A DNA stretch of 64,000 nt, taken from NCBI RefSeq assembly GCF_009909235.1, contig NZ_JAAAPO010000004.1:310001-374000 (forward strand), read 5' to 3'. The notes below the pieces were generated by a model that made no database searches, was not told the origin of the DNA, and worked only from the letters and a program-made list of their open reading frames with translations. Of this stretch, positions 1 to 64,000 are shown piece after piece (position 1 is the first letter of the stretch; each line of letters begins with the position of its first letter). Made by a program: the position numbers and the translations under genes. The stretch is from Novosphingobium ovatum. GTDB lineage: Bacteria; Pseudomonadota; Alphaproteobacteria; Sphingomonadales; Sphingomonadaceae.

Positions 1-636
1 CCCGGTCATGCGGGCATATTGCGCCTCGGCGGTGATGCGGCGCCCCTGTGCGGCGGCAAGGCCGGCCTCACCCTCAGCGCGGCGCGCGGTGGCGGCGGCA
101 AGGTCTGAGGCGGGGATTTCACCCGATTGAAAACGCAATTTGGCCTGCCGCTCGACTTCGGCAAGTTCGCTGGCCAATTGCAGATAGCGGGCTTCGATGC
201 GTCGGGCGGCCAAAACCTCGGCATGGGCCGCGACCGCGCCCACCATCACCCTTGAGCGCGCATCGGCCAGCGCCAGCGCGGCCATTGCTTGCCCGCCTCG
301 CGCCTGATCCACGGCAGCAGCAACGCGGCCCCCGGCATAAAGCGGCATCTCGGCCCCCGCACGCAAGGCCAGCGGTGTGACATTGCGCGCGGTAAAGCCG
401 AAGAAGCCGCCATTGTCGATACGGCCTGCGCCGATCTGCCCCTCGACACTTAGCATCGGGTTGCCCTGAGCCTTGGCGCCATCGAGCCTCGCTTGGGCCT
501 GCGCTTCCCCAGCCTGAGCCTCGGCAAGGACGGGGGCGTGAGCCAAGGCATCGGCGATGGTGGCGTTAACGTCTTGGCCCTGCGCCCACGCCGGGGCGGC
601 GGCCAGCAAGGGCAGAAGCATCATCAGACGGCGCAT
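1..636 (-). CDS. TolC-family outer-membrane efflux protein, partial (C-terminus beyond window)
   Basis: Reading leftward from ATG at 636, 212 codons run without a stop to the window edge, so the C-terminal part is missing. Residues 1-18 form a signal peptide (MRRLMMLLPLLAAAPAWA). The rest is the alanine-rich helical style of TolC-like outer-membrane factors, with the repeat-like sequence VTPLALRAGAEMPLYAGGR near residue 80 and a long helix-forming stretch after residue 110. TolC-like proteins form the outer-membrane duct of tripartite pumps. It is the last visible gene of the leftward operon headed by the SQR-like gene at 2161 and faces the RND pump encoded rightward from the same intergenic region, so it is probably that pump's exit duct (inference from context). 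Confidence 0.85.
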   Translation of the reverse strand, partial: MRRLMMLLPLLAAAPAWAQGQDVNATIADALAHAPVLAEAQAGEAQAQARLDGAKAQGNPMLSVEGQIGAGRIDNGGFFGFTARNVTPLALRAGAEMPLYAGGRVAAAVDQARGGQAMAALALADARSRVMVGAVAAHAEVLAARRIEARYLQLASELAEVERQAKLRFQSGEIPASDLAAATARRAEGEAGLAAAQGRRITAEAQYARMTG

Positions 637-647
637 CGCATCAGCCT

Positions 648-851
648 TTATTTGAACGTGCAGCCCGGTTTCACGCCCATGGCGCGGAACAGGATGGCGG
701 CAGGGCAAAAACCCGTAACGCTGGCCTGAAGCATGTTGGCTCCGGCAAACATGGTGAGGTAAATCCACGAGGGGTTAACAAAATGGGCGGCCAAGGCGCT
801 GCCCAGAACAACGGCTCCGGCAAAGCGCATCACGGCACTGTCAAGGCTCAT
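648..851 (-). CDS. DUF2892 (YgaP transmembrane-like) small membrane protein
   Basis: A 67-residue protein with two hydrophobic helices (about residues 6-24 and 27-50) and the G-x-C-P motif (VTGFCPAAILFRAMGVK) typical of DUF2892 proteins. The C-terminal transmembrane part of the E. coli rhodanese YgaP belongs to the same family. Its ATG overlaps the stop codon of the upstream SQR-like gene in an ATGA junction, so the two are translationally coupled. The family is frequently linked to rhodanese and sulfide genes, in line with the rhodanese across the divergent promoter. Exact biochemical role is unknown. Confidence 0.8.
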   Translation of the reverse strand: MSLDSAVMRFAGAVVLGSALAAHFVNPSWIYLTMFAGANMLQASVTGFCPAAILFRAMGVKPGCTFK

Positions 852-2161
852 CGCACATCCTCCTTGGTGGTTTCTTTCAACTTGTTGATGCCCAGCACTT
901 GCAGGGCCAGCTTTTCATAAAAGGGCTCGCTGACGCCCGAGCGGACCTTTTTCAGGAAGTATTTTTCAAAGCCGACTTTAGCGAGGTGAACCCATTTTCC
1001 ATGCGACGACCAATTGACATTGCGCGGCGGGATCTGGGGCTGGGCCACAAAGGCCACACCGCCATCGCCGAAATCGGCAAGGCATACCGCGTTCCAGCTC
1101 GGCACTTCATTGGGTTGGCGCCCATCAAGTTCGGCGGCGATGTTATGGGCAACGGCCGTCACCATGCTCTCGATCATGAAGCCGGTCTTGGGCACGCCCA
1201 CGGGCACCGGCGTTGGTCCCATGGGCGGGATCGCCACGCAAACGCCCAGCGAATAGACGTTCTTGAAGTTCGGATTACGCTGGTGCTTGTCAGCCAGAAT
1301 GAAACCGCGCGGATTGGTCAGGCCCTCAATGCCGTAAACTGCCTTGATGCCGCGAAAGGCGGGCAGCAGCATGGAAAAGCCGAAGGGCAGGTCGTGGGTC
1401 TTTTTGACCGCGCCATCTTCGCCCACTTCCTCGACATGGGCCATGCCATCGTCAAAGCGGGTGACGCGGGCGTTGGTCACCCATTTGATGTGCCGCTCAC
1501 GCAACTGGCTTTCCAGCAGGCCCTTGGTGTCGCCCACACCATCAAGGCCCAAGTGCCCGATATAGGGTTCGCTGGTGACGAAGGTCATCGGCACCTGGTC
1601 ACGGATCTTGCGGCGGCGCAATTCGGTGTCGAGGATCAGCGCGTATTCATAGGCAGGGCCAAAACAGGAGGCACCCTGCGCGGCGCCAACAACGATGGGG
1701 CGCGGGTTCTTGCAGAATTCATCGAAGGCATCGGCGGCGTGAGCAGCATGATCGGTCTTGCAGACGGAGACGGTATGCCCATCAGGCCCGAAACCGGGGA
1801 TCTCGTCAAAGGCCAGTTCCGGCCCGGTGGCGATCACCAGCCAGTCATAGCTCATGGATGAGCCATCGCGCAGTTCCACGCGGCTTTCTGTGGGGTGAAC
1901 CCGCGTGGCACCCACGCTGGTAAAGCCGATGCCCTTTTGGGCCATCACCGGGGCAAGGGGAACGCGAATCGCGTCTGGCTCACGCCAGCGCACCGCCACC
2001 CATGGGTTCGACGGCACAAACCAGTAATCCTCGCTGTCAGACACAACGGTGACTTCTGCGCGGCCTTTGGTGGCATCGCGGATTTCGTAGGCCGCGATTG
2101 TGCCGCCAAGGCCAGCGCCGAGGACAAGAATGCGGGGCAAGGTGTTTGCAGGCATTGACAT
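848..2161 (-). CDS. Sulfide:quinone oxidoreductase-like FAD-dependent oxidoreductase
   Basis: A 437-residue flavoprotein of the pyridine nucleotide-disulfide oxidoreductase fold. Residues 11-20 hold the dinucleotide-binding GAGLGG. Cysteines at about 134, 166 (GASCFGPAYEY) and 308 (GVCVAIPP) are candidate redox residues; the 32-residue spacing of the first two equals that of Cys128/Cys160 in the Acidithiobacillus enzyme. Such enzymes oxidise sulfide to persulfide or polysulfide and pass electrons to quinone at the membrane. The frame stays open to 2290, but ATG 2161 has a good GGGAGAG ribosome site and begins just before the FAD motif (ATG 2155 also possible). It heads a leftward operon with the DUF2892 and TolC-like genes, behind the operator at 2242-2265. 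A flavocytochrome-c-like role is the alternative. Confidence 0.8.
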   Translation of the reverse strand: MSMPANTLPRILVLGAGLGGTIAAYEIRDATKGRAEVTVVSDSEDYWFVPSNPWVAVRWREPDAIRVPLAPVMAQKGIGFTSVGATRVHPTESRVELRDGSSMSYDWLVIATGPELAFDEIPGFGPDGHTVSVCKTDHAAHAADAFDEFCKNPRPIVVGAAQGASCFGPAYEYALILDTELRRRKIRDQVPMTFVTSEPYIGHLGLDGVGDTKGLLESQLRERHIKWVTNARVTRFDDGMAHVEEVGEDGAVKKTHDLPFGFSMLLPAFRGIKAVYGIEGLTNPRGFILADKHQRNPNFKNVYSLGVCVAIPPMGPTPVPVGVPKTGFMIESMVTAVAHNIAAELDGRQPNEVPSWNAVCLADFGDGGVAFVAQPQIPPRNVNWSSHGKWVHLAKVGFEKYFLKKVRSGVSEPFYEKLALQVLGINKLKETTKEDVR

Positions 2162-2241
2162 GGAACTGCTCTCCCAAACTGTGCGGCCCCCTTGGTCGGG
2201 TGATAATGGGGGACTCGATAGCCGCTTCAATCTTGCTTGAC

Positions 2242-2265
2242 TAATATTACTATCAAACAATATAA
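2242..2265. promoter_or_regulatory. Candidate BigR/SqrR-type operator, divergent SQR / rhodanese-RND promoter
   Basis: An AT-rich imperfect inverted repeat (AATATTA..., core spacer, ...AATATA) in the 154-bp gap between the divergent genes. It aligns without gaps to 19291-19314, the site upstream of the persulfide dioxygenase, at 20 of 24 positions. It is nested inside a perfect 7-bp inverted repeat, CTTGCTT at 2232-2238 and AAGCAAG at 2264-2270. BigR/YgaV/SqrR ArsR-family repressors bind AT-rich palindromes of this type, and such a regulator gene ends the rightward operon at 6905. Binding is inferred. Confidence 0.65.
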
Positions 2266-2315
2266 GCAAGTCATGTTTTTCCAGCGCCATCGCGCGCTAC
2301 GGGTTTGGAGTCGGG

Positions 2316-2657
2316 ATGATGGTCTTTGGTTTTGGAAAATCGGCGAAACATCGGGAGATCAGCGCTTCGGAACTGGCCGCGATGGTGCAGGCGAATCAGG
2401 CCCTCGTCATCGATGTGCGTGAAGTGGACGAGTTTGCGGGAGGTCATATTCCCGGCTCGATCAACATGCCCTTGTCCACCTTCCAGCCCAGCAGGCTGCC
2501 CGACCCCGATGGCAAGCAACTGGTGCTGACCTGCCTTGGTGGCAAGCGGTCTGGCATGGCGCTCGATAAATGCGCGGCGGCTCAAGCCAGCGTGGATACG
2601 CATCTGGCGGGCGGCTTTGGTGCCTGGGCAAAAGCTGGTTTGCCGGTTGAACGCTAA
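2316..2657 (+). CDS. Single-domain rhodanese-like sulfurtransferase
   Basis: A 113-residue single rhodanese domain. IDVREVDEFAGGHIPGSINMP (residues 32-52) is the signature rhodanese segment. The active-site loop CLGGKRSG starts at Cys73, which would carry the persulfide. No transmembrane segment is seen, so the protein should be cytoplasmic. Rhodaneses move sulfane sulfur from persulfides to acceptors such as cyanide, sulfite or protein thiols. It is the first gene rightward of the operator at 2242 and comes before the adaptor and RND pump, so sulfur handling is tied to export in one transcription unit. Start: ATG 2316 with GGAG upstream; 2319 is an equally possible adjacent ATG. Confidence 0.92.
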   Translation: MMVFGFGKSAKHREISASELAAMVQANQALVIDVREVDEFAGGHIPGSINMPLSTFQPSRLPDPDGKQLVLTCLGGKRSGMALDKCAAAQASVDTHLAGGFGAWAKAGLPVER

Positions 2658-2691
2658 GGGCAAAGGCAAAAGGGCGGGACGGGAGATGACG

Positions 2692-3714
2692 ATGCGTAAA
2701 GCTATGCAGGCCAAGGCTTGGTTGATCGCGATCATGGCGGCATCGCTGCAGGGATGCGGGCAGGATAAGCCTGCGCCAGAGGCGGCGCCCACCGCCACCG
2801 GGCCGCGCCTCACCATTGCCGCCAGCGAAACGCCCGATTGGCAAAGTGTTTCTGCGCAAGTGACCACGCAGGATCAAGCGCAGGTGCTGGCGCGCATTCC
2901 GGGTTTGCTCTCCACGCTATCCGTGCGTGCGGGCGATATGGTGCGCAAAGGGCAGGTGATCGGGCGCATCACCGACAGTCAGCTTGCCTATCAATCCGCC
3001 GCCTATGGCGCGCAGGCCGCCGCCGCGCAGGCGCAGGCGATGCAGGCGCGGGCCGAACTGGATCGCGTGAAGTTCCTCGCCGCCAATGGCGTCTATGCCA
3101 AGGCGCGGTTGGAGCAGGCCGAAGCGGGCGCCAGCGCCGCCAGCGCCCAGACCCAGGCCGCTCGTGCCCAGCAGGCCAGCGTGCGCGCGATGGCGGGCCA
3201 GGGCGCGGTGGTGGCGCCCGCCGATGGCCGGGTGCTGCGCGCCGATGTGCCCGCCGGATCGCCGGTGGCGCCGGGGATGGTGGTGGCGGTGATCACCTCT
3301 GGCCCGATGGTGCTGCGGCTTGATCTGCCCGAAGCGTTGGCGGCCAAAATTCGCCCCGGCGCGCGGGTCCGCGTGGATGGTATGGCGGGCGAGGGTGGCG
3401 TGACCCGCATATATCCAGCTGTGACAGCGGGTCAGGTGAGCGCCGATGTCGCGATGGCGGGGCTGGATGCCAGCCTGATCGGGCGCCGCTTGGGCGCGCA
3501 GTTGGCGGTGGGAACCCATCGGGGGATCATCGTGCCGCGCGCCTTTATTCTCACGCGCTATGGGCTGGATTATGCGCTGATGGCGGGCAAATCCGGCGCC
3601 GTCACGCAGGTGCCGGTGCAGACAGCGCCTGCCGATGATGGCCGGGTCGAAATCCTGTCTGGCGTGGCCGCTGGCGATGTGCTGGTGGGCGCCGGAACGG
3701 GGGCGGGGCGATGA
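2692..3714 (+). CDS. RND efflux periplasmic adaptor subunit (HlyD/MFP family lipoprotein)
   Basis: A 340-residue membrane-fusion protein. Residues 1-21 form a lipoprotein signal ending in the lipobox LQGC, so the mature protein would be lipid-anchored in the periplasm. A lipoyl-like half (QVLARIPGLLSTLSVRAGD, then KGQVIGRI) flanks an alanine/glutamine-rich coiled coil (about residues 110-170). The second lipoyl half (GAVVAPADGRVLRADVPAG) and a beta-barrel region follow. The family bridges an inner-membrane RND pump and a TolC duct. The chosen ATG 2692 lies 6 bases after GGGAG; ATG 2686 is too close to that site. The frame upstream to 2536 overlaps the rhodanese gene and is not coding. The stop overlaps the pump start (ATGA). 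Confidence 0.9.
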   Translation: MRKAMQAKAWLIAIMAASLQGCGQDKPAPEAAPTATGPRLTIAASETPDWQSVSAQVTTQDQAQVLARIPGLLSTLSVRAGDMVRKGQVIGRITDSQLAYQSAAYGAQAAAAQAQAMQARAELDRVKFLAANGVYAKARLEQAEAGASAASAQTQAARAQQASVRAMAGQGAVVAPADGRVLRADVPAGSPVAPGMVVAVITSGPMVLRLDLPEALAAKIRPGARVRVDGMAGEGGVTRIYPAVTAGQVSADVAMAGLDASLIGRRLGAQLAVGTHRGIIVPRAFILTRYGLDYALMAGKSGAVTQVPVQTAPADDGRVEILSGVAAGDVLVGAGTGAGR

Positions 3715-6700
3715 AGCTGGGCCTTTCGGGTCGCATCACGCAGGCCACCATCGCCTCGCCCCTGACCCCGCTGTTTCTGTTGGCGGCGATCCTTGTGGGC
3801 CTGATCGCCACGATCACCATCCCGCGTGAGGAAGAGCCGCAGATCAAGGTGCCGATGGTGGACATCCGCGTGGCTGCGCCGGGGCTATCGGCGGGGGATG
3901 CGGTCGAACTGGCGGGCAAGCCGCTGGAACAGATCATCAAGAGTATCGACGGCGTCGAGCATGTCTACACGCAGGCGCAGGATCATGGCGTGATGGTCAC
4001 GGCCCGCTTCAACGTGGGGCAAGACCCGGAGGCCGCCGCCACGCGCGTGGACGAAAAGATCAAGGCCAATATCGACAAGATCCCCACCGGTATCCAGCCG
4101 CCCCAGATCACCGTGCGCGGCATTTCCGATGTGCCGATCGTGGTGCTGACTCTCACCCCCACAGGCGCCGGTTGGGACGAGCGCAGCCTTTACACGCTGG
4201 CTACCAAGCTGCGCGGCGAGGTGGCCAAGGTGGACGATGTGGGCCTGACCTTCATCACCGGCGGCCAGCGTGAGGCGATCCGGGTGATCCCCGATCCGGT
4301 GCGATTGGCGGCGGCGCGGGTGCCGCTCTCCAGCCTGATGGAGGCGATCCGCCAAGGTGGGCGCAGCTTCCCCGCTGGCACGGTTCGCGAGGATGGCAGC
4401 GCGATGGCGATCACCGCAGGCGCGCCCTTGGCCAGCGCGGATGATGTGCGCCGCCTGACCCTGCGCGCGGCGGGCGGGGCGCCGGTGCTGCTGGGTGATG
4501 TGGCGCGGGTGGAAACCGGCGCGGCGCAGGATCAGGCGCACAGCTGGCGCTGGGCGCGCGATGGGGGCGCATGGCAAATGGCGCCCGCCGTTTCCATCGC
4601 GATCGCCAAGCGCAATGGCGCCAATGCGGTGAATGTGGCGCAAGGCGTGGTGGCGCGGGTCGAGGCGCTGAAGGGCAACCTGATCCCGGCCAGCGTGGCG
4701 GTCAATGTCACCCGCAATTATGGTGAGAGCGCGAATGAGAAAGCCAACGAACTGATCTTCCACCTCGCTTTGGCCACGGTTTCCATCGTGATCCTGATCG
4801 GCTTTGCCATTGGCTGGCGCGAGGCGGGGGTGACGGCGATTGTCATTCCCACCACCATCATGCTCACCATGTTTGCATCGCGCATCATGGGCTTTTCGAT
4901 CAACCGCGTGTCGCTGTTTGCGCTGATTTTCTCCATCGGCATTCTGGTGGATGACGCCATCGTGATGATCGAGAACATCGCCCGGCATTGGGGGATGCAT
5001 GATGGGCGCAGCCGCCAACAGGCCGCCATCGAGGCGGTGGCCGAAGTGGGCAACCCCACGATCATCGCCACGCTGACGGTGGTGGCCGCGCTCTTGCCGA
5101 TGCTGTTCGTGTCGGGCCTGATGGGGCCGTATATGGCGCCGATCCCGATCAACGCCAGCGCGGCGATGGTGTTCAGCTTTTTCGTGGCGGTGGTGATTGC
5201 GCCATGGCTGATGATCCGCTTTGCGCGCGGGGCCTTGGCGCATGGTAGCCACGAGGATGGCGGCAAGCTGGGCGGGATCTATGCCCGCTATGCCGGGCGG
5301 GTGATCGCCACGCGCGCCAGTGCCAAGCGCTTCCTGTGGGGCGTGGGGTTGGCCACAGTGGTCGCCTGTTCGATGTTCTATTTCAAGGCGGTCACCGTCA
5401 AGCTCCTGCCCTTTGACAACAAGAGCGAGGTGCAGATGGTGATCGACATGCCCGAGGGCACCGCGCTGGAGCAGACCGCGCGCGTGGCCGAGCAAGCCGC
5501 CGCCATCGCCCGCCAGATCCCCGAAGTGACCGCGATGGAGGCCTATGCGGGCACAGCGGCACCTTTCAACTTCAACGGCCTTGTGCGCCACTATTTCCTG
5601 CGCGCGCAGCCGGAGATGGGGGATGTGATGGTTGCCCTCTTGCCCAAGGGCGAGCGCAGCCGGGCCAGCCACGCCATTGCGGTTGATCTGCGCGAAAGGC
5701 TGCGTGCCTTGGCTCTGCCGGTGGGGGCCAGCATCAAGGTGGTGGAAACCCCGCCCGGGCCGCCGGTGCTGGCCACGCTGTTGGCCGAGGTTTATGGCCC
5801 GGATGAGGCGACGCGCCAGAAAACCGCGCTGGTGCTGGAGCAGATTTTCAAGTCGGTGCCCTTCATTGTCGATACCGATACGTCCTTTGGCACGGCTCGC
5901 CCCACGCTGCGCCTTGTGCCGGATCGCGCCAAGCTCGATCACTATGGCATCGCGCAAGGGCAGGTGATGGACAGCATGGGCGCGCTGATGGGGCAGCAGA
6001 CGCTGGCCTATGTACCGCGAGGGGCTGACCGCGATCCGCTGCCTGTGGAGATTGGCCTCGATCAGGCACAACGCCAGTATAGCGGGGCGCTGGCCGCGAC
6101 GCCGGTTGCCGCGACTCCTTCGGGCCAGTTGCTCAGCCTTGGCGAACTGGTCGATGTCCGGCGCGAGATGGGCGGGCAGGCGATTTTCCGCCGCGATGGG
6201 CGCGGGGCAACCATGGTGATGGCCGATATGGCGGGCCGCTATGAAGCGCCGATCTATGGGCTGCTGGCGGTGGACAAGGCGGTGGAGGCCTATGACTGGG
6301 CGGGCCATGGGCTGACCAAGCCGCGCATCCTGATGCATGGCCAGCCCGATGACGAGAGCACGCCAGCGATCCTGTGGGATGGCGAATGGGAGATTACCTG
6401 GGTCACCTTCCGCGACATGGGCGGGGCGTTCATGGTGGCGCTGCTGGCGATCTATGTGCTGGTGGTGGGGCAGTTTGGCAGTTTCAAACTGCCGTTGGTG
6501 ATCCTCACTCCCGTGCCGCTCACGCTGATCGGGATTGTGGCAGGGCATATGCTGTTTGGCGCGCCCTTTACCGCCACCAGCATGATCGGCTTCATCGCGC
6601 TGGCGGGCATCATCGTGCGCAATTCGATCCTGCTGGTGGATTTCATCCGCCACAGCGCCACGCCCGGAAAGCCTTTGCGGCAGGTGTTGATCGAGGCGGG

Positions 6701-6908
6701 GCGCATCCGCGTCAAACCGATCGCGCTGACCGCCGCCGCCGCGATGATCGGGGCCAGCGTGATCCTGACCGATCCAATCTTTCAGGGGCTGGCCATCTCG
6801 CTGCTGTTCGGTCTGGCCTCGTCCACCCTGCTCACCCTGCTGGTGATCCCGGCAATCTATGTAGTCTTGCGCGATGATGGGATTGCCCTATCTGAGGAGG
6901 CACGATGA
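3711..6908 (+). CDS. RND efflux transporter permease (AcrB/MexB superfamily)
   Basis: 1065 residues, the full length of RND pumps. The N-terminal helix leads into PREEEPQIKVPMVDI, a segment typical of the family. Two sets of transmembrane helices are separated by large periplasmic loops. GILVDDAIVMIENIARH in the first half corresponds to the paired aspartates of the AcrB proton relay. The second half has the typical FIALAGIIVRNSILLVDFI helix. It is a proton-driven inner-membrane pump. Its substrate cannot be read from sequence, but it sits between a rhodanese and an ArsR-type sulfur regulator, opposite an SQR-like gene and a TolC-like gene, which suggests a sulfur compound or a toxicant linked to it. 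Both ends overlap neighbours by 4 bases (ATGA). Confidence 0.93.
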   Translation: MKLGLSGRITQATIASPLTPLFLLAAILVGLIATITIPREEEPQIKVPMVDIRVAAPGLSAGDAVELAGKPLEQIIKSIDGVEHVYTQAQDHGVMVTARFNVGQDPEAAATRVDEKIKANIDKIPTGIQPPQITVRGISDVPIVVLTLTPTGAGWDERSLYTLATKLRGEVAKVDDVGLTFITGGQREAIRVIPDPVRLAAARVPLSSLMEAIRQGGRSFPAGTVREDGSAMAITAGAPLASADDVRRLTLRAAGGAPVLLGDVARVETGAAQDQAHSWRWARDGGAWQMAPAVSIAIAKRNGANAVNVAQGVVARVEALKGNLIPASVAVNVTRNYGESANEKANELIFHLALATVSIVILIGFAIGWREAGVTAIVIPTTIMLTMFASRIMGFSINRVSLFALIFSIGILVDDAIVMIENIARHWGMHDGRSRQQAAIEAVAEVGNPTIIATLTVVAALLPMLFVSGLMGPYMAPIPINASAAMVFSFFVAVVIAPWLMIRFARGALAHGSHEDGGKLGGIYARYAGRVIATRASAKRFLWGVGLATVVACSMFYFKAVTVKLLPFDNKSEVQMVIDMPEGTALEQTARVAEQAAAIARQIPEVTAMEAYAGTAAPFNFNGLVRHYFLRAQPEMGDVMVALLPKGERSRASHAIAVDLRERLRALALPVGASIKVVETPPGPPVLATLLAEVYGPDEATRQKTALVLEQIFKSVPFIVDTDTSFGTARPTLRLVPDRAKLDHYGIAQGQVMDSMGALMGQQTLAYVPRGADRDPLPVEIGLDQAQRQYSGALAATPVAATPSGQLLSLGELVDVRREMGGQAIFRRDGRGATMVMADMAGRYEAPIYGLLAVDKAVEAYDWAGHGLTKPRILMHGQPDDESTPAILWDGEWEITWVTFRDMGGAFMVALLAIYVLVVGQFGSFKLPLVILTPVPLTLIGIVAGHMLFGAPFTATSMIGFIALAGIIVRNSILLVDFIRHSATPGKPLRQVLIEAGRIRVKPIALTAAAAMIGASVILTDPIFQGLAISLLFGLASSTLLTLLVIPAIYVVLRDDGIALSEEAR

Positions 6909-7234
6909 AACCCACCGATCTTTCCGAGTTGAAAGCCAATGCCAGCCATATGGCCGCACGCCTGAAGGTGATGAGCCATCCTGAGCGCTTGCTGATGCTG
7001 TGCCGGATGGATGAGGGCGAGGTGAGCGTGAATGAACTGGTGGCGATGACGGGCCTGTCGCAATCGGGCGTGTCGCAGCATCTGGCGCTGTTGCGGGCCG
7101 AGGGTGTGGTGAATGTGCGGATCGATGCGCAATTGCGCTGGTATAGCCTGAAAGACCCCATCGTTTCGGGCGTTATCCACGCCATGTGCGCCCTATGCGA
7201 TGCCGGGGCCCTTGGATTCTGCGACACGCGCTGA
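6905..7234 (+). CDS. ArsR-family winged-helix repressor, BigR/SqrR-like
   Basis: A 109-residue ArsR/SmtB protein. LKVMSHPERLLMLCRM carries Cys33 in the helix where BigR and SqrR have their first redox cysteine. The recognition helix is TGLSQSGVSQHLALLR (residues 50-64). The C-terminal helix has Cys95, Cys98 and Cys106. In BigR/SqrR/YgaV, persulfides link an early and a late cysteine through a polysulfide bridge, releasing DNA; Cys33 with Cys95 or Cys98 could serve here. No metal-binding ELCVCDL motif is seen. It is translationally coupled to the pump gene. Likely targets are the sites at 2242-2265 and 19291-19314. The last 42 bases overlap the convergent response regulator. Confidence 0.87.
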   Translation: MKPTDLSELKANASHMAARLKVMSHPERLLMLCRMDEGEVSVNELVAMTGLSQSGVSQHLALLRAEGVVNVRIDAQLRWYSLKDPIVSGVIHAMCALCDAGALGFCDTR

Positions 7235-7843
7235 TTGTACAATCAACGCCAGTTCGGTGCGATTGCTGACCCCCAATCGGTCATAGATGCGGTGGAGATA
7301 GACCTTCACCGCCCCTTCCGACAGGTCGAGCCGTTCGCCAATTTCGCGGTTGCGCAAGCCCTGGGCCGCGCATTCGGCAATGCGCCTGTCGCGTTCGGAC
7401 AGCGTGTCGAGTGGATGGCTGCGCGCCGGTTCGCAAGCTAGTGCCAGCGCGCGTTCCATCAGAGGCATGGCGATCGCCCGCTCGCCCGTCAGCGCCGTGG
7501 CAATGGCCTGATCCAGCACGGCAATATCGGTGTCCTTGAACACGATGCCGTTGACCCCAAGCCGGATCGCGGCCAGCAGGCTGGCATCATCCACCTCTGC
7601 GGCCAGCATGACCACGGGGCGCTGGTCGCCGGCCCCGCGCATCGCTTCCAGCACGGCCAGCCCGCCGCCGCCCGGCATGCGCAAGTCCAGCACCACGACA
7701 TCAGGATTATGCGCGTCCACCGCCGCAATGGTCGCCTGCCCGTCGCCCACAGAGGCAACGATCGTGTGCCCGCGCGCGCTCAACACCTGTTCCAGCCCGG
7801 CGCGTAAAAAGGCGTGATCGTCGGCAATCAGGATGTTGGTCAC
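7193..7843 (-). CDS. NarL/FixJ-family response regulator
   Basis: 216 residues: a receiver domain (about 1-120) with the acidic pair in IADDH, the phosphoacceptor Asp in VVVLDLRMPGG and the conserved Lys in IVFKDTD, then a LuxR-type helix-turn-helix (about 145-205; LSERDRRIAECAAQGLRNREIGERL). It is a DNA-binding output for the partner kinase, with which it overlaps in an ATGA junction. The targets are unknown. The adjacent TonB-dependent receptor and cytochrome bd operon are candidates. The 3' end overlaps the convergent ArsR gene by 42 bases. Confidence 0.92.
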   Translation of the reverse strand: MTNILIADDHAFLRAGLEQVLSARGHTIVASVGDGQATIAAVDAHNPDVVVLDLRMPGGGGLAVLEAMRGAGDQRPVVMLAAEVDDASLLAAIRLGVNGIVFKDTDIAVLDQAIATALTGERAIAMPLMERALALACEPARSHPLDTLSERDRRIAECAAQGLRNREIGERLDLSEGAVKVYLHRIYDRLGVSNRTELALIVQSARVAESKGPGIA

Positions 7844-9495
7844 GCATGTGGCTCCATGGGAAGGGTGATGTCGACGCTGCTGTGCCCCGGTCGTGAGATG
7901 ACTGTGATCTGACCGCCAAGCGCGGCAACCCGTTGCGCAATGGACCGGGGCAGGGCGCCGGGCAAGAAGCCATCGCCGTTGTCGGTGATCGACAGGCGCA
8001 GGCCATCACCGGTCGGCTCGATCGCGATGGCAACGGCGCTGGCCTTGCCGTGGCGCACGGCATTGGCGGTGCCTTCGCGGATGATCTGCTGCATGGCAAA
8101 GTTGAGCGCGGCCGGGCCAATGACCGCTGGCCAGTGGGGCGCCACCCAAACCTGCGCGGCCCACTGGCTTGACAGGTGCTCGGCCAGCGTTATTGCTTCG
8201 TGGTGTAGGTCGCGCTGGCCCGGCTGGATCCGGCCCAGACGCAACTGGCCGATGATGGCGCGCAGATGCTGCTGCTCGGCGGCGATGGCGCTGGTAATCT
8301 GGTCGATCTGGGCGGATGCATCGTCGCCCGCATCGGCCCGCAAGGCCTGCAACCGATACCGCGCCCCGGCCAGCGTTTGCACCACGCTGTCATGCAAATC
8401 CGCCGCGATTTGCGAGCGTAGCCGCGACATGGCCACTTCACGGGCCAGCGTTTCGGTCTCTTCCTCGTCCAGCGCCAAGGCGATTTCGCGGGCCATGCCC
8501 TGCGCGGCCAGCAAGTCATCTCCGTTGGGCCGTGCCATGCTCCACAGCAGCACTTGCCCGCGCCCTGTCCGCGTAATAAGCGGGATGGCCAGCCCCTCGG
8601 TCACGCCCAGGGCCGCCGCCAGCGCGCAGGGGGCAGCCTGCGCCAACACGCCGCGCCGGTTGTCATCACGGAGCGCCATGCGCCGCGCGCCGTCAAACAG
8701 AAAAGGCAGGCCCCCGTCGGCATCATCGATCCGCAGCGCCTCATGCTCCAGCCATGCTGGCGGATTGGCCAGTCCAACCGTGCACAATTGCGCCCGTGTT
8801 TCGCCCATGGGCAGCCAAGCCAGCGCGCCGCCCGTCGCCCCGCAAAGGTCCATGGCATAGGCCAGCGCCGCGTTGAGCGTGTCGGGCGTGGCCTGTTCAT
8901 CATCGGCGGCCCCGCCATGGCGATGATGGCGCGGCGTGGCCAGCCCGCGTGTGTTCAGCGCGAACCAGCCCAGCATCATCAACAACACCATCAGCGTGCT
9001 GAAGCGGCGGATGAATTTCGGCATGTCGAACCCGGTGCCATGGCCATCCACCAGCCAACCGGCCAACAGGAAACAGGCCGCTAGTCCCAGCATCACCAGC
9101 AACATGCCGCGCCTGCTCCATCGCGCGGCGGCGGTCAGCACGAGAAAGGCGAAAAGCGTGAGGAAAGCGCTGAAGAAATCCAGCGTGACCGCGCGCGTCC
9201 AATACAGGCCGACCAGCGCGGTCATGGCATCAATCGCAAAGGCGGGCCCCGCCAGCCGGTGGTCGTGCCACCAACTGCTCCAGGCGACCACGACCATGCC
9301 CACCGCAAACAACAGATAGGCCGCGAACAGCGCAACGGCGGCATGTTGCCCCGGCATGCTGCGAGGCGAAGCCAGATCCAGCCATGCCACGAACAGCAGC
9401 GCCATCACCACCCGCATCGCGGCCAGTACCACGCCCGAGGGGATCCGCCGCGGACGGATGGCTGAGGCCAATGTGGGCAGGGGCTGTGGGCGCAT
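7840..9495 (-). CDS. Membrane sensor histidine kinase (NarX/DesK-like, HisKA_3)
   Basis: 551 residues. About six hydrophobic segments fill residues 20-175. A cytoplasmic region resembling a degenerate GAF domain (about 200-340) follows, then a HisKA_3 dimerisation motif SQIAADLHDSVVQTLAG with the phospho-accepting His. The HATPase_c domain has the N-box NAVRHG and the G-box DNGDGF. There is no periplasmic NarX P-box, so nitrate sensing of the NarX kind is not supported. The signal is unknown. Co-transcribed with the response regulator. The 162-bp gap upstream separates it from the divergent TonB receptor. Confidence 0.9.
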   Translation of the reverse strand: MRPQPLPTLASAIRPRRIPSGVVLAAMRVVMALLFVAWLDLASPRSMPGQHAAVALFAAYLLFAVGMVVVAWSSWWHDHRLAGPAFAIDAMTALVGLYWTRAVTLDFFSAFLTLFAFLVLTAAARWSRRGMLLVMLGLAACFLLAGWLVDGHGTGFDMPKFIRRFSTLMVLLMMLGWFALNTRGLATPRHHRHGGAADDEQATPDTLNAALAYAMDLCGATGGALAWLPMGETRAQLCTVGLANPPAWLEHEALRIDDADGGLPFLFDGARRMALRDDNRRGVLAQAAPCALAAALGVTEGLAIPLITRTGRGQVLLWSMARPNGDDLLAAQGMAREIALALDEEETETLAREVAMSRLRSQIAADLHDSVVQTLAGARYRLQALRADAGDDASAQIDQITSAIAAEQQHLRAIIGQLRLGRIQPGQRDLHHEAITLAEHLSSQWAAQVWVAPHWPAVIGPAALNFAMQQIIREGTANAVRHGKASAVAIAIEPTGDGLRLSITDNGDGFLPGALPRSIAQRVAALGGQITVISRPGHSSVDITLPMEPHA

Positions 9496-9657
9496 GGGTA
9501 TTCTCTTGCCATGAAACGGGGGGCAGTCAACCGAACCACAGGGGCTGTGGCTATGTCACAAAAGTGAAAATAACGATGGATAGAGAGCGGTGTAACCAAA
9601 GTTACGCAACCGCGCGGCCCCTCTCCATTCCGGCTGCGATCCTCGGAGGACAAGACG

Positions 9658-12066
9658 GTGAATCACAAAAAGGCCCTTCTCGCGCTGCCGCTTTCGGCGC
9701 TGGCGTTCATGCATGGGGGCATGGCGCAAGCTGCCGATGTGGCGGCGGATCCTGCCCCGGCGGCTGAAGGGCAGGGGCTGACCGACATTGTCGTTACCGC
9801 CACCAAGCGCGAGACGAACCTGCAGAAGACACCGGTGGCGATCTCGGTGGTCAGCGACCAGATCATCAAGGACCGCCATGTGCAGAGCCTGATCGATCTG
9901 GCCGATGGCGGCGTTCCCAGCTTGCGCGTCGCCACGTTCGAGGCGCGCCAGTCGGCGCTGACCGTGGGCATTCGCGGCATCGTGCCGTTTGACCAGAACC
10001 AGACCGCGCGCGACACGGGCGTGGGCGTGTATATTGATGGCGTCTATCTCGCCCGTTCGCAGGGCCTGAACGCGGCCCTGTTCGATGTGCAGCGTATCGA
10101 AGTGCTCAAGGGGCCGCAGGGCACGCTGTTTGGTCGCAACACTGAAGGCGGCGCGGTCAGCATCGTGACGCGCGATCCCACCGGCAAGTTTGGTGGCCGC
10201 TTTGCTGCAGGCCTTGGCAATTACGGCAGCCACACCGCCGAGGGCCACATCGACCTGCCCGAATTCAATCACATCGCCATCAAGATCGACGCGGTGGAGC
10301 AGCATCAGGACCCCACCGTCAAGAACCCGCTGGCGGGGCAGGCCGGGTGGAACCAGTATGAGCGCGCCGGTGGCCGCATCCAGGCCAAGTGGACCCCGTT
10401 CGACGGCTTCTCGGCGCTGGTCAGCTATGACAAGGCAAAGGACGAAAACACGCCCAACTTCAGCCAGTTGCTGAACTACAATCCGCTGGGCAAGACGGTG
10501 GGCCAGTATATCGCCAACCCCAATGGCAACGGCAAGTACATCCTGGTCGCGCCGGGCACCACCACGGCCTGCTCCGCCTGCATCGCGCCGCTCTCGCCGC
10601 TGGTGACGCCCACGGGCAGCAACCGTCTGGCCACTGCGCAAGTGGGCGTGCCCCAGCAACCCAGCGTGGACCGCACTGAAGGCACCTCGCTGCGCCTGAA
10701 CTACAAGGTGATGCCGGGGATGGAGCTGCGCTCGATCACCGCATGGCGCACCGTTTCGACCGAGCAGTGGGACAATTCGGGCGGCCCGGCGCGCACCATC
10801 TTTGCGCCTAACACCGGCTTCAGCCGCTACAGCCTCTCGTACCTGAATCAGCGCCAGTTCAGCCAGGAACTGCAACTGGTGGGCAGCCTGCCGCAGATCG
10901 ACTATGTGCTGGGCGGCTATTACTTCAACGAACGTGCGCAGGAACAGGCGTCCACCCCTTCGTCCAACACGTGGAATGTGGATGGCACCAGTTACACGAT
11001 CAACAGCGAGACCGTGTCGGGTGCGGTAACCTCGTCCAATCAGGGCTGGGCGCTGGGCCAGCAATTCCTGCAACGCGCCAGCCAGGCCTTCGCCAAGAGC
11101 TATGCCGCCTTTGGCCAGGCGACCTACACGCCTGATTTCCTGGGCGGCAAGGCGCATCTGACCGTGGGTGGCCGCTACACCAACGACAAGCGCAACGGCT
11201 TGCTCTATCTGGTGCAGGGCGTGGCCACCAACTTCACGTTCAACGCCAGCGTCAGCCGGTTCGACCCGCTGGTCGTGTTGGCCTATGATGTGGCGCCCAA
11301 CGTCAACACCTATGCCAAATACTCGACCGGCTATCGCGCGGGCGGCGCCAATGACCGTTCGCAGACCTTTGCCGCCTTCAGCCCCGAAGTTGTCCGGTCC
11401 TATGAAATCGGCACGAAGATGGACCTGATGGACCATCATGTGCGCCTCAACCTTGCTGGCTACATCATGGATCGTACCGGTACTCAGACCGATTTCGACA
11501 ATGTCGACACCAACCCGACCAGCCCCACGTTCAACCTGCACACCGAGGAAACCCGCAACGCGCCGGGCACCTCCAAGATCCGCGGGTTGGAAGCAGACTT
11601 GACCGTTAAGGCGACGCCCGAACTGACGCTGGGCGCGTCCTATGCCTACACCTACACCTTCGTTCCGGCGACGCCCAACCCGTTCCTGAACAACGCGCTT
11701 TATCAGGTGTATGTGGTTTATACGCCGCGTAATGCTGCGTCAGCCTATGCCGATTACCACCGCGCCGTGGGGGGCAATGGGTCTGAACTCACCGTTCACC
11801 TCGACGCCAACTATGCCCAATCGCAATACAGCTTCCAGAACGAACCGGTGAAGACCGACTCCAGCTTTGTGGTCAACGGTCGCATTGCGCTGGCCCATGT
11901 TCCTATGAAAGGCGACACCAAGGCCACTTTCTCGCTGTGGAGCCGCAACCTTCTCAATACCACCTATGTCTATCGCCGGTCGGGCGCCAATGATGCGGTG
12001 CTGGGCGATTATGGCAATTTCAATCCGCCGCGCACGTTCGGTGCCGAACTGCAAATTGCGTTCTGA
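9658..12066 (+). CDS. TonB-dependent outer-membrane receptor
   Basis: 802 residues from a GTG start with a GGAGGA ribosome site 7 bases upstream. A signal peptide ends near residue 26 (GGMAQA-A). A TonB box (DIVVTATKRETNLQKTPVAIS) is followed by a plug domain (RIEVLKGPQGTLFGRN, GGAVSIVTRDP) and a 22-strand barrel ending in the aromatic C-terminus LQIAF needed for outer-membrane assembly. The plug and barrel are those of the large sphingomonad receptor family that takes up siderophores, vitamins or plant-derived compounds; the substrate cannot be assigned. It is flanked by the two-component pair and by cydAB, with a likely terminator just after it, so it is probably its own unit. Confidence 0.93.
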   Translation: MNHKKALLALPLSALAFMHGGMAQAADVAADPAPAAEGQGLTDIVVTATKRETNLQKTPVAISVVSDQIIKDRHVQSLIDLADGGVPSLRVATFEARQSALTVGIRGIVPFDQNQTARDTGVGVYIDGVYLARSQGLNAALFDVQRIEVLKGPQGTLFGRNTEGGAVSIVTRDPTGKFGGRFAAGLGNYGSHTAEGHIDLPEFNHIAIKIDAVEQHQDPTVKNPLAGQAGWNQYERAGGRIQAKWTPFDGFSALVSYDKAKDENTPNFSQLLNYNPLGKTVGQYIANPNGNGKYILVAPGTTTACSACIAPLSPLVTPTGSNRLATAQVGVPQQPSVDRTEGTSLRLNYKVMPGMELRSITAWRTVSTEQWDNSGGPARTIFAPNTGFSRYSLSYLNQRQFSQELQLVGSLPQIDYVLGGYYFNERAQEQASTPSSNTWNVDGTSYTINSETVSGAVTSSNQGWALGQQFLQRASQAFAKSYAAFGQATYTPDFLGGKAHLTVGGRYTNDKRNGLLYLVQGVATNFTFNASVSRFDPLVVLAYDVAPNVNTYAKYSTGYRAGGANDRSQTFAAFSPEVVRSYEIGTKMDLMDHHVRLNLAGYIMDRTGTQTDFDNVDTNPTSPTFNLHTEETRNAPGTSKIRGLEADLTVKATPELTLGASYAYTYTFVPATPNPFLNNALYQVYVVYTPRNAASAYADYHRAVGGNGSELTVHLDANYAQSQYSFQNEPVKTDSSFVVNGRIALAHVPMKGDTKATFSLWSRNLLNTTYVYRRSGANDAVLGDYGNFNPPRTFGAELQIAF

Positions 12067-12101
12067 GTAACAAGAACATAACTTCTTCAGTATACCTTGA
12101 T

Positions 12102-12126
12102 GGGTGGCTGAAAAGCCGTCCCTTTG
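12102..12126 (+). terminator. Probable Rho-independent terminator after the TonB receptor
   Basis: GGGTGGCT, a GAAA tetraloop, then AGCCGTCCC form a GC-rich hairpin 35 bases after the receptor stop codon, followed by a short TTT run. The T tract is weak, so termination may be partial. Confidence 0.5.
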
Positions 12127-12508
12127 CTTGGATAAAGGGCGATGGTGCGGTGCGCCAGCACCATACTATCAATATGGCCAGCATGATCGCTGCAGCTACT
12201 GTGCTGGCCAGTCCATCCACCGCCAGATGCGGATCCTTGCCAATCAACCGCGTGGGCAGGAGGGCGGGTAGCAGAGCCGACTCCACTGTGAATGTGTCCG
12301 CAGGCTAGCGGCGATCCACCAAAGGCTTGCGCGACGATCCAGTCGGGGGTGAGAAAGGGAAAGAGACTTCACTATATTGCAAATCTGGCATATTATAAAA
12401 ATCTGCAATTGGTAAGCGAATTTGCCGGGGGCGAACTGACCGTTGCACGCCGCCTGCCATTGCCTGTGTTGCGCACTATTGCGCAGCCTTTCCGAGGGGA
12501 TATGTCCG
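12127..12508. other. Intergenic region upstream of cydA
   Basis: About 380 bases with no convincing gene. It has a perfect 7-bp stem (ATGGTGC at 12142-12148 with GCACCAT at 12158-12164) lacking a T run, and a more AT-rich stretch at 12370-12415 that probably holds the cyd promoter. There, ATTGCA (12376-12381) and TGCAAT (12404-12409) form a widely spaced inverted repeat. I find no TTGAT-N4-ATCAA box here. Confidence 0.4.
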
Positions 12509-14071
12509 ATGGATATGGCGGTTGTCGAATTATCCCGGCTGCAGTTTGCGCTGACAGCCATGTATCACTTTCTTTTCGTGCCTTTGACGCTGGGCCTCTC
12601 TTTCATGCTGGTTATCATGGAGAGTGTTTATGTCATCACTAAACGCCCCATCTGGCGGGTGATCACCCGCTTCTGGGGCAAGCTGTTCGGCATCAATTTC
12701 GTGCTGGGCGTGGCCACGGGCCTGACCATGGAATTCGAGTTCGGCACCAATTGGGCCTATTACGCGCATTATGTGGGCGATATCTTTGGTGCACCGCTGG
12801 CGATCGAAGGGCTGATGGCCTTTTTCCTCGAAGCGACGATGGTGGGCGTGATGTTCTTTGGCTGGGATCGCATGAGCCGCCGCCAGCACCTGCTGGTGAC
12901 GTTCCTCACTGCGCTGGGCACCAATCTGTCCGCTCTGTGGATCCTGATCGCCAATGGCTGGATGCAGAACCCTGTAGGGGCAGAGTTCAACCCCCAAACC
13001 ATGCGGATGGAGGTGACCGACTTTAAGGAAGTCCTCTTCAACCCGGTGGCTCAGGCCAAGTTCGTCCATACCGTGAGCGCGGGTTATGTCTGCGCCTCCA
13101 CCTTTGTGATGGGTGTTTCCGCACTTTACCTGCTGCGCGGCAAATATACCAACATTGCCCGCCGCTCGATGATGGTGGCCTCGGCCTTTGGGCTGGCCTC
13201 GGCGCTCTCGGTGGTCGTGCTGGGCGATGAAAGCGGCTATGCGCTGACCGACAACCAGAAGATGAAGCTGGCCTCAATCGAAGCGATGTGGGAGACCGAA
13301 GAGGCGCCCGCCGCGATCACGCTGGTCGGCCTTCCCGATGTGGCGGCGCGCACCACCCATGGCGCGATCAAGATCCCCTATGTGATGGGCCTTATCGGCA
13401 CGCGCAGCCTGTCGGGCAAGATCGACGGGATCGAGGAACTGGTGCTGAGCGCCGATGAGCGTATCCACAGCGGCATAATCGCCTATGACGCGGTTGAGAC
13501 GATGAAGGCGGATCGCGCCAATGTCCCCGCGCGCGCCGCGTTTGAGGCGCATAAGCGCGACATCGGCTATGCGATGCTGCTCAAGCGCTATGTGGCCGAC
13601 CCGCGCAAGGCCGACGACGGGCTGATCCTGAAGGCGGCGTGGGATACGGTGCCCAATGTGCCGGTGATGTTCTTCCTGTTCCGCGGCATGGCGGCGCTGG
13701 GCTTTGGTTTCATCGCCTATTTTGCCATGGCCTTCTACTGCGCCTCGGCCTGCCGGTTTTCGAAACGCTGGTTCCTGAAGCTGGCGGTGGTGATGATCCC
13801 GCTGCCGTGGATCGCGATTGAGGCAGGCTGGGTGCTGGCCGAAATCGGGCGCCAGCCTTGGGCGGTCGATGGCGTGCTGCCGACTTTCCTTGGCGCATCC
13901 TCGCTGACCGTGGCGCAGGTTTGGGCAACGATTCTGGGTTTTACCGCGCTTTACGGCACGCTGGCCGTCATCGAGATCCGCCTGATGATCGCCGCCATCC
14001 GCAAGGGGCCGATCGAGCACCACGAACCCATCGCGCAGGCGCAGGGTTTTGCCCCGTTGCCCGCCGAATAA
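12509..14071 (+). CDS. cydA: Cytochrome bd ubiquinol oxidase subunit I
   Basis: 520 residues. ATG 12509 follows GAGGGG by 9 bases and begins at the conserved MDMAVVELSRLQFALTAMYH, where His20 is the expected heme b595 ligand; longer upstream reading frames lack support. The second conserved histidine is in AKFVHTVSAGYV. The EIGRQPW motif near residue 440 is diagnostic for CydA and the quinol site region. Nine or so transmembrane helices. Cytochrome bd reduces oxygen to water with high affinity and, in characterised bacteria, is insensitive to sulfide and relatively resistant to NO and cyanide, which suits a locus between sulfide and NO genes. First gene of cydABX. Confidence 0.96.
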   Translation: MDMAVVELSRLQFALTAMYHFLFVPLTLGLSFMLVIMESVYVITKRPIWRVITRFWGKLFGINFVLGVATGLTMEFEFGTNWAYYAHYVGDIFGAPLAIEGLMAFFLEATMVGVMFFGWDRMSRRQHLLVTFLTALGTNLSALWILIANGWMQNPVGAEFNPQTMRMEVTDFKEVLFNPVAQAKFVHTVSAGYVCASTFVMGVSALYLLRGKYTNIARRSMMVASAFGLASALSVVVLGDESGYALTDNQKMKLASIEAMWETEEAPAAITLVGLPDVAARTTHGAIKIPYVMGLIGTRSLSGKIDGIEELVLSADERIHSGIIAYDAVETMKADRANVPARAAFEAHKRDIGYAMLLKRYVADPRKADDGLILKAAWDTVPNVPVMFFLFRGMAALGFGFIAYFAMAFYCASACRFSKRWFLKLAVVMIPLPWIAIEAGWVLAEIGRQPWAVDGVLPTFLGASSLTVAQVWATILGFTALYGTLAVIEIRLMIAAIRKGPIEHHEPIAQAQGFAPLPAE

Positions 14072-14082
14072 GGGGATAGGAC

Positions 14083-15231
14083 ATGCATATTCCTCTCGAT
14101 TATGAAACGCTGCGGGTGATCTGGTGGGCTCTGCTGGGCGTGCTGCTGATAGGCTTTGCGCTGACCGATGGTTATGACCTTGGCGTGGGGGCGCTGCTGC
14201 CCTTCGTCGGAGGCACCGACCAGGAACGCCGCCTTGTCATCAACGCTATAGCCCCACATTGGGAAGGCCACCAAGTGTGGTTCATCCTTGGCGGCGGGGC
14301 GATCTTTGCCGCATGGCCCTTCGTCTATGCGGTCAGCTTTTCCGGCTTCTACCTCGCAATGTTCCTGGTGCTGGCGGCGCTGATCCTGCGGCCGGTGGCG
14401 TTTAAATACCGCTCCAAGGACACCGATGCCGGATGGCGCAGCCGGTGGGATTGGGCGCTGTTTGTCGGCGGCTTTGTTCCCGCACTGGTGTTCGGTGTTG
14501 CCGTCGGCAATGTGCTGGTGGGGGCGCCCTTCCGCCTCGATAGCGATCTGCGCATGACTTATGAAGGCACGCTGCTCGGGCTGTTCACGCCCTTTACGCT
14601 GCTCACCGGTCTGTTGTCGGTGGCGATGCTTGCGCTGCATGGTGCCGGTTGGCTGGCTGTGAAGATTGAGGACGGGCCGGTGCTGACCCGCACCCGCGCC
14701 ATTGCCCGCATCGCCGCCTTGGCGAGCATCGCGCTGTTCTTGATCGGCGGGGTGATGGTGGCCAAGGGCGGCATGGGATTAGCGCTGACCAGCGCGGTTG
14801 ATACCCAAGGCCCGTCGAACCCGCTGATGTCGGCCAGTGTAGCCGCGCCTGGTGGCTGGCTGGCCAATTATGGCGCCCATCCATGGATGGTGTTGGCACC
14901 CGCTTTGGGCCTGTTGGGACCGCTGGTGGCGCTCGCTGGGATTGCCAAGCGTTCCGGAGCGATCAACCTCATCGGCACTGCGTTGGCCACCACAGGGATT
15001 ATCGCCACGGTTGGCCTCTCGATGTTCCCCTTCATCCTGCCATCCTCCATCGATCCGCGCTCCAGCCTCACGGTCTGGAATGCCTCATCCAGCCATATGA
15101 CGCTTTTCATCATGCTGATCTGCACGGTCATCTTTCTGCCGGTGGTGCTGGGCTACACGGCCTGGGTGATGAAGATGCTCGGCGGGCGCATCACCTTGCG
15201 CGATGTGCAGACCAACCCTGATTTCTACTGA
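14083..15231 (+). CDS. cydB: Cytochrome bd ubiquinol oxidase subunit II
   Basis: 382 residues with about eight to nine transmembrane helices. It opens with the conserved DYETLRVIWWALLGVLLIGFALTDGYDLGVGALLPF and contains APHWEGHQVWFILGGGAIFAAWP, both hallmark CydB segments. CydB partners CydA in the membrane oxidase. It starts 11 bases after cydA with a GGGGATAGG-type ribosome site, then runs into cydX. Confidence 0.96.
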   Translation: MHIPLDYETLRVIWWALLGVLLIGFALTDGYDLGVGALLPFVGGTDQERRLVINAIAPHWEGHQVWFILGGGAIFAAWPFVYAVSFSGFYLAMFLVLAALILRPVAFKYRSKDTDAGWRSRWDWALFVGGFVPALVFGVAVGNVLVGAPFRLDSDLRMTYEGTLLGLFTPFTLLTGLLSVAMLALHGAGWLAVKIEDGPVLTRTRAIARIAALASIALFLIGGVMVAKGGMGLALTSAVDTQGPSNPLMSASVAAPGGWLANYGAHPWMVLAPALGLLGPLVALAGIAKRSGAINLIGTALATTGIIATVGLSMFPFILPSSIDPRSSLTVWNASSSHMTLFIMLICTVIFLPVVLGYTAWVMKMLGGRITLRDVQTNPDFY

Positions 15232-15242
15232 AAGGAACTGCC

Positions 15243-15353
15243 ATGTGGTATTTTACATGGGTGCTGGGTTTGGGCCTTGCGGTGGGTTTCGGCATCATCA
15301 ACGGCCTGTGGCATGAGTTCAACTCGCCGATCGACGATGATCCTGCGGTCTGA
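15243..15353 (+). CDS. cydX: Cytochrome bd accessory small subunit CydX
   Basis: A 36-residue single-helix protein that is easily missed because of its size. MWYFTWVLGLGLAVGFGI followed by NGLWHEF matches the CydX/CbdX pattern (N-terminal W-Y-F-x-W, one transmembrane helix, then a W...E region). It starts 11 bases after cydB behind AAGGAA. In other bacteria CydX stabilises the hemes of cytochrome bd. Confidence 0.93.
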   Translation: MWYFTWVLGLGLAVGFGIINGLWHEFNSPIDDDPAV

Positions 15354-15439
15354 TCCATCACGGTAAAGCCCATCAGGACGCAGCGGCGCTGGCCCTTCCC
15401 GCCGGCGCCGTATTGCATGATATTTGAAAGCGAACCAAC

Positions 15440-15916
15440 ATGAACAGAATTTCTCGCTGTATCGCTTTGGGCATTATCGGGGTTGGTCTGGGGCTTCCCG
15501 GGCTGGCCATGGGCAAAGCGCGGCAAGTGCCCGCAACCCAGCCTTATTATGTTTTCCAAAAGGTCGTCTATCAAAACGATAGCGGATGGCCAGATGACAA
15601 GGCCTATTTTAACCGCCTGTTGCGCCACATCGGCGCGCATATCGCCGCCACCGATGGCAAGGTGGAAATCCGCGTCGTCAATTTCGCCGCCGGGGTGAAG
15701 CTTTTCGTCATCGCCAAGGAGGACGCCGAATTGGCCAAGGCCATCGACGGATTGCGGGCCAAGGGCGTGCGCTTCCTGATCTGCAACAATACGATGCAAG
15801 GGATGAAGCTGACCCCTGCCGATCTTTATGGGGTAAAGCCCGATGATGTCGTGCCCAGCGGCGTGGCTGAAATCGCTCGGCTGCAGGGTAAGGGCTATGT
15901 GTATCTCCACCCTTGA
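15440..15916 (+). CDS. Periplasmic DsrE-like protein
   Basis: 158 residues. Residues 1-24 look like a cleavable signal peptide (GLGLPGLAMG). The rest has a DsrE/DsrF-like alpha-beta fold: VVYQNDSGWPDDKAYFNRLLRHIGAH, then KVEIRVVNFAAGVKLF and KGVRFLICNNTMQG, whose single cysteine (about residue 115) is at the DsrE active-site position. Members of this fold carry or relay sulfane sulfur. A secreted version close to cytochrome bd and the persulfide operon points to periplasmic sulfur chemistry, but its partner is unknown. It may be read through from cydX (87-bp gap). Confidence 0.8.
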   Translation: MNRISRCIALGIIGVGLGLPGLAMGKARQVPATQPYYVFQKVVYQNDSGWPDDKAYFNRLLRHIGAHIAATDGKVEIRVVNFAAGVKLFVIAKEDAELAKAIDGLRAKGVRFLICNNTMQGMKLTPADLYGVKPDDVVPSGVAEIARLQGKGYVYLHP

Positions 15917-15922
15917 TAGCCG

Positions 15923-16504
15923 ATGACCCTTGTCGATCACCTCTTGTATGCCGTGGCGTGGGGGCTGTTTGGGCTGAGCCATAGCCTTCTGGCCGGGGCG
16001 GGGCCGCGGCAGGGGTTGGGGCGCCTGTTCGGGCGGGCACACCGGCTTGCCTATAATGTTCTGGCTCTCGTGACGATTGCATTGGTGCTGGCGCTTGGCG
16101 TGTGGTTGTCGCGCGGCGACCACGGTTTTGCCATGCCGCGCTGGCTGATGGCATTGAGACTGGGCATAGTCGCCAGCGGTTTGGTGCTCGGCTTGTTTGC
16201 CTTGCGCGCTTATCGTCTGGGGCCTTTCGTCGGTTGGTCGCAATTTCGCGGCGAGGAAGATGATGGGCAGACCTTGGTCGTGACCGACCTGCATCGTCAT
16301 ATGCGACATCCGTTGTATACGGCGGCCCTTCTCCTGCTGTGGGGCAGGGTGGATGGCGAACTGACGCTGGCGACGGCCATCTGGGGCAGCCTCTATCTTG
16401 CCGTGGGCAGTCATTTTGAAGAGCGGCGGTTGATGACGCGCTATGGTGAGGCCTATCGTCGCTACCGCGCCATCACACCGCGCTTTTTTCCGCGCCTGTT
16501 TTAG
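15923..16504 (+). CDS. NnrU-like integral membrane protein (PEMT/ICMT fold)
   Basis: 193 residues with five or so transmembrane helices. It has the N-terminal GLFGLSHSLLAG motif of NnrU-like proteins. The C-terminal signature VTDLHRHMRHPLYTA ... HFEERRLMTRYGEAYRRYRAITPRFFP is the SAM- and lipid-binding end of the isoprenylcysteine/phospholipid methyltransferase fold. NnrU itself is linked to denitrification, but its reaction is unproven. It lies 6 bases after the DsrE-like gene and ends in a 4-base convergent overlap with the methyltransferase gene. Confidence 0.75.
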   Translation: MTLVDHLLYAVAWGLFGLSHSLLAGAGPRQGLGRLFGRAHRLAYNVLALVTIALVLALGVWLSRGDHGFAMPRWLMALRLGIVASGLVLGLFALRAYRLGPFVGWSQFRGEEDDGQTLVVTDLHRHMRHPLYTAALLLLWGRVDGELTLATAIWGSLYLAVGSHFEERRLMTRYGEAYRRYRAITPRFFPRLF

Positions 16505-17115
16505 ACTGGTTTTCGCGCGACCAGATCAATCAGCGCTGAGATGCCGCTATGGCCGCGCCCTTCCTCGAGGATGCTGTCGTGGCTGGCTAAATGCTCGATT
16601 TTCCAATCAGCAAAGGCCTCGCGCAGCATATCCTCAGTGTAGAGATTGTCCGGCATACCCGGCCCGCCCGTGCCATAGGCGATCTGTTCCGGCCGATAGC
16701 CTTGAAGCAGGATCAGGCCGCCGGGGCGAGTGGCGCGCTGCATTCCGGCGAAGATCCGCGTGCGCAGGGATGAGGCGGCAAACTGGATGAAGATCGCCAC
16801 TACCGCGTCAAAACAGCCTTCCGGCCAGTCCCATGTGGCGAGGTCAGCCTGTTGCAGGTCCAGCGATACGCCCCGCTCCTGCGCCAGCTTGCGAGCCTTT
16901 GCGAGGCCGACCTCGGCAATGTCAATGCTGGTCACATCATGCCCCAGAGCCGCCAGCCACACGCCATTGCGCCCTTCGCCATCGGCCACGCACAGCACTT
17001 TGGCCTCTGTGGGTAATTGCTCTGCCTGTTGCGTCAGGAACAGGTTGGGCTCCGTGCCGAACACATAATCTTCCGCCGCAAAGCGGGCGTTCCATTGGCT
17101 TGCATGGTTCATCAT
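16501..17115 (-). CDS. SAM-dependent methyltransferase (TehB/thiol-methyltransferase-like)
   Basis: 204 residues. VLCVADGEGRNGVWLAALGHDVTSIDIA (motif I and the acidic end of strand 2) and TRPGGLILLQGYRPEQ (motif V) define a class I methyltransferase, closest in style to TehB-like and thiopurine-type enzymes that methylate small thiols or chalcogen compounds. The ATG at 17115 overlaps the thioredoxin stop (ATGATGA), so it is the last gene of the persulfide operon. A sulfide or thiol acceptor is inferred only from context. Confidence 0.82.
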   Translation of the reverse strand: MMNHASQWNARFAAEDYVFGTEPNLFLTQQAEQLPTEAKVLCVADGEGRNGVWLAALGHDVTSIDIAEVGLAKARKLAQERGVSLDLQQADLATWDWPEGCFDAVVAIFIQFAASSLRTRIFAGMQRATRPGGLILLQGYRPEQIAYGTGGPGMPDNLYTEDMLREAFADWKIEHLASHDSILEEGRGHSGISALIDLVARKPV

Positions 17116-17534
17116 CCGCGAGCCCATTCAACAATGCGGCGCGCATCCATGGCGCCTGAAATCCGTTTCACTTCCCGTCCCCCAGAAAACAGCATCAGCG
17201 TCGGGATCGACTGGATGCGATGCGTCGCGCCCAGCGCCTGCTCAGCCTCTGTGTCCACCTTGAGCAGGCGCGTGGAAGGTTCCAGCATTCCTGCGGCCTG
17301 TTCAAAGGCTGGCGCCATCGCGCGGCACGGGCCGCACCATGGCGCCCAGAAATCAACCAGCACCGGCAGCGTGCCCTTGCCGACATGCGCAGCAAAGCTG
17401 GCGGCATTCACGGGCAAGGGATTGCGCATGAACAGCCCCTTGTGGCATTTGCCGCAGTTGGGCGCATCTCCCAGCCTTTCGCGCGCGACGCGGTTGGCAC
17501 CACCGCAATGTGGGCAAATCACGATCTCGCTCAT
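17112..17534 (-). CDS. trxC: Thioredoxin 2 (zinc-ribbon thioredoxin)
   Basis: 140 residues. An N-terminal zinc ribbon (CPHC at 7-10, CGKC at 27-30) precedes a thioredoxin domain with the active site WCGPC (66-70) and the cis-proline loop SIPTLM (109-114). This matches TrxC (about 139 residues in E. coli). It could reduce persulfidated proteins made by the upstream sulfur enzymes. ATG 17534 has GGAGG upstream and overlaps the TauE stop by ATGA; frames open further upstream belong to the TauE gene. Confidence 0.93.
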   Translation of the reverse strand: MSEIVICPHCGGANRVARERLGDAPNCGKCHKGLFMRNPLPVNAASFAAHVGKGTLPVLVDFWAPWCGPCRAMAPAFEQAAGMLEPSTRLLKVDTEAEQALGATHRIQSIPTLMLFSGGREVKRISGAMDARRIVEWARG

Positions 17535-18328
17535 GCCGATCCTCCCGAAAGTGCGGTCCAACTGCGCCACAACATGTAGAGCGCCACCACCACAATGCCA
17601 GAGGCGAAGATCGTGTTGAGCAACCCCTTGGCACCTGACAGACGCCGTGAACTCCATGTGCCTAGCACCGTGCCGCCGATCCCGCCCAGAATGAAAGTAC
17701 CCGCCAAGGCCCAGTCCAGCATACCGGAAAGAGCGTAATTTGCCGCGGTGGTGACGCCAAAGGCAGTGACCGCCATCAATGACGTGCCGATCGCGCGATA
17801 GATCGGCATGGAGGTGGCCGCGACCAAGGCGGGCACGATCAAAAACCCGCCGCCGATCCCGAAAAAACCCGACAAGGCGCCCGTGCCCAGGCCAAAGATC
17901 AAAACACGCGGCAGGTTCTGGCGATGGCACACCACGCCCTCAACGCCTTCCTCTCCACGCCCACGAAACATCGCCCCCGCCACCACCAGCATCAACAGCG
18001 CGAAGAGCGCCAGCAGGCGATGCCCATCGACGACCTTGCCAAGGCTGGACCCGGCAAAGGCACCCATAATCCCCGCCGAGGCGAAGGCCGCGCCGCAGCG
18101 CCAGTTGACATTGCCGGCACGCGCATGGCCCACCAGCCCCGCAAAGGCATTGGCGGCAACCGCCAAGGCGCTGGTGCCAATGGCCAGATGCGGCTGTTTG
18201 ACCCCCACCACATAAACCATCAGCGGCACAGCCATCACCGACCCGCCGCCACCCACCAACCCCAGCGTGAAGCCGACAAGCACGCCGCTGCCAACAGATA
18301 GGGCGGCGTGAAGCAGGTCGATGCTCAC
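17531..18328 (-). CDS. TauE/SafE-family sulfite/sulfur-anion exporter
   Basis: 265 residues, about eight transmembrane helices. It has the two inverted-repeat signatures of TauE/SafE: GFTLGLVGGGGSVMAVPLMVY near the N-terminus and GFFGIGGGFLIVPALV in the middle. The family moves sulfite, thiosulfate or related anions across the inner membrane. It comes 13 bases after the persulfide dioxygenase, which makes sulfite, so sulfite export is the most economical reading. This is the gene order seen in BigR operons of other Proteobacteria. Confidence 0.9.
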   Translation of the reverse strand: MSIDLLHAALSVGSGVLVGFTLGLVGGGGSVMAVPLMVYVVGVKQPHLAIGTSALAVAANAFAGLVGHARAGNVNWRCGAAFASAGIMGAFAGSSLGKVVDGHRLLALFALLMLVVAGAMFRGRGEEGVEGVVCHRQNLPRVLIFGLGTGALSGFFGIGGGFLIVPALVAATSMPIYRAIGTSLMAVTAFGVTTAANYALSGMLDWALAGTFILGGIGGTVLGTWSSRRLSGAKGLLNTIFASGIVVVALYMLWRSWTALSGGSA

Positions 18329-18341
18329 AAGTGGCTCCTTC

Positions 18342-19253
18342 TCACAGCAGGTTCAGCGGCAGTTTGAGGTAGCTGACCCCATTGCTTTCCGGTTCGGGCA
18401 TGCGCCCGCCACGCATATTGACTTGCACCGAGGGCAGGATCAGGCGCGGCATGGCAAGGGTTGCGTCGCGGGCCTGGCGCATCGCGACAAACTCTGCTTC
18501 TGTAATGCCGTCATGGATGTGGATATTGGTCTTGCGTTGGGCCTCCACCGTGGTTTCCCAGACGAATTGCTCGCGACCCGGCGCCTTGTAGTCATGGCAA
18601 AGAAACAGGCGGGTCGAGTCAGGCAGGCTGAGTAAGCGGCGGATCGAACGATAAAGCGTGGCCGCATCCCCGCCCGGAAAATCGCAGCGAGCGGTGCCGT
18701 AATCCGGCATGAACAAAGTATCGCCAATAAAGGCTGCATCGCCCACGATATAGACGAGATCGGCGGGCGTATGGCCCGGCATGTGCAACGCGATGGCCGG
18801 AATTTCGCCAATGGCAAAGCCTTCGTAATCGTCGAACAGGTGATCGAATTGCGATCCATCGCGGGCGAAGAGCGGGCTCTCGTTGAACACTTTGCCGAAG
18901 GTGTCCTGCACCGTCAGGATATGGCGCCCGATGGCAATCTTGCCGCCCAGATGCGCTTGAAGATAGGGTGCGGCCGACAGGTGGTCGGCATGGGCGTGGG
19001 TTTCCAGTAGCCATTCGACGCAGAGACCCGCCTCGCACACATGGGCGATCACTTGATCTGCATGGGTGGTGCTGGTGCGGCCAGAAGCGGCGTCGAAATC
19101 CAGCACGCTGTCGATGATGGCGGCCTTGCCCGTTGCCGGGTCGGACACGACGTGCGTTGCCGTAAAGGTCGCTTCGTCAAAGAAAGTGGTGACCTTTGGG
19201 CGTGCCGGATTGCTGGCAATCTCCTGGGCTTTGTCAATGGGAAGGTCAAACAT
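18342..19253 (-). CDS. ETHE1/Blh-type persulfide dioxygenase (MBL fold)
   Basis: 303 residues, metallo-beta-lactamase fold. THAHADH at residues 85-91 gives the metal-binding histidines; HMPGHTPADLVY and a later LCHDYK provide further ligands. The C-terminal NMRGGRMPEPESNG is typical of the Blh (beta-lactamase-like hydrolase) branch in BigR operons. These non-heme-iron enzymes oxidise glutathione persulfide to sulfite. No fused rhodanese domain is present; a separate rhodanese is at 2316. It is first in the operon with tauE, trxC and the methyltransferase, 38 bases downstream of the operator at 19291-19314. Confidence 0.9.
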   Translation of the reverse strand: MFDLPIDKAQEIASNPARPKVTTFFDEATFTATHVVSDPATGKAAIIDSVLDFDAASGRTSTTHADQVIAHVCEAGLCVEWLLETHAHADHLSAAPYLQAHLGGKIAIGRHILTVQDTFGKVFNESPLFARDGSQFDHLFDDYEGFAIGEIPAIALHMPGHTPADLVYIVGDAAFIGDTLFMPDYGTARCDFPGGDAATLYRSIRRLLSLPDSTRLFLCHDYKAPGREQFVWETTVEAQRKTNIHIHDGITEAEFVAMRQARDATLAMPRLILPSVQVNMRGGRMPEPESNGVSYLKLPLNLL

Positions 19254-19290
19254 GGCCGATCTTTGCGATCTTTCAACAACGATGCGCTCA

Positions 19291-19314
19291 TTATATTAGT
19301 ATAAAATAATATAT
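19291..19314. promoter_or_regulatory. Candidate BigR/SqrR-type operator of the persulfide dioxygenase operon
   Basis: TATATTA - 8 bases - TAATATA is a perfect 7-bp inverted repeat (19292-19313) in the 75-bp gap between the CLC gene and the dioxygenase gene. It matches 2242-2265 at 20 of 24 positions. Its position just upstream of the start codon suits repression. Confidence 0.7.
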
Positions 19315-19328
19315 CAAGAGGCGATCCT

Positions 19329-21089
19329 TCATCGCCCCATCTCACCGAACATTTTGCGTTGAGCTGCCTCGATCTCTTCCAAGTAACGACGGCGCGTGTG
19401 GCGCTCGGTTAGGATGCCCACCACCTTTCCTTGTGCATTTACAACGGCGAGCTCGTCGGCCATCGCGCTGTCGAAACACGCGAGCACAGTTTTGATGCCG
19501 GTCGCCGGATTCAGTGTGGTTTCAGCCAAGCCCGCCAACGAGCCAATGCTGGCCATCGGATCAGCTTGCGGCGCATAAGCAGCGGCGGTTGCCACGATGC
19601 CTTGATAGTGGCCATCGGCATCAGTGACGATGGCCTTGGTTGTGGCGCCCAGTGGCACGGTCTGGCGGAAGTGGGCGATGGTCATGCCGGCCTCCAAGCT
19701 GATCCAGTCACGCCGCATCATGCGCCCGGCGGTCAGCGTCAGCATCCAGCCAATGTCTCGCGGGCTGCGGATGTCCGACCCGCGCACATGCAGTCGCCAG
19801 GTCGAGAATGAATAGCCGAACAGTTCTCGCGTGAGGCTGGTCGAGATCAACGCTGCAGTCAGCACAACGCCCATCAGCGCGAAATCGTGTGTTGTTTCCA
19901 GCATCAGCAGGGCCAGCGTCATCGGGCCGCCTACGATCGAGACGCTGAGGCCCGCCATGCCAACCAGCGCCGCATCCACCGGGGACAGCGCCAGACCCCA
20001 AGGGTTGAGATTGAACATCTGAGCAAAGGCCTGCCCCAGCAGCGACCCCAGAAACAGCGAGGCAAAGAAAAGCCCGCCCCTAAAACCGCTGGCCAGCGAG
20101 ATGATCGATGCGACAACCTTCAGGGCAAACACAAACAGCAGCAGCGCCAGCGGCGGTTGCAACACCAGATCGAGATGCAGTGCACCATGGCCCGAAGACA
20201 GCGTTTGCGGCGAAAGCAGCGCCAGCCCTGCGAGTATCACACCGCCAACGACTGGTCGCCATCGTGCCAGCCATGGCCACGCCTGAAACCAACGCTCCGC
20301 AATGGTGACAAGGCGCATGACGCCAATGCCCACCAACGCGCACAGGCTACCCAACGCGGCATAGGCACCATAATCAACGATAGTAATTGCGCGGGTGACC
20401 GTGGTTGCAATCAGGTAGGGCTCACTATGCAGTCCACGCAGCACCAAGACGGCGGCCAACGCTGCCGCAATGACGGGGGCGACCGAGGCTGTGCTATAGG
20501 CCCCGATGACAATCTCGAAGGCGTAGAACGCGCCGGTCAAAGGCGCCCCAAACGCTGCCCCCACCGCCGCCCCGGCGCCCGCCCCCACCAGATTGCGCAG
20601 ATCGGCCCGCCGCAACCGCAGCAATTGCCCCAATAGCGAGGCGATGCCGCCGCCCATCTGGGCATAGGTTGCCTCCAGCCCCACAGAGGCCCCACAGCCG
20701 TTGGAAAGGATGGTTTGGGCCGCGATCACCAGATTGTCGAGAACCGGGATCCGTCCGCCATGCAGGGCATTTGCCTCTACCACGTCGATTGGGGTGCGGC
20801 GATGGCGCGACAGGGCCTGTCCCATCAACAGCAGCAACAGTCCGCCCAAAGGCAAGGCCAGCAACTTCCACGGGTGATGGATCGTTGCCAGCGCGCTCAA
20901 CCGGTTTGAGGTGACGCCGAAGAGAAGCCCCTGTATGCCATGGGCCAACCATCCTTGCGCGGCAGTGGACACCCCGGCCAAGACCCCCACCGCCATGGCC
21001 AGCGCGATAAAAGCCAACTCGCTGCTGCGCAGCCATTGGCGCAGAGCCACGGTGGTACGGCGCAGAGCATGAAGGGGAGGGCGCATCAT
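19329..21089 (-). CDS. CLC-family chloride channel/transporter with C-terminal CBS domains
   Basis: 586 residues. The N-terminal 430 residues carry about ten to twelve membrane helices with CLC landmarks: NGCGASVGLEATYAQMGGG in place of the GREGP anion loop, GAGAGAAVGAAFGAPLTGAFYAFEI, and GFRGGLFFASLFLGSLLGQ. The C-terminal portion (about 455-575) has two CBS repeats. The gating glutamate of H+/Cl- exchangers (E in GREGP) is not at the usual place (GASVGLE), as in the ClcB-like branch. Transported anion unknown. ATG 21089 overlaps a stop in the upstream frame. Confidence 0.85.
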   Translation of the reverse strand: MMRPPLHALRRTTVALRQWLRSSELAFIALAMAVGVLAGVSTAAQGWLAHGIQGLLFGVTSNRLSALATIHHPWKLLALPLGGLLLLLMGQALSRHRRTPIDVVEANALHGGRIPVLDNLVIAAQTILSNGCGASVGLEATYAQMGGGIASLLGQLLRLRRADLRNLVGAGAGAAVGAAFGAPLTGAFYAFEIVIGAYSTASVAPVIAAALAAVLVLRGLHSEPYLIATTVTRAITIVDYGAYAALGSLCALVGIGVMRLVTIAERWFQAWPWLARWRPVVGGVILAGLALLSPQTLSSGHGALHLDLVLQPPLALLLFVFALKVVASIISLASGFRGGLFFASLFLGSLLGQAFAQMFNLNPWGLALSPVDAALVGMAGLSVSIVGGPMTLALLMLETTHDFALMGVVLTAALISTSLTRELFGYSFSTWRLHVRGSDIRSPRDIGWMLTLTAGRMMRRDWISLEAGMTIAHFRQTVPLGATTKAIVTDADGHYQGIVATAAAYAPQADPMASIGSLAGLAETTLNPATGIKTVLACFDSAMADELAVVNAQGKVVGILTERHTRRRYLEEIEAAQRKMFGEMGR

Positions 21090-21147
21090 CGCCCTTTGGT
21101 TATGGCGCCAAGTCTTTGCGTCAAGTCTGTATACAAGTGATTTGGTG

Positions 21148-21340
21148 TCAGCGCGTGGTCATGTGCGTTACTGCCCGGGCGACAAGCCAACTTGCCGGCA
21201 CCGACAGCCGCAAGCCCAACCCGATCGAGATCAGAATTGTACGCCCACTGGTGTAACCCGGCGATGGTCGCTGTCGCCGCGATGCCCATAATGGTGGTGG
21301 CGATCGCAGAAAACAAAACCATCATAATCCGGAAAGTCAT
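21148..21340 (-). pseudogene. Small two-helix membrane protein gene broken by a +1 base in a GGG run
   Basis: From ATG 21340 the frame reads MTFRIMMVLFSAIATTIMGI, a clear first transmembrane helix, then turns into a charged, non-hydrophobic sequence. Skipping one G in the run at 21257-21259 restores a second helix, TILISIGLGL..LSVPASWLVARAV, ending in TGA at 21148-21150. SWLVARAV-type ends are common in small alphaproteobacterial inner-membrane proteins of this layout (about 63 residues). So one inserted base, or a sequencing error, has split the gene. Unshifted, the frame runs to 21086 and touches the CLC start codon. Confidence 0.6.
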
Positions 21341-21567
21341 GACGCAATGTCCCAAACTAAGCAGGATGCGACCGTCGGGGGTATCAGCTCGTTGGTGATT
21401 GTGGGGCCTGCGAGAATGGGTTTCCTTGATTTGGTGTAACGAATTTTAAGAATATAATGATTTTGTGTTTTTATGGGGATTTCGGAGGGCGGTGCTCGGT
21501 CGAGAATTGGTTAAATGCATGGCGGGCCGATGACGAGCGCAACGAATTGCACGTTTGGCAAACCATA

Positions 21568-21965
21568 ATTTCAATCAGCGCCGCCGCTGCATCGCTAGGC
21601 GGTGTGATACTACATTCATTTTTCTGGATCGCCCGTTCGCTGCAGTCAATGATAAGGCCTGCTTCGTCCGAGTTATCTTTCGCTTTGTCCGCGTAATTTC
21701 ATGAAGGCCTCGTTGTAGGCGCGCAGATCCTCGCCGCTGTGGATGGCATCGCCATGGCCATCAGGATACCAGCCCGGCACCTCGACGACGCGCGAGAATG
21801 GGCCAACGTATACCATCAGCGGGCGTGTGTCGCGGCGCAGTTTCTGACCCGTCTCAGGGTGAATTCGCGTCTCGCTCATCTTGAGCTTCCTTGAAAGATA
21901 TCAGCGCGACACCGATCAGCCTCTCACCGGCAAACCTGACCAAGGTCGCTTGGAGTTCTTGATCT
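21568..21965 (-). pseudogene. Decayed mqsA copy with the 3' end of mqsR
   Basis: This stretch aligns collinearly with 33256-33665, the intact mqsR-mqsA pair. The first 60 residues of the antitoxin are almost unchanged (ATG at 21879, MSETRIHPETGQ, VVEVPGWYPDG, HSGEDLRAYNEAF). Next, relative to the intact gene, there is a deletion of the middle of the HTH-coding part and an early stop at 21673. Beyond it, 21568-21660 still resembles the antitoxin HTH region but is out of frame. At 21880-21950 the last codons of mqsR remain. The toxin body is gone. It marks the left edge of the island. Confidence 0.75.
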
Positions 21966-22025
21966 GGGCCGCTCGGATGCCCCGTCAACGGTCAAGGTAA
22001 CCGTTGGAAAACGCGTTTTTTCGCA

Positions 22026-22431
22026 AAAAGTCGGCACAGGGGGGTACGTAATCTTAGTTGCAACTTATGCCTATAGCACTGATAATGGGTGTATAATCCA
22101 TAGGGCTGTGGCTAAAGGCATGCAAATCCTTATCCATCGAACCGTCGTGCCCCCGAAAAAGGTCGGCACAGTAACTTGCGCGTTTGGCGTGTTTCATCGA
22201 TGTCGGGGAGGGTTTGGGCGCTAAATCGTTGATTTACAACGATGGCGGAGACGCCGGGATTCGAACCCGGGGTACCCCAGTTAGGGTACGACGGTTTAGC
22301 AATTCACGATCCGAACGCTCCCAAAGTGGCTATTTTCGGGAATATCGCCTGTTTTTATGGCGTTAGGGCCTGCGCAGAACGCGCAAGACGCGCATCGAAG
22401 CGCAACACCTTCCGTCACAAAAGTCGGCACA
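22026..22431 (+). repeat. Three direct copies of AAAAGTCGGCACA upstream of repC
   Basis: The motif lies at 22026-22038, 22156-22170 (AAAAAGGTCGGCACA, one extra base) and 22419-22431, all in the same orientation and all within 600 bases upstream of the replication initiator gene. The tRNA fragment lies between the second and third copies. They may be initiator-binding iterons or recombination sites; spacing (about 131 and 262 bases) is wider than in typical iteron arrays. Confidence 0.5.
22243..22302 (-). other. tRNA-Ser(GCU) 3' fragment: integration (att) site remnant
   Basis: Read leftward: anticodon loop TTGCTAA (22296-22302, anticodon GCT), 3' anticodon stem, a long variable arm pairing GTACCC with GGGTAC, the T arm with TTCGAAT between CCGGG and CCCGG, then acceptor 3' strand CGTCTCCG and CCA (22243-22245). 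The sequence to the right does not supply a matching 5' half (no GGAGACG strand, no stem partner for ACCGT), so this is not a working tRNA. A break at the anticodon loop is the classic crossover position of tyrosine integrases. No integrase gene and no complete copy of this tRNA are in the window. Confidence 0.75.
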
Positions 22432-22496
22432 CCTCCTTTGGCCCCTTGGGCCATGCTGAAAACCGTTGTTTTGACGCCAAACGCGCAAGACGCGCA
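22379..22496 (+). repeat. Pair of perfect 16-bp repeats ACGCGCAAGACGCGCA upstream of repC
   Basis: Identical copies at 22379-22394 and 22481-22496. Each is itself nearly dyad-symmetric around CGCG..CGCG. The region from 21966 to 22629 has no gene; besides the tRNA fragment it contains these repeats and the AAAAGTCGGCACA copies. An origin or initiator/partition regulatory region is plausible. Confidence 0.5.
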
Positions 22497-22629
22497 GTGA
22501 CGACAGCAAGTGAACCGTTGGAAGGTCTGCCACCCTTGCCTTCGGTCCAATGCATAGCTGTAGAGCTACAACTGCTGATTATCCTGCCTCGCGCGCAGGG
22601 GCAAGATTTGCATCAAGGGGAAGGGCGCC

Positions 22630-23835
22630 ATGAGCACCACCCTTGCCCATAAGGGGCTGCCTTCGGGTGTTGGCCGTTTCGACCTGCTGCGTCTGTTCGA
22701 GCAGGTAGCGAGGCCAGGCTTTGGCCTGTCGTCCACCGCCGTGGCGCTGGTACGGCATTATGTGCTCAAGACCATGGACGGCGACTATCTGTCTGGCCGC
22801 ATCTGCGCCATCTGGACGCAGGCTTGTCGCTTTGCAGAGGCCTTGGGCCTGACGCCGCGCTCGATCAATTCGGCCGAGCGAGAGTTGGAGAAGGCTGGCT
22901 TCATCATCCGCAACGCTGGCATCAATGGCGAACGCGCAGGTGACCGGCAGGACGGGGTCGTGGTCTGGGCCGCAGGCATCAATCTGGCTCCGCTGGTCGA
23001 GCGATTTGCCGAGATGCAGGCCAAGGCCGAGGCGCTGGAACTGCAAGCCCGCGCCATCCAGCAATGCCGCGCCGAGATCCGTCAACTGGGCCAACGAATC
23101 CGCGAGGCCGGTGACGAGGATCTGCGCGAACGGGCTGAAACCATCCTACCCGATGGACGCACGGCGCGGATCACCAACATCGACCGCCTGATCGCTATCC
23201 GCGAGGCCTTGTCCGCCATGCTCGCTGCCATCGAACACAATCCGGAATCCGGGCTAGAATCTTATCCCCGTGCACTGAAATCTTCCGACGCGCCGGAAGA
23301 AAACTGCGCACCCAATATACAGAACCAAAACTCATCACGAAGGCGTACCGCGCCAGCCCGCGATCCGCTCGAACGCATCCGGCCTGCAACCGCGCTGGTG
23401 GTGGCCACAGAGAGCTATCGCGGCATCGTCGAGGCGCTGGGTGGGCCGAGCTGGCCCAATCTTGTCGAGGCGTCGTGGCGCAGTTGTGGGAGGCTTGGCA
23501 TCGCCCAGAGCACATGGGGTCGAGCTTGCCAGCAGTTCGGTCGGGAACGAGCGGCGCTCAGCGTCTTGTTGATCGACCGGAATGCGGAATTGCCGTTGGG
23601 ACACCGCTATCGGGTGGGCTCACCAGCAAGGTGTCTGGCGGGCATGGTGCGTCGGGCAGGCTCGGCAGGGATGAACCTCGCAGGACTGTTCCGGGCCACC
23701 GAGCGCAACGCTCAGCAGGCGCCGTCACAATCCCCTGTGCCTGAGCCACCCATCGAGCCGCAAGCTGGCCCAATGGCTCATCTGACCGCGAGGCTGATGG
23801 CCAGCGTTGAGCGGCGCGTCACATCTGACGGGTGA
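22630..23835 (+). CDS. repC: Plasmid replication initiator, RepC family
   Basis: 401 residues. The N-terminal half (GLPSGVGRFDLLRLFEQVARPGFGLSSTAVALVRHYVLKTMDGDYLSGRICAIWTQ) is the conserved winged-helix DNA-binding part of RepC from repABC plasmids; GLTPRSINSAERELEKAGFI is its helix-turn-helix. A charged helical middle region and the C-terminal RepC domain (SWRSCGRLGIAQSTWGRACQQFGRERAAL) follow. RepC opens the origin and is often encoded next to it. Here it comes before parA, unlike the repA-repB-repC order. GGGG-AAGGG upstream of ATG 22630 is an acceptable ribosome site. It may be replicating or a relic of an integrated plasmid. Confidence 0.88.
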   Translation: MSTTLAHKGLPSGVGRFDLLRLFEQVARPGFGLSSTAVALVRHYVLKTMDGDYLSGRICAIWTQACRFAEALGLTPRSINSAERELEKAGFIIRNAGINGERAGDRQDGVVVWAAGINLAPLVERFAEMQAKAEALELQARAIQQCRAEIRQLGQRIREAGDEDLRERAETILPDGRTARITNIDRLIAIREALSAMLAAIEHNPESGLESYPRALKSSDAPEENCAPNIQNQNSSRRRTAPARDPLERIRPATALVVATESYRGIVEALGGPSWPNLVEASWRSCGRLGIAQSTWGRACQQFGRERAALSVLLIDRNAELPLGHRYRVGSPARCLAGMVRRAGSAGMNLAGLFRATERNAQQAPSQSPVPEPPIEPQAGPMAHLTARLMASVERRVTSDG

Positions 23836-23861
23836 AGCTACCCAGCATCTCACCTGTCCAA

Positions 23862-23902
23862 ACGTCTACACACTCACAAGTTCACACGTCCACATGTGGA
23901 CG
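23862..23902 (+). repeat. Palindrome CGTCCACATGTGGACG and ACGTCYACA repeats before parA
   Basis: A perfect 16-bp palindrome at 23887-23902 sits 15 bases before the parA start codon. ACGTCTACA occurs at 23862-23870 and ACGTCCACA at 23886-23894. The same pair of motifs recurs at the end of parA (CACATGTG 24525-24532, ACGTCCACA 24536-24544). Candidate operator or centromere (parS-like) for the ParA/RHH pair. Confidence 0.5.
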
Positions 23903-23917
23903 GGCAAGGAAATCTCT

Positions 23918-24565
23918 ATGACCATCATAGCCATCGTCAGCCAAAAGGGAGGCTCGGGCAAAACCACGCTGTCGGTGAATCTCGCCGCCGCTGCTGAAGC
24001 TGCTGGCGCCATCGCGCTCATCATCGACACCGACCCGCAGGCCACCGCCAGCCAGTGGGGTGCTTGGCGATCTGACAAGGCTCCGGAAGTGATCGACAGC
24101 GCCCCACCGCGTATTCAGGCTAAGGTTGATGCTGCCCAGCGCCAAGGCGCGACCTTCATCGTGATCGACACGCCACCCCATGCCGATAGCGCAGCCAGCA
24201 GGGCGGTTGAAGCCGCGGATCTGGTGCTCATCCCTTGCCGTCCGAGTGCCTTTGATCTGGCCGCGATCAAGACCACGGTCAGCCTGGTGCGCTTGTTCGA
24301 CAAACCCGCGTTCGTCGTGTTCACTGCTGGCCCGCCCTATGCGCCGCGCATGTATGAGGAGGCTGCAGAACTGGTTCAGGGCTTCGGGATCGAGGCTTGC
24401 CCCTACATCTTGCCAGATCGGGCTGTCTATCGACATGCCAGCGCAGCGGGTGCTTCGGTTATTGAGTTCGAGCCTGACGGCAAGGCTGCTGTCGAAATCA
24501 CGGCGCTTCGCGCGTGGACCATCGCACATGTGAACACGTCCACAGCCGCACATGAGGGAGTGTGA
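23918..24565 (+). CDS. parA: ParA-family partition ATPase
   Basis: 215 residues. Deviant Walker A KGGSGKTT at 10-17 with both signature lysines, Walker A' DTDPQATA (about 39-46) and Walker B FIVIDTPPHAD (about 83). This is the short ParA/Soj type without the N-terminal HTH. It uses ATP-dependent DNA binding to segregate plasmids or ICEs. Start chosen at ATG 23918, directly before MTIIAIVSQKGG; the frame upstream is open but overlaps the repeats. It overlaps no gene; the RHH gene follows 4 bases later and is the likely centromere-binding partner. Confidence 0.92.
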   Translation: MTIIAIVSQKGGSGKTTLSVNLAAAAEAAGAIALIIDTDPQATASQWGAWRSDKAPEVIDSAPPRIQAKVDAAQRQGATFIVIDTPPHADSAASRAVEAADLVLIPCRPSAFDLAAIKTTVSLVRLFDKPAFVVFTAGPPYAPRMYEEAAELVQGFGIEACPYILPDRAVYRHASAAGASVIEFEPDGKAAVEITALRAWTIAHVNTSTAAHEGV

Positions 24566-24569
24566 GCTG

Positions 24570-24860
24570 ATGAGCCGCTTTGCCAACCTCGCCGACAAGC
24601 CAAAGGCCAGCCCCAAATCGCAACCACAGTCCGCTGCGCCCGGATTGGAAGACGCCCAGACAGAAACCGCAACGCACGCCGCCCCGCAGAGATCGAATAG
24701 CCGCACCGGGCGCAAGGCCATCGCAGGCTACTTCTCGCTGGAAATGTCGCTGGCTATGCATGTCTGTGCTCGCAAGCATGGCCTTAGCCTTCAGGAGCTG
24801 ATGGCCGAGGCCTTCGACGATGTCCTGCGCAAATATGGGCAAAGCCCTGTGGGGTATTGA
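24570..24860 (+). CDS. Small ribbon-helix-helix-like partner of ParA
   Basis: 96 residues with a basic, disordered N-terminus (1-50) and a C-terminal half (KAIAGYFSLEMSLAMHVCARKHGLSLQELMAEAFDDVLRKYG) that fits a ribbon-helix-helix fold. In many plasmids such a protein follows parA, binds the centromere repeats and represses the operon. ATG 24570 has GGGAG 9 bases upstream. The N-terminal tail may contain an ATPase-stimulating arginine region. The 293-bp gap after it has no convincing gene. Confidence 0.8.
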   Translation: MSRFANLADKPKASPKSQPQSAAPGLEDAQTETATHAAPQRSNSRTGRKAIAGYFSLEMSLAMHVCARKHGLSLQELMAEAFDDVLRKYGQSPVGY

Positions 24861-25153
24861 TCGGCGCGCCGGACTCTCCGGGGCGGATCATTTCGTTCTT
24901 AAATTTGGTCGAGGTAGACGTTCGTTCAAACGCCTTCAAAAGCGACCTCAGAACGGCCAATCTGTCGACCGATCCTGAGCGGCCGCCTGCTTCAGGCATG
25001 CAAGTGGGGGGCAAAAAATGCCACAAGGTCATGATCGTTCAACGGCAGGGCGAATCGAATCGCGATTAATGGATTACATCACAGGAAATTTTGGCTAGAT
25101 TCTCCTCACAGCCGATTTCGTGCTGAAAAATTCTGGACCGAAACACAAAAGAA

Positions 25154-26224
25154 ATGGCCCGCGCCGATCATCTCGTCTCTCTTGTTCGCGCCAGCGTTGC
25201 TGGCGACCGTGAGACACTGCGCGCCGCCGCCGAGGCCATTGTCGCGGACGAACGGGCAAAGAAGCACCACATCGTCGCAGACCGCATCGAGCGCGCACTT
25301 GGCACCGTACCGGTCACGCCGCCACCACTAACCACGTCCCAGCCCCAGGTAGGACCTGGCCGGGACACGATCATCGAGATCGAACCGCGGGTCCGTTTTG
25401 ACGATCTGCTCCTTTCCTTGCCCGCGCGCGAGAATGGGCGGCAGCTCATCGAAGAACATGTGCGTGCCGAAGTCCTGCGCGCACATGCCTATGAGCCGCG
25501 CCATCGGATCCTGCTTTCCGGCCCACCTGGAAACGGAAAAACCTCCTTCGCCGAAGCAATCGCGGAGGCGCTTGGCCTCCCTTTCTTCGTTGTGCGTTAT
25601 GACGCCCTGATTGGCAGCTATCTCGGCGAGACCAATGCCAGGCTGCGCAAGCTGTTCGACTATGTGCGTACCCAGCCGAGCGTTCTGTTCTTCGACGAGT
25701 TCGATGCCATCGGCAAGGAGCGCGGGGACACCCACGAGACCGGCGAGATCAAGCGCGTGGTTTCGTTCCTGCTCATGCAACTCGATCAGTTGCCGCCATA
25801 TGTGATTGTTATTGCAGCGACGAACCACGCTGAGTTGCTGGACCGTGCGGTGTGGCGCCGTTTCCAGATGCGGCTGGCCTTCCCCGAACCCGATCGCAAA
25901 CTTCTCGAGGTGTTTCTGGACCGCATCATTTGCGGTTGGCCGGAGGCGCCACGCATGACGGTACAGAAGCTCGCAGCCCGCCTCGGCGCGGTCAGCTATG
26001 CCGAAGCGCTCGACCTGTGTCAGAATGTGAGGCGCAGGCAGATATTGGGTTTGGGGGAGATCAGTATCGATGATGCGCTCGCGAGAGAGCTTGAGCTTTG
26101 GAAGTCGCGCGTTCGGCCCGGGACTGTAGATGCCGAGCGATTTGACAAAGCCCCTGCTGAGGCTGACGCCAGACCAGCCAAGACCCCGCCCCGCCGGCCA
26201 GCAAAAATTCCCCCGGCCACCTGA
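25154..26224 (+). CDS. AAA+ ATPase paired with a subtilisin-like protease
   Basis: 356 residues. A helical N-terminal domain (about 1-60) precedes one AAA+ module: Walker A GPPGNGKT (123-130), Walker B VLFFDEFD (177-184), sensor-1 AATNHAELLD and an arginine pair AVWRRF after it. The C-terminal tail is proline- and basic-rich (ARPAKTPPRRPAKIPP). The fold resembles classic AAA proteins of the FtsH/katanin style but without a membrane anchor or fused protease. The next gene, an S8 protease, overlaps it by 95 bases, so the ATPase may unfold or deliver substrates or sense a trigger. The function of this pair is unknown to me. Confidence 0.85.
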   Translation: MARADHLVSLVRASVAGDRETLRAAAEAIVADERAKKHHIVADRIERALGTVPVTPPPLTTSQPQVGPGRDTIIEIEPRVRFDDLLLSLPARENGRQLIEEHVRAEVLRAHAYEPRHRILLSGPPGNGKTSFAEAIAEALGLPFFVVRYDALIGSYLGETNARLRKLFDYVRTQPSVLFFDEFDAIGKERGDTHETGEIKRVVSFLLMQLDQLPPYVIVIAATNHAELLDRAVWRRFQMRLAFPEPDRKLLEVFLDRIICGWPEAPRMTVQKLAARLGAVSYAEALDLCQNVRRRQILGLGEISIDDALARELELWKSRVRPGTVDAERFDKAPAEADARPAKTPPRRPAKIPPAT

Positions 26225-28643
26225 ATCTTTCCCTCGGGATCGTCAGCAAGCCACATTCGCGCCGAAATTCGACCGCCTGGGCCAGGCTTTGGCGCGAGAT
26301 CCCGGCGGCCTCGAACTGCGTGCCGATCCGGCTGCCCTGGCACCGGAGAGATTGCTCGTCTTCGAAGTCCGTGGCTCGGTGAACAATTTTGCCGCAGCCG
26401 TTCAGCGGGTGCCCGGCCTCGAACTGATCGACGAAGAGGAGTTGGGCAGCGACGACGACAAGGAACCCGTCGCCTATCTCCTTGTTCCGGACGCGCGCGC
26501 GCTCGCAGAATTGCTCTCTCTTTGGAGGCGCTGGAACGCCGATCAACTGCAATTCGGGGAGACGCCTTGGCGTGGCGTGTTCGAACTGCTTCGCGATCTG
26601 CGACCATGGGGGCCGCAGGACAGGGTCCAACGACTGGACGCCAGTTTTCTCGCCGAGGAGATCGAGGGGCGCAGCGAGGACGAGCTTGTGCCGCTGGAGA
26701 TCGAGTTGATCTACCGAGCCTCTGAGGTTCAGGCCCAAGCACGGGAAGATGAAGTGCGCGCGGCAGTGTCCGCACGCGGCGGGCAGATCATCTCGCGTGC
26801 CCGGCTGCCCGACATCGCCTATCATGCCCTGCTCGTGGATTTGCCGGTACGCGCGATCCGGGAGATCATCGGACGGGCGGAAGGCGGCATCGCCAATCTC
26901 GAGCCGGTCATGCACATCCGCCCGCAAAGCCTAGCGACGACGATCGAGATCGAGGACGTCACAGACGCCGGCGCCCCTGCTGCGGTCGGCGAGCTGCGCG
27001 AACCGATCCTAGCCCTGCTCGATGGGGTTCCGGTCGCCGCACATCCGCTGCTCGCTGCTCATCTGGTCGTGGATGATCAATTCGATCTCGAACCCAATGC
27101 GCCCGTGGACCAACGCGTCCATGGCACTGCGATGGCGTCGCTCCTCGTGCATGGCGACCGGAACAATCCCGCACCGGCATTGCCGCGACGCATTCACGTC
27201 GTTCCGGTGATGGGTGCAGGGGACTGCTTCCCGGCACGACGGCTTGTTGTCGACATCATCTTTCTCGCCATTAGAGCGATGCGGGAAGGCGCGGATGCAA
27301 CGGCGCCGGGCGTGCTGATCGTAAATCTTTCGCTTGGCAACGAGCGGCGTCCCTTTCAGTCATCGCTGTCGGCATGGGCACGGCTGCTGGATCGACTGGC
27401 GTACCGATACGGCATTCTGTTTCTGGTGAGTGCCGGTAATGTGAGGGAGACCTTCGGCGTCCCAGCCTTCGCGACCGGAACGGCCTTCGAAGACGCAGAC
27501 GCCGCCGCTCGCTGTGACGGCACACTGACCGCGATCGGTAATTTGATGGCTGACCGGCGTATATTTTCGCCGTCCGAGGCAATCAACGCAGTTACGGTCG
27601 GCGCGTCCAATGACGATTGGGTGTCGGCGGCGGACCGCCGCGCCGCGCGCACCCTCATCGACCCTTTTCCGGGCATTCGTGCCGCCAACCCTTCGAGCGC
27701 TCTCGGCCCTGGATTTGCCCGATCGGTCAAACCCGACATTTTGATGCCGGGAGGTCGCGAGCACCTCCGCCAGATTCGGACTGACGATCATGTCTTCGTC
27801 AGACCGGCTCCATCGACGCGCCCTGCTGGCCTCAAAGTGGCGGCGCCTCGTACCGGCGGTACCGGGATAGCCGAAGGCTATTCGGGCGGGACCAGCGGCG
27901 CAACCGCGCTGGCATCACGCACATGTCATCGGATCCATGACGCACTGGAGGCGGCGTATCCGGATTTTGCGGGCCTGCCCCACATTCAGCGGGCGGTCCT
28001 GCTCAAGGCGCTGCTTGTCCATCCCGCCCGTTGGCCCGATGACATTGCTGCACGGATCAAAGCGATCATCGGCCCGGTCGGCGGGCATCACAGCCACATC
28101 AAGGACAGTATCAGGCGCTTCCTGGGATTTGGCTATGTCGACGCCGACGACGCAGTAACGTGCGCGGAGGACCGCGCGACGTTCTGGGCGGTTGGAGAAC
28201 TTTCACGCGACCGTGTCGCCACTGTCCGTGTCCCCGTACCGGCGGTCATGAGCGGTCAGGCCCGGCCCCACAGCCTGTCGGCGACGCTGGCATGGTTCAC
28301 ACCCGTGCAACCGGGACGCAAGAGCTACCGATCAGTTCGCCTCAAACTGCTTGATCCAGCCGAAGCCGGAATGTTGAGCGTTTCTCCGCGTAGCCTTCAG
28401 CCTGACGGCAATCAGACCAATCGCGGCACCATATTTATGCGCTGCTGGGAAGGTGACCGAGCGCCGGTTGTCGGTCCTGAAATGACAATTGACCTCGTAG
28501 TTCAGCGCGATCCGGATCCCGGCACCCCGATAGATGAAGCCGTGCCATTCGGCCTTGCGGTTACGATCGCCATGCCCGGGATTGTGGGCCTCTACACACA
28601 GGTCGCGCAGCGCCTCGGCATCGCTCCGCGTCAGCCGGGCTAA
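26130..28643 (+). CDS. Large subtilisin-like (S8) serine protease with novel N-terminal region
   Basis: 837 residues. An N-terminal region of about 290 residues (starting ERLLVFEVRGSVNNFAAAVQRVPGLELIDEEE) precedes an S8 domain with an intact triad: Asp298 in LALLDGV, His331 in RVHGTAMA, Ser589 in GTSGATALA. Asn in FLVSAGN is the oxyanion-hole residue. The C-terminal 190 residues look beta-rich. There is no signal peptide, so it acts in the cytoplasm, which is unusual for subtilases. It overlaps the AAA+ gene by 95 bases. Pairs like this fit a protease-based conflict or defence system, but that is inference. Confidence 0.88.
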   Translation: MPSDLTKPLLRLTPDQPRPRPAGQQKFPRPPESFPRDRQQATFAPKFDRLGQALARDPGGLELRADPAALAPERLLVFEVRGSVNNFAAAVQRVPGLELIDEEELGSDDDKEPVAYLLVPDARALAELLSLWRRWNADQLQFGETPWRGVFELLRDLRPWGPQDRVQRLDASFLAEEIEGRSEDELVPLEIELIYRASEVQAQAREDEVRAAVSARGGQIISRARLPDIAYHALLVDLPVRAIREIIGRAEGGIANLEPVMHIRPQSLATTIEIEDVTDAGAPAAVGELREPILALLDGVPVAAHPLLAAHLVVDDQFDLEPNAPVDQRVHGTAMASLLVHGDRNNPAPALPRRIHVVPVMGAGDCFPARRLVVDIIFLAIRAMREGADATAPGVLIVNLSLGNERRPFQSSLSAWARLLDRLAYRYGILFLVSAGNVRETFGVPAFATGTAFEDADAAARCDGTLTAIGNLMADRRIFSPSEAINAVTVGASNDDWVSAADRRAARTLIDPFPGIRAANPSSALGPGFARSVKPDILMPGGREHLRQIRTDDHVFVRPAPSTRPAGLKVAAPRTGGTGIAEGYSGGTSGATALASRTCHRIHDALEAAYPDFAGLPHIQRAVLLKALLVHPARWPDDIAARIKAIIGPVGGHHSHIKDSIRRFLGFGYVDADDAVTCAEDRATFWAVGELSRDRVATVRVPVPAVMSGQARPHSLSATLAWFTPVQPGRKSYRSVRLKLLDPAEAGMLSVSPRSLQPDGNQTNRGTIFMRCWEGDRAPVVGPEMTIDLVVQRDPDPGTPIDEAVPFGLAVTIAMPGIVGLYTQVAQRLGIAPRQPG

Positions 28644-28876
28644 TCACTGTCCTTCATGTCATACTGCTGCTAAGCATGAAAAATGGTAACCATTCCAAAC
28701 TGGATCCTCAAAAGCCGGGAGGCTTCATACTGCGACCAAGGTGGCGTGGAGGACTGCTCACGATGCGGCGCTCGAGGCTCGCGAAAGCCTTGCATAAGGG
28801 CTTTGCACCACCGACGTCACCAAAGAGAAAGTGGGAGGAATAGCTTTCGAGTTCCCCGAACCCGAAAGGATTTTCC

Positions 28877-31800
28877 ATGCATCCCAACGCACTGGAGCCC
28901 GCAGCGTATGTAAGCCAGCTTGCGGAAGCTTCGCTCCGTTTAATTCCGCATCTGTCCGCCAGCGTAAAACTCACCCGGCGGATGGTCAATCAGGCCATGG
29001 AGGAGGCAACCGGCTCCACTTCGGCCTCTGGAACCTGGTCCCAGCGTGACAGCTGTCAGGTGCTGGAAATGGCTGTGCTTCGCTGGCTTGCCGTGCAATC
29101 GATGCCCTCATCGGCCGAGCAGGCACTTTCCTTTCTGCACAATCTCGAAGCCCGCCTACCAACCCAGACCGTCCGCAGTGAAGAACAAGTTGAGCGCCAG
29201 CATTTCTCAACGCCGTTGGGATTGGCTTGGTTGGCGGCTCACTTTGCCGACATCCGACCTGACGAAGTGGTGTTCGAACCCAGTGCGGGCACTGGAATGC
29301 TGGCTATCTGGGCGAGACATGCTGCCAGTCTCCATCTTAACGAGATCGATCCGGTCCGTCAGGGGATCCTGCGCCATTTGTTTCCCGATGCGACCGTGAC
29401 CGGCCATGATGCCGCCCGCATCGCGGCTCATCTGACCCAGCGGCCCAGTGTGATTCTCATGAACCCACCCTTCGCCCGCAACGCTGCTGGCCTTGAGGAT
29501 CCGACCACGGGCGCACGCCACCTGGCCGCGGCACTGCGCGTTTTGAAGCCCGATGGGCGCCTCGTCGCCATCATGCCCGACAGCTTCCAGCCCAGCGGTC
29601 GCCGCGCGGAACTGTTCCAGCGCGCGCTGCAAGGCGCAAGTGTGGCGTTCCATGCCCGGCTTGAGGGTGCCTTTGCCAGACAGGGCACCTCGATCGCGGT
29701 GCGCTTGCTGGTGATCGACAAGTGTGCCGGCTCCATCAACACCACCGTCATCAACCGGGATACGCTTGCCGATCTGGTGCCCTTCCTGTCCAAGGTTCCA
29801 CCGCGCCGTCGAGGCGCAACTGAATTGGCGCTCGTGGCCAAACCTCCAGTTTCGCCTGCCAAAACCACGTCCACCTTGCTGGGCGGATTCCGATCAGCCA
29901 CACCGAAACTGGCCACAGCAGCGTCGCGCGGCGATGCCACCGGCGCCATAACGCTGGCCTATACCCTTCGCGACACTATCGCCGATGCCGAACAGGCGGT
30001 GGGCGTCTATGTCGCCTATCGGCCCCAACGCCTGATCTTCGAGAACGCGGCCGACCACCCCACCCAATTGGTGGAATCTGCAGCCATGGCCTCAGTGGCG
30101 CTGCCAACACCAAGCTATGTCCCCCAGCTTCCTGCCAAAGTGATCCGTGACCGTGTTCTGAGCCGCGCCCAGCTTGAAACGCTGGTCCATGCGCTCGATG
30201 CGACCTCGTCCGATCTTCCCGGCCGCTATCGCGTGCCAGAACGCGGCCTCGAGCTGGTGCCGGATGCCGATGGTGCGATTTACCGGCGCGGCTTCTTCCT
30301 CGGCGATGGCACTGGTGCTGGCAAAGGCCGCCAACTCGCCTCGATCCTGATGGATCAATGGCTGCGCGGTCACCGCCGCCATCTCTGGATCAGCGAAAGC
30401 AATGCCCTGATCGAGGATGCCCGCCGCGACTGGCAGGCGCTGGGCGGCATTGCGCTCGACATCCAGCCCCTGTCGAAGATCAAGCCCGAGGCCAGGATCC
30501 GGCAGGCAGACGGCATCCTCTTCGCCTCCTATGCCACGCTGCGCAGCGGCACCGGCGAGAAGACCCGCCTCCAGCAATTGCTGGAATGGATGACGCCAGA
30601 TTTCGACGGTGTGATCCTGTTCGACGAGGCGCATGCGATGGGCGGTGTCGCCGGCGGTGAAGGCCGGTTCGGTGCTACCAAGGGCTCGCAGCAAGGCATC
30701 GTCGGCGTCGAATTGCAGAACCGCCTGCCGCGCGCTCGCGTGATCTACGCTTCGGCCACTGGGGCCTCGGACGTGAACAATCTGGCCTATGCTGTCCGGC
30801 TAGGGCTGTGGGGCGAAGGCACAGCCTTCCCGGATCGCAGCTCGTTCATCGCCCGCATCCATGAGGGCGGCATTGCCGCAATGGAACTGGTCGCTCGCGA
30901 ATTGAAGGCGATGGGCGTCTATACGGCTCGCGCGTTGTCCTACGCTGGCGTCGAATACGACATCCTCGAACACGCACTGACCCCGCGCCAGATCGCGGAT
31001 TTCGACGCCTATGCCGATGCCTGGGCGATCATCCACCGCAACCTTGAGGCCGCGCTGGGCGCTTCGGGGGTCACTGATCCGCTCGAGGGCAAGACCCTCA
31101 ACGGTCAGGCGCTGTCGGCGGCGCGCTCGCGCTTCGAGAGCTCGAAACAGCGCTTCTTTGGCCAGCTCCTGCTGTCGATGAAGCTGCCTTCGCTGCTTCC
31201 CGCTATCGAGGAGGCGCTGGCCACGGAGCACAGCGTCGTCATCCAACTGGTCTCGACCGCCGAGGCCTTGCTCGACCGGCGTCTCGCCGACCTCTCTGCC
31301 GAGGACCGTGCCGAGATCCAGCTCGACCTTTCGCCCCGCGAGATCGTGGCGGACTATCTCGACAATGCGTTCCCGACCCGCGCCATGGAAAGCTACTGGG
31401 ACGAGGACGGCAATGAGCGTTCACGCCCGATGGTCGATGAGGCGGGCAATCCGGTGCATTCGCAGGAGGCCTTGAGGATCAAGGCAGAAACGCTGGAACT
31501 GCTGGGCGCACTGCCACCGATCGTCCCCGCGCTCGACGCCATCATCTCCCGCTTCGGCACCGATGCCGTGGCTGAGATCACCGGTCGGACGCGCCGATTG
31601 GTGACCTTGCCCGACGGCAGCCAGCGGCTTGAATCGCGCACCGCCAACCAGTCGCTGGCCGATGCCAATGCTTTCATGGGCGGTGCCAAGCGCATCCTCG
31701 TGTTCTCGGATGCCGGCGGCACGGGGCGCTCCTACCACGCCAGTCTCGATGTGAAGAACCAGCAGCGCCGAATGCACTTCCTGCTTGAGCCGGGGTGGCG

Positions 31801-33094
31801 CGCGGACCGCGCCATCCAGGGGCTTGGCAGGACCAACCGCACCCATCAGGCCTCGGCGCCGGTCTTTCGTCCGGTCACCACCGATTGCCGCGGCGAACGG
31901 CGTTTCATCTCGACGATCGCCCGCCGCCTCGATGCGCTTGGCGCGCTGACACGCGGCCAGCGGCAGACGGGTGGGCAGAACCTGTTCGATCCTGCTGACA
32001 ATCTCGAGAGCGATTATGCCCGCGAGGCGCTAACGCGCTGGTATCATCTGCTGCATCAGGGCAAGCTGAGCAGCATTGGCTTTGCCGATTTCTGTGAGCG
32101 CACTGGATTGCAGCTTGAGCAGGAGGGCTGCCTCACCGACAATCTCCCGCCGATCCAGCGTTGGCTCAACCGCATTCTGGCGCTGCCGATAGCACTCCAG
32201 AACGCTGTCTTCGACGAATTTCTGGGGCTGGTTGAGGCGCGGATCGATGCGGCTCGCAAGGCAGGCACTTTCGATGCCGGCGTCGAGACCTTGGTGGCCG
32301 ACAAGCTGACCATCATCGAGGAGCGGATCCTGCGTGAGGAGGCCAATGGCGCCTCGACCCAGCTTCTGACCCTGGAAGCGCAGTGGGCGCCCAAATTCAC
32401 ACCGCTTGCCGAGATCGTGAAGCGCATTGGCCTCAAGACCCGGCTGCTGCGCAATGGCCGCTCCTCGCGCGTGGCTCTGCTGATGCCCGATCGCACGCGC
32501 CTGATGGACGATGGTACGCCGGTTGCCAGTTTCACGCTGCACCGGCCTGGTGGGCGAAACTGGCTCACCGCCGACGAACTCGCCGAGAGCCACTGGGATG
32601 ATTGCGAGCGTGAGGTCTTCGAGCAGGCCTGGCAGACTGAGGCCGATGATCTGGCGGCCAAACCCTATACCGAGCGCTTCTACCTCGCGACCGGCCGCCT
32701 GCTGCCGATCTGGAACCTGCTGGGCGATGAGGCGCAAGTCCGCCGCCTCGTCACCCAGGATGGCCGGTCTTTGCTGGGACGCATTGTGCCCGCCGAGGGG
32801 GTCAACATGCTCCTCGACAAGCTGGGCATCGGCGATCGCATCGCGCTATCGCCTGAGCAACTGGTCGATGCGGCGCTAGGCGGCAAGGTCGTGCCCATCG
32901 ATGCCTTGTCTGGCGCCAGCCTCAAGCGCTCCCGGGTCAACGGTGAGCAGCGGCTTGAGGTCATCGGCTTTGATCCCCGCGCTTTGCCTTCGTGGAAGGC
33001 CAAGGGATGCTTCACCGAGATCATTGCCTATCAGACCCGCCTGTTTATGCCGGTGAACAGCGCCTGCGACATCGTGGCGGCACTGGCGGCTTAG
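28877..33094 (+). CDS. Strawberry-notch-like helicase fused to a DNA methylase domain
   Basis: 1405 residues. The N-terminal methyltransferase has SAM-binding VVFEPSAGTGMLAIWARH (motif I) and the catalytic NPPF (about residue 196). A strawberry-notch helicase follows, with Walker A-like GDGTGAGKGRQ (about 477), DEAH (about 581), and a C-terminal helicase half ending in QGLGRTNRTHQ. Proteins of this layout occur on large plasmids and ICEs; their substrate and role (DNA modification plus remodelling, perhaps in transfer or defence evasion) are unclear. ATG 28877 has AAAGGA 6 bases upstream. It stands alone between the protease gene (233-bp gap with no gene) and mqsA. Confidence 0.88.
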   Translation: MHPNALEPAAYVSQLAEASLRLIPHLSASVKLTRRMVNQAMEEATGSTSASGTWSQRDSCQVLEMAVLRWLAVQSMPSSAEQALSFLHNLEARLPTQTVRSEEQVERQHFSTPLGLAWLAAHFADIRPDEVVFEPSAGTGMLAIWARHAASLHLNEIDPVRQGILRHLFPDATVTGHDAARIAAHLTQRPSVILMNPPFARNAAGLEDPTTGARHLAAALRVLKPDGRLVAIMPDSFQPSGRRAELFQRALQGASVAFHARLEGAFARQGTSIAVRLLVIDKCAGSINTTVINRDTLADLVPFLSKVPPRRRGATELALVAKPPVSPAKTTSTLLGGFRSATPKLATAASRGDATGAITLAYTLRDTIADAEQAVGVYVAYRPQRLIFENAADHPTQLVESAAMASVALPTPSYVPQLPAKVIRDRVLSRAQLETLVHALDATSSDLPGRYRVPERGLELVPDADGAIYRRGFFLGDGTGAGKGRQLASILMDQWLRGHRRHLWISESNALIEDARRDWQALGGIALDIQPLSKIKPEARIRQADGILFASYATLRSGTGEKTRLQQLLEWMTPDFDGVILFDEAHAMGGVAGGEGRFGATKGSQQGIVGVELQNRLPRARVIYASATGASDVNNLAYAVRLGLWGEGTAFPDRSSFIARIHEGGIAAMELVARELKAMGVYTARALSYAGVEYDILEHALTPRQIADFDAYADAWAIIHRNLEAALGASGVTDPLEGKTLNGQALSAARSRFESSKQRFFGQLLLSMKLPSLLPAIEEALATEHSVVIQLVSTAEALLDRRLADLSAEDRAEIQLDLSPREIVADYLDNAFPTRAMESYWDEDGNERSRPMVDEAGNPVHSQEALRIKAETLELLGALPPIVPALDAIISRFGTDAVAEITGRTRRLVTLPDGSQRLESRTANQSLADANAFMGGAKRILVFSDAGGTGRSYHASLDVKNQQRRMHFLLEPGWRADRAIQGLGRTNRTHQASAPVFRPVTTDCRGERRFISTIARRLDALGALTRGQRQTGGQNLFDPADNLESDYAREALTRWYHLLHQGKLSSIGFADFCERTGLQLEQEGCLTDNLPPIQRWLNRILALPIALQNAVFDEFLGLVEARIDAARKAGTFDAGVETLVADKLTIIEERILREEANGASTQLLTLEAQWAPKFTPLAEIVKRIGLKTRLLRNGRSSRVALLMPDRTRLMDDGTPVASFTLHRPGGRNWLTADELAESHWDDCEREVFEQAWQTEADDLAAKPYTERFYLATGRLLPIWNLLGDEAQVRRLVTQDGRSLLGRIVPAEGVNMLLDKLGIGDRIALSPEQLVDAALGGKVVPIDALSGASLKRSRVNGEQRLEVIGFDPRALPSWKAKGCFTEIIAYQTRLFMPVNSACDIVAALAA

Positions 33095-33115
33095 CGGCTG
33101 CTCAGAGAGAAGCCT

Positions 33116-33607
33116 TCAAGCTGCGGCGTTGCGCACGCCGCGCTTGATGCGCTTGCCAACAGGTAATGCCGAGCCTTCGTGCCGCGTATCCTGCGCCATG
33201 GCTTTCGGGGCCGTCATGCGGAATGATCGCAGAGTTGCGACCTCCTCAGGATGACGGGCCAGAATTTCGATCAGGCCTACCGCCGCGTCGCTCGGCGGCG
33301 TGCGCCCGCTTTCATATTTCTGGAAAGCCCGCTTGCCGCCACCGATGATGATGCCTGCCTCTTCCTGGGTCAGGCCCAGCTTCTTGCGCACAGTCTTGAT
33401 GCGGGCGGCATAGGCCTCGCGCAGTTCCTTGAATGCCTCGTTATAGGCGCGCAGATCCTCGCCACTATGAATGGCATCGCCATCGCCTTCGGGATACCAG
33501 CCCGGCACCTCGACGACGCGCGAGAGCGAGCCGACGCACACCGTCTGCGGGCGCGTGTCGCGGCGCAGTTCCTGCCCCGTCTCGGGGTGAATTCGCGTCT
33601 CGCTCAT
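33116..33607 (-). CDS. mqsA: MqsA-like antitoxin / HTH regulator
   Basis: 163 residues. An N-terminal toxin-binding part (MSETRIHPETGQELRRD ... VVEVPGWYPEG ... DLRAYNEAFKEL) precedes an HTH-XRE domain (VRKKLGLTQEEAGIIIGGGKRAFQKYESGRTPPSDAAV, about 75-110) and a basic tail. The zinc-binding cysteines of E. coli MqsA are absent, as in the shorter related family. It neutralises MqsR and represses the pair by binding ACCT-N3-AGGT. It begins one base after the toxin stop. A decayed copy is at 21568-21965. Confidence 0.87.
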   Translation of the reverse strand: MSETRIHPETGQELRRDTRPQTVCVGSLSRVVEVPGWYPEGDGDAIHSGEDLRAYNEAFKELREAYAARIKTVRKKLGLTQEEAGIIIGGGKRAFQKYESGRTPPSDAAVGLIEILARHPEEVATLRSFRMTAPKAMAQDTRHEGSALPVGKRIKRGVRNAAA

Positions 33608-33608
33608 T

Positions 33609-33929
33609 TCAAACCTCCTTGAAGGATGTCAGCACGACATCGATCAGCGTCTCGCCGGCAAACTTCAGATACAACCACAAGCCATCGCAGGGGATGTTGT
33701 AGGTGTCGTGCCATAGCCGATGGTTCGGCGGATTATGTGCCGTCTCGGACTTGATGAAATCGCCCGGTTCCAGCGCCTGCACGACATCGACAATATCCTC
33801 GAGCGAATAGCCGATCTTCTGGGCATCGCGGGCCGCCTTGCTCGTGATCTCAAGCGTGTCCACATCGGCAAACTTGGCCTGGATCGCTTTGAGGTCATGG
33901 TGCGGGGTCCGCTTTACCGGCATGTTCAA
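33609..33929 (-). CDS. mqsR: MqsR-like mRNA interferase toxin
   Basis: 106 residues. HHDLKAIQAKF, AARDAQKIGYSLEDIVDVVQAL, and FIKSETAHNPPNHRLWHDTYNIPCDG followed by WLYLKFA form the MqsR fold (RelE-like ribonuclease). In E. coli MqsR cuts mRNA mainly at GCU and other sites. Toxin precedes antitoxin, the reversed order characteristic of mqsRA. The operator at 33933-33943 lies 4 bases before the start codon. Confidence 0.88.
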   Translation of the reverse strand: MNMPVKRTPHHDLKAIQAKFADVDTLEITSKAARDAQKIGYSLEDIVDVVQALEPGDFIKSETAHNPPNHRLWHDTYNIPCDGLWLYLKFAGETLIDVVLTSFKEV

Positions 33930-33932
33930 TAC

Positions 33933-33943
33933 ACCTTAAAGGT
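33933..33943. promoter_or_regulatory. MqsA-type operator ACCT-TAA-AGGT
   Basis: A perfect inverted repeat ACCT/AGGT with a 3-base spacer directly upstream of mqsR. E. coli MqsA binds AACCT(N)2-4AGGTT, so this is very probably the autoregulatory site of the pair. Confidence 0.75.
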
Positions 33944-34143
33944 CATTTTTGCAAGAGGCGCTTTTGCAAGGCTGCACGGGGGAATCGGCGATGCAAACGG
34001 TTCGGATTGCTGCCTTAGCGGCCCACGCGCCGTGAGGAAACAAACGCCCAGAGAAAAGGGGAAAGCCATGGGGGCGAGGCCCCCTGGAGGCGAAAGCGTC
34101 TCCATGATCCGGGCCTCTCGACCCAAGCGCGGGAGACCCTATC

Positions 34144-36168
34144 ATGCAGTCCACCACCCTGACGCACGCCAAGCTGCGTCTATCCGAGAGCAACGTCCGT
34201 AAAGCCAATGGCGACGCGGGTCTTGAGGCCTTGGCCGCCAGTATTGCCGAACACGGCCTGTTGCAGCCCCTGATCGTCAGTCCTTCGGCGGGCAGGAAGA
34301 CCCTCTACGATGTCCACGCCGGGGGCCGCCGTTGGCGGGCGATCGGCTTGCTGATCGAAAGCGGCGTGCTGCCGAAGGATTACGCGATCGACGTGCGGCT
34401 CTGCGAGAACGAAGACGCCGCCGCGCGCGAGATCAGCCTTGCGGAAAACCTGATCCGCGAAGCCATGACGCCGGCGGATGAGGCGCGGGCCTATCGCGAT
34501 ATTGTCGATGGTGGCGCTGATGCCGAAGCTGTGGCGCGTCGCTTCGGCGTCACCGTCCGCCATGTTCAGGGTCGCTTGCGGCTTGCTGACCTGGCCGAGC
34601 CGATCTTCGCGGCGCTGGCCGCTGGCGAAATCACGCTCGATGTCGCCATGGCCTATGGCTCGACCGGTGACCGCGAGCGGCAGGCAGCGGCATGGGAGCG
34701 CCTGTCGACGAGCTGGCAGGCCGACAATCCCCAAGCGATCCGCCGCGCGATTGCTGAGGAAAGCCTCTCGGCCGATCACCCCATCGCACGGTTTCTCGGC
34801 GAAGCTGAATATGTGGCCTGCGGTGGCCGGATCGAGCGCGATCTTTTCGCCGCTGAGGGCGAAGGCCGGTGGCTTGATGGCGATCTCGCCATGGACCTCG
34901 CCGCCAAGAAGCTGGCGCATGAGGCTGAAGTCGCTGAACTCGGTTCCAAGCTCGCCTGGGTGAAGCCGACATTGGCGACCCATGTCACCTATGACGAGAC
35001 CAAGGATCTCCACGCCTACTGGCCGCGCCGGGCCGCGCCCAGCGCTGAAGCACAGGCCCGCATGGACGAAATCTCGGACCGGATGACCGAGATCGCCGAG
35101 ATCCTCGACGCGCCCGATGACGGCGATGATGTCGAAGCGCTGGAGGCGGAATACAACGCGCTCGATACCGAGCATGACCAGCTTGCCGACACCGACCTGC
35201 TGATCCCCGAAGAGGACAAGCCCAACGTCGGCACCTTCCTCGTGCTGGGCAAGGATGGTCAGCCGCGCCTGCTGGAAACCTATTATACTTCGGCCAAGCC
35301 CGCGCGGCGGCCATCTGCATCGTGCGAACCCGTTGGCGGGGCCGAGATCGAGGGCGAGGAACCTGCGCCTTCGGCCAGCCTCCCACGCTCGCTCGAAGAG
35401 CAGATGGCCAAGGATCGCCGCGACGTTCTGGCGCTCCACATCGCCCATGATCCGGCGCTGGCGCTCGATCTGGCGATCTTCAGCCTGGCGCGCGACCACG
35501 CTGGCCATTTCGGCTATTCGGACACCGGCTGCACCATCCGCATCACCGACCGCAATGAGCCATCGGGTCTGACCGGCATTCCGGCGAGCCTCGCTGTGAC
35601 CGAACTCGAACAGCAGCGCGCCAGCCTGCCCAATGACTGGGCCAGCGAAGAGGACAGCTTCGCGTCCTTCCTCGCCTTCCGGTCGCTGGAAGATGGCGTG
35701 AAGGCGGGCTGGCTCGCCTATGCCGTCAGCCAGAGCCTCAAGGCGAGCCTCGCCAGCGGCGCGCACGCCAGCACCTTCCAGAGCCGCCTAGGCGCCGAGA
35801 TCGGCATCGACATGGCCCAGCACTGGCGGCCGGGTGCGGAAAACTTCTTTGACCGGATCAAGAAGGCGCAAACCTTAAGCATCCTCGGGCAATTCGATCC
35901 CGAAATCGCCCTGCGATATGCGGCGGCGAAGAAGGCTGAACTGGCGACGGCTGCTGCGCGCCTGTGTTCGGGCGACACGATCATCGAGCCGGAGATCAAG
36001 GCCAAGGCGCTCGCCTGGGTGCCCGATGTGATGCGCTTTGACGGCGTTGCGGGTGATCTGATCGACAGCGGGATGGCCCTCGACGACGGGTATGAGGATG
36101 CCGGGGACGTGCCGCTCGACGCGGCCAACCAGAACGATGTCGACGACCCGCTCAATCAAGCGGCCTGA
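34144..36168 (+). CDS. Large ParB/RepB/Spo0J-like protein
   Basis: 674 residues. The N-terminal ParB/Srx domain (about 4-95) contains LRLSESNVRKANGDAGLEALAASIAEHGLLQPLIV and the CTP-binding GGRRWRAI region, then ISLAENLIREAMTPADEARAY and the helix-turn-helix AEAVARRFGVTVRHVQGRLRLADL (about 128-150). The long acidic C-terminal part is not found in classical ParB. Proteins of this type occur beside ardC on alphaproteobacterial plasmids, and their role (partition, nickase or transcription) is not settled. It is separate from the parA/RHH pair. ATG 34144 has GGGAG upstream. The 200-bp gap before it has no gene. Confidence 0.88.
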   Translation: MQSTTLTHAKLRLSESNVRKANGDAGLEALAASIAEHGLLQPLIVSPSAGRKTLYDVHAGGRRWRAIGLLIESGVLPKDYAIDVRLCENEDAAAREISLAENLIREAMTPADEARAYRDIVDGGADAEAVARRFGVTVRHVQGRLRLADLAEPIFAALAAGEITLDVAMAYGSTGDRERQAAAWERLSTSWQADNPQAIRRAIAEESLSADHPIARFLGEAEYVACGGRIERDLFAAEGEGRWLDGDLAMDLAAKKLAHEAEVAELGSKLAWVKPTLATHVTYDETKDLHAYWPRRAAPSAEAQARMDEISDRMTEIAEILDAPDDGDDVEALEAEYNALDTEHDQLADTDLLIPEEDKPNVGTFLVLGKDGQPRLLETYYTSAKPARRPSASCEPVGGAEIEGEEPAPSASLPRSLEEQMAKDRRDVLALHIAHDPALALDLAIFSLARDHAGHFGYSDTGCTIRITDRNEPSGLTGIPASLAVTELEQQRASLPNDWASEEDSFASFLAFRSLEDGVKAGWLAYAVSQSLKASLASGAHASTFQSRLGAEIGIDMAQHWRPGAENFFDRIKKAQTLSILGQFDPEIALRYAAAKKAELATAAARLCSGDTIIEPEIKAKALAWVPDVMRFDGVAGDLIDSGMALDDGYEDAGDVPLDAANQNDVDDPLNQAA

Positions 36169-36272
36169 CCCTCAACCTCAAACAGCCACCGAACCGATCC
36201 TCCTTCCGTGCCAGAGCGGGAGGAGGATGGCGTGCCTCGCGAGCAAGGCCCGGATCAGGAGGAGACCATCCC

Positions 36273-37175
36273 ATGAAGCCCCGTCACGACATCTACGCCA
36301 CTGTCACCGCCCAGCTTGTCGCCGCGATCGAATCCGGCGCAGGCGAATGGCGAATGCCCTGGCACCATTCCGGCGCGCCGGTCATGCGCCCGACCAGCGT
36401 GGCTGGCCGGCGCTATTCCGGCATCAACCGTCTGGTCCTCTGGGCCACGGCCGATGCCTGCGGCTACGCTTCGGGCATCTGGGCGACCTATCAACAATGG
36501 CGCGCCCATGGCGGCCAGGTACGCAAGGGTGAGATCGGCACCCACGTCATCCTCTGGAAGAAGGTCGAGCGCGGCGATGCCGCCGTCGAAGCGGGCGACG
36601 AAGGCGACAGCCGCGCTCGCTTCTTCGCGCGCAGTTTCGTCGTCTTCAACCGCGATCAGGTGGACGGCGCCCAGGAGGCTGCCGAGAAGGAAGTCGCGCC
36701 CATCAGCACCTCGGTCGCCGATGCGCTGACATTTCTCGAAGGTCTCGGCGTCCCGGTCGAATATGGCCTGCACGACGCCCATTACCGCCCCGACATCGAC
36801 AAGGTCTTCATACCCGGGCGCACGGCTTTCGACCATGACCTCGACCTTGTGTCCACGCTCGCACATGAGGTCATCCACGCGAGTGGACATGTGGACAGGT
36901 TAGCTCGTGAGACGCTGCGCGACTATCACAAGGAACGCAGCATTCGGGCGCGCGAAGAACTCGTGGCCGAGCTAGGCGCCAGCTACCTGATGGCCGATCT
37001 GGGGCTCGCCTACACGCCGCGGCCCGACCATGCTGCCTACCTTGCCAGTTGGCTGGGGGCTTTGCGCCACGATCCCAAGGCGATCTTCAACGCCGCCGCG
37101 CAAGCGCAGGCCGCCGCCGACTGGATCCACGCGGCGCACAAAGCTGCGATTGCGCCGCTGGCGATTGCGGCATGA
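36273..37175 (+). CDS. ardC: ArdC-family antirestriction protein (ssDNA-binding and zincin domains)
   Basis: 300 residues. The N-terminal domain (about 1-130; YATVTAQLVAAIESG, then PWH and GRRYSGINRLVLW) is the ssDNA-binding ArdC_N domain. The C-terminal zinc-metallopeptidase-like domain has HEVIHASGH (about residue 197), with a likely third ligand in REELVAELGASYL. ArdC protects incoming single-stranded DNA from restriction during conjugation, so it is a marker of a transferable element. It starts a tight operon: the next gene overlaps by ATGA. Confidence 0.9.
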   Translation: MKPRHDIYATVTAQLVAAIESGAGEWRMPWHHSGAPVMRPTSVAGRRYSGINRLVLWATADACGYASGIWATYQQWRAHGGQVRKGEIGTHVILWKKVERGDAAVEAGDEGDSRARFFARSFVVFNRDQVDGAQEAAEKEVAPISTSVADALTFLEGLGVPVEYGLHDAHYRPDIDKVFIPGRTAFDHDLDLVSTLAHEVIHASGHVDRLARETLRDYHKERSIRAREELVAELGASYLMADLGLAYTPRPDHAAYLASWLGALRHDPKAIFNAAAQAQAAADWIHAAHKAAIAPLAIAA

Positions 37176-37603
37176 GGCAGGCCACAGCGCCCGCGCGCCT
37201 CTGGCCCGATGGCGCGCAAGTTGGCTGCCGCCCTGTGTCGGGCATTCTGCCCGGCGAATGGCTGCAAGCCTACACAGCCATGGTGGCGTCGATCCGCACC
37301 GGCATGGCTCGAGAGATGCGATCCTTCGCGCCTGTCCACCGCTGGCGCGGAACGGCGCACAGGGTGCTGCTGCGCAATCCCTATGCCGACATCGGCCTGA
37401 CCTGTCTCGACGGGCAAGCCGCCGTCTGGATCGGCGAGCGGATCGACCATCACTATCGCATCCGCTGCGAATGGAGCGATGTCTCTGGGCCGGCCCATCA
37501 CTGGCTCGCCAGCATCGCGCCGACTTTTGCGGCCTGCGCCGAGCGCATCGGCTTTACCCCCATCGACACACCCATCGATCAGCCTTGGCTCGAAGCCGCA
37601 TAA
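37172..37603 (+). CDS. Unknown plasmid-associated protein
   Basis: 143 residues, starting at ATG 37172 inside an ATGA overlap with ardC, so it should be co-translated with it. It has a proline-rich start and a compact domain containing VHRWRGTAHRVLLRNPYADIGLTCLDGQAAVWIG and a late EWSDVSGPAHHWL. No known domain is recognised. The tight coupling to ardC suggests a role in transfer or in protecting incoming DNA. Confidence 0.7.
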   Translation: MRQATAPARLWPDGAQVGCRPVSGILPGEWLQAYTAMVASIRTGMAREMRSFAPVHRWRGTAHRVLLRNPYADIGLTCLDGQAAVWIGERIDHHYRIRCEWSDVSGPAHHWLASIAPTFAACAERIGFTPIDTPIDQPWLEAA

Positions 37604-37626
37604 TCATGTTCCTTCAGGAGATACCC

Positions 37627-38058
37627 ATGTCCCGACTGCCCACTTCCGGCGATTGGCGCGAAGGCAACCTTGGCCGCACCACTGCTGACTGGCCGTTCGA
37701 CTGGGTCGCCGAAATCACGGCGATCGACCCTTTAACCCATAGCTACACTTGCATCGGCACGGTCCGACAAGCCGGCACCCGCCGCTATGACGAGGCGCTG
37801 GCTAACCTGCGCCTTATGACCCGCGCACCTGCCATGCTCCGGATCCTGCAAGCTGTCGCGCAAGTGCTCGACATGAGTGACCCTGACCACGATGCCTTTG
37901 TCGATAGCGCCGCGGATTGCCTTGATCCGCTGCTTGAGCAGCAAGAACCTTTGCGGGCGTTGCTGGCAGAATTGAAATCTGCTCCGCTGGCTGCGGCGGG
38001 AGGAGTGCCGCAAATACCTCTCAGCACGGGAGCAATGGCGTCATTCAGTGAGCAATAG
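37627..38058 (+). CDS. Unknown protein of the ardC operon
   Basis: 143 residues. ATG 37627 follows a strong AGGAG (37616-37620) with 6-base spacing; frames open further upstream overlap ardC and are not coding. N-terminal DWREGNLGRTTADWPFDWVAEITAID and a helical acidic second half (VLDMSDPDHDAFVDSAADCLDPLLEQQEPLR). No recognisable family. It is acidic, third after ardC, and ends 8 bases before a convergent gene. Confidence 0.65.
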   Translation: MSRLPTSGDWREGNLGRTTADWPFDWVAEITAIDPLTHSYTCIGTVRQAGTRRYDEALANLRLMTRAPAMLRILQAVAQVLDMSDPDHDAFVDSAADCLDPLLEQQEPLRALLAELKSAPLAAAGGVPQIPLSTGAMASFSEQ

Positions 38059-38066
38059 GCCAAAGC

Positions 38067-38922
38067 TCACGCTGGCAAACACCCGCTGTGGCTGTCGATT
38101 GCGGCGGCAAAGCCCTGCATCAAACGCTTGTGGGTTTCCGAACCCGCGTCTTTGCCGGTCTCCGCATCGGCCAGGGCTTGGGCTGCCTCGTGCAACTCGG
38201 ACCAACTGATATGGCAGACCTGTAACCTGTTTGAGGCATCCTCGAACAAGTCGCCGTGTTCGGCAAGCAAGCGTTCCAGCAGCGCGTTCTTTTGGGACTG
38301 CGGGATCGATGCCAAGAAGTCTTCAGGCAAGTTGCCGTCCGAGGAACACCCTGCTTGCGCCAACACGGCAGAACCGTCGCGATGTGGTGTCACATAGAGC
38401 AACCCAATATGCGAACGCGTTCCGGTCAAACGCTCCTCGCATACCATCAGTGCAAGATATTTCAGGACCTGACCGGGCCATGTCTTCGATCCGAGCTTGA
38501 GCTCAACCCCGACCAACGCATCGTCCGCGACGAAGAAGGCATCTTGCTGGGTTACGTTGCCGCCTGCCATCTCGGGATAGCGCGCTGCGACTTCCCTTCC
38601 CAGTCGTTCCACTGGGCCATCGCCATCAAAGTTCAGCGGTGAGAAAAAAAAGGCGCCGTATCGTTTGGCTGGGAGCAATGCCGAAAGTGATGTCGAAAAT
38701 ATGATTGAGCGGCTCTTCGAGACGTCTCATTCGCTCGGCATTCTCTCGCGCCGTACCTTTGCGAGTGTAGATTGATCCGCCATTTTGGAGATGGCTGCTG
38801 GGAATGGTCACGGTCGCGCCATCGACTGTCCATTCGCGCTTGGGGATCGATGTCAAACCTAGCAGGCCCGGACTCCAATAGAGCTGATCAATCGTATCCC
38901 AGTATTTCAAATGCCAAGACAA
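38067..38922 (-). pseudogene. PD-(D/E)XK nuclease-like gene split by a frameshift in a T8 run
   Basis: Two frames look like one protein. The first (from ATG 38922) ends SQTIRRLFFLTAEL; the second (from 38678) carries SPLNFDGDGPVERLGREVA and onward. Dropping one T from the eight at 38644-38651 fuses them as RRLFFSPLNFDGDG, about 284 residues. The second half has FVADDALVGVELKLGSKTWP: an Asp before a strand, then E-x-K, the hallmark of PD-(D/E)XK nucleases. Substrate unknown. Either a disabled gene, an assembly error in a homopolymer, or slippage on the T8 run. If unshifted, two overlapping genes of 98 and 203 residues would be produced. Confidence 0.6.
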
Positions 38923-38988
38923 GGCTGGCTCCCTGGATCTTTCCGAACGGTGTTAACTGTGCCGGTCATATGGGTCACCTGACGAATG

Positions 38989-39456
38989 CTATTCGTCGAT
39001 CGCCACGGTCAGCTTCTTGCGCCGCGTCGCCTTCGGCTGAGGCACAGGAGCAGCCTCGACCACCGCCTTCGGCTTGCGGCCGAGGCCGATCTTCACCGCC
39101 AGCTCCTTGCGCTTTGCGGCATATTCGGGCGCGACCATGGGATAGTCGGCGGGCAGGCTCCAACGGGTGCGATATTCGGCTGGGCTGATTCCATGGTCGG
39201 TCGAGAGATGCCGCTTGAGCATCTTCATCTTGGCCCCGCATTCGAGGCAGGCGATGGCATCGGGCTTGACCGACGAGCGCACCGAGACGGCAGGCTCACG
39301 CTTCTCTTCCACCGGCGCGGGGGCTTGGCCCAAGCCCGCAAGCGAGGCATAGACCGACTGGATCAGCACGGGCAGTTGGTCAGCGGCAACGGCGTTGTGA
39401 CTGACATGGGCGGAAACAATATCGGCAGCCAGCGTCAGCAGCGTTTCATCGGCCAT
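38989..39456 (-). CDS. MucR/Ros-family zinc-finger transcriptional regulator
   Basis: 155 residues. N-terminal LLTLAADIVSAHVSHNAVAADQLPVLIQSVYASL is the conserved MucR start. The zinc finger is CLECGAKMKMLKRHLSTDHGISPAEYRTRW (C-x2-C ... H-x4-H, about 82-100), followed by a basic tail. Ros/MucR proteins are H-NS-like global silencers and plasmid transfer regulators in Alphaproteobacteria. ATG 39456 fits family length; an upstream in-frame ATG at 39492 is less likely. The 66-bp gap to the nuclease-like gene has no gene. Confidence 0.9.
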   Translation of the reverse strand: MADETLLTLAADIVSAHVSHNAVAADQLPVLIQSVYASLAGLGQAPAPVEEKREPAVSVRSSVKPDAIACLECGAKMKMLKRHLSTDHGISPAEYRTRWSLPADYPMVAPEYAAKRKELAVKIGLGRKPKAVVEAAPVPQPKATRRKKLTVAIDE

Positions 39457-39527
39457 GGAAATAACGTCCTCATCCGTTCGGCGACGGCACATGCATAGCG
39501 TAATATTTCCCAGTCACGAGAGGGCAA

Positions 39528-39779
39528 TCAGGCAATACCCCCAACAAATCCCTTCGTTTCGCCGCGATGGGGCAGCGCGAGGCGCATCGCGCCCTTGCAG
39601 CCACGTTGCTTGCATCGGGCACGGGTCTGCACTTCCGACAACCACAGATGCCCGAAATCGCCCAGAGCCAACAACTGTGCCGGCGTCACGAAGCGCACCT
39701 TGCCGCAGACGCGGCAGGTAAGCTCAAGCCGTGTGTCGGCATCGAGGTCGCGCAACTGGATGGCATCGAGCCAGCTCAC
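39528..39779 (-). CDS. Small zinc-ribbon protein coupled to a Y-family polymerase
   Basis: 83 residues from GTG 39779 (SWLDAIQLRDLDADTRLELTCRVCGK). A CxxC (CRVC) and a later CKQRGC form a possible zinc ribbon; the middle (FVTPAQLLALGDFGHLWLSEV) is helical. The start codon overlaps the polymerase stop in a GTGA junction. It has no known function. Small zinc-ribbon proteins are found next to this polymerase on other sphingomonad plasmids, but I cannot verify that here. Confidence 0.7.
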   Translation of the reverse strand: MSWLDAIQLRDLDADTRLELTCRVCGKVRFVTPAQLLALGDFGHLWLSEVQTRARCKQRGCKGAMRLALPHRGETKGFVGGIA

Positions 39780-41023
39780 CAGCTGTCCTCCGCCTCGGGG
39801 ATCCGGGTATAGCTGATCTTCGACCCGACATTGCCGCCGACGGGAGGAGCCCACGGACCTACGCTCACCACCGTCTGGCCGAAGCGGGAATTGAGACCAT
39901 CCATGGTCCGGCTCAGCGCCTCGCAGCGCTGCCGCTCCTTGTCGTCATTGGCGAACAGATCGGGCTGTCGCGCCGTGTCGAGCGTCAATTCGCCCAAGGT
40001 CACGCTGACCCGCATGATCTTCGTCGTTGGGGGAATAACAGCCGTCACGCGCTCCCACAGTTCACTCAGCGCGGCAAGAATGGCCATGTCGTCCTGAACC
40101 TCGCCCAAGGGCGCCACATTGCCCCAGCCACGCTCAAAGCCCTTGAGCCAGAGATAGAGCGCCGAGGCGTAGAAATTGGATCGCCGCATTCGTCGCGCGG
40201 CCTTCACCAGCAGCAGGCGGGCAATGGCGCGGGCATCATCCAGACTGCGCTGGTCAGGCGGCAGGACGCGGGCATGGCCGAACATGTTCCGCTCCGTCTC
40301 AGGCGCCTCCACGGCATAGCCATGGAGCGCATACCACAGCCGCTCGCCGGTTACGTTGCGCCAGATCGCCCGCATCTGCTTGGGCTGTAGGGCCAGCAGG
40401 CCTGGCACATCCCCAACGCGGGCCGCGGCAAGCCGCTTGACCATTGCCCGCCCAATGCCGGGAATTTCCTCCAGCTTGAGCCGGGCAAGCTGGGCCGGAA
40501 CATCCTCTGGATACCAGATCGTCAGGCCATCGGGCTTTTTCGTGTCGCTGGCGATCTTGGCCAAATGTCGATTGGCGGCAAAGCCGATCGAGCAGGTCAG
40601 CGTGGCGCCGATATTGTAGCGGATCGTGTTTTTGATCCGCTGGGCAAGATCGCTGGGATCACCCCTCTGCGTATCGTCCAGCCAGCACGAGACTTCGTCG
40701 ATCGATTTCACCTGATCGACCGGGATCACCGACCCGATCTCGGAGATCAGGGCATTGTGCGCTCTGCGATAGAGGTCCGGTTTTTGCGGCACGAAAACAA
40801 TGTCCCGGCAGATCCGGCGCGCTTCATCGACCATCATTATGTTTTTCACGCCGCGCGCCTTCGCCTCGCGTGAACAAGCGATGATGCAGGTGCGCCCGCC
40901 ACCGGCATAGGGGATCACACCAACCGGCCTACCCCGAAGGCGGGGGTCGCGCAGTTGCTCGACGGACGCAAAGAATCCATCAAAATCAAGGTAAAGGTGT
41001 TCAATCGTTGTTGGTTTTCGCAT
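39776..41023 (-). CDS. Y-family translesion DNA polymerase (DinB/ImuB-like)
   Basis: 415 residues from ATG 41023 (TGGAG upstream). The catalytic residues are intact: YLDFDGFFASVEQ (first Asp) and KSIDEVSCWLD (acidic pair). The finger region, the HhH segment LEEIPGIGRAMVKRLAAARV and a little-finger domain follow. It differs from chromosomal DinB in the loops, as in the plasmid-borne branch. Such polymerases copy damaged DNA and raise mutation rates; mobile elements carry them for SOS survival. It leads the zinc-ribbon gene in a two-gene unit. Confidence 0.88.
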   Translation of the reverse strand: MRKPTTIEHLYLDFDGFFASVEQLRDPRLRGRPVGVIPYAGGGRTCIIACSREAKARGVKNIMMVDEARRICRDIVFVPQKPDLYRRAHNALISEIGSVIPVDQVKSIDEVSCWLDDTQRGDPSDLAQRIKNTIRYNIGATLTCSIGFAANRHLAKIASDTKKPDGLTIWYPEDVPAQLARLKLEEIPGIGRAMVKRLAAARVGDVPGLLALQPKQMRAIWRNVTGERLWYALHGYAVEAPETERNMFGHARVLPPDQRSLDDARAIARLLLVKAARRMRRSNFYASALYLWLKGFERGWGNVAPLGEVQDDMAILAALSELWERVTAVIPPTTKIMRVSVTLGELTLDTARQPDLFANDDKERQRCEALSRTMDGLNSRFGQTVVSVGPWAPPVGGNVGSKISYTRIPEAEDSW

Positions 41024-41191
41024 GGGCTCCAGCCCGAATCGGGTGAGCCACAAATGAGAACATAATGGGAACTTGTAGGCAATAGGGCCGCACCCAGCAT
41101 GAAAGCGATGGGCACTCAGATCATTGGGAAATTTGGCTTGAAATTGCGTAAATCAAGCCGGATCTGGCCCCGAGCTACCGGCGAATGCAGC

Positions 41192-41647
41192 TCAAGGCGA
41201 ATTGAGAAAGGCAATTTGCTCCAGCAATCCCGCAAGTACGGGGCGGATGCGGAGAAGTTCTGTGCGGTGTGCCAGCGTCAGTTTGGCAAGCGTGGTCTCG
41301 GCGTTCTTGGTTAGCCCCAGCACAACCCTGCGCCGATCAGCCTCACTCGGCTGCCGAACGATCAGACCCAAACGGACCAGGCGATCAACCAACCCGGTCA
41401 CGCTGTGTGGACGCAACAATAGTCGGTCGGCCAATTCTCCGACCGAAATCTGACGTCCCCGGGCCGCACGGATAGCCAGCAAAGCCTGATGCTGCTGTGG
41501 CATCAGGCCAACATTGTTCGCGGCAGCCTCGCTGAAGTGCAAAAAGCCGCGCATGGTATGGCGAAATTCCGCCAGCGCCTCATAATCGGTATCGGTAAGA
41601 TCAAGGGACTCAGGGAGATGGGGCTGACAGGGAGCAGGTTGCAACAT
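41192..41647 (-). CDS. MarR-family transcriptional regulator
   Basis: 151 residues. Winged-helix core: MPQQHQALLAIRAARGRQISVGELADRLLLRPHSVTGLVDRLVRLGLI with the wing DRRRVVLGLT (about 45-105). Helical dimerisation ends. A palindrome lies across its own start codon and the divergent HPP promoter, so it probably represses itself and the HPP gene. Ligand unknown. Confidence 0.9.
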   Translation of the reverse strand: MLQPAPCQPHLPESLDLTDTDYEALAEFRHTMRGFLHFSEAAANNVGLMPQQHQALLAIRAARGRQISVGELADRLLLRPHSVTGLVDRLVRLGLIVRQPSEADRRRVVLGLTKNAETTLAKLTLAHRTELLRIRPVLAGLLEQIAFLNSP

Positions 41648-41665
41648 ATCGCATTACGATATAAT
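41639..41665. promoter_or_regulatory. MarR operator overlapping the HPP promoter
   Basis: ATATCGCATTACGATAT (41646-41662) is a perfect 6-bp inverted repeat with a 5-base spacer. It overlaps a rightward -10 box TATAAT (41660-41665) with a possible -35 TTGCAA (41639-41644), 15 bases apart. MarR binding would block this promoter. Transcription would start near 41672, which excludes the ATG at 41664 as the HPP start. Confidence 0.6.
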
Positions 41666-41783
41666 GGGTCGCACCCTCCAGCAACCAGAGAATGGCGCGC
41701 ATGCCAAAAAAATACGGGCTTTCAGAGCATTCGAACCGTTTGACCTTTGGTTGGTCCGGTGGCCAAAGGCAAGGTGTGAGGCT

Positions 41784-42470
41784 GTGAGCACGTTTCAGCG
41801 CGTTACATCCGCCAGGATTTTCGCGGAATTTGGCGAAAGCTTGCGCGCAGGCCTGGGCATCGTGTTGGGCCTAGCCTTAACGGGCCTTGTCTCTGGCGCG
41901 ATTGCAGGCGGTTGGAACAGTCCGGTATTGCTTATCGCCCCGATGGGTGCATCTGCTGTCCTGCTGTTTGGCGTTCCGGCGAGTTTGCTCGCGCAGCCCA
42001 GGGCTATCATCGGCGGAAATCTCATCGCCGCTTTTGTCGGGGTGAGTGCGGCGCGCTGCATACCCTCGCCTTTCCTTGCAAGCACCGTTGCGGTCGGAGT
42101 TAGCTTTGCCGCCATGACGATCTGTCGCTGCGTTCACCCGCCAAGTGGCGCCATCGCCCTCACCGCTGTGCTGGGAGGGCCGCAAGTTCTTGCCCAGGGT
42201 TATGGATTTCTGGCCATTCCAGTCGCGCTTAATAGTCTGGTGCTGGTACTTGCGGCCTACGCCTACAACAATCTGACTGGGCACTCCTACCCGCACCACG
42301 CACACCTTCCCGCGCATCCGCATATGGGGTTGGCGCAAACCACCCTTGAGGCGAGCGACTATGAAGAGGTGTTGGCCGACTACGGCGAAGTGCTCGACAT
42401 CGGTCGCGAGGATCTGGAGGTCCTGTTCCGAGAGCTTCTGGCCCGGATGCAGGAAAAAGCAGGTAATTAG
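41784..42470 (+). CDS. HPP-family integral membrane protein
   Basis: 228 residues from GTG 41784 (AAGG nine bases upstream). Four to five transmembrane helices (about 22-145) with the name-giving motif CVHPPSGAIALTAVLGGP, and a soluble tail with HSYPHHAHLPAHPHMG and an acidic C-terminus. Plant and cyanobacterial HPP proteins move nitrite across membranes; whether this holds here is unknown, though the neighbourhood handles nitrate and NO. Alternative starts extend upstream but overlap the operator. Confidence 0.8.
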   Translation: MSTFQRVTSARIFAEFGESLRAGLGIVLGLALTGLVSGAIAGGWNSPVLLIAPMGASAVLLFGVPASLLAQPRAIIGGNLIAAFVGVSAARCIPSPFLASTVAVGVSFAAMTICRCVHPPSGAIALTAVLGGPQVLAQGYGFLAIPVALNSLVLVLAAYAYNNLTGHSYPHHAHLPAHPHMGLAQTTLEASDYEEVLADYGEVLDIGREDLEVLFRELLARMQEKAGN

Positions 42471-42491
42471 TAGATAGTTGATGGAAGAGAT

Positions 42492-42638
42492 TTAAATCTT
42501 GTTTCCACACCATGCACAAAATACGCAATTTTCATCATTGGCCAGCTCATTAACGTGCCCGCAAAGCGGGCAAATTTTGATGAGTAGCAGCCTGCGCAGT
42601 GAATTGCGGATGGTTCGAAAAAGTGGCGAGAGAACCAT
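42492..42638 (-). CDS. Small zinc-ribbon protein at the end of the NsrR operon
   Basis: 48 residues, too short for most gene finders. MVLSPLFRTIRNSLRRLL is basic, then CPLCGHVNELANDENCVFCAWCG has two CxxC pairs of a zinc ribbon. ATG 42638 comes 4 bases after the trans-sulfuration stop and has AAAGG upstream, so it is likely third in the operon. No function can be assigned. Confidence 0.6.
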   Translation of the reverse strand: MVLSPLFRTIRNSLRRLLLIKICPLCGHVNELANDENCVFCAWCGNKI

Positions 42639-42642
42639 AACT

Positions 42643-43875
42643 CTACCTTTCCGTCTTTCGAGCATTTTCAGCTCGTGCAAGCTCCTCATATCTGCATAGC
42701 GGGATCGAATTTTGGGTACTGCCCTGCAAGGCTTGCTCAAGGTCGGCCAGCAGGTCCTCACAATGCTCCAGTCCCACAGACATGCGCAGGAGATTGTTCC
42801 CTATCCCCGCTGCCTGACGTGCCTCCTCGCCCATGTCGGCATGGGTCATGGTCGCCGGATGGGCGATGAGACTTTCGACGCCCCCGAGCGATTCGGCCAA
42901 AGTCAGAACCGAAATATTGGAAACGAAGTGGCGAACCGCCTGCTCACCGCCGGACAGTTCAAAGCTCAGCATGGCCCCAAAGCCGGATTGCTGCAAATCG
43001 GCCAGGAGATGACCGCAATCTGTTGGCAGCCCCGGATAATGCACTTTGGCGACAGCAGGATGTTGCGCCAAAAAGGTGGCAAGTGTCATCGCGGTCGCTT
43101 GTTGCTGCGCCGTGCGGGCAAACAGGCTTCTGAGCCCGCGCAACGTGAGCCAGGCATCGAACGGCGATCCGGCAGTGCCAATGATATTGCACCACTGCTT
43201 CAAGGCGGTAACGTCAGCGCCATCTGCAGCAATGATCGCACCGCCGATGACATCGGAGTGGCCGTTCAAAAATTTTGTTGTCGAGTGGACGACGTAATCG
43301 GCACCCAGCGTGATCGGACGCTGACAAGCCGGCGATAGGAACGTGTTGTCGACAGCCACCTTCGCCCCCACGGCATGGGCCATCTGACACAGGGCCGTGA
43401 TATCAACAACACGCATCAGCGGATTGCTTGGCGTCTCGATAAACACAAGGGCAGGATGGCGTTTGCAGGCTTGTGCCACAGCATCTAGGTCAGTTTGATC
43501 GACAAAATCGAGCTGGAAATGTCGCCGCTGTGCACGGGCCTTCAACAGCCGCATTGTGCCGCCATAGCAATCATGAGGCGCCACGATCAGATCATCACCC
43601 GACAATTGCCCGAGTACGAGATCGATGGCGGCCATTCCGCTAGATGTGACGACCGCCCCGGCTCCGCCTTCCAGCTTGGCAAGGGCCTCGCTCAAAAGAT
43701 CCCGCGTGGGATTGCCCGCCCGGCCGTAATCATAGGGGCCAGCCTGGCCGAATCCTGAAAACGCATAGGTGGTTGAGAGGTATAACGGGGGTGCGATGGC
43801 GCCGAAGGTCGGGTCCGTGGCTACGCCATGGCTTGCGGCGATCGTTTCGCTGTGGAGACGGCGAGATTTGATCAT
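42643..43875 (-). CDS. metB: Cys/Met metabolism PLP enzyme (cystathionine gamma-synthase/lyase-like)
   Basis: 410 residues. The PLP-binding lysine is Lys201 in HSTTKFLNGHSDV. Other trans-sulfuration landmarks: YDYGRAGNPTRDLL, SSGMAAIDLVLGQL, FIETPSNPLMRVVDI, SLGGVESLIAHPATMTHA. The group includes cystathionine gamma-synthase, cystathionine gamma-lyase and O-acetylhomoserine sulfhydrylase; sequence alone does not separate them surely, so the symbol is provisional. It follows the NsrR-like gene with ATGA overlap, an unusual placement that ties thiol synthesis to NO stress (inference). Confidence 0.82.
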   Translation of the reverse strand: MIKSRRLHSETIAASHGVATDPTFGAIAPPLYLSTTYAFSGFGQAGPYDYGRAGNPTRDLLSEALAKLEGGAGAVVTSSGMAAIDLVLGQLSGDDLIVAPHDCYGGTMRLLKARAQRRHFQLDFVDQTDLDAVAQACKRHPALVFIETPSNPLMRVVDITALCQMAHAVGAKVAVDNTFLSPACQRPITLGADYVVHSTTKFLNGHSDVIGGAIIAADGADVTALKQWCNIIGTAGSPFDAWLTLRGLRSLFARTAQQQATAMTLATFLAQHPAVAKVHYPGLPTDCGHLLADLQQSGFGAMLSFELSGGEQAVRHFVSNISVLTLAESLGGVESLIAHPATMTHADMGEEARQAAGIGNNLLRMSVGLEHCEDLLADLEQALQGSTQNSIPLCRYEELARAENARKTER

Positions 43876-44336
43876 GGCCGTGCCTCCGCTTGTGTGCCCG
43901 TGGGCGGCATCAGGTGGTCGCGTGCACCAGAAAGGCGGCTCAAGGCGACGCTTGCTAGACTATGCTTGTCGAGTTCAGCAAGGAATGCGCGCTCGGCCGC
44001 TTGCAAGCGGAATTTGAGTCGGCATTGGCCGTCCAGTGAGCAATCGCGTGGTTCATGGGCCAGACAGTCCACGAGTGGGTGCCCTTCCTCCAGGTGGCGA
44101 ATAATCTCGCCCAGCGAGATGTGAGCTGGTTGCCGGGCCAGGACAGATCCGCCGCCGCCGCCACGGCGCGTTTCAACAATACCAACTTGCGCGAGCTTTT
44201 GGATGATCTTGGCGAGATGGTTGCGCGAAAGGCCCAACTCATCCGCCAATTCTGCGGTTGAGAACACACGTTCAGGCACGCTGGCCATGCGCATCAGCAT
44301 ACGAAGCCCGTAATCCGTGAAAGCGGTCAAACGCAT
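43872..44336 (-). CDS. nsrR: Rrf2-family NO-sensing repressor, NsrR-like
   Basis: 154 residues. Winged helix (MRLTAFTDYGLRMLMRMA; LSRNHLAKIIQKLAQVGIVETRRGGGGG) and the three-cysteine cluster CLAHEPRDCSLDGQC (about 91-105) that binds the [Fe-S] cluster in NsrR. NO breaks the cluster and releases DNA. The operator at 44361 lies just upstream. IscR would have a different cysteine spacing. First gene of an operon with the trans-sulfuration enzyme. Confidence 0.87.
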   Translation of the reverse strand: MRLTAFTDYGLRMLMRMASVPERVFSTAELADELGLSRNHLAKIIQKLAQVGIVETRRGGGGGSVLARQPAHISLGEIIRHLEEGHPLVDCLAHEPRDCSLDGQCRLKFRLQAAERAFLAELDKHSLASVALSRLSGARDHLMPPTGTQAEARP

Positions 44337-44360
44337 GGCCGTTACCTCTGTGTATGGATG

Positions 44361-44383
44361 AATGGGTATTTACAATACGCATT
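44361..44383. promoter_or_regulatory. NsrR-type operator between nsrR and the hemerythrin gene
   Basis: A palindrome with arms AATGGGTATT and AATACGCATT around TAC; arms match at 9 of 10 positions. It agrees at 15 of 23 positions with an E. coli NsrR consensus-type site (ATGCATTT-A-AAATACAT core). Lying between divergent nsrR and hemerythrin/nnrS, it would control both. Confidence 0.7.
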
Positions 44384-44448
44384 AACAGGCGTAGCCACGC
44401 CTTGCAAGTCAAGGCTGGCGCCATCCCGACCCGTTGCCTCCTTGAGAA

Positions 44449-44931
44449 ATGGAGCAGCCCATCGTGACAGACACCCTTATTCTCGACCCAGTGATCCTGA
44501 CCAATCACATCGAAAAGCACTTCCATGCGCGGCATCGTGAACAATTGCCCTTGCTCATCGAACTGGCGAATAAGGTGGAAGCCGTGCACGCCGCTCATAG
44601 CGATGCCCCGCACGGGCTGGCGGCAGCCCTGAGCCGTTTCCACGACGATTTGGTGGAGCATATGCACAAAGAGGAAGTCATCCTGTTTCCTGCCATGCGG
44701 CAGGGCGGGATGCCAGGCATTGAGCATCCGATCCACGTCATGCGCGCCGACCACGCGGACCACATCGAAACCGCCGAGGCTATCCGCAGGCTTGCGGGCA
44801 ATCTCGTGCTGCCTGAGGGGGCCTGTCGCACATGGGCCGCGCTCTATGAGGGCCTTGGCGAATTTCTGGCTGACTTTGCGGACCATGTAAGGACCGAAAA
44901 CGAGCAGCTTTTTCCGCTTTTCGAGCACTAA
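44449..44931 (+). CDS. Hemerythrin-like protein (RIC/YtfE C-domain type)
   Basis: 160 residues of a four-helix HHE domain. Di-iron ligands are spread as in hemerythrins: HIEKHFHARHREQL, FHDDLVEHMHKEEVILFP, HPIHVMRADHADHIE, DHVRTENEQLFPLFEH. The cysteine-bearing N-terminal ScdA domain of YtfE is missing. Such proteins repair NO-damaged iron-sulfur clusters or bind NO. It is followed by nnrS after 26 bases and lies behind the NsrR site. Confidence 0.87.
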   Translation: MEQPIVTDTLILDPVILTNHIEKHFHARHREQLPLLIELANKVEAVHAAHSDAPHGLAAALSRFHDDLVEHMHKEEVILFPAMRQGGMPGIEHPIHVMRADHADHIETAEAIRRLAGNLVLPEGACRTWAALYEGLGEFLADFADHVRTENEQLFPLFEH

Positions 44932-44957
44932 ACCCAATTCATCCTTGCGAGCCAGAA

Positions 44958-46166
44958 GTGAGCCGGAATGTGACCAGCACCGCAGAACAGAGCCGATCAT
45001 GGCAGGGGCCAGCGCTTTTCGCCTATGGCTTCAGGCCGTTCTTTCTGGCAGCAGGCCTGTGGGCCGGATTGGCCATGGCACTGTGGATCGGCATGTTGGC
45101 TGGCAGGTTTGCCCTGCCCACCGCCTTCGATCCGGTCAGCTGGCATGCCCATGAGTTCCTCTACGGCTATCTGGGCGCGGTGATGGCTGGCTTTCTGTTG
45201 ACTGCCGTACCCAATTGGACGGGGCGGCGAGCGTTGACCGGTTGGCCGCTGGTCGGGCTGTCTGGCTTGTGGGTGCTGGGGCGTTTGGCGGTTGCGCTGT
45301 CGCTGCGGCTTTCCCCCGTCTGGGTGGCGGTGGCCGATCTGGCCTTGCCGCTGGCCCTGTTCCTGGTGATCGGCTGGGAGATCATCTCCGGGCGCAATTG
45401 GCGCAACCTTGGTGTCCTGGCCTTGCTGGCCATTTTTGCGCTGGGCAATGCGATTTTCCATTGCGACGGGGCCCGCAATAATAGCCCCGCGCAAGGCATG
45501 GGGCTGCGGATCGGGGTGGCTGCGGCCATCCTGATGATTGCTGTGGTCGGGGGGAGGATTGTTCCAGCCTTCACGCGCAACTGGCTGACCAGGAACAATC
45601 CCGGCAGGCTGCCTTCACAGCCCGAGCAGGCCTTTGACAAGGTAGCGCTCGCCGGCCTGCTGCTGGCGGGTTTAGGCTGGATCTTCAGCCCGGCGGCGGG
45701 GCTCACCACCGCGCTGCTGGCTATTGCGGGCCTGCTCCATCTGTTCCGGCTCGCCCGCTGGGCCGGGGATCGCACGCGGGCAGAGCCCTTGGTGTGGGTG
45801 CTGCATCTGGCCTATGGCTTTGTGCCGGCAGGCGCGCTCGCGCTGGCCGTGGCCAATGTCGCGCCGGCCTGGGGCAATCGGGCTGCTGGCCAGCATCTGT
45901 GGATGGCCGGCGCCATCGGCATGATGACGCTGGCGGTGATGACCCGAGCGACGCGCGGGCACACCGGCCGCGCGCTGGCCGCCGATCGCACGACGGCATG
46001 GATCTACATCGCCCTGCTGGCCGCCGTGCTGCTGCGCGTCGCCGCCGGCTTCTGGCCCGAATTGAGCGGCACGTTCTATACGCTGGCGGGCACGGCATGG
46101 ATCGGCTGCTATGCCGGCTTTTGCTGGAGCTATGGCCCCATGCTGCTGCGCCCCAAGCAGGGCTGA
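44958..46166 (+). CDS. nnrS: NnrS-family heme/copper membrane protein
   Basis: 402 residues, about twelve helices. The signature FAYGFRPFFLAAGLWAG and SWHAHEFLYGYLGAVMAGFLLTAVPNW (metal-binding HAHE) identify NnrS; MTRATRGHTGRAL is also conserved. NnrS reduces NO stress in several Proteobacteria, though its chemistry is unclear. GTG 44958 is taken; GTG 44970 is also possible. It is co-transcribed with the hemerythrin gene and ends 15 bases from the convergent regulator. Confidence 0.9.
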   Translation: MSRNVTSTAEQSRSWQGPALFAYGFRPFFLAAGLWAGLAMALWIGMLAGRFALPTAFDPVSWHAHEFLYGYLGAVMAGFLLTAVPNWTGRRALTGWPLVGLSGLWVLGRLAVALSLRLSPVWVAVADLALPLALFLVIGWEIISGRNWRNLGVLALLAIFALGNAIFHCDGARNNSPAQGMGLRIGVAAAILMIAVVGGRIVPAFTRNWLTRNNPGRLPSQPEQAFDKVALAGLLLAGLGWIFSPAAGLTTALLAIAGLLHLFRLARWAGDRTRAEPLVWVLHLAYGFVPAGALALAVANVAPAWGNRAAGQHLWMAGAIGMMTLAVMTRATRGHTGRALAADRTTAWIYIALLAAVLLRVAAGFWPELSGTFYTLAGTAWIGCYAGFCWSYGPMLLRPKQG

Positions 46167-46181
46167 TGGCGCGCGCGGGGC

Positions 46182-46874
46182 CTATTCGAGAACCGGATCG
46201 GGCCGCACAAAGGCTTCAAGCGCGGCCCGGTCGCAGATCGTCACCTGTGCGCCATCGGTTACTACACCATGCTTGGCCAATACGCCGAAGGCTCTGGACA
46301 TGTTCTCGGGCGTCATGCCCAGCAGCGATGCCAAAACGCGCTTTTCGGCGCGCAGTATCACCCGACCATTGCCATTTTGCCGATGATCCTGCTGCAGAAC
46401 CAGATTGCCCAATCGCTCGGCCGACTGGCGCAACTTTATATCGGTCAGCGCCCGGGCCATATCGCGGTAGGCTAAGGCTAGCTCGTGCATGGTGGCCTCC
46501 ATCAAGGCCTGGTCCTTGCGCACGATTTCCCGAAGGAGGGCGGCTGGAACCAGCAGGATACGCGAGGACATCAAGGTTCTTGCTGACATCAGATAGGGCA
46601 TATCGGTGACGGCCGCCGCGAGGATGAAGCTCGACGCCGGCTCCACGATCCGCATGGTCGTGTCCCGCCCTGCGCCATGGCAGTATAACTCTGCCATGCC
46701 ATCCACGAGCACATACAGGAAATCAGCCCTTTGCCCGATCTCGAATAGAGTCAACTGAGGCGGGAATACTTGCAAAAACGATCCGGACAGGATACGCTCC
46801 TGCTCGGCAGGGGCCATTTGGCTGAACAACGGCAACTGGGCGATTTCGGGGCGTTCTCCGGGGCGCACTGTCAC
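46182..46874 (-). CDS. Crp/Fnr-family regulator, Dnr/NnrR-like (no Fe-S cluster cysteines)
   Basis: 230 residues. A cyclic-nucleotide-like sensor domain (about 15-135), a dimer helix, and an HTH ending in LASLLGMTPENMSRAFGVLAKHGVV. The recognition helix has E-x-x-S-R (ENMSR), the FNR-type residues that read TTGAT-N4-ATCAA. The N-terminal cysteines of FNR are missing; only two scattered cysteines remain, so it is not an oxygen-sensing 4Fe-4S protein. Dnr/NnrR regulators instead sense NO through heme. It faces narK across 212 bases that hold the FNR box. Confidence 0.88.
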   Translation of the reverse strand: MTVRPGERPEIAQLPLFSQMAPAEQERILSGSFLQVFPPQLTLFEIGQRADFLYVLVDGMAELYCHGAGRDTTMRIVEPASSFILAAAVTDMPYLMSARTLMSSRILLVPAALLREIVRKDQALMEATMHELALAYRDMARALTDIKLRQSAERLGNLVLQQDHRQNGNGRVILRAEKRVLASLLGMTPENMSRAFGVLAKHGVVTDGAQVTICDRAALEAFVRPDPVLE

Positions 46875-46914
46875 AAAACTCCATGCCGGGCGAGGCGCCT
46901 GCCTAGGGCCTTAA

Positions 46915-46928
46915 TTAACATATATCAA
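46915..46928. promoter_or_regulatory. Weak FNR-like half-palindrome upstream of the Crp/Fnr gene
   Basis: TTAACATATATCAA matches TTGAT-N4-ATCAA at eight of ten defined positions, with one perfect half. About 41 bases upstream of the regulator start codon. A possible autoregulatory site of low affinity. Confidence 0.4.
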
Positions 46929-46983
46929 GTCACCCATGGATCCATATTTGGCGTAAAGCCCCTTGAAATCAGGCCAAGTCGAT

Positions 46984-47007
46984 TTTGACCGTGCCGCCTT
47001 GGTCAAA
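46984..47007. promoter_or_regulatory. Perfect inverted repeat TTTGACC-N10-GGTCAAA upstream of the narK FNR box
   Basis: Two 7-bp perfect arms (46984-46990 and 47001-47007) end exactly where the FNR box begins. The centres of the two sites are 19 bases apart. A second regulator, for instance a nitrate-responsive one, could bind here. No candidate is known from the window. Confidence 0.5.
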
Positions 47008-47021
47008 TTGATGCGGATCAA
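47008..47021. promoter_or_regulatory. FNR/Dnr box TTGAT-GCGG-ATCAA of the nar operon
   Basis: A perfect consensus FNR-type site. If activating at -41.5, transcription starts near 47056, 31 bases before the chosen narK start (47087). It matches the recognition helix of the neighbouring regulator. Confidence 0.85.
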
Positions 47022-47086
47022 GCCCCGGCTTGCGCCATAAGGCAATGGGCTATCGCGAAACTTTCTGCGGGATGGAGCACGGCTAT

Positions 47087-49822
47087 ATGCAACCGCACCA
47101 TAGCATTGGCAAAACAGATCAGAACAGGGCGCTAGGCCTCAGCACCTTCGCCTTCACCATCTGCTTTGCCGTCTGGACGATCTTTGCCATCATCGGCATC
47201 CGTATCAAAGCCGAGTTGGGCCTCAACGATACGCAATTTGGCTTGCTGGTTGGCACGCCGATCCTGACCGGATCGCTGGTTCGCCTGATGCTGGGCGTAT
47301 GGGCAGACCAGTATGGCGGGCGCATTGTCTTCCCGCTCACCATGCTGGCCTCGGCTGGCTCTACCTCGCTGCTGGTTCATGCGGACAGCTACCCGCTGAT
47401 GCTGCTGGCGGCGCTGGGCATGGGGCTGGCAGGTGGCGGCTTTGCGGTTGGTGTTGCCTATGTTTCCAAATGGTATCCCCAATCGAGACAAGGCGCTGCC
47501 CTGGGCTTTTTCGGCATGGGCAATGTGGGGGCTGCGGTCACCAAATTTGCCGCGCCTTTTGTCATGGTCGCGCTGGGCTGGCACGCGGTGGCGCAGATCT
47601 GGGCGGCCGTGCTTGCCTTTACCGCCGTTTGCTTCTTCCTCTTCGCCAAAGACGACCCGGAACTGGCCGCCCGCCGGCTCAGCGGTGAACGCCCAATGGG
47701 CCTGGCTGAACAACTCGCCCCGCTGAAGAACGAGCAGGTCTGGCGTTTTTCGCTTTATTACTTTTTCGTGTTCGGCGCCTTTGTGGCTCTCGCCCTGTGG
47801 CTGCCGAAATATCTGATCGGCGTTTATAGCCTCGATGTGAAAGTGGCGGGCATGCTGGCGGCCACCTTCAGCCTGTCGGCCAGCCTGTTCCGCGCCTATG
47901 GCGGCATCCTGTCCGACCGCTATGGCGCGCGCCGCATCATGTACACCACCTTTGGCGTTTCGATGCTGCTGCTGTTCATGCTGTCCTATCCGGCCACCGA
48001 CTACACCGTTCACGGTGTGAAGGGGGCGATCCACTTTTCAACCTCGATAGGGCTGGTGCCCTTTGTGCTGACGATCTTTGTGCTCGGCTTCTTCATGTCG
48101 CTGGGCAAGGCGGCGGTCTACAAGCATATCCCAGTCTATTATCCCGATCATGTTGGCTCGGTTGGCGGGCTGGTTGGCATGGTGGGCGGCCTGGGCGGCT
48201 TTGTCCTGCCGATCATCTTTGGCGTGGTCAGCGACCTGACCGGCATCTGGACCAGTTGCTTTGCCGTGCTATTCGCGCTCGTCCTTGTGGCGCTGGTATG
48301 GATGCACATTGCCATCCGCCAGATGGAGCAAAAGGCCAGCGGGATCGACCGCCGCAGCCTGCCGCAATTCCCCGAGATGGCGGGCCTGCATGATCCGGCG
48401 CGTCATACACCCGCCCCCACTGGCAAGGTGCTGGCCGATTGGCGCCCAGAAGATGCCGATTTCTGGGGCCAGACCGGCGAGCGCATTGCCCGTCGCAACC
48501 TTTACATTTCCATCCCCGCCCTCCTTCTTGCTTTTGCGGTGTGGATGGTCTGGTCCGTGGTGGTGGCCAAACTCCCCCTCATCGGGTTTGACTATACCAC
48601 GGACCAGTTGTTCTGGCTGGCCGCATTGCCAGGCCTGTCCGGCGCTACGCTGAGAATTTTCTACAGCTTCATGGTGCCGGTTTTTGGCGGACGCTTGTGG
48701 ACGACGCTCAGCACCGCTTCGCTGCTGATCCCGGCCTTTGGCATCGGCTATGCCGTGCAAAACCCCGAGACGCCCTATTTCATCTTTCTGGTGCTGGCGC
48801 TGCTGTGCGGCTTTGGCGGCGGCAATTTCGCCTCTTCTATGGCTAATATCGGCTTTTTCTTCCCAAAAGCGAGCAAGGGCAATGCGCTGGCTCTCAACGG
48901 CGGTCTCGGCAATCTCGGCGTGTCCGCGATGCAGTTTCTGGTGCCTGTTGTCATCACCAGCGGGGTGTTTGGCGCGCTGGGCGGCACGCCGGAGGTCACC
49001 GTCAAGGGCGCTCATCTCTGGCTGCAAAACGCCGGGTTCATCTGGGTGCCCTTCATCATCGCCTCCAGCCTGCTGGCTTGGTTTGGCATGAACGACATTG
49101 CCGATGCCAAGGCCAGCTTTGCCGAACAGGCCATCATCTTCCAGCGCAAGCACAATTGGCTGATGTGCTGGCTCTACACCGGCACGTTTGGTTCGTTCAT
49201 CGGCTTTTCCGCCAGCCTGCCCCTGCTGGCCCGCAAGGAGTTTCCCGAGGTTGATGCGCTCAAATATGTCTGGATCGCCCCACTGGTAGGCGCGATCAGC
49301 CGCGCTGCCACAGGCTGGGTCGCCGATCGCTGGGGCGGCGCAAGGGTCACGCTTTGGGTGTTCATTGCCATGATCGCGGGCACTTTCGGGGTGATGCATT
49401 TCCTCCAGGCCAAGGACTTCAACGGCTTCCTCGCGATGTTCGTTTTCATGTTCTTCGTCACCGGGGTTGGCAATGCATCGACCTTCCAGATGATCCCCAA
49501 CATCATGCGCCTCGAAATTCCGCGCCTGATGCCTGCACTTTCGCGGCCCGACGCTGAAAAGCAGGCTGCCAAGGAATCGGCCGCGATTGTTGGCTTCACT
49601 TCAGCCATCGCCGCCTATGGCGCATTTTATATCCCCAAGGCCTTTGGCAGCGCGATCACGCTGACAGGCAGTCCGCTGCCCGCGCTTTGGGGTTTCCTCG
49701 CATTCTACGTCAGCTGCGCCGTGCTGACCTGGTGGGCCTATTCGCGTCGTGACGGCCTGCTTCACGCCACCGAACACGGACAGCCCGCCCGTCCTGCCCA
49801 AACCCAAGGAGCCTCCGCATGA
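47087..49822 (+). CDS. narK: Fused NarK1-NarK2 nitrate/nitrite transporter
   Basis: 911 residues from ATG 47087 (GGAG nine bases upstream; further ATGs at 47030 and 47072 lack a good ribosome site). Two MFS modules, each with about twelve helices, are joined by a linker near residue 430. The first has DTQFGLLVGTPILTGSLVRL and GMGNVGAAVTKFAAP; the second begins IARRNLYISIPALLLAFAVWMVWS and has GFGGGNFASSMANIGFFFP. This fused form is found in Paracoccus and relatives: NarK1 brings nitrate in by proton symport, NarK2 exchanges nitrate for nitrite. It heads the nar operon. Confidence 0.93.
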   Translation: MQPHHSIGKTDQNRALGLSTFAFTICFAVWTIFAIIGIRIKAELGLNDTQFGLLVGTPILTGSLVRLMLGVWADQYGGRIVFPLTMLASAGSTSLLVHADSYPLMLLAALGMGLAGGGFAVGVAYVSKWYPQSRQGAALGFFGMGNVGAAVTKFAAPFVMVALGWHAVAQIWAAVLAFTAVCFFLFAKDDPELAARRLSGERPMGLAEQLAPLKNEQVWRFSLYYFFVFGAFVALALWLPKYLIGVYSLDVKVAGMLAATFSLSASLFRAYGGILSDRYGARRIMYTTFGVSMLLLFMLSYPATDYTVHGVKGAIHFSTSIGLVPFVLTIFVLGFFMSLGKAAVYKHIPVYYPDHVGSVGGLVGMVGGLGGFVLPIIFGVVSDLTGIWTSCFAVLFALVLVALVWMHIAIRQMEQKASGIDRRSLPQFPEMAGLHDPARHTPAPTGKVLADWRPEDADFWGQTGERIARRNLYISIPALLLAFAVWMVWSVVVAKLPLIGFDYTTDQLFWLAALPGLSGATLRIFYSFMVPVFGGRLWTTLSTASLLIPAFGIGYAVQNPETPYFIFLVLALLCGFGGGNFASSMANIGFFFPKASKGNALALNGGLGNLGVSAMQFLVPVVITSGVFGALGGTPEVTVKGAHLWLQNAGFIWVPFIIASSLLAWFGMNDIADAKASFAEQAIIFQRKHNWLMCWLYTGTFGSFIGFSASLPLLARKEFPEVDALKYVWIAPLVGAISRAATGWVADRWGGARVTLWVFIAMIAGTFGVMHFLQAKDFNGFLAMFVFMFFVTGVGNASTFQMIPNIMRLEIPRLMPALSRPDAEKQAAKESAAIVGFTSAIAAYGAFYIPKAFGSAITLTGSPLPALWGFLAFYVSCAVLTWWAYSRRDGLLHATEHGQPARPAQTQGASA

Positions 49823-52800
49823 GCCATTTGCTCGATCGTCTTACCTTCTTTCGCCAGAAGAAGGAACCCTTCTCCGACGGCCATGGCGTGACCACCGGCG
49901 AGGCGCGAGACTGGGAAGACAGTTATCGCCAGCGCTGGCAGCACGACAAGATCGTGCGCAGCACCCATGGCGTGAACTGCACCGGCTCCTGCTCGTGGAA
50001 GATCTATGTCAAGGGCGGGATCATCACCTGGGAAACCCAGCAGACCGACTATCCCCGCACCCGCCCCGAACTGCCCAACCACGAACCGCGTGGCTGCCCG
50101 CGCGGGGCCAGCTACTCGTGGTACATCTATTCGGCCCAGCGGCTGAAATACCCCATGATCCGCAAGCGGCTGGTGCGTATGTGGCGCGAGGCGCGCCGCA
50201 ACCTGCCGCCCGTGGCCGCCTGGGCCTCGATCCAGAACGACCCCGCCAAGCGCAAAAGCTACACCGCCATTCGCGGCCACGGCGGCTTTGTTCGCTCGAC
50301 GTGGGACGAGGTCAACGAGATCATCGCGGCCGCCAATGCCTATACCGCCAAGATCTATGGCCCCGATCGCGTCATCGGCTTTTCGCCGATCCCGGCCATG
50401 TCGATGGTGTCCTATGCCGCTGGCGCGCGTTACCTCTCGCTGCTGGGGGGCACCTGCCTGTCGTTCTATGACTGGTATTGCGACCTGCCGCCCTCCAGTC
50501 CGATGACTTGGGGCGAGCAGACCGATGTTTGCGAAAGCGCCGACTGGTACAATGCCGGCTTTCTGATGCTGTGGGGCAGCAATGTGCCGCAGACCCGTAC
50601 CCCCGACGCCCATTTCATGACTGAGGCACGCTATCGCGGCGCGAAGGTGGCGGTGGTCAGCCCCGATTATGCCGAGGCCACCAAATTCGCCGACCTGTGG
50701 CTCAACCCCAAGCAAGGGACCGATGCCGCGCTCGCTCTGGCCATGGGCCATGTCATCCTGCGCGAATTCCATCTCGACCGGCAGGTGCCCTATTTCGAGG
50801 ATTATTGCCGCAAATATTCCGACATGCCGATGCTGGTCCGCCTGGTGGAGCAGGATGGCCGGCTGGTGCCCGAACGCCTGCTGCGCGCCAGCGATTTTGC
50901 CGGCAACCTAGGCGAGGGCAACAATCCCGATTGGAAATGCGTCGCCATTGATGAGGACAGCGACGAGGTGGTCACCCCTTCGGGCACCGCCGGCTTCCGC
51001 TGGGGCGAAAAGGGCAAATGGAACCTTGAGGAGAAGGACGGCAAGGGCAAGCCTGTCAAACTGCGCCTGACCGCCATACTGGACAAGGACCATGACGAGA
51101 TCGTCGAAGTGGCCTTCCCCTATTTCGGCAATCGGGAGCATGACCATTTCGCGGGCACCGACCATCCCGACGTGCTGAACCGGCGCGTTCCGGTGCGGGA
51201 AATGGAGCTGGCCGGAGGCCGCGCCTATGTCGCCACCGTGTTCGATCTGCTCTGCGCCAACTATGGCCTGGATCGGGGTCTTGGCGGTGATTTTGTAGCC
51301 CGCGACTATGCCGAAATGGCGCCCTATACGCCGGCGTGGGCCGAGAAGATCACCGGCATTCCCGCCGACCATATCATCACCACCGCCCGCGAATTTGCCG
51401 CCAATGCCGAGGCAACCAACGGCAAATCGATGGTGATTCTGGGGGCGGGTCTCAACCATTGGTATCACATGGACATGAATTACCGGGGGATCATCAATCT
51501 TCTGGTGATGTGCGGCTGTGTCGGCCAATCAGGCGGCGGCTGGGCGCATTATGTGGGGCAAGAAAAGTTGCGCCCGCAAACCGGCTGGGCGCCGCTGGCC
51601 TTTGGGCTCGATTGGGCACGCCCGCCGCGCCACATGAACGGCACCAGCTTCTTCTATGCCCACACCGACCAGTGGCGCTATGAAACGCTGGGCGTGGAGG
51701 AAATCCTCTCTCCCACCGCCCCCAAGGGCGATTGGGACAGCAGCCTGATCGATTACAACGTGAGGGCCGAACGCATGGGCTGGCTGCCCAGTGCGCCCCA
51801 ACTCAAGAACAATCCGCTTGATGTCGGCAAGGCGGCGGCAGCCAGCGGCAAGGATGCCAAGGACTATGTCGCCGATGCGCTCAAATCAGGCGAGCTTGAG
51901 CTGTCCTGCCTCGACCCCGACGATCCCGCCAACTGGCCGCGCAACATGTTCGTGTGGCGCTCCAACCTGCTCGGCTCCTCGGGCAAGGGGCACGAATATT
52001 TCCTCAAACACCTGCTGGGCACCGCGCATGGCGTGCAGGGTAAGGATTTGGGCGAGGCCGGGCGCCAGAAGCCCAAGGAGGTCAAGTGGCATGACGATGC
52101 GCCGAAGGGGAAGCTCGACCTGCTGGTCACGCTCGACTTCCGCATGTCCACCACCTGCGTCTATTCCGACATCGTGCTGCCAACGGCCAGTTGGTACGAG
52201 AAGGACGACCTCAACACCTCCGACATGCATCCCTTCATCCATCCGCTGTCGGCGGCGGTCGATCCGGTTTGGGAATCGCGCAGCGACTGGGACATTTACA
52301 AGGGCCTGGCCAAGACCTTCTCGCAAGTGGCGCCCGAAGTGCTGGGTGTCGAACAGGATGTGGTACTGACCCCGATCCAGCATGATAGCGCCAACGAGCT
52401 GGCCCAGCCCTTTGATGTGGCGGACTGGGGGCAAGGCCAATGCGAACCCATGCCCGGCAAGACCATGGCGACCGTGGCGGTGGTGGAGCGGGATTATCCC
52501 AATCTCTACAAGCGTTTCACCGCGCTGGGCCCGCTGATGGACAAGCTCGGCAATGGCGGCAAGGGCATCGCCTGGCCCACAGCGCATGAGGTGGAAAACC
52601 TGCGTCAGTTGAACGGCACTGTGCAAGAAGATGGCCCCAGCAAGGGCATGCCGCGCATCGACACCGCAATCGATGCGGCAGAAGTGCTGCTGATGCTAGC
52701 CCCGGAAACCAACGGCGAAGTGGCCGTCAAGGCATGGGCGGCGCTGTCCGAAAACACCGGGCGTGATCACACTCATCTGGCGCTGCCCAAGGAAGACGAG

Positions 52801-53556
52801 AAGATCCGCTTCCGCGACATTCAGGCCCAACCCCGCAAGATCATCTCCTCGCCCACATGGTCGGGCATTGAGAGCGAACATGTCTGCTACAATGCCGGCT
52901 ACACCAATGTCCATGAACTGATCCCCTGGCGCACACTGACTGGCCGCCAGCAATTGTATCAGGATCACAAGTGGATGCTGGCGTTTGGCGAGGCGCTGTG
53001 CGTCTACCGGCCGCCGATTGATACCAAGGCGGTCAAGCCGATGCTCGACCGGGCTGCGGGCCAGAACCATGTGGTGCTCAACTTCATCACCCCGCACCAG
53101 AAGTGGGGGATCCATTCCACCTACACCGACAATCAACTGATGCTGACACTGTCACGTGGCGGGCCGATCGTGTGGATGAGCGAGGTGGACGCTACCAAAG
53201 CCGGTCTGGTCGATAATGACTGGGTGGAGACGTTCAACGCCAACGGTGCGCTGGTCGCCCGCGTCGTGGTGTCGCAGCGCATGAAGGAAGGCACGCTGTT
53301 CATGTATCATGCGCAGGAAAAGCATGTGAACGTGCCCGGATCGCCGCTGACCGGACAGCGCGGCGGCATTCATAATTCCGTGACGCGCGCCATCCTCAAA
53401 CCCACCCACATGATCGGCGGCTATGTCCAGCAGGCCTATGGTTTCAACTATTACGGCACGGTCGGATCGAACCGCGATGAATTCGTGATCGTGCGCAAGC
53501 TGGACAAGGTCGACTGGCTCGAAGGGCCGCTGGCCGAAGGGGAGAATGCAGCATGA
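49819..53556 (+). CDS. narG: Respiratory nitrate reductase alpha subunit (Mo-bisMGD)
   Basis: 1245 residues, the length of E. coli NarG. The FS0 cluster ligands are present: His50, Cys54 and Cys58 in HGVNCTGSCSW, with a fourth cysteine in EPRGCPRGASYSW. The molybdenum-ligand Asp is in LSFYDWYCDLPP. There is no Tat signal, but NarG reads a remnant. Reduces nitrate to nitrite on the cytoplasmic side. ATGA overlap with narK and with narH. Confidence 0.96.
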   Translation: MSHLLDRLTFFRQKKEPFSDGHGVTTGEARDWEDSYRQRWQHDKIVRSTHGVNCTGSCSWKIYVKGGIITWETQQTDYPRTRPELPNHEPRGCPRGASYSWYIYSAQRLKYPMIRKRLVRMWREARRNLPPVAAWASIQNDPAKRKSYTAIRGHGGFVRSTWDEVNEIIAAANAYTAKIYGPDRVIGFSPIPAMSMVSYAAGARYLSLLGGTCLSFYDWYCDLPPSSPMTWGEQTDVCESADWYNAGFLMLWGSNVPQTRTPDAHFMTEARYRGAKVAVVSPDYAEATKFADLWLNPKQGTDAALALAMGHVILREFHLDRQVPYFEDYCRKYSDMPMLVRLVEQDGRLVPERLLRASDFAGNLGEGNNPDWKCVAIDEDSDEVVTPSGTAGFRWGEKGKWNLEEKDGKGKPVKLRLTAILDKDHDEIVEVAFPYFGNREHDHFAGTDHPDVLNRRVPVREMELAGGRAYVATVFDLLCANYGLDRGLGGDFVARDYAEMAPYTPAWAEKITGIPADHIITTAREFAANAEATNGKSMVILGAGLNHWYHMDMNYRGIINLLVMCGCVGQSGGGWAHYVGQEKLRPQTGWAPLAFGLDWARPPRHMNGTSFFYAHTDQWRYETLGVEEILSPTAPKGDWDSSLIDYNVRAERMGWLPSAPQLKNNPLDVGKAAAASGKDAKDYVADALKSGELELSCLDPDDPANWPRNMFVWRSNLLGSSGKGHEYFLKHLLGTAHGVQGKDLGEAGRQKPKEVKWHDDAPKGKLDLLVTLDFRMSTTCVYSDIVLPTASWYEKDDLNTSDMHPFIHPLSAAVDPVWESRSDWDIYKGLAKTFSQVAPEVLGVEQDVVLTPIQHDSANELAQPFDVADWGQGQCEPMPGKTMATVAVVERDYPNLYKRFTALGPLMDKLGNGGKGIAWPTAHEVENLRQLNGTVQEDGPSKGMPRIDTAIDAAEVLLMLAPETNGEVAVKAWAALSENTGRDHTHLALPKEDEKIRFRDIQAQPRKIISSPTWSGIESEHVCYNAGYTNVHELIPWRTLTGRQQLYQDHKWMLAFGEALCVYRPPIDTKAVKPMLDRAAGQNHVVLNFITPHQKWGIHSTYTDNQLMLTLSRGGPIVWMSEVDATKAGLVDNDWVETFNANGALVARVVVSQRMKEGTLFMYHAQEKHVNVPGSPLTGQRGGIHNSVTRAILKPTHMIGGYVQQAYGFNYYGTVGSNRDEFVIVRKLDKVDWLEGPLAEGENAA

Positions 53557-55109
53557 AGGTCCGCGCTCAAATCGGCAAAGTGCTCAATCTCGACAAGTGC
53601 ATCGGCTGCCACACTTGCTCGGTAACGTGCAAGAATGTGTGGACCAGCCGCGAAGGCGTGGAATACGCCTGGTTCAACAATGTCGAAAGCAAGCCCGGCG
53701 TGGGTTTCCCCAAGGATTGGGAAAACCAGAAGCGCTGGAACGGCGGCTGGGAACTGCGCCATGGCCGGTTGCAGCCACGCATGGGCGGCAAGTGGCGGCT
53801 GCTGGCCAAGATTTTCGCCAACCCCGATCTGCCCGAGATCGATGATTATTACGAGCCTTTCACCTTCGATTACGCCCACCTTCAGCAGGCGGGCGAGAGC
53901 AAGGCCTTCCCCACGGCTCGCCCGCGCAGCCTGATATCGGGCGAGCGGATCGAAAAGATCGAAGGTGGCCCGAACTGGGAGGAGATCCTTGGCGGCGAAT
54001 TTGCCAAGCGCTCGGCCGATTACAACTTCGAGGGCGTGCAGAAGGAGATCTACGGCGAGTTTGAAAACACGTTCCTGATGTATCTGCCGCGCCTTTGCGA
54101 GCATTGCCTCAACCCCACTTGCGTTGCCGCCTGCCCCTCCGGCTCGATCTACAAGCGCGAGGAGGACGGCATTGTCCTGATCGATCAGGAAAAATGCCGG
54201 GGCTGGCGCATGTGCGTGTCGGGCTGCCCGTACAAGAAGATCTACTTCAACTGGAAAAGCGGCAAGAGCGAAAAATGCATCTTCTGCTATCCCCGGATCG
54301 AGGCGGGGCAGCCCACGGTATGCTCGGAAACCTGTGTGGGCCGCATCCGCTACCTAGGCGTGATGCTTTACGATGCCGACCGTATCGAGGAAGCGGCCAG
54401 CGCCGAGAATGTCGAAGACCTCTATCAGGCTCAGCTCGACATCTTCCTTGATCCCACCGATCCGGAGGTGATCGCGCAAGCCCGCAAGGATGGCGTGCCA
54501 GAGGCATGGCTGGAGGCCGCAAGGCACTCGCCGGTGTGGAAGATGGCGATGGAATGGAAGGTCGCTTTCCCGCTCCATCCCGAATACCGCACACTGCCGA
54601 TGGTCTGGTACGTGCCGCCACTCTCGCCAATCAATTCGGCGGCCAGCGCGGGCAAGATTTCGGCCCACAACGGCATGCCTGATGTGCGCAGCTTGCGCAT
54701 CCCGGTGAAGTATCTCGCCAATTTGCTGACTGCAGGCAAGGAGGAGCCGGTGATCGACGCCCTGGAGCGGATGCTGGCGATGCGCGCCTATATGCGCGCC
54801 AAGACCGTCAAGGGTGTGATCGAGGAGCCGATCGCGGCAGGTGTGGGCCTGTCGGGCGCGCAGATCGAAGAGATGTACCGGATCATGGCCATCGCCAATT
54901 ACGAAGACCGCTTTGTCATTCCCAGTGGCCACCGCGAGGACACCGAGGATATGTATGACGAACGCGGCAGCTGCGGATTTTCCTTTGGCAATGGCTGTTC
55001 TGGCGGTTCGTCCAGCGCCAACCTGTTTGGCGCAACATCAAAGGCTTCAGGCCGCAAGAAGCTGGAAACGCCGTCGTCCCATATTGCACCTGCAAGGGAG
55101 GCATTGTGA
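53553..55109 (+). CDS. narH: Respiratory nitrate reductase beta subunit (Fe-S)
   Basis: 518 residues. Four cluster motifs: CIGCHTCSVTC (Cys16, 19, 22, and Cys26 follows), CEHCLNPTCVAACPSG, and CRGWRMCVSGCPYKK, where Trp replaces a cysteine to give the [3Fe-4S] centre, plus CIFCYPR and CSETCVGR. Passes electrons from NarI to NarG. Confidence 0.96.
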   Translation: MKVRAQIGKVLNLDKCIGCHTCSVTCKNVWTSREGVEYAWFNNVESKPGVGFPKDWENQKRWNGGWELRHGRLQPRMGGKWRLLAKIFANPDLPEIDDYYEPFTFDYAHLQQAGESKAFPTARPRSLISGERIEKIEGGPNWEEILGGEFAKRSADYNFEGVQKEIYGEFENTFLMYLPRLCEHCLNPTCVAACPSGSIYKREEDGIVLIDQEKCRGWRMCVSGCPYKKIYFNWKSGKSEKCIFCYPRIEAGQPTVCSETCVGRIRYLGVMLYDADRIEEAASAENVEDLYQAQLDIFLDPTDPEVIAQARKDGVPEAWLEAARHSPVWKMAMEWKVAFPLHPEYRTLPMVWYVPPLSPINSAASAGKISAHNGMPDVRSLRIPVKYLANLLTAGKEEPVIDALERMLAMRAYMRAKTVKGVIEEPIAAGVGLSGAQIEEMYRIMAIANYEDRFVIPSGHREDTEDMYDERGSCGFSFGNGCSGGSSSANLFGATSKASGRKKLETPSSHIAPAREAL

Positions 55110-55807
55110 TGCGCCACACGCTGCTCATTCTCTCGCATTTGTTGCGATATCCAACCGAAGGCTTGCAACAGGCGGCCCCCGAATTGCTTTCCATGCTCGA
55201 ACTCGACGGGGTACTGGAAGGCCGGCAGATCGAGAAGCTTCAGCCGCTGATCGACGCGATCATTGATGAGGAGTTGCTCGATCTTCAGGAGCGTTATGTC
55301 GGGCTGTTTGATCGCGGCCGTGCGATTTCCCTGCATTTGTTCGAGCATGTGCATGGCGAAAGCCGGGATCGCGGTCAGGCCATGGTTGAACTGCGCAGCC
55401 GCTACATCGCGTATGGCCTTGAAATCACGGCAAACGAACTGCCTGATTATTTGCCGATGTTCCTCGAATACCTGTCCTGCCTTCCCCTTGAGCAGGTTCT
55501 TGAGGAACTGGCACAACCAAGCCTCATCCTTCAGGCTTTGGCCGAAAGGCTGGACGAGCGCGATACGCTATACGCTGCCCCCATGAAAATCCTGGCCAAG
55601 CTTGCCGGTTCCACTGGTGAGGCGCTGGCTATCGCGCCGGCCGACGATCCCGATGATCTGGCCGCGCTGGACGCCATCTGGGCGGAGGAACAGGTTCGCT
55701 TCGATGCCCCTTTGCCAGGCGGCAGTGACAGCGCCTGCCCGAAAGCGGCGGCCATGATCGCCCGCCTCCATGCCCCCGAGCCTGCAAGGAGCCAGAACCA
55801 TGGCTGA
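55109..55807 (+). CDS. narJ: Nitrate reductase assembly chaperone
   Basis: 232 residues, all-helical TorD/NarJ-type. RHTLLILSHLLRYPTEGLQQ and ERYVGLFDRGRAISLHLFEHVHGESRDRGQAM are NarJ signatures. Needed for cofactor insertion into NarGH; not part of the final enzyme. ATG 55109 has GGGAGG with 7-base spacing; GTG 55106 is less well placed. Acidic C-terminus. The stop overlaps narI by 8 bases. Confidence 0.93.
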   Translation: MRHTLLILSHLLRYPTEGLQQAAPELLSMLELDGVLEGRQIEKLQPLIDAIIDEELLDLQERYVGLFDRGRAISLHLFEHVHGESRDRGQAMVELRSRYIAYGLEITANELPDYLPMFLEYLSCLPLEQVLEELAQPSLILQALAERLDERDTLYAAPMKILAKLAGSTGEALAIAPADDPDDLAALDAIWAEEQVRFDAPLPGGSDSACPKAAAMIARLHAPEPARSQNHG

Positions 55808-56504
55808 TTTCCTTCACCATCTGCTCTTCGGAATTTACCCTTATATTGCGCTGGCCGTTTTGGCGGTCGGCTCGGTGATCCGCTATGACCGCGAGCCCTA
55901 TTCCTGGCGCGCGGGCTCAAGCCAGCTTTTGCGGCGCAAACAGCTTATCATCGGCTCGGTGCTGTTCCATCTGGGTGTGCTGATGATCTTTGCCGGGCAT
56001 TTGGTTGGCCTGCTGACGCCCATCGCCATTTGGGATGCTCTTGGTGTGCCCCATGGCGCCAAGCAAGTGCTGGCCATGAGCGCGGGCGGCGTGGCGGGCA
56101 TTATGGCGATTGCCGGGGCGACGCTGCTGATCCATCGCCGCTTCTTCGATCCGCGCGTGCGCGCAGCGTCAAATTTCAGCGACAATCTCGTGATTCTCTT
56201 GCTGTGGATGCAACTGGCGCTGGGCCTGTCGACCATTCCGGTATCCGCGCAGCATCTCGACGGCCACGAAATGGTCAAGTTTATGGAATGGGCACAAGGC
56301 ATCTTCACCCTGCGCGGTGATGCGGCCGACCACATTCGCGATGTCGCGCTGGTGTTCAAGTTGCATCTGATGCTGGGGATGACCATCCTGCTGCTATTCC
56401 CCTTCACCCGTCTCGTTCATATGCTGAGCGTTCCGGTGCGCTACATCTGGCGTTCGGGTTATCAGGTTGTGCGCTCGCGCAAACTGGCGGCGCGTCATGG
56501 CTGA
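55800..56504 (+). CDS. narI: Respiratory nitrate reductase gamma subunit (cytochrome b)
   Basis: 234 residues, five helices. Heme ligands: His57 and His67 in FHLGVLMIFAGH, and the later pair in FKLHLMLGM and TRLVHMLS. Takes electrons from quinol. The real start is ATG 55800 (MADFLHHLL); the open frame upstream is within narJ. The end overlaps the next gene by 8 bases. Confidence 0.95.
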   Translation: MADFLHHLLFGIYPYIALAVLAVGSVIRYDREPYSWRAGSSQLLRRKQLIIGSVLFHLGVLMIFAGHLVGLLTPIAIWDALGVPHGAKQVLAMSAGGVAGIMAIAGATLLIHRRFFDPRVRAASNFSDNLVILLLWMQLALGLSTIPVSAQHLDGHEMVKFMEWAQGIFTLRGDAADHIRDVALVFKLHLMLGMTILLLFPFTRLVHMLSVPVRYIWRSGYQVVRSRKLAARHG

Positions 56505-57309
56505 AACGCTCGAACACGCCCGCGTGGCGGTCAATGGCACAGAAATCCCGCCAGCTGCCATCGCCGCCGAAGCGCAGCATCATCCCGCCGGCACTCCGCA
56601 GGAAGCCTTGAGGGCCGCCAGCGAAGCGCTCGTCATCCGCCAGCTCCTGCTCGACGAGGCGGAGAGGTTGGGCGTGGAGGGCCATGACATCAACGACGAT
56701 GAGGGACGGCCCCTTTCGCGCGAGGAAGCGCAGATCGAGGCGCTGCTTGCGTCGCAAGTAAAAACCCCGAAGGCCGACGAGGCCACTGCGCGCCGCTATT
56801 ACGAGGGCCATCGCGCACGGTTCCGGTCGCCGGTGCTGGTGGAGGCCGCGCATATCCTGTTTGCGGCAGACCCTGCCGACCCCATGGCCTATGGCTTGGC
56901 CACGGGCGACGCGCGCAATGCCATCAAGGTGCTGCAACGACAGCCTGAGCGCTTTGCCGAATGGGCGCAGAAGCATTCGGTCTGCCCCTCGAAAGCGCAG
57001 GACGGGATGCTGGGCCAGATTGCCCCCGGATCGCTGGTGCCCGAATTTGAGGAGGCGCTCTTCAAGCTGGAGGCTGGCGCGCTGCACGCAGAGCCGGTCA
57101 AGACACGCTTTGGCGTCCATGTCATCCGCGCCGGGCGCCGGGTGGAGGCGCAGGATTTGCCCTTCGAGGCGGTGGAGCGACAGATCGTCGAGTATCTCGA
57201 AGAGGCTAGCTGGCGGCGGGCTGTGGCGCAATATGTCGGGCTTTTGGCCGCCAATGCCCAGCTGGAAGGCGTCGAAATTGCCGCGGCCAACGGGCCACTC
57301 GTGCAATGA
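56497..57309 (+). CDS. Parvulin-type peptidyl-prolyl isomerase of the nar operon
   Basis: 270 residues. The parvulin domain spans about 110-225: VEAAHILFAADP, FAEWAQKHSVCPSKAQDGMLGQIAPGSLVPEFEEALFKLEAG, TRFGVHVIRAGRR. An N-terminal helical part resembles NifM/SurA-type chaperones. No signal peptide, so cytoplasmic, near the assembly of NarGH. Same position in nar operons of Pseudomonas and Paracoccus-like bacteria. Overlaps narI and moaA. Confidence 0.9.
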   Translation: MAETLEHARVAVNGTEIPPAAIAAEAQHHPAGTPQEALRAASEALVIRQLLLDEAERLGVEGHDINDDEGRPLSREEAQIEALLASQVKTPKADEATARRYYEGHRARFRSPVLVEAAHILFAADPADPMAYGLATGDARNAIKVLQRQPERFAEWAQKHSVCPSKAQDGMLGQIAPGSLVPEFEEALFKLEAGALHAEPVKTRFGVHVIRAGRRVEAQDLPFEAVERQIVEYLEEASWRRAVAQYVGLLAANAQLEGVEIAAANGPLVQ

Positions 57310-58301
57310 CCTCGCCTTTGCACAATTTGCGCGATGGGCATGGGCGCAGCTTTGAATATCTGCGCCTGTCGCTCACCGATGTGTGCAATTTTCGCTGCAC
57401 CTATTGCCTGCCCGATGGCTATCGCAAGCAGGCGGGAAAGCCGGCAAACCTGTCGGTGGCGGAGATCGCCCGGCTGGTGTGCGCCTTTGCCGCCCTGGGC
57501 TTGTGGAAAGTGCGGCTGACCGGCGGCGAGCCAAGCCTGCGGGCGGAAGTGCTGGATATCGCCCAGACGATTTCGGGCACTGCGGGCATTCGCAGGCTGG
57601 CCATGACCACCAATGGTTATCGTCTGGCCGAGCGGGCCAAAGACTATGCCAGCGTTGGCATCACCTCGCTCAACCTCTCGCTGGACTCACTCGATCCGGC
57701 CCGCTTTGCACAGATCACCGGCCATGATCGCCTGCCGGAAATTCTGGCTGGCGTTGATGCGGCCCGCGATGCGGGCATCGAGAGCATCAAGCTCAATGCG
57801 GTGTTGATGAAAGGCATCAATGACGGCGAACTGCTTGCCTTCATGGATTTTGTCGAGCGGCATGACCTGAGCCTGCGCTTCATTGAAGTCATGCGCACCA
57901 ATGACAATGTGCCCTTTTTCAGGCGGTATTACCTGCCCGCCGCCACGGTCATCGCACAATTGGAACGCGCTGGATGGCAAAGGCTTGCCCGCGCGCCGGG
58001 CGCCGGGCCAGCGATAGAGTTTGCCCATCCGGCTGGCCGGGGCCGCATCGGCGTGATCGCCCCCTATGCCAAGGATTTCTGCGCCAGCTGCAACCGTCTG
58101 CGAGTGTCGTCGTTGGGCAAACTGCACCTGTGCCTGTTTGGCGATTTCGGCGTGGATCTGCGCCCCTTGCTGGCCGATGACGCTCAACAGGACGAACTGC
58201 TGGGGCGCATCGAGGAACTGACTCGAACGAAAAGCCTGTCGCACCGCCTGTTGCAGAACGACAGCGGCGCCACGCCCCATCTCGCTTCTATCGGAGGCTG
58301 A
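57306..58301 (+). CDS. moaA: GTP 3',8-cyclase (molybdenum cofactor synthesis, radical SAM)
   Basis: 331 residues. Radical-SAM cluster C27-x3-C31-x2-C34 (CNFRCTYC), TGGEPSLR, a second cluster in CASCNRLRVSSLGKLHLC, and the C-terminal GG (SIGG) that enters the active site. First step from GTP to molybdopterin. Overlaps the isomerase gene by ATGA. A nar-linked copy supports Mo-enzyme demand under anaerobiosis. Confidence 0.95.
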   Translation: MTSPLHNLRDGHGRSFEYLRLSLTDVCNFRCTYCLPDGYRKQAGKPANLSVAEIARLVCAFAALGLWKVRLTGGEPSLRAEVLDIAQTISGTAGIRRLAMTTNGYRLAERAKDYASVGITSLNLSLDSLDPARFAQITGHDRLPEILAGVDAARDAGIESIKLNAVLMKGINDGELLAFMDFVERHDLSLRFIEVMRTNDNVPFFRRYYLPAATVIAQLERAGWQRLARAPGAGPAIEFAHPAGRGRIGVIAPYAKDFCASCNRLRVSSLGKLHLCLFGDFGVDLRPLLADDAQQDELLGRIEELTRTKSLSHRLLQNDSGATPHLASIGG

Positions 58302-58306
58302 TTGCC

Positions 58307-58843
58307 ATGCCCGGAATTGACCAAAACCTGCCCTTTTATCCCCTCGGCATGGCTGTTCTGACCATCTCTGACACGCGCGCCATGGCAACCGACACCTCCG
58401 GCGGCCTGTTGGCCGACAGGTTGGTGGCCGCTGGGCACAGCCTGCTCGACCGTGCCTTGGTGCCCGATGACATTCCCGCGATCCGCGCGCAGATCGAAAG
58501 CTGGCTTGCCCGGCCAGAGATCGAGGTCATTCTGACCACGGGCGGAACCGGTTTCTCGCCGCGAGACAACACCCCCGAGGCGGTGCGCCCACTGCTGAAG
58601 CGCGAGATGGACGGGTTCTCCGTGGCCTTCCATCAGAAGAGCCTTGGCACCGTGGGCGTCGCCTCGATGCAATCGCGCGCCTTTGCCGGGCAGGCTGGCG
58701 ATGCCTTCATCTTCTGCATCCCCGGCTCCACGGGCGCTTGCCGCGATGCCTGGGACGGCTTGCTCGAACTGGAGTTCGACAGCCGCCACAAGCCCTGTTC
58801 CATCGCGGGGGCTTTGCCGCGCCTGCGCGAGGTCTGCGCATGA
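58307..58843 (+). CDS. moaB: Molybdopterin adenylyltransferase-like (MoaB/Mog)
   Basis: 178 residues. MAVLTISDTRAMATDTSGG, then LTTGGTGFSPRDNTPEAV (the conserved GTG...RD loop) and FCIPGSTGACRDAW identify the MoaB/Mog family, which adenylates molybdopterin before metal insertion. GGAGG lies 10 bases before ATG 58307. Confidence 0.92.
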   Translation: MPGIDQNLPFYPLGMAVLTISDTRAMATDTSGGLLADRLVAAGHSLLDRALVPDDIPAIRAQIESWLARPEIEVILTTGGTGFSPRDNTPEAVRPLLKREMDGFSVAFHQKSLGTVGVASMQSRAFAGQAGDAFIFCIPGSTGACRDAWDGLLELEFDSRHKPCSIAGALPRLREVCA

Positions 58844-60033
58844 TCGACTTCGATGAAGCGCAGAAACTGTTGGCCGAGGCGGTCAAGCCTTTGGCAATCG
58901 AGCGCGTTGCCCTTGCCGAGGCCTTTGACCGTGTGTTGGCAGAGCCGGTCCATGCCGCCATTTCCGCGCCGCGCAGGGCGGTTTCGGCCATGGACGGCTA
59001 TGCCCTGCGTGACAGCGACGCTGCCATCGGCGCCACGCTAAGGATTGCTGGGGAGAGCTTTGCCGGCGGCCTGCTGCCACCGGCGATCGGACCGGGCCAA
59101 TGCCTGCGGATCTTCACCGGGGCAGCCCTGCCCGAAGGGGCGGACCGGGTCATCATGCAGGAGAATTGCTGCGCCGAAAATGGCAGCATGACCATTGTGG
59201 CCGCGTATGGGCCAGGCTGGCATGTACGCCCCGAAGCCAGCGATTTTGCGCAGGGAGACCTGCTGCTTCAACAAGGCACCTTGCTCACGCCTCGTGCGAT
59301 GGTGACTTTGGCTGGGGCCGATGTCGACACTGCTCTGGTCTACAAGCGTCCCCGTGTTGCCATTATCGCCACCGGCGATGAACTGGCCCCGCCCGGAACG
59401 GCCAGAAACAACGTTTTGAAAATCCCAGAATCAGTCTCTTTTGGCGCCGCCGCGCTTGCCCGGGAATATGGCGCAAGCATTGAAGCGCGCTTTACCGGCG
59501 CGGATGAGCTGGCAGACCTTCGCAGGCTGGCTGATCGCGCGCTGACGCTGGCCAATGTTGTCGTGGTGACGGGTGGCGCCTCGGTTGGAGAGCGTGACTT
59601 TGCAAAGGCCATGTTTGACGACCAGAATCTGGAAATGCTGTTTACCAAAGTGGCGATGAAGCCCGGCAAGCCGATCTGGATCGGGCGTGCCCAGGGGCGG
59701 TGGGTGGTGGGGCTGCCGGGAAACCCCACCTCGGCCATGGTCACCGCGCGGCTGTTTCTGGCTCCGCTACTCGCGCTGCTGCAAGGCCGGGCCATCGGCG
59801 ATGCGGTCAATTGGCTGCACCTCCCGATTACTGGGCAATGGCCGCAAAGGCAAACTCGCACCAATTTCGTGCGCGCTTGCATGACTGATGAAGGACTGGT
59901 CCCAACGCAGAATCAGGATTCTGGCGCTCAGCTCCCCTTACAGGAGTCCGACTGGCTGGTGCGTATCGACCCAGAGCACGACGATGCCTCACCAGAATTT
60001 TTCAAATTTACGGCCAAAGCTTTGCAGTTTTAA
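58840..60033 (+). CDS. moeA: Molybdopterin molybdenumtransferase
   Basis: 397 residues from ATG 58840 in ATGA overlap with moaB; the open frame upstream lies inside moaB. Family motifs: RRAVSAMDGYALR, GAALPEGADRVIMQEN, VAIIATGDEL, VVVTGGASVGERDF, VVGLPGNPTSAMV. Inserts molybdate into adenylated cofactor. Last gene of the nar-mo unit. Confidence 0.94.
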   Translation: MIDFDEAQKLLAEAVKPLAIERVALAEAFDRVLAEPVHAAISAPRRAVSAMDGYALRDSDAAIGATLRIAGESFAGGLLPPAIGPGQCLRIFTGAALPEGADRVIMQENCCAENGSMTIVAAYGPGWHVRPEASDFAQGDLLLQQGTLLTPRAMVTLAGADVDTALVYKRPRVAIIATGDELAPPGTARNNVLKIPESVSFGAAALAREYGASIEARFTGADELADLRRLADRALTLANVVVVTGGASVGERDFAKAMFDDQNLEMLFTKVAMKPGKPIWIGRAQGRWVVGLPGNPTSAMVTARLFLAPLLALLQGRAIGDAVNWLHLPITGQWPQRQTRTNFVRACMTDEGLVPTQNQDSGAQLPLQESDWLVRIDPEHDDASPEFFKFTAKALQF

Positions 60034-60109
60034 CTGCCGGCAGGCGTGTCCGACGGCTTTGCATGGGCGTCAGATTTAAGTATTTCTGCTAGATAGGAAA
60101 AATCAGACC

Positions 60110-61204
60110 ATGCGCAAGCCTTCGTTCCGAGCTGATCATGTTGGCAGCCTGCTACGCCCGGCGCGAATTGCCGCAGCGCGCCAAGCCGGTGCCAGCCCTG
60201 CCGAACTGCGCGCGATCGAGGATGAAGAAATCCCGGCATTGATCAAAATGCAGGAAGACATCGGCTTGAAAGTGGTCACCGATGGCGAGGTCCGCCGTGC
60301 TTTCTGGCACTTTGACTTTATGGGCATGCTTGACGGCATGGAAATGCAACGGGGCAAGGATGGGGTTCAATTCCACGGGACGCGCATTCCCGCAGTACGG
60401 CCTGTTATAACCGGGGAGTTGGGCTTTCCCGGGAACCACCCCATGCTGGAGCATTTCACTTTTGTGAAAAAGCATGCCGCCGTTTGCCCCAAGATCTCCA
60501 TTCCAGGACCATCCTGCGTACATTTTCGCACCGATCCATCCGATGTCTTCCCGGAAATATACCGTGATCCCGAGATCCTGTTCGCGCATATCGCCGCAGC
60601 TTACAAAAATGCCGTTCAGGCATATTATGAGGCGGGTTGCCGCTATCTCCAGCTCGATGACATTTTTTTCGCCTATCTAGGCGACCCGGTGCAGCGCGAA
60701 AAGCGAAACGCGATGGGGCAAAACCCGGACTGGTTGATCGATCGCTATGCTTGGATGTTGAACGAAGCGATCAAGGACCGCCCGTCCGACATGCTGATCG
60801 GCATGCACATGTGTCGCGGCAATTTCCGCTCCACCTTTGCCGCTTCGGGCGGATACGATGCTGCCGCCGATGCGATATTCAACCAGACCGATGTCGATAT
60901 CTACTTCATGGAGTATGACACAGACCGGGCTGGCGGCCTGGAGCCGCTGAAATTGCTGCCCAAAGGGCACAAGCGCGTGTTGGCCGGCTTCATTACCACC
61001 AAAAGCCCGATGCTGGAGACGGCCGATGATCTGGCGCGGCAATTCGAAGCGGCTTCTGCTTATGTGGACATGGATCAACTGGGAATTGCCCCCCAATGTG
61101 GCTTTGCGTCTACCGAACACGGAAACGCGCTGAGCGAAGATGATCAACGCCGAAAGCTGGAATTGGTTTTCAAGACAGCTCAAAGACTTTGGGGCGAAAT
61201 ATAG
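60110..61204 (+). CDS. MetE-like (cobalamin-independent) methyltransferase, YxjG/YxjH type
   Basis: 364 residues, about the size of the MetE C-terminal domain. Zinc ligands His233 and Cys235 in GMHMCRGN and Cys330 in APQCGFAS are present. RADHVGSLLRPARI opens the protein. Related small enzymes transfer methyl groups to thiols such as homocysteine; the donor is not methyltetrahydrofolate-triglutamate for certain. It has its own gap (76 bases) after moeA. Confidence 0.85.
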   Translation: MRKPSFRADHVGSLLRPARIAAARQAGASPAELRAIEDEEIPALIKMQEDIGLKVVTDGEVRRAFWHFDFMGMLDGMEMQRGKDGVQFHGTRIPAVRPVITGELGFPGNHPMLEHFTFVKKHAAVCPKISIPGPSCVHFRTDPSDVFPEIYRDPEILFAHIAAAYKNAVQAYYEAGCRYLQLDDIFFAYLGDPVQREKRNAMGQNPDWLIDRYAWMLNEAIKDRPSDMLIGMHMCRGNFRSTFAASGGYDAAADAIFNQTDVDIYFMEYDTDRAGGLEPLKLLPKGHKRVLAGFITTKSPMLETADDLARQFEAASAYVDMDQLGIAPQCGFASTEHGNALSEDDQRRKLELVFKTAQRLWGEI

Positions 61205-61604
61205 TACCTTAAGTGGGATCCGGCTCTCGCCACCATGGGGCAAGTGATCTTGGCCATCATGCTGGCGGACTGTTCGGCGTCAGCACCTATGGCCCAGAAA
61301 AGGGGTTGCGGCTAACGGAGGGATTGGGTCTCGTCGTAGTGACGTAAGGAACGCATCTATGGACGCCTCCTGCGCAAGGCAATTTTTCGATCGTACGAAC
61401 GGCTTACTATGCGTGAATCTATCCGGCCTCTGTTTGGAGCGATAAAACTCCGGGCCATGATGGGAATCCGCGTTCTTCAATGCCTTCTAAGATGAGCGGC
61501 CTGAGATGGCCATCGTTCCTTGCAGGCTGTGAAGGGGCGACGCTTGCCGTTGCACCATCAATTTCTCACCTCGCATATTGTCACGGCCGGGGCAGCAATT
61601 CCAA
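61205..61604. other. Intergenic region before the IS110 remnant
   Basis: 400 bases with no convincing gene. The right part belongs to the downstream end of the IS110 element. An open frame at 61280-61480 on the minus strand has a charged, low-information translation and is not taken as a gene. Confidence 0.4.
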
Positions 61605-62217
61605 TCAAGCCATTTGAAAATCCTTCTCTGCACGCAGCATCGCCCACGCCATGCGGACAGTCTTGTTGGCCATGGCGACGGCTGTCTTGTTGTGACCAGC
61701 GCGCGCGAGCAGTTCTTGCGCCCATTTGGCGAGCCGATCATTGCGCTTGGCAATTGTGAGTAGCACAGCTCGTGCTCCATGGATCAACTGTCGCCGACGA
61801 TAATGACTGGCCTTTTTGCCAATTCCACCGAGCCTGGGCTTGCCTCCGGTGGTGTATTGGCGGGGAACCAGACCGACCCAAGCCGCCATCGCCCGACCTG
61901 AAGAAAAATGCCGACCATCATCGACGGCTGCAACGAGCGCGGTCGCTATCACAGGGCCAACGCCCGGGAGTGTCGCCAGGCGGCGGCACCGCTCGTTGTC
62001 GCGGCAAATGGCGACGAGCTTTCGGTCAAGATCGACCACTCGCTCATCAAGCGCCCGGAATTCGCTTATCAGGGCTGAGAAAAGATCGGAGGCGAGTTCG
62101 GACAATGGCGCACTGGCTACCGTTTCGGTAATTTGCTTTCGGAATCTGAAGGCACCTGCTGAGAGCACGACGCCGTACTCACCAAGCAGGCCTCGAATAT
62201 GATTGATTAGTGCCGTA
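61605..62217 (-). pseudogene. IS110-family transposase, C-terminal part (split by IS256)
   Basis: The C-terminal Transposase_20 domain: LATLPGVGPVIATALVAAVDDGRHFSSGRAMAAWVGLVPRQY, then GGIGKKASHYRRRQLIHGARAVL. Its reading frame is continuous with the N-terminal half at 63645 once the IS256 element and one copy of GTGCCGTA are removed: ERTA + LINHIRGLLGEYGVVL. So the gene was intact before the insertion. IS110 elements lack terminal inverted repeats. Confidence 0.9.
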
Positions 62218-63644
62218 GGTCGCGTCCCGGGACGTGGTGTAGGATCTGAGGGTAGCGCTGCTGGCCGGACGCGCGCTTTCCATATAGCGCTGTAGCGTAC
62301 GGCCAGCAGCGCGGGTGGTCACCGTGATTTTCGGCTAGGTTTGGGTTGCGAAGCTCGAACCTGGAGAACCACGATGACCGATTCCATGATGCACCTGCGC
62401 GCGCTGGTCGAGAAGGCCCCTGACGCGGATATTTTGCGCGAGATGATCTCGTTTGCCGCCGGGCGGTTGATGGAGATGGAAGTCGGTGGCCTGACGGGTG
62501 CGGGCCACGGCGAGAAGTCCGCCGATCGGCTTGTCCAGCGCAACGGCTATCGCGACCGCGACTGGCAAACCCGCGCGGGAACGGTGGAACTGCGCATTCC
62601 CAAGTTGCGCAAGGGCAGCTATTTTCCCGGTTTTCTGGAGCCGCGTCGGATGGCCGAGCGGGCGCTGACGGCGGTCATCCAGGAAGCCTATGTGCATGGC
62701 ATCTCGACGCGATCGGTCGATGACCTGGTCAAGGCGCTGGGCATGGATGGCATCTCCAAAAGCCAGGTTAGCCGCCTGTGCGAAGAGCTCGACCAAAAGG
62801 TGCATGCCTTCCTCGATCGCCCGATCGAGGGCGACTGGCCTTACCTGTGGATCGACGCCACCTATGTCAAAGTCCGCCAGAATGGCCGTATCGTCTCGGT
62901 CGCGGTGATCATCGCGGTGGGCGTCAACAGCGACGGTCGCCGTGAAGTGCTGGGCATGGATATCGGCCCGTCGGAAGCCGAACCCTTCTGGACCGCGTTT
63001 CTGCGCAAGCTGACGCGCCGGGGCCTGCGTGGGGTGAAGCTGGTGATCTCCGACGCTCATGAAGGCATCAAGGCGGCGGTCTCCAAGCTGCTGTGCGCGA
63101 GCTGGCAGCGCTGCCGCGTCCACTTCATGCGCAACGCGTTGGCCCACGCTGGCAAGAGCGGGCGCCGCGTCGTCTCGGCATTCATCGGCACCGCTTTTGC
63201 TCAGGAGACGCCCGAGGCCGCCAGTCAGCAATGGCGTTCCGTTGCCGATCAAATGCGCCCAAAACTGCCAAAACTCGCCGCGTTGATGGACGACGCCGAA
63301 CCCGACGTGCTCGCCTACATGACGTTCCCCAAGGAGCACCGGGCCAAGTTGCACAGTACGAATCCCATCGAGCGCCTGAACGGCGAGATCAAACGCCGCA
63401 CCGAAGTCGTCGGCATCTTCCCCAACGAAGCGGCAATCACACGCCTGATCGGCGCCATTCTCATGGAACAGTCCGATGAATGGGCCGTCCAGCGCGGCCG
63501 CTACATGTCACTTGAAACCATGGCGCCGGTGAGCGACAATCCCATCGTCATGCTCTCGGCTGTACCTGGCGCATGACCGGCTCAAGCTTATGCCGAAATC
63601 GCCGGTGGCCCAAATAAACTACACCACGCCGTGGGACACGATCG
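62218..63644 (+). mobile_element. IS256-family insertion sequence inside IS110
   Basis: 1427 bases. Outer ends GGTCGCGTCCC... (62218-62242) and the inverse complement of 63620-63644 match at 20 of 25 positions, finishing CGTGGTGTAG. Both sides carry the 8-bp direct repeat GTGCCGTA (62210-62217 and 63645-63652), the expected target duplication. One transposase gene inside. Confidence 0.9.
62374..63576 (+). CDS. IS256-family transposase
   Basis: 400 residues. DDE catalytic residues: LWIDATYVK (first Asp), [10 protein letters not shown] (second Asp) and [23 protein letters not shown] (Glu region). N-terminal [19 protein letters not shown] and [11 protein letters not shown] are hallmark. ATG 62374 has GGAG upstream. 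It looks complete. Confidence 0.94.
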
Positions 63645-64000
63645 TGCCGTACGCTCACCAACAACCCGGTCTCGCATCCGATGAAGCATTTGCAAATCCT
63701 GCTGGGCGAGTGTCTTGACTGGCACGAAGCGCATCGTGGGACGAGACGCAGCTTCATAAATCGCTTCGGCATCAACAGCGTCGTTCTTGGCACCCTTCAC
63801 AAATGGTTTGACGAAACGTGGGTGGATCAAGCGAATGGTACACCCATGAGCCTCAAGCGCACGCCCCCAGTGGTGGGCACTGGCGCACGCTTCCATGGCC
63901 ACAATTGCCGGATTCAGGCGTTTTACAGCATCGAGGAATTTTGCCCTGCTCAGCTTTCGGGAGATGATCTCGCCATCTCCTGAAATGCCATGAATGTGAA
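63645..64000 (-). pseudogene. IS110-family transposase, N-terminal part (runs off the window)
   Basis: DEDD_Tnp_IS110 domain: IVAMEACASAHHWGRALEAHG, KPFVKGAKNDAVDAEAIYEAASRPTMRFVPVK, QQDLQMLHRMRDRVVGERTA, where the IS256 element begins. Upstream codons (HGISGDGEIISRKLSRAKFLDAVKRLNP) continue to the window edge, so the start is outside. After ERTA the frame runs 48 bases into the IS256 end before another frame. Confidence 0.88.

Follow-up and report, generated by a model that had tools for sequence, protein, structure and literature searches.

In Salmonella genomic island 1 (SGI1), expressing the S8 protease of the sgiAT module without its ATPase reduces transformation by a factor of 100 to 1000 and leads to cell death within 30 min (PMC5006074). 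The module stabilises SGI1, and under its own promoter it gave no post-segregational killing (PMC5006074). TA132/3 of Mycoplasma was shown to be a functional toxin-antitoxin system (PMC8562856). The ietAS pair of Agrobacterium pTiC58 is referred to as a toxin-antitoxin module by later papers (cited in PMC5006074 and PMC8562856), and according to the title of Yamamoto 2009 (cited in PMC5006074) it affects incompatibility. ietAS was also catalogued as anti-phage (PMC9958689, PMC10732053; also in PADLOC), and phage replication components were reported as its activators (PMC10732053, PMC10286901). The IetAS family has been reported with two faces, element addiction and phage defence, and its mechanism was termed undescribed (PMC9958689, PMC11878078).

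The window analyzed here is a stretch of 64,000 nucleotides from Novosphingobium ovatum. A preliminary description had proposed that two of its genes, overlapping by 95 bases, form a candidate conflict system. Both open reading frames were found on the same strand (25154-26224 and 26130-28643) with exactly this overlap. The pair indeed belongs to a conflict system, which is not a new one, since it matches the described IetAS in PADLOC. The conflict-module call made from the letters alone was thus genuine, and the module itself was largely known already. The features of the locus are as follows.

25059-25153, plus strand: leader of ietA, ~95 bp, conserved by DNA similarity; probable promoter/operator.
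25154-26224, plus strand: ietA, AAA+ ATPase of 356 aa, probable antitoxin/gatekeeper (PADLOC, Pfam, motifs).
26130-26224, plus strand: overlap of ietA and ietS, 95 bp, which codes for the IetS N-terminal motif KPLLRL.
26130-28643, plus strand: ietS, cytoplasmic S8 subtilisin-like protease of 837 aa, probable toxin/effector (PADLOC, Pfam, triad).
26682-26924, plus strand: part of ietS, predicted I9/subtilisin-propeptide-like domain, residues ~185-265 (AlphaFold2 models, VIA-align).
26997-28169, plus strand: part of ietS, S8 catalytic domain, residues ~290-680 (Pfam Peptidase_S8 at 293-633, model, structural matches).

It is nearly certain that the pair is a member of the IetAS family. The PADLOC IetA model (PDLC04232, 330 positions) matched residues 1-323 of IetA with E=8.9e-140, and the IetS model (PDLC04233) matched residues 3-834 of IetS with E=1.1e-277. 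The ATPase gene comes first and is adjacent to the protease gene on the same strand, which is the PADLOC IetAS arrangement and the order seen identically in relatives, and the pair carries the intact Walker motifs and the Asp-His-Ser triad expected of a PADLOC IetAS. The top homologous NCBIfam models were IteA (NF042959, 3.9e-63) and IteS (NF042956, 3.9e-21), and the equivalog cut-offs of these models were not reached (213.8 vs 510 bits for IteA and 75 vs 900 bits for IteS). Because of these scores, and because the Agrobacterium plasmid IetA relatives sampled share only ~35% identity with the window IetA over residues 1-262, sequence comparison places the pair in a divergent IetAS subfamily, which is already modelled in PADLOC, as only a wider-family relative of IteA/IteS.

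The AAA+ module of IetA had been described as intact, and Walker A (GPPGNGKT, residues 123-130), Walker B (LFFDE, 178-182), sensor-1 (N224) and the arginines R235/R236 were all present. Pfam AAA matched IetA with 1e-32, and the Walker residues were kept in relatives down to ~34% identity. The full S8 triad of IetS was likewise found exactly where it had been located, at D298, H331 and S589, and the oxyanion residue was N437. The triad and the oxyanion Asn were invariant across relatives, with the triad residues retained down to ~20% identity, and Pfam Peptidase_S8 matched residues 293-633 with 1.8e-16. The claim that IetS lacks a secretion signal agreed with a Kyte-Doolittle scan, in which there was no hydrophobic N-terminal stretch (best 15-residue mean touching residues 1-60, 0.15); this hydrophobicity scan is a crude test.

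The AlphaFold2 model of IetS, built from 28 sequences, had a mean pLDDT of 89.3 and a pTM of 0.92, and contained the S8 domain (~290-680) followed by a beta-rich domain (682-814). The whole model aligned with unprocessed pro-Tk-subtilisin over residues 183-686 (Z 24.4, 339 residues, 4.2 Å) and with KP-43 (Z 26.3, 384 residues, 3.2 Å), and its top Foldseek match was Tk-SP containing the propeptide (2.2e-21). The isolated fragment 60-283 was also modelled with AlphaFold2 (pLDDT 80.7) and compared with known structures by VIA-align. It matched Tk-SP with Z 9.6 (89 residues, 2.7 Å), the I9-type inhibitor POIA1 with Z 7.4 and pro-Tk-subtilisin with Z 7.1, the latter two being about level with the scores of unrelated ferredoxin-like folds. 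All three alignments lay on IetS residues ~167-272. The Foldseek propeptide match of the fragment was weak (1.6e-3), the Pfam I9 model gave no match in a profile search of IetS, and a PDB sequence search with IetS returned no matches. The fragment matches, together with the location of residues ~185-265 ahead of the S8 domain in the complete model, make a predicted propeptide/inhibitor domain the best reading of this part. In the predicted models, this domain precedes the S8 domain as expected of a zymogen subtilisin. The preliminary description had left the 290 N-terminal residues unassigned and suggested that they might be a sensor or an inhibitor. The first statement still holds for residues ~60-180, which were barely covered by the structural search and to which no known fold was assigned, and it is otherwise outdated, since the PADLOC IetS model extends over residues 3-834 and part of the region has the predicted propeptide-like fold. 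The inhibitor option gained support from this fold, obtained by the structure prediction that had been proposed.

The extreme N-terminus of IetS reads KPLLRL in close relatives, and short LLxL/HLxLxR-like motifs occur there in remoter ones. When the overlap was compared with that of the relative L009, 11 of the 16 mismatches were at third positions of the IetS frame, a count that covers few sites, and the comparisons with relatives are not independent. As the mismatches fall mostly on IetS third positions, it looks as if the IetS N-terminus rather than the IetA tail is conserved, and the start of IetS looks real. In several public annotations, the ietS start was placed 126-225 bp too late (L003 20001-20223, L005 5889-6114, L125 8001-8157, L127 8001-8208 and L129 8001-8127), so that the conserved N-terminal motif is absent from the deposited proteins.

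IetS followed an IetA-like gene in 61 of 71 distinct loci having at least 1.5 kb of downstream DNA. The other 10 loci were read, and the idea that IetA on its own forms a distinct system was rejected: two keep a broken IetS start (L059, L067), and several encode unrelated AAA proteins of phages. DNA matches to Sphingopyxis and Sphingobium plasmids (90.7 and 86% identity, respectively) were limited to 25059-28641, with the left edge at 25059-25063, and outside this segment the neighbourhoods differed wholly. Because the match is confined in this way and the surroundings are different, the mobile unit is ietA, ietS and the ~95-bp leader, a 3.58-kb cassette that moves between unrelated plasmid neighbourhoods. 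The leader has a block common to relatives, GATTA..TTGATTACA..GGAAA.TTT..TAGATTC, and a search of it for a sigma-70 consensus promoter found none. A small gene lies directly after ietS in some relatives, either of a sphingomonad type (L002 17868-18461, L006 12544-13134, L008 12533-13123) or of a rhizobial type (L123 10551-11090, L125 10548-11090). A third core gene was rejected, since BLAST showed no relation between the two types and the window has neither, and these genes were taken as lineage cargo.

The mismatches per codon position 1/2/3 against L009 were 0.095/0.018/0.486 in ietA and 0.105/0.071/0.557 in ietS, and the pattern against five further relatives agreed with this result. This clear pattern points to purifying selection on both genes. 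With third-position mismatches in both and recurrence in many genomes, the pair of open reading frames is not a product of chance. Compared with window 25154-28643, L002 (14349-17838) had a third-position mismatch of 0.41 in ietA and 0.12 in ietS, while L011 (9025-12514) had 0.24 and 0.32, respectively. These opposite contrasts suggest recombination between ietA and ietS, and the cassette looks mosaic.

IetS relatives were found in 99 records of the plasmid collection, mainly from Bradyrhizobium and Rhizobium. There was no IetS relative among the phage GenBank records at E 1e-5, and some were present in IMG/VR contigs, which are possibly plasmid or island DNA. IetS matches occurred in three of the 61 genomes searched, which comprised relatives and more distant ones; one is the own genome, and the other two are distant. 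The 120 genomes of the genus yielded a close IetA relative (96%) and another at 61% that carries an in-frame stop. The pair is rare within the genus.

The pair had also been placed in a mobile island with antirestriction, toxin-antitoxin and methylase/helicase genes, and ArdC, MqsA/MqsR and a Strawberry-notch helicase were confirmed there. RepC-like (22630-23835), ParA and RHH genes lie upstream of the pair, and the Strawberry-notch helicase, MqsA/MqsR, a ParB-family gene and ArdC lie downstream. The helicase (28877-33094) has a methyltransferase-like N-terminal part and recurs on sphingomonad plasmids, and the MqsA/MqsR toxin-antitoxin pair (33116-33929, minus strand) is 4.5 kb from ietS. The right-hand end of the window (61605-63576) carries IS110-type and Mutator-type transposase genes. 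The pair sits in the plasmid-like backbone of an integrated element. A plasmid location was rejected, since several tRNA genes make contig C4, which carries the window, look chromosomal; a self-transmissible ICE was rejected as well, since no TrbE/VirB4 was found on this contig, the genome's sole match being on contig C1. A further RepC-like gene was found on contig C4 (~294326-294787), 38 kb upstream of the copy in the window, with a tRNA gene nearby at 292912. This second RepC-like gene near a tRNA may mark tandem integrated elements. When the ten neighbouring genes were compared with PADLOC, no other complete system was found. At 13 annotated plasmid ietAS loci, other toxin-antitoxin genes were nearby in 7, replication or transfer genes near 5 and defence-like genes near a few, a tally that is descriptive only. 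Immediately ahead of ietAS, a Neorhizobium plasmid carries a multiubiquitin/ThiF gene set (L004 8439-10708).

We consider it likely that the pair is an IetAS module, kin to pTiC58 ietAS and SGI1 sgiAT, in which IetA restrains or gates a zymogen-like IetS that is freed upon loss or disturbance of IetA. IetA would be the antitoxin or gatekeeper, and IetS a cytoplasmic subtilisin made zymogen-like by the ~185-265 domain with its predicted subtilisin-propeptide fold. As long as IetA is present, IetS would be held inactive; when IetA is lost together with the element, or disturbed by, for example, phage replication proteins, IetS would be freed, cleave cellular proteins and stop growth. The outcome would be element stabilisation and/or abortive phage defence. 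The window copy is presumably active and its IetS released by such a trigger, and the direct target of IetA may be the propeptide domain or the N-terminal motif. Toxicity of the window IetS and its neutralisation by IetA would be expected by analogy with the SGI1 and Mycoplasma pairs, and the behaviour may differ given the low identity to Agrobacterium plasmid IetA and the sub-cut-off IteA/IteS scores. The failure of sgiAT to cause post-segregational killing under its own promoter (PMC5006074) and the weak Foldseek match of the IetS fragment also count against this reading. More tentatively, the propeptide-like domain might block the active site and KPLLRL might be the handle for IetA, with the switch lying in the loosening of this hold and not in the breakdown of a labile antitoxin. 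P265-Q266 of IetS, after the last strand of the propeptide-like domain, are conserved.

PADLOC and NCBIfam catalogue the family as anti-phage, phage replication components have been named as ietAS activators (PMC10732053, PMC10286901), and restriction, ubiquitin-like or AbiE genes occur in the vicinity of some relatives. The pair could accordingly be mainly a dedicated anti-phage system, in which a phage protein is sensed by IetA or by the complex and IetS is then let loose on phage or host targets, element maintenance being incidental. However, the closest genes in the window belong to replication/partition and the plasmid backbone, the ten neighbours hold no other PADLOC system, and the best-studied relatives serve element stability (PMC5006074), so we regard this possibility as rather unlikely. 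Element maintenance fits the position at least as well as an anti-phage role, because RepC, ParA and RHH genes adjoin the pair and the ten neighbours have no second system. The two roles are compatible, and one does not exclude the other.

We find it very doubtful that the pair is a regulated protease of the element, with IetA feeding specific proteins, such as replication/partition proteins of its own or of rivals, to a non-toxic IetS. An AAA+ protein plus a protease does resemble the ATP-dependent proteases, the pair is beside RepC/ParA, and the title of Yamamoto 2009 (cited in PMC5006074) speaks of an effect of pTiC58 ietAS on incompatibility. Yet the protease of relatives is toxic alone and the ATPase relieves this toxicity, the opposite of an ATPase-driven protease, and IetS combines a full subtilisin domain and a propeptide-like domain of its own and has no self-compartmentalised chamber. 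Broken IetS at other loci (L059, L067) and the in-frame stop in the IetA relative of one same-genus genome would suit a decayed, inactive copy, but in the window both frames are open, the family-invariant catalytic residues are kept and mismatches are concentrated at third positions, and decay is hardly credible here.

The new content with respect to IetAS is modest: a divergent member, the boundaries of the cassette, a motif encoded in the overlap and a predicted propeptide-like domain. The predicted domain and the conserved N-terminal motif are concrete targets for the question of how an AAA+ protein restrains a cytoplasmic subtilisin. If true, the propeptide block and the KPLLRL grip would give the IetAS family a mechanism.

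Compared with the known systems, the sgiAT module (S026-S025) has the same gene order and lies in an integrated mobile island like the window pair (PMC5006074), but sgiA and sgiT are 20 bp apart, whereas the window genes overlap by 95 bp. Mycoplasma TA132/3 consists of an AAA-ATPase antitoxin of 353 aa and a subtilisin-like toxin of 757 aa, similar in size to the window pair, and is chromosomal in mycoplasmas, with no plasmid role proposed (PMC8562856). As it is presented in the papers that cite it, pTiC58 ietAS also has, on a mobile replicon, an AAA+ ATPase gene for the antitoxin and, after it, a subtilisin-like protease gene for the toxin, and the window pair differs from it in the 95-bp gene overlap and the integrated element. 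In pro-Tk-subtilisin and Tk-SP (PDB 3wiv, 2e1p and 3afg), a propeptide-like domain is followed by the S8 domain as in IetS, and a C-terminal beta-rich domain is shared with Tk-SP and KP-43. Unlike pro-Tk-subtilisin and Tk-SP, IetS has no signal peptide, carries the extra N-terminal part 1-180 and is accompanied by an ATPase partner.
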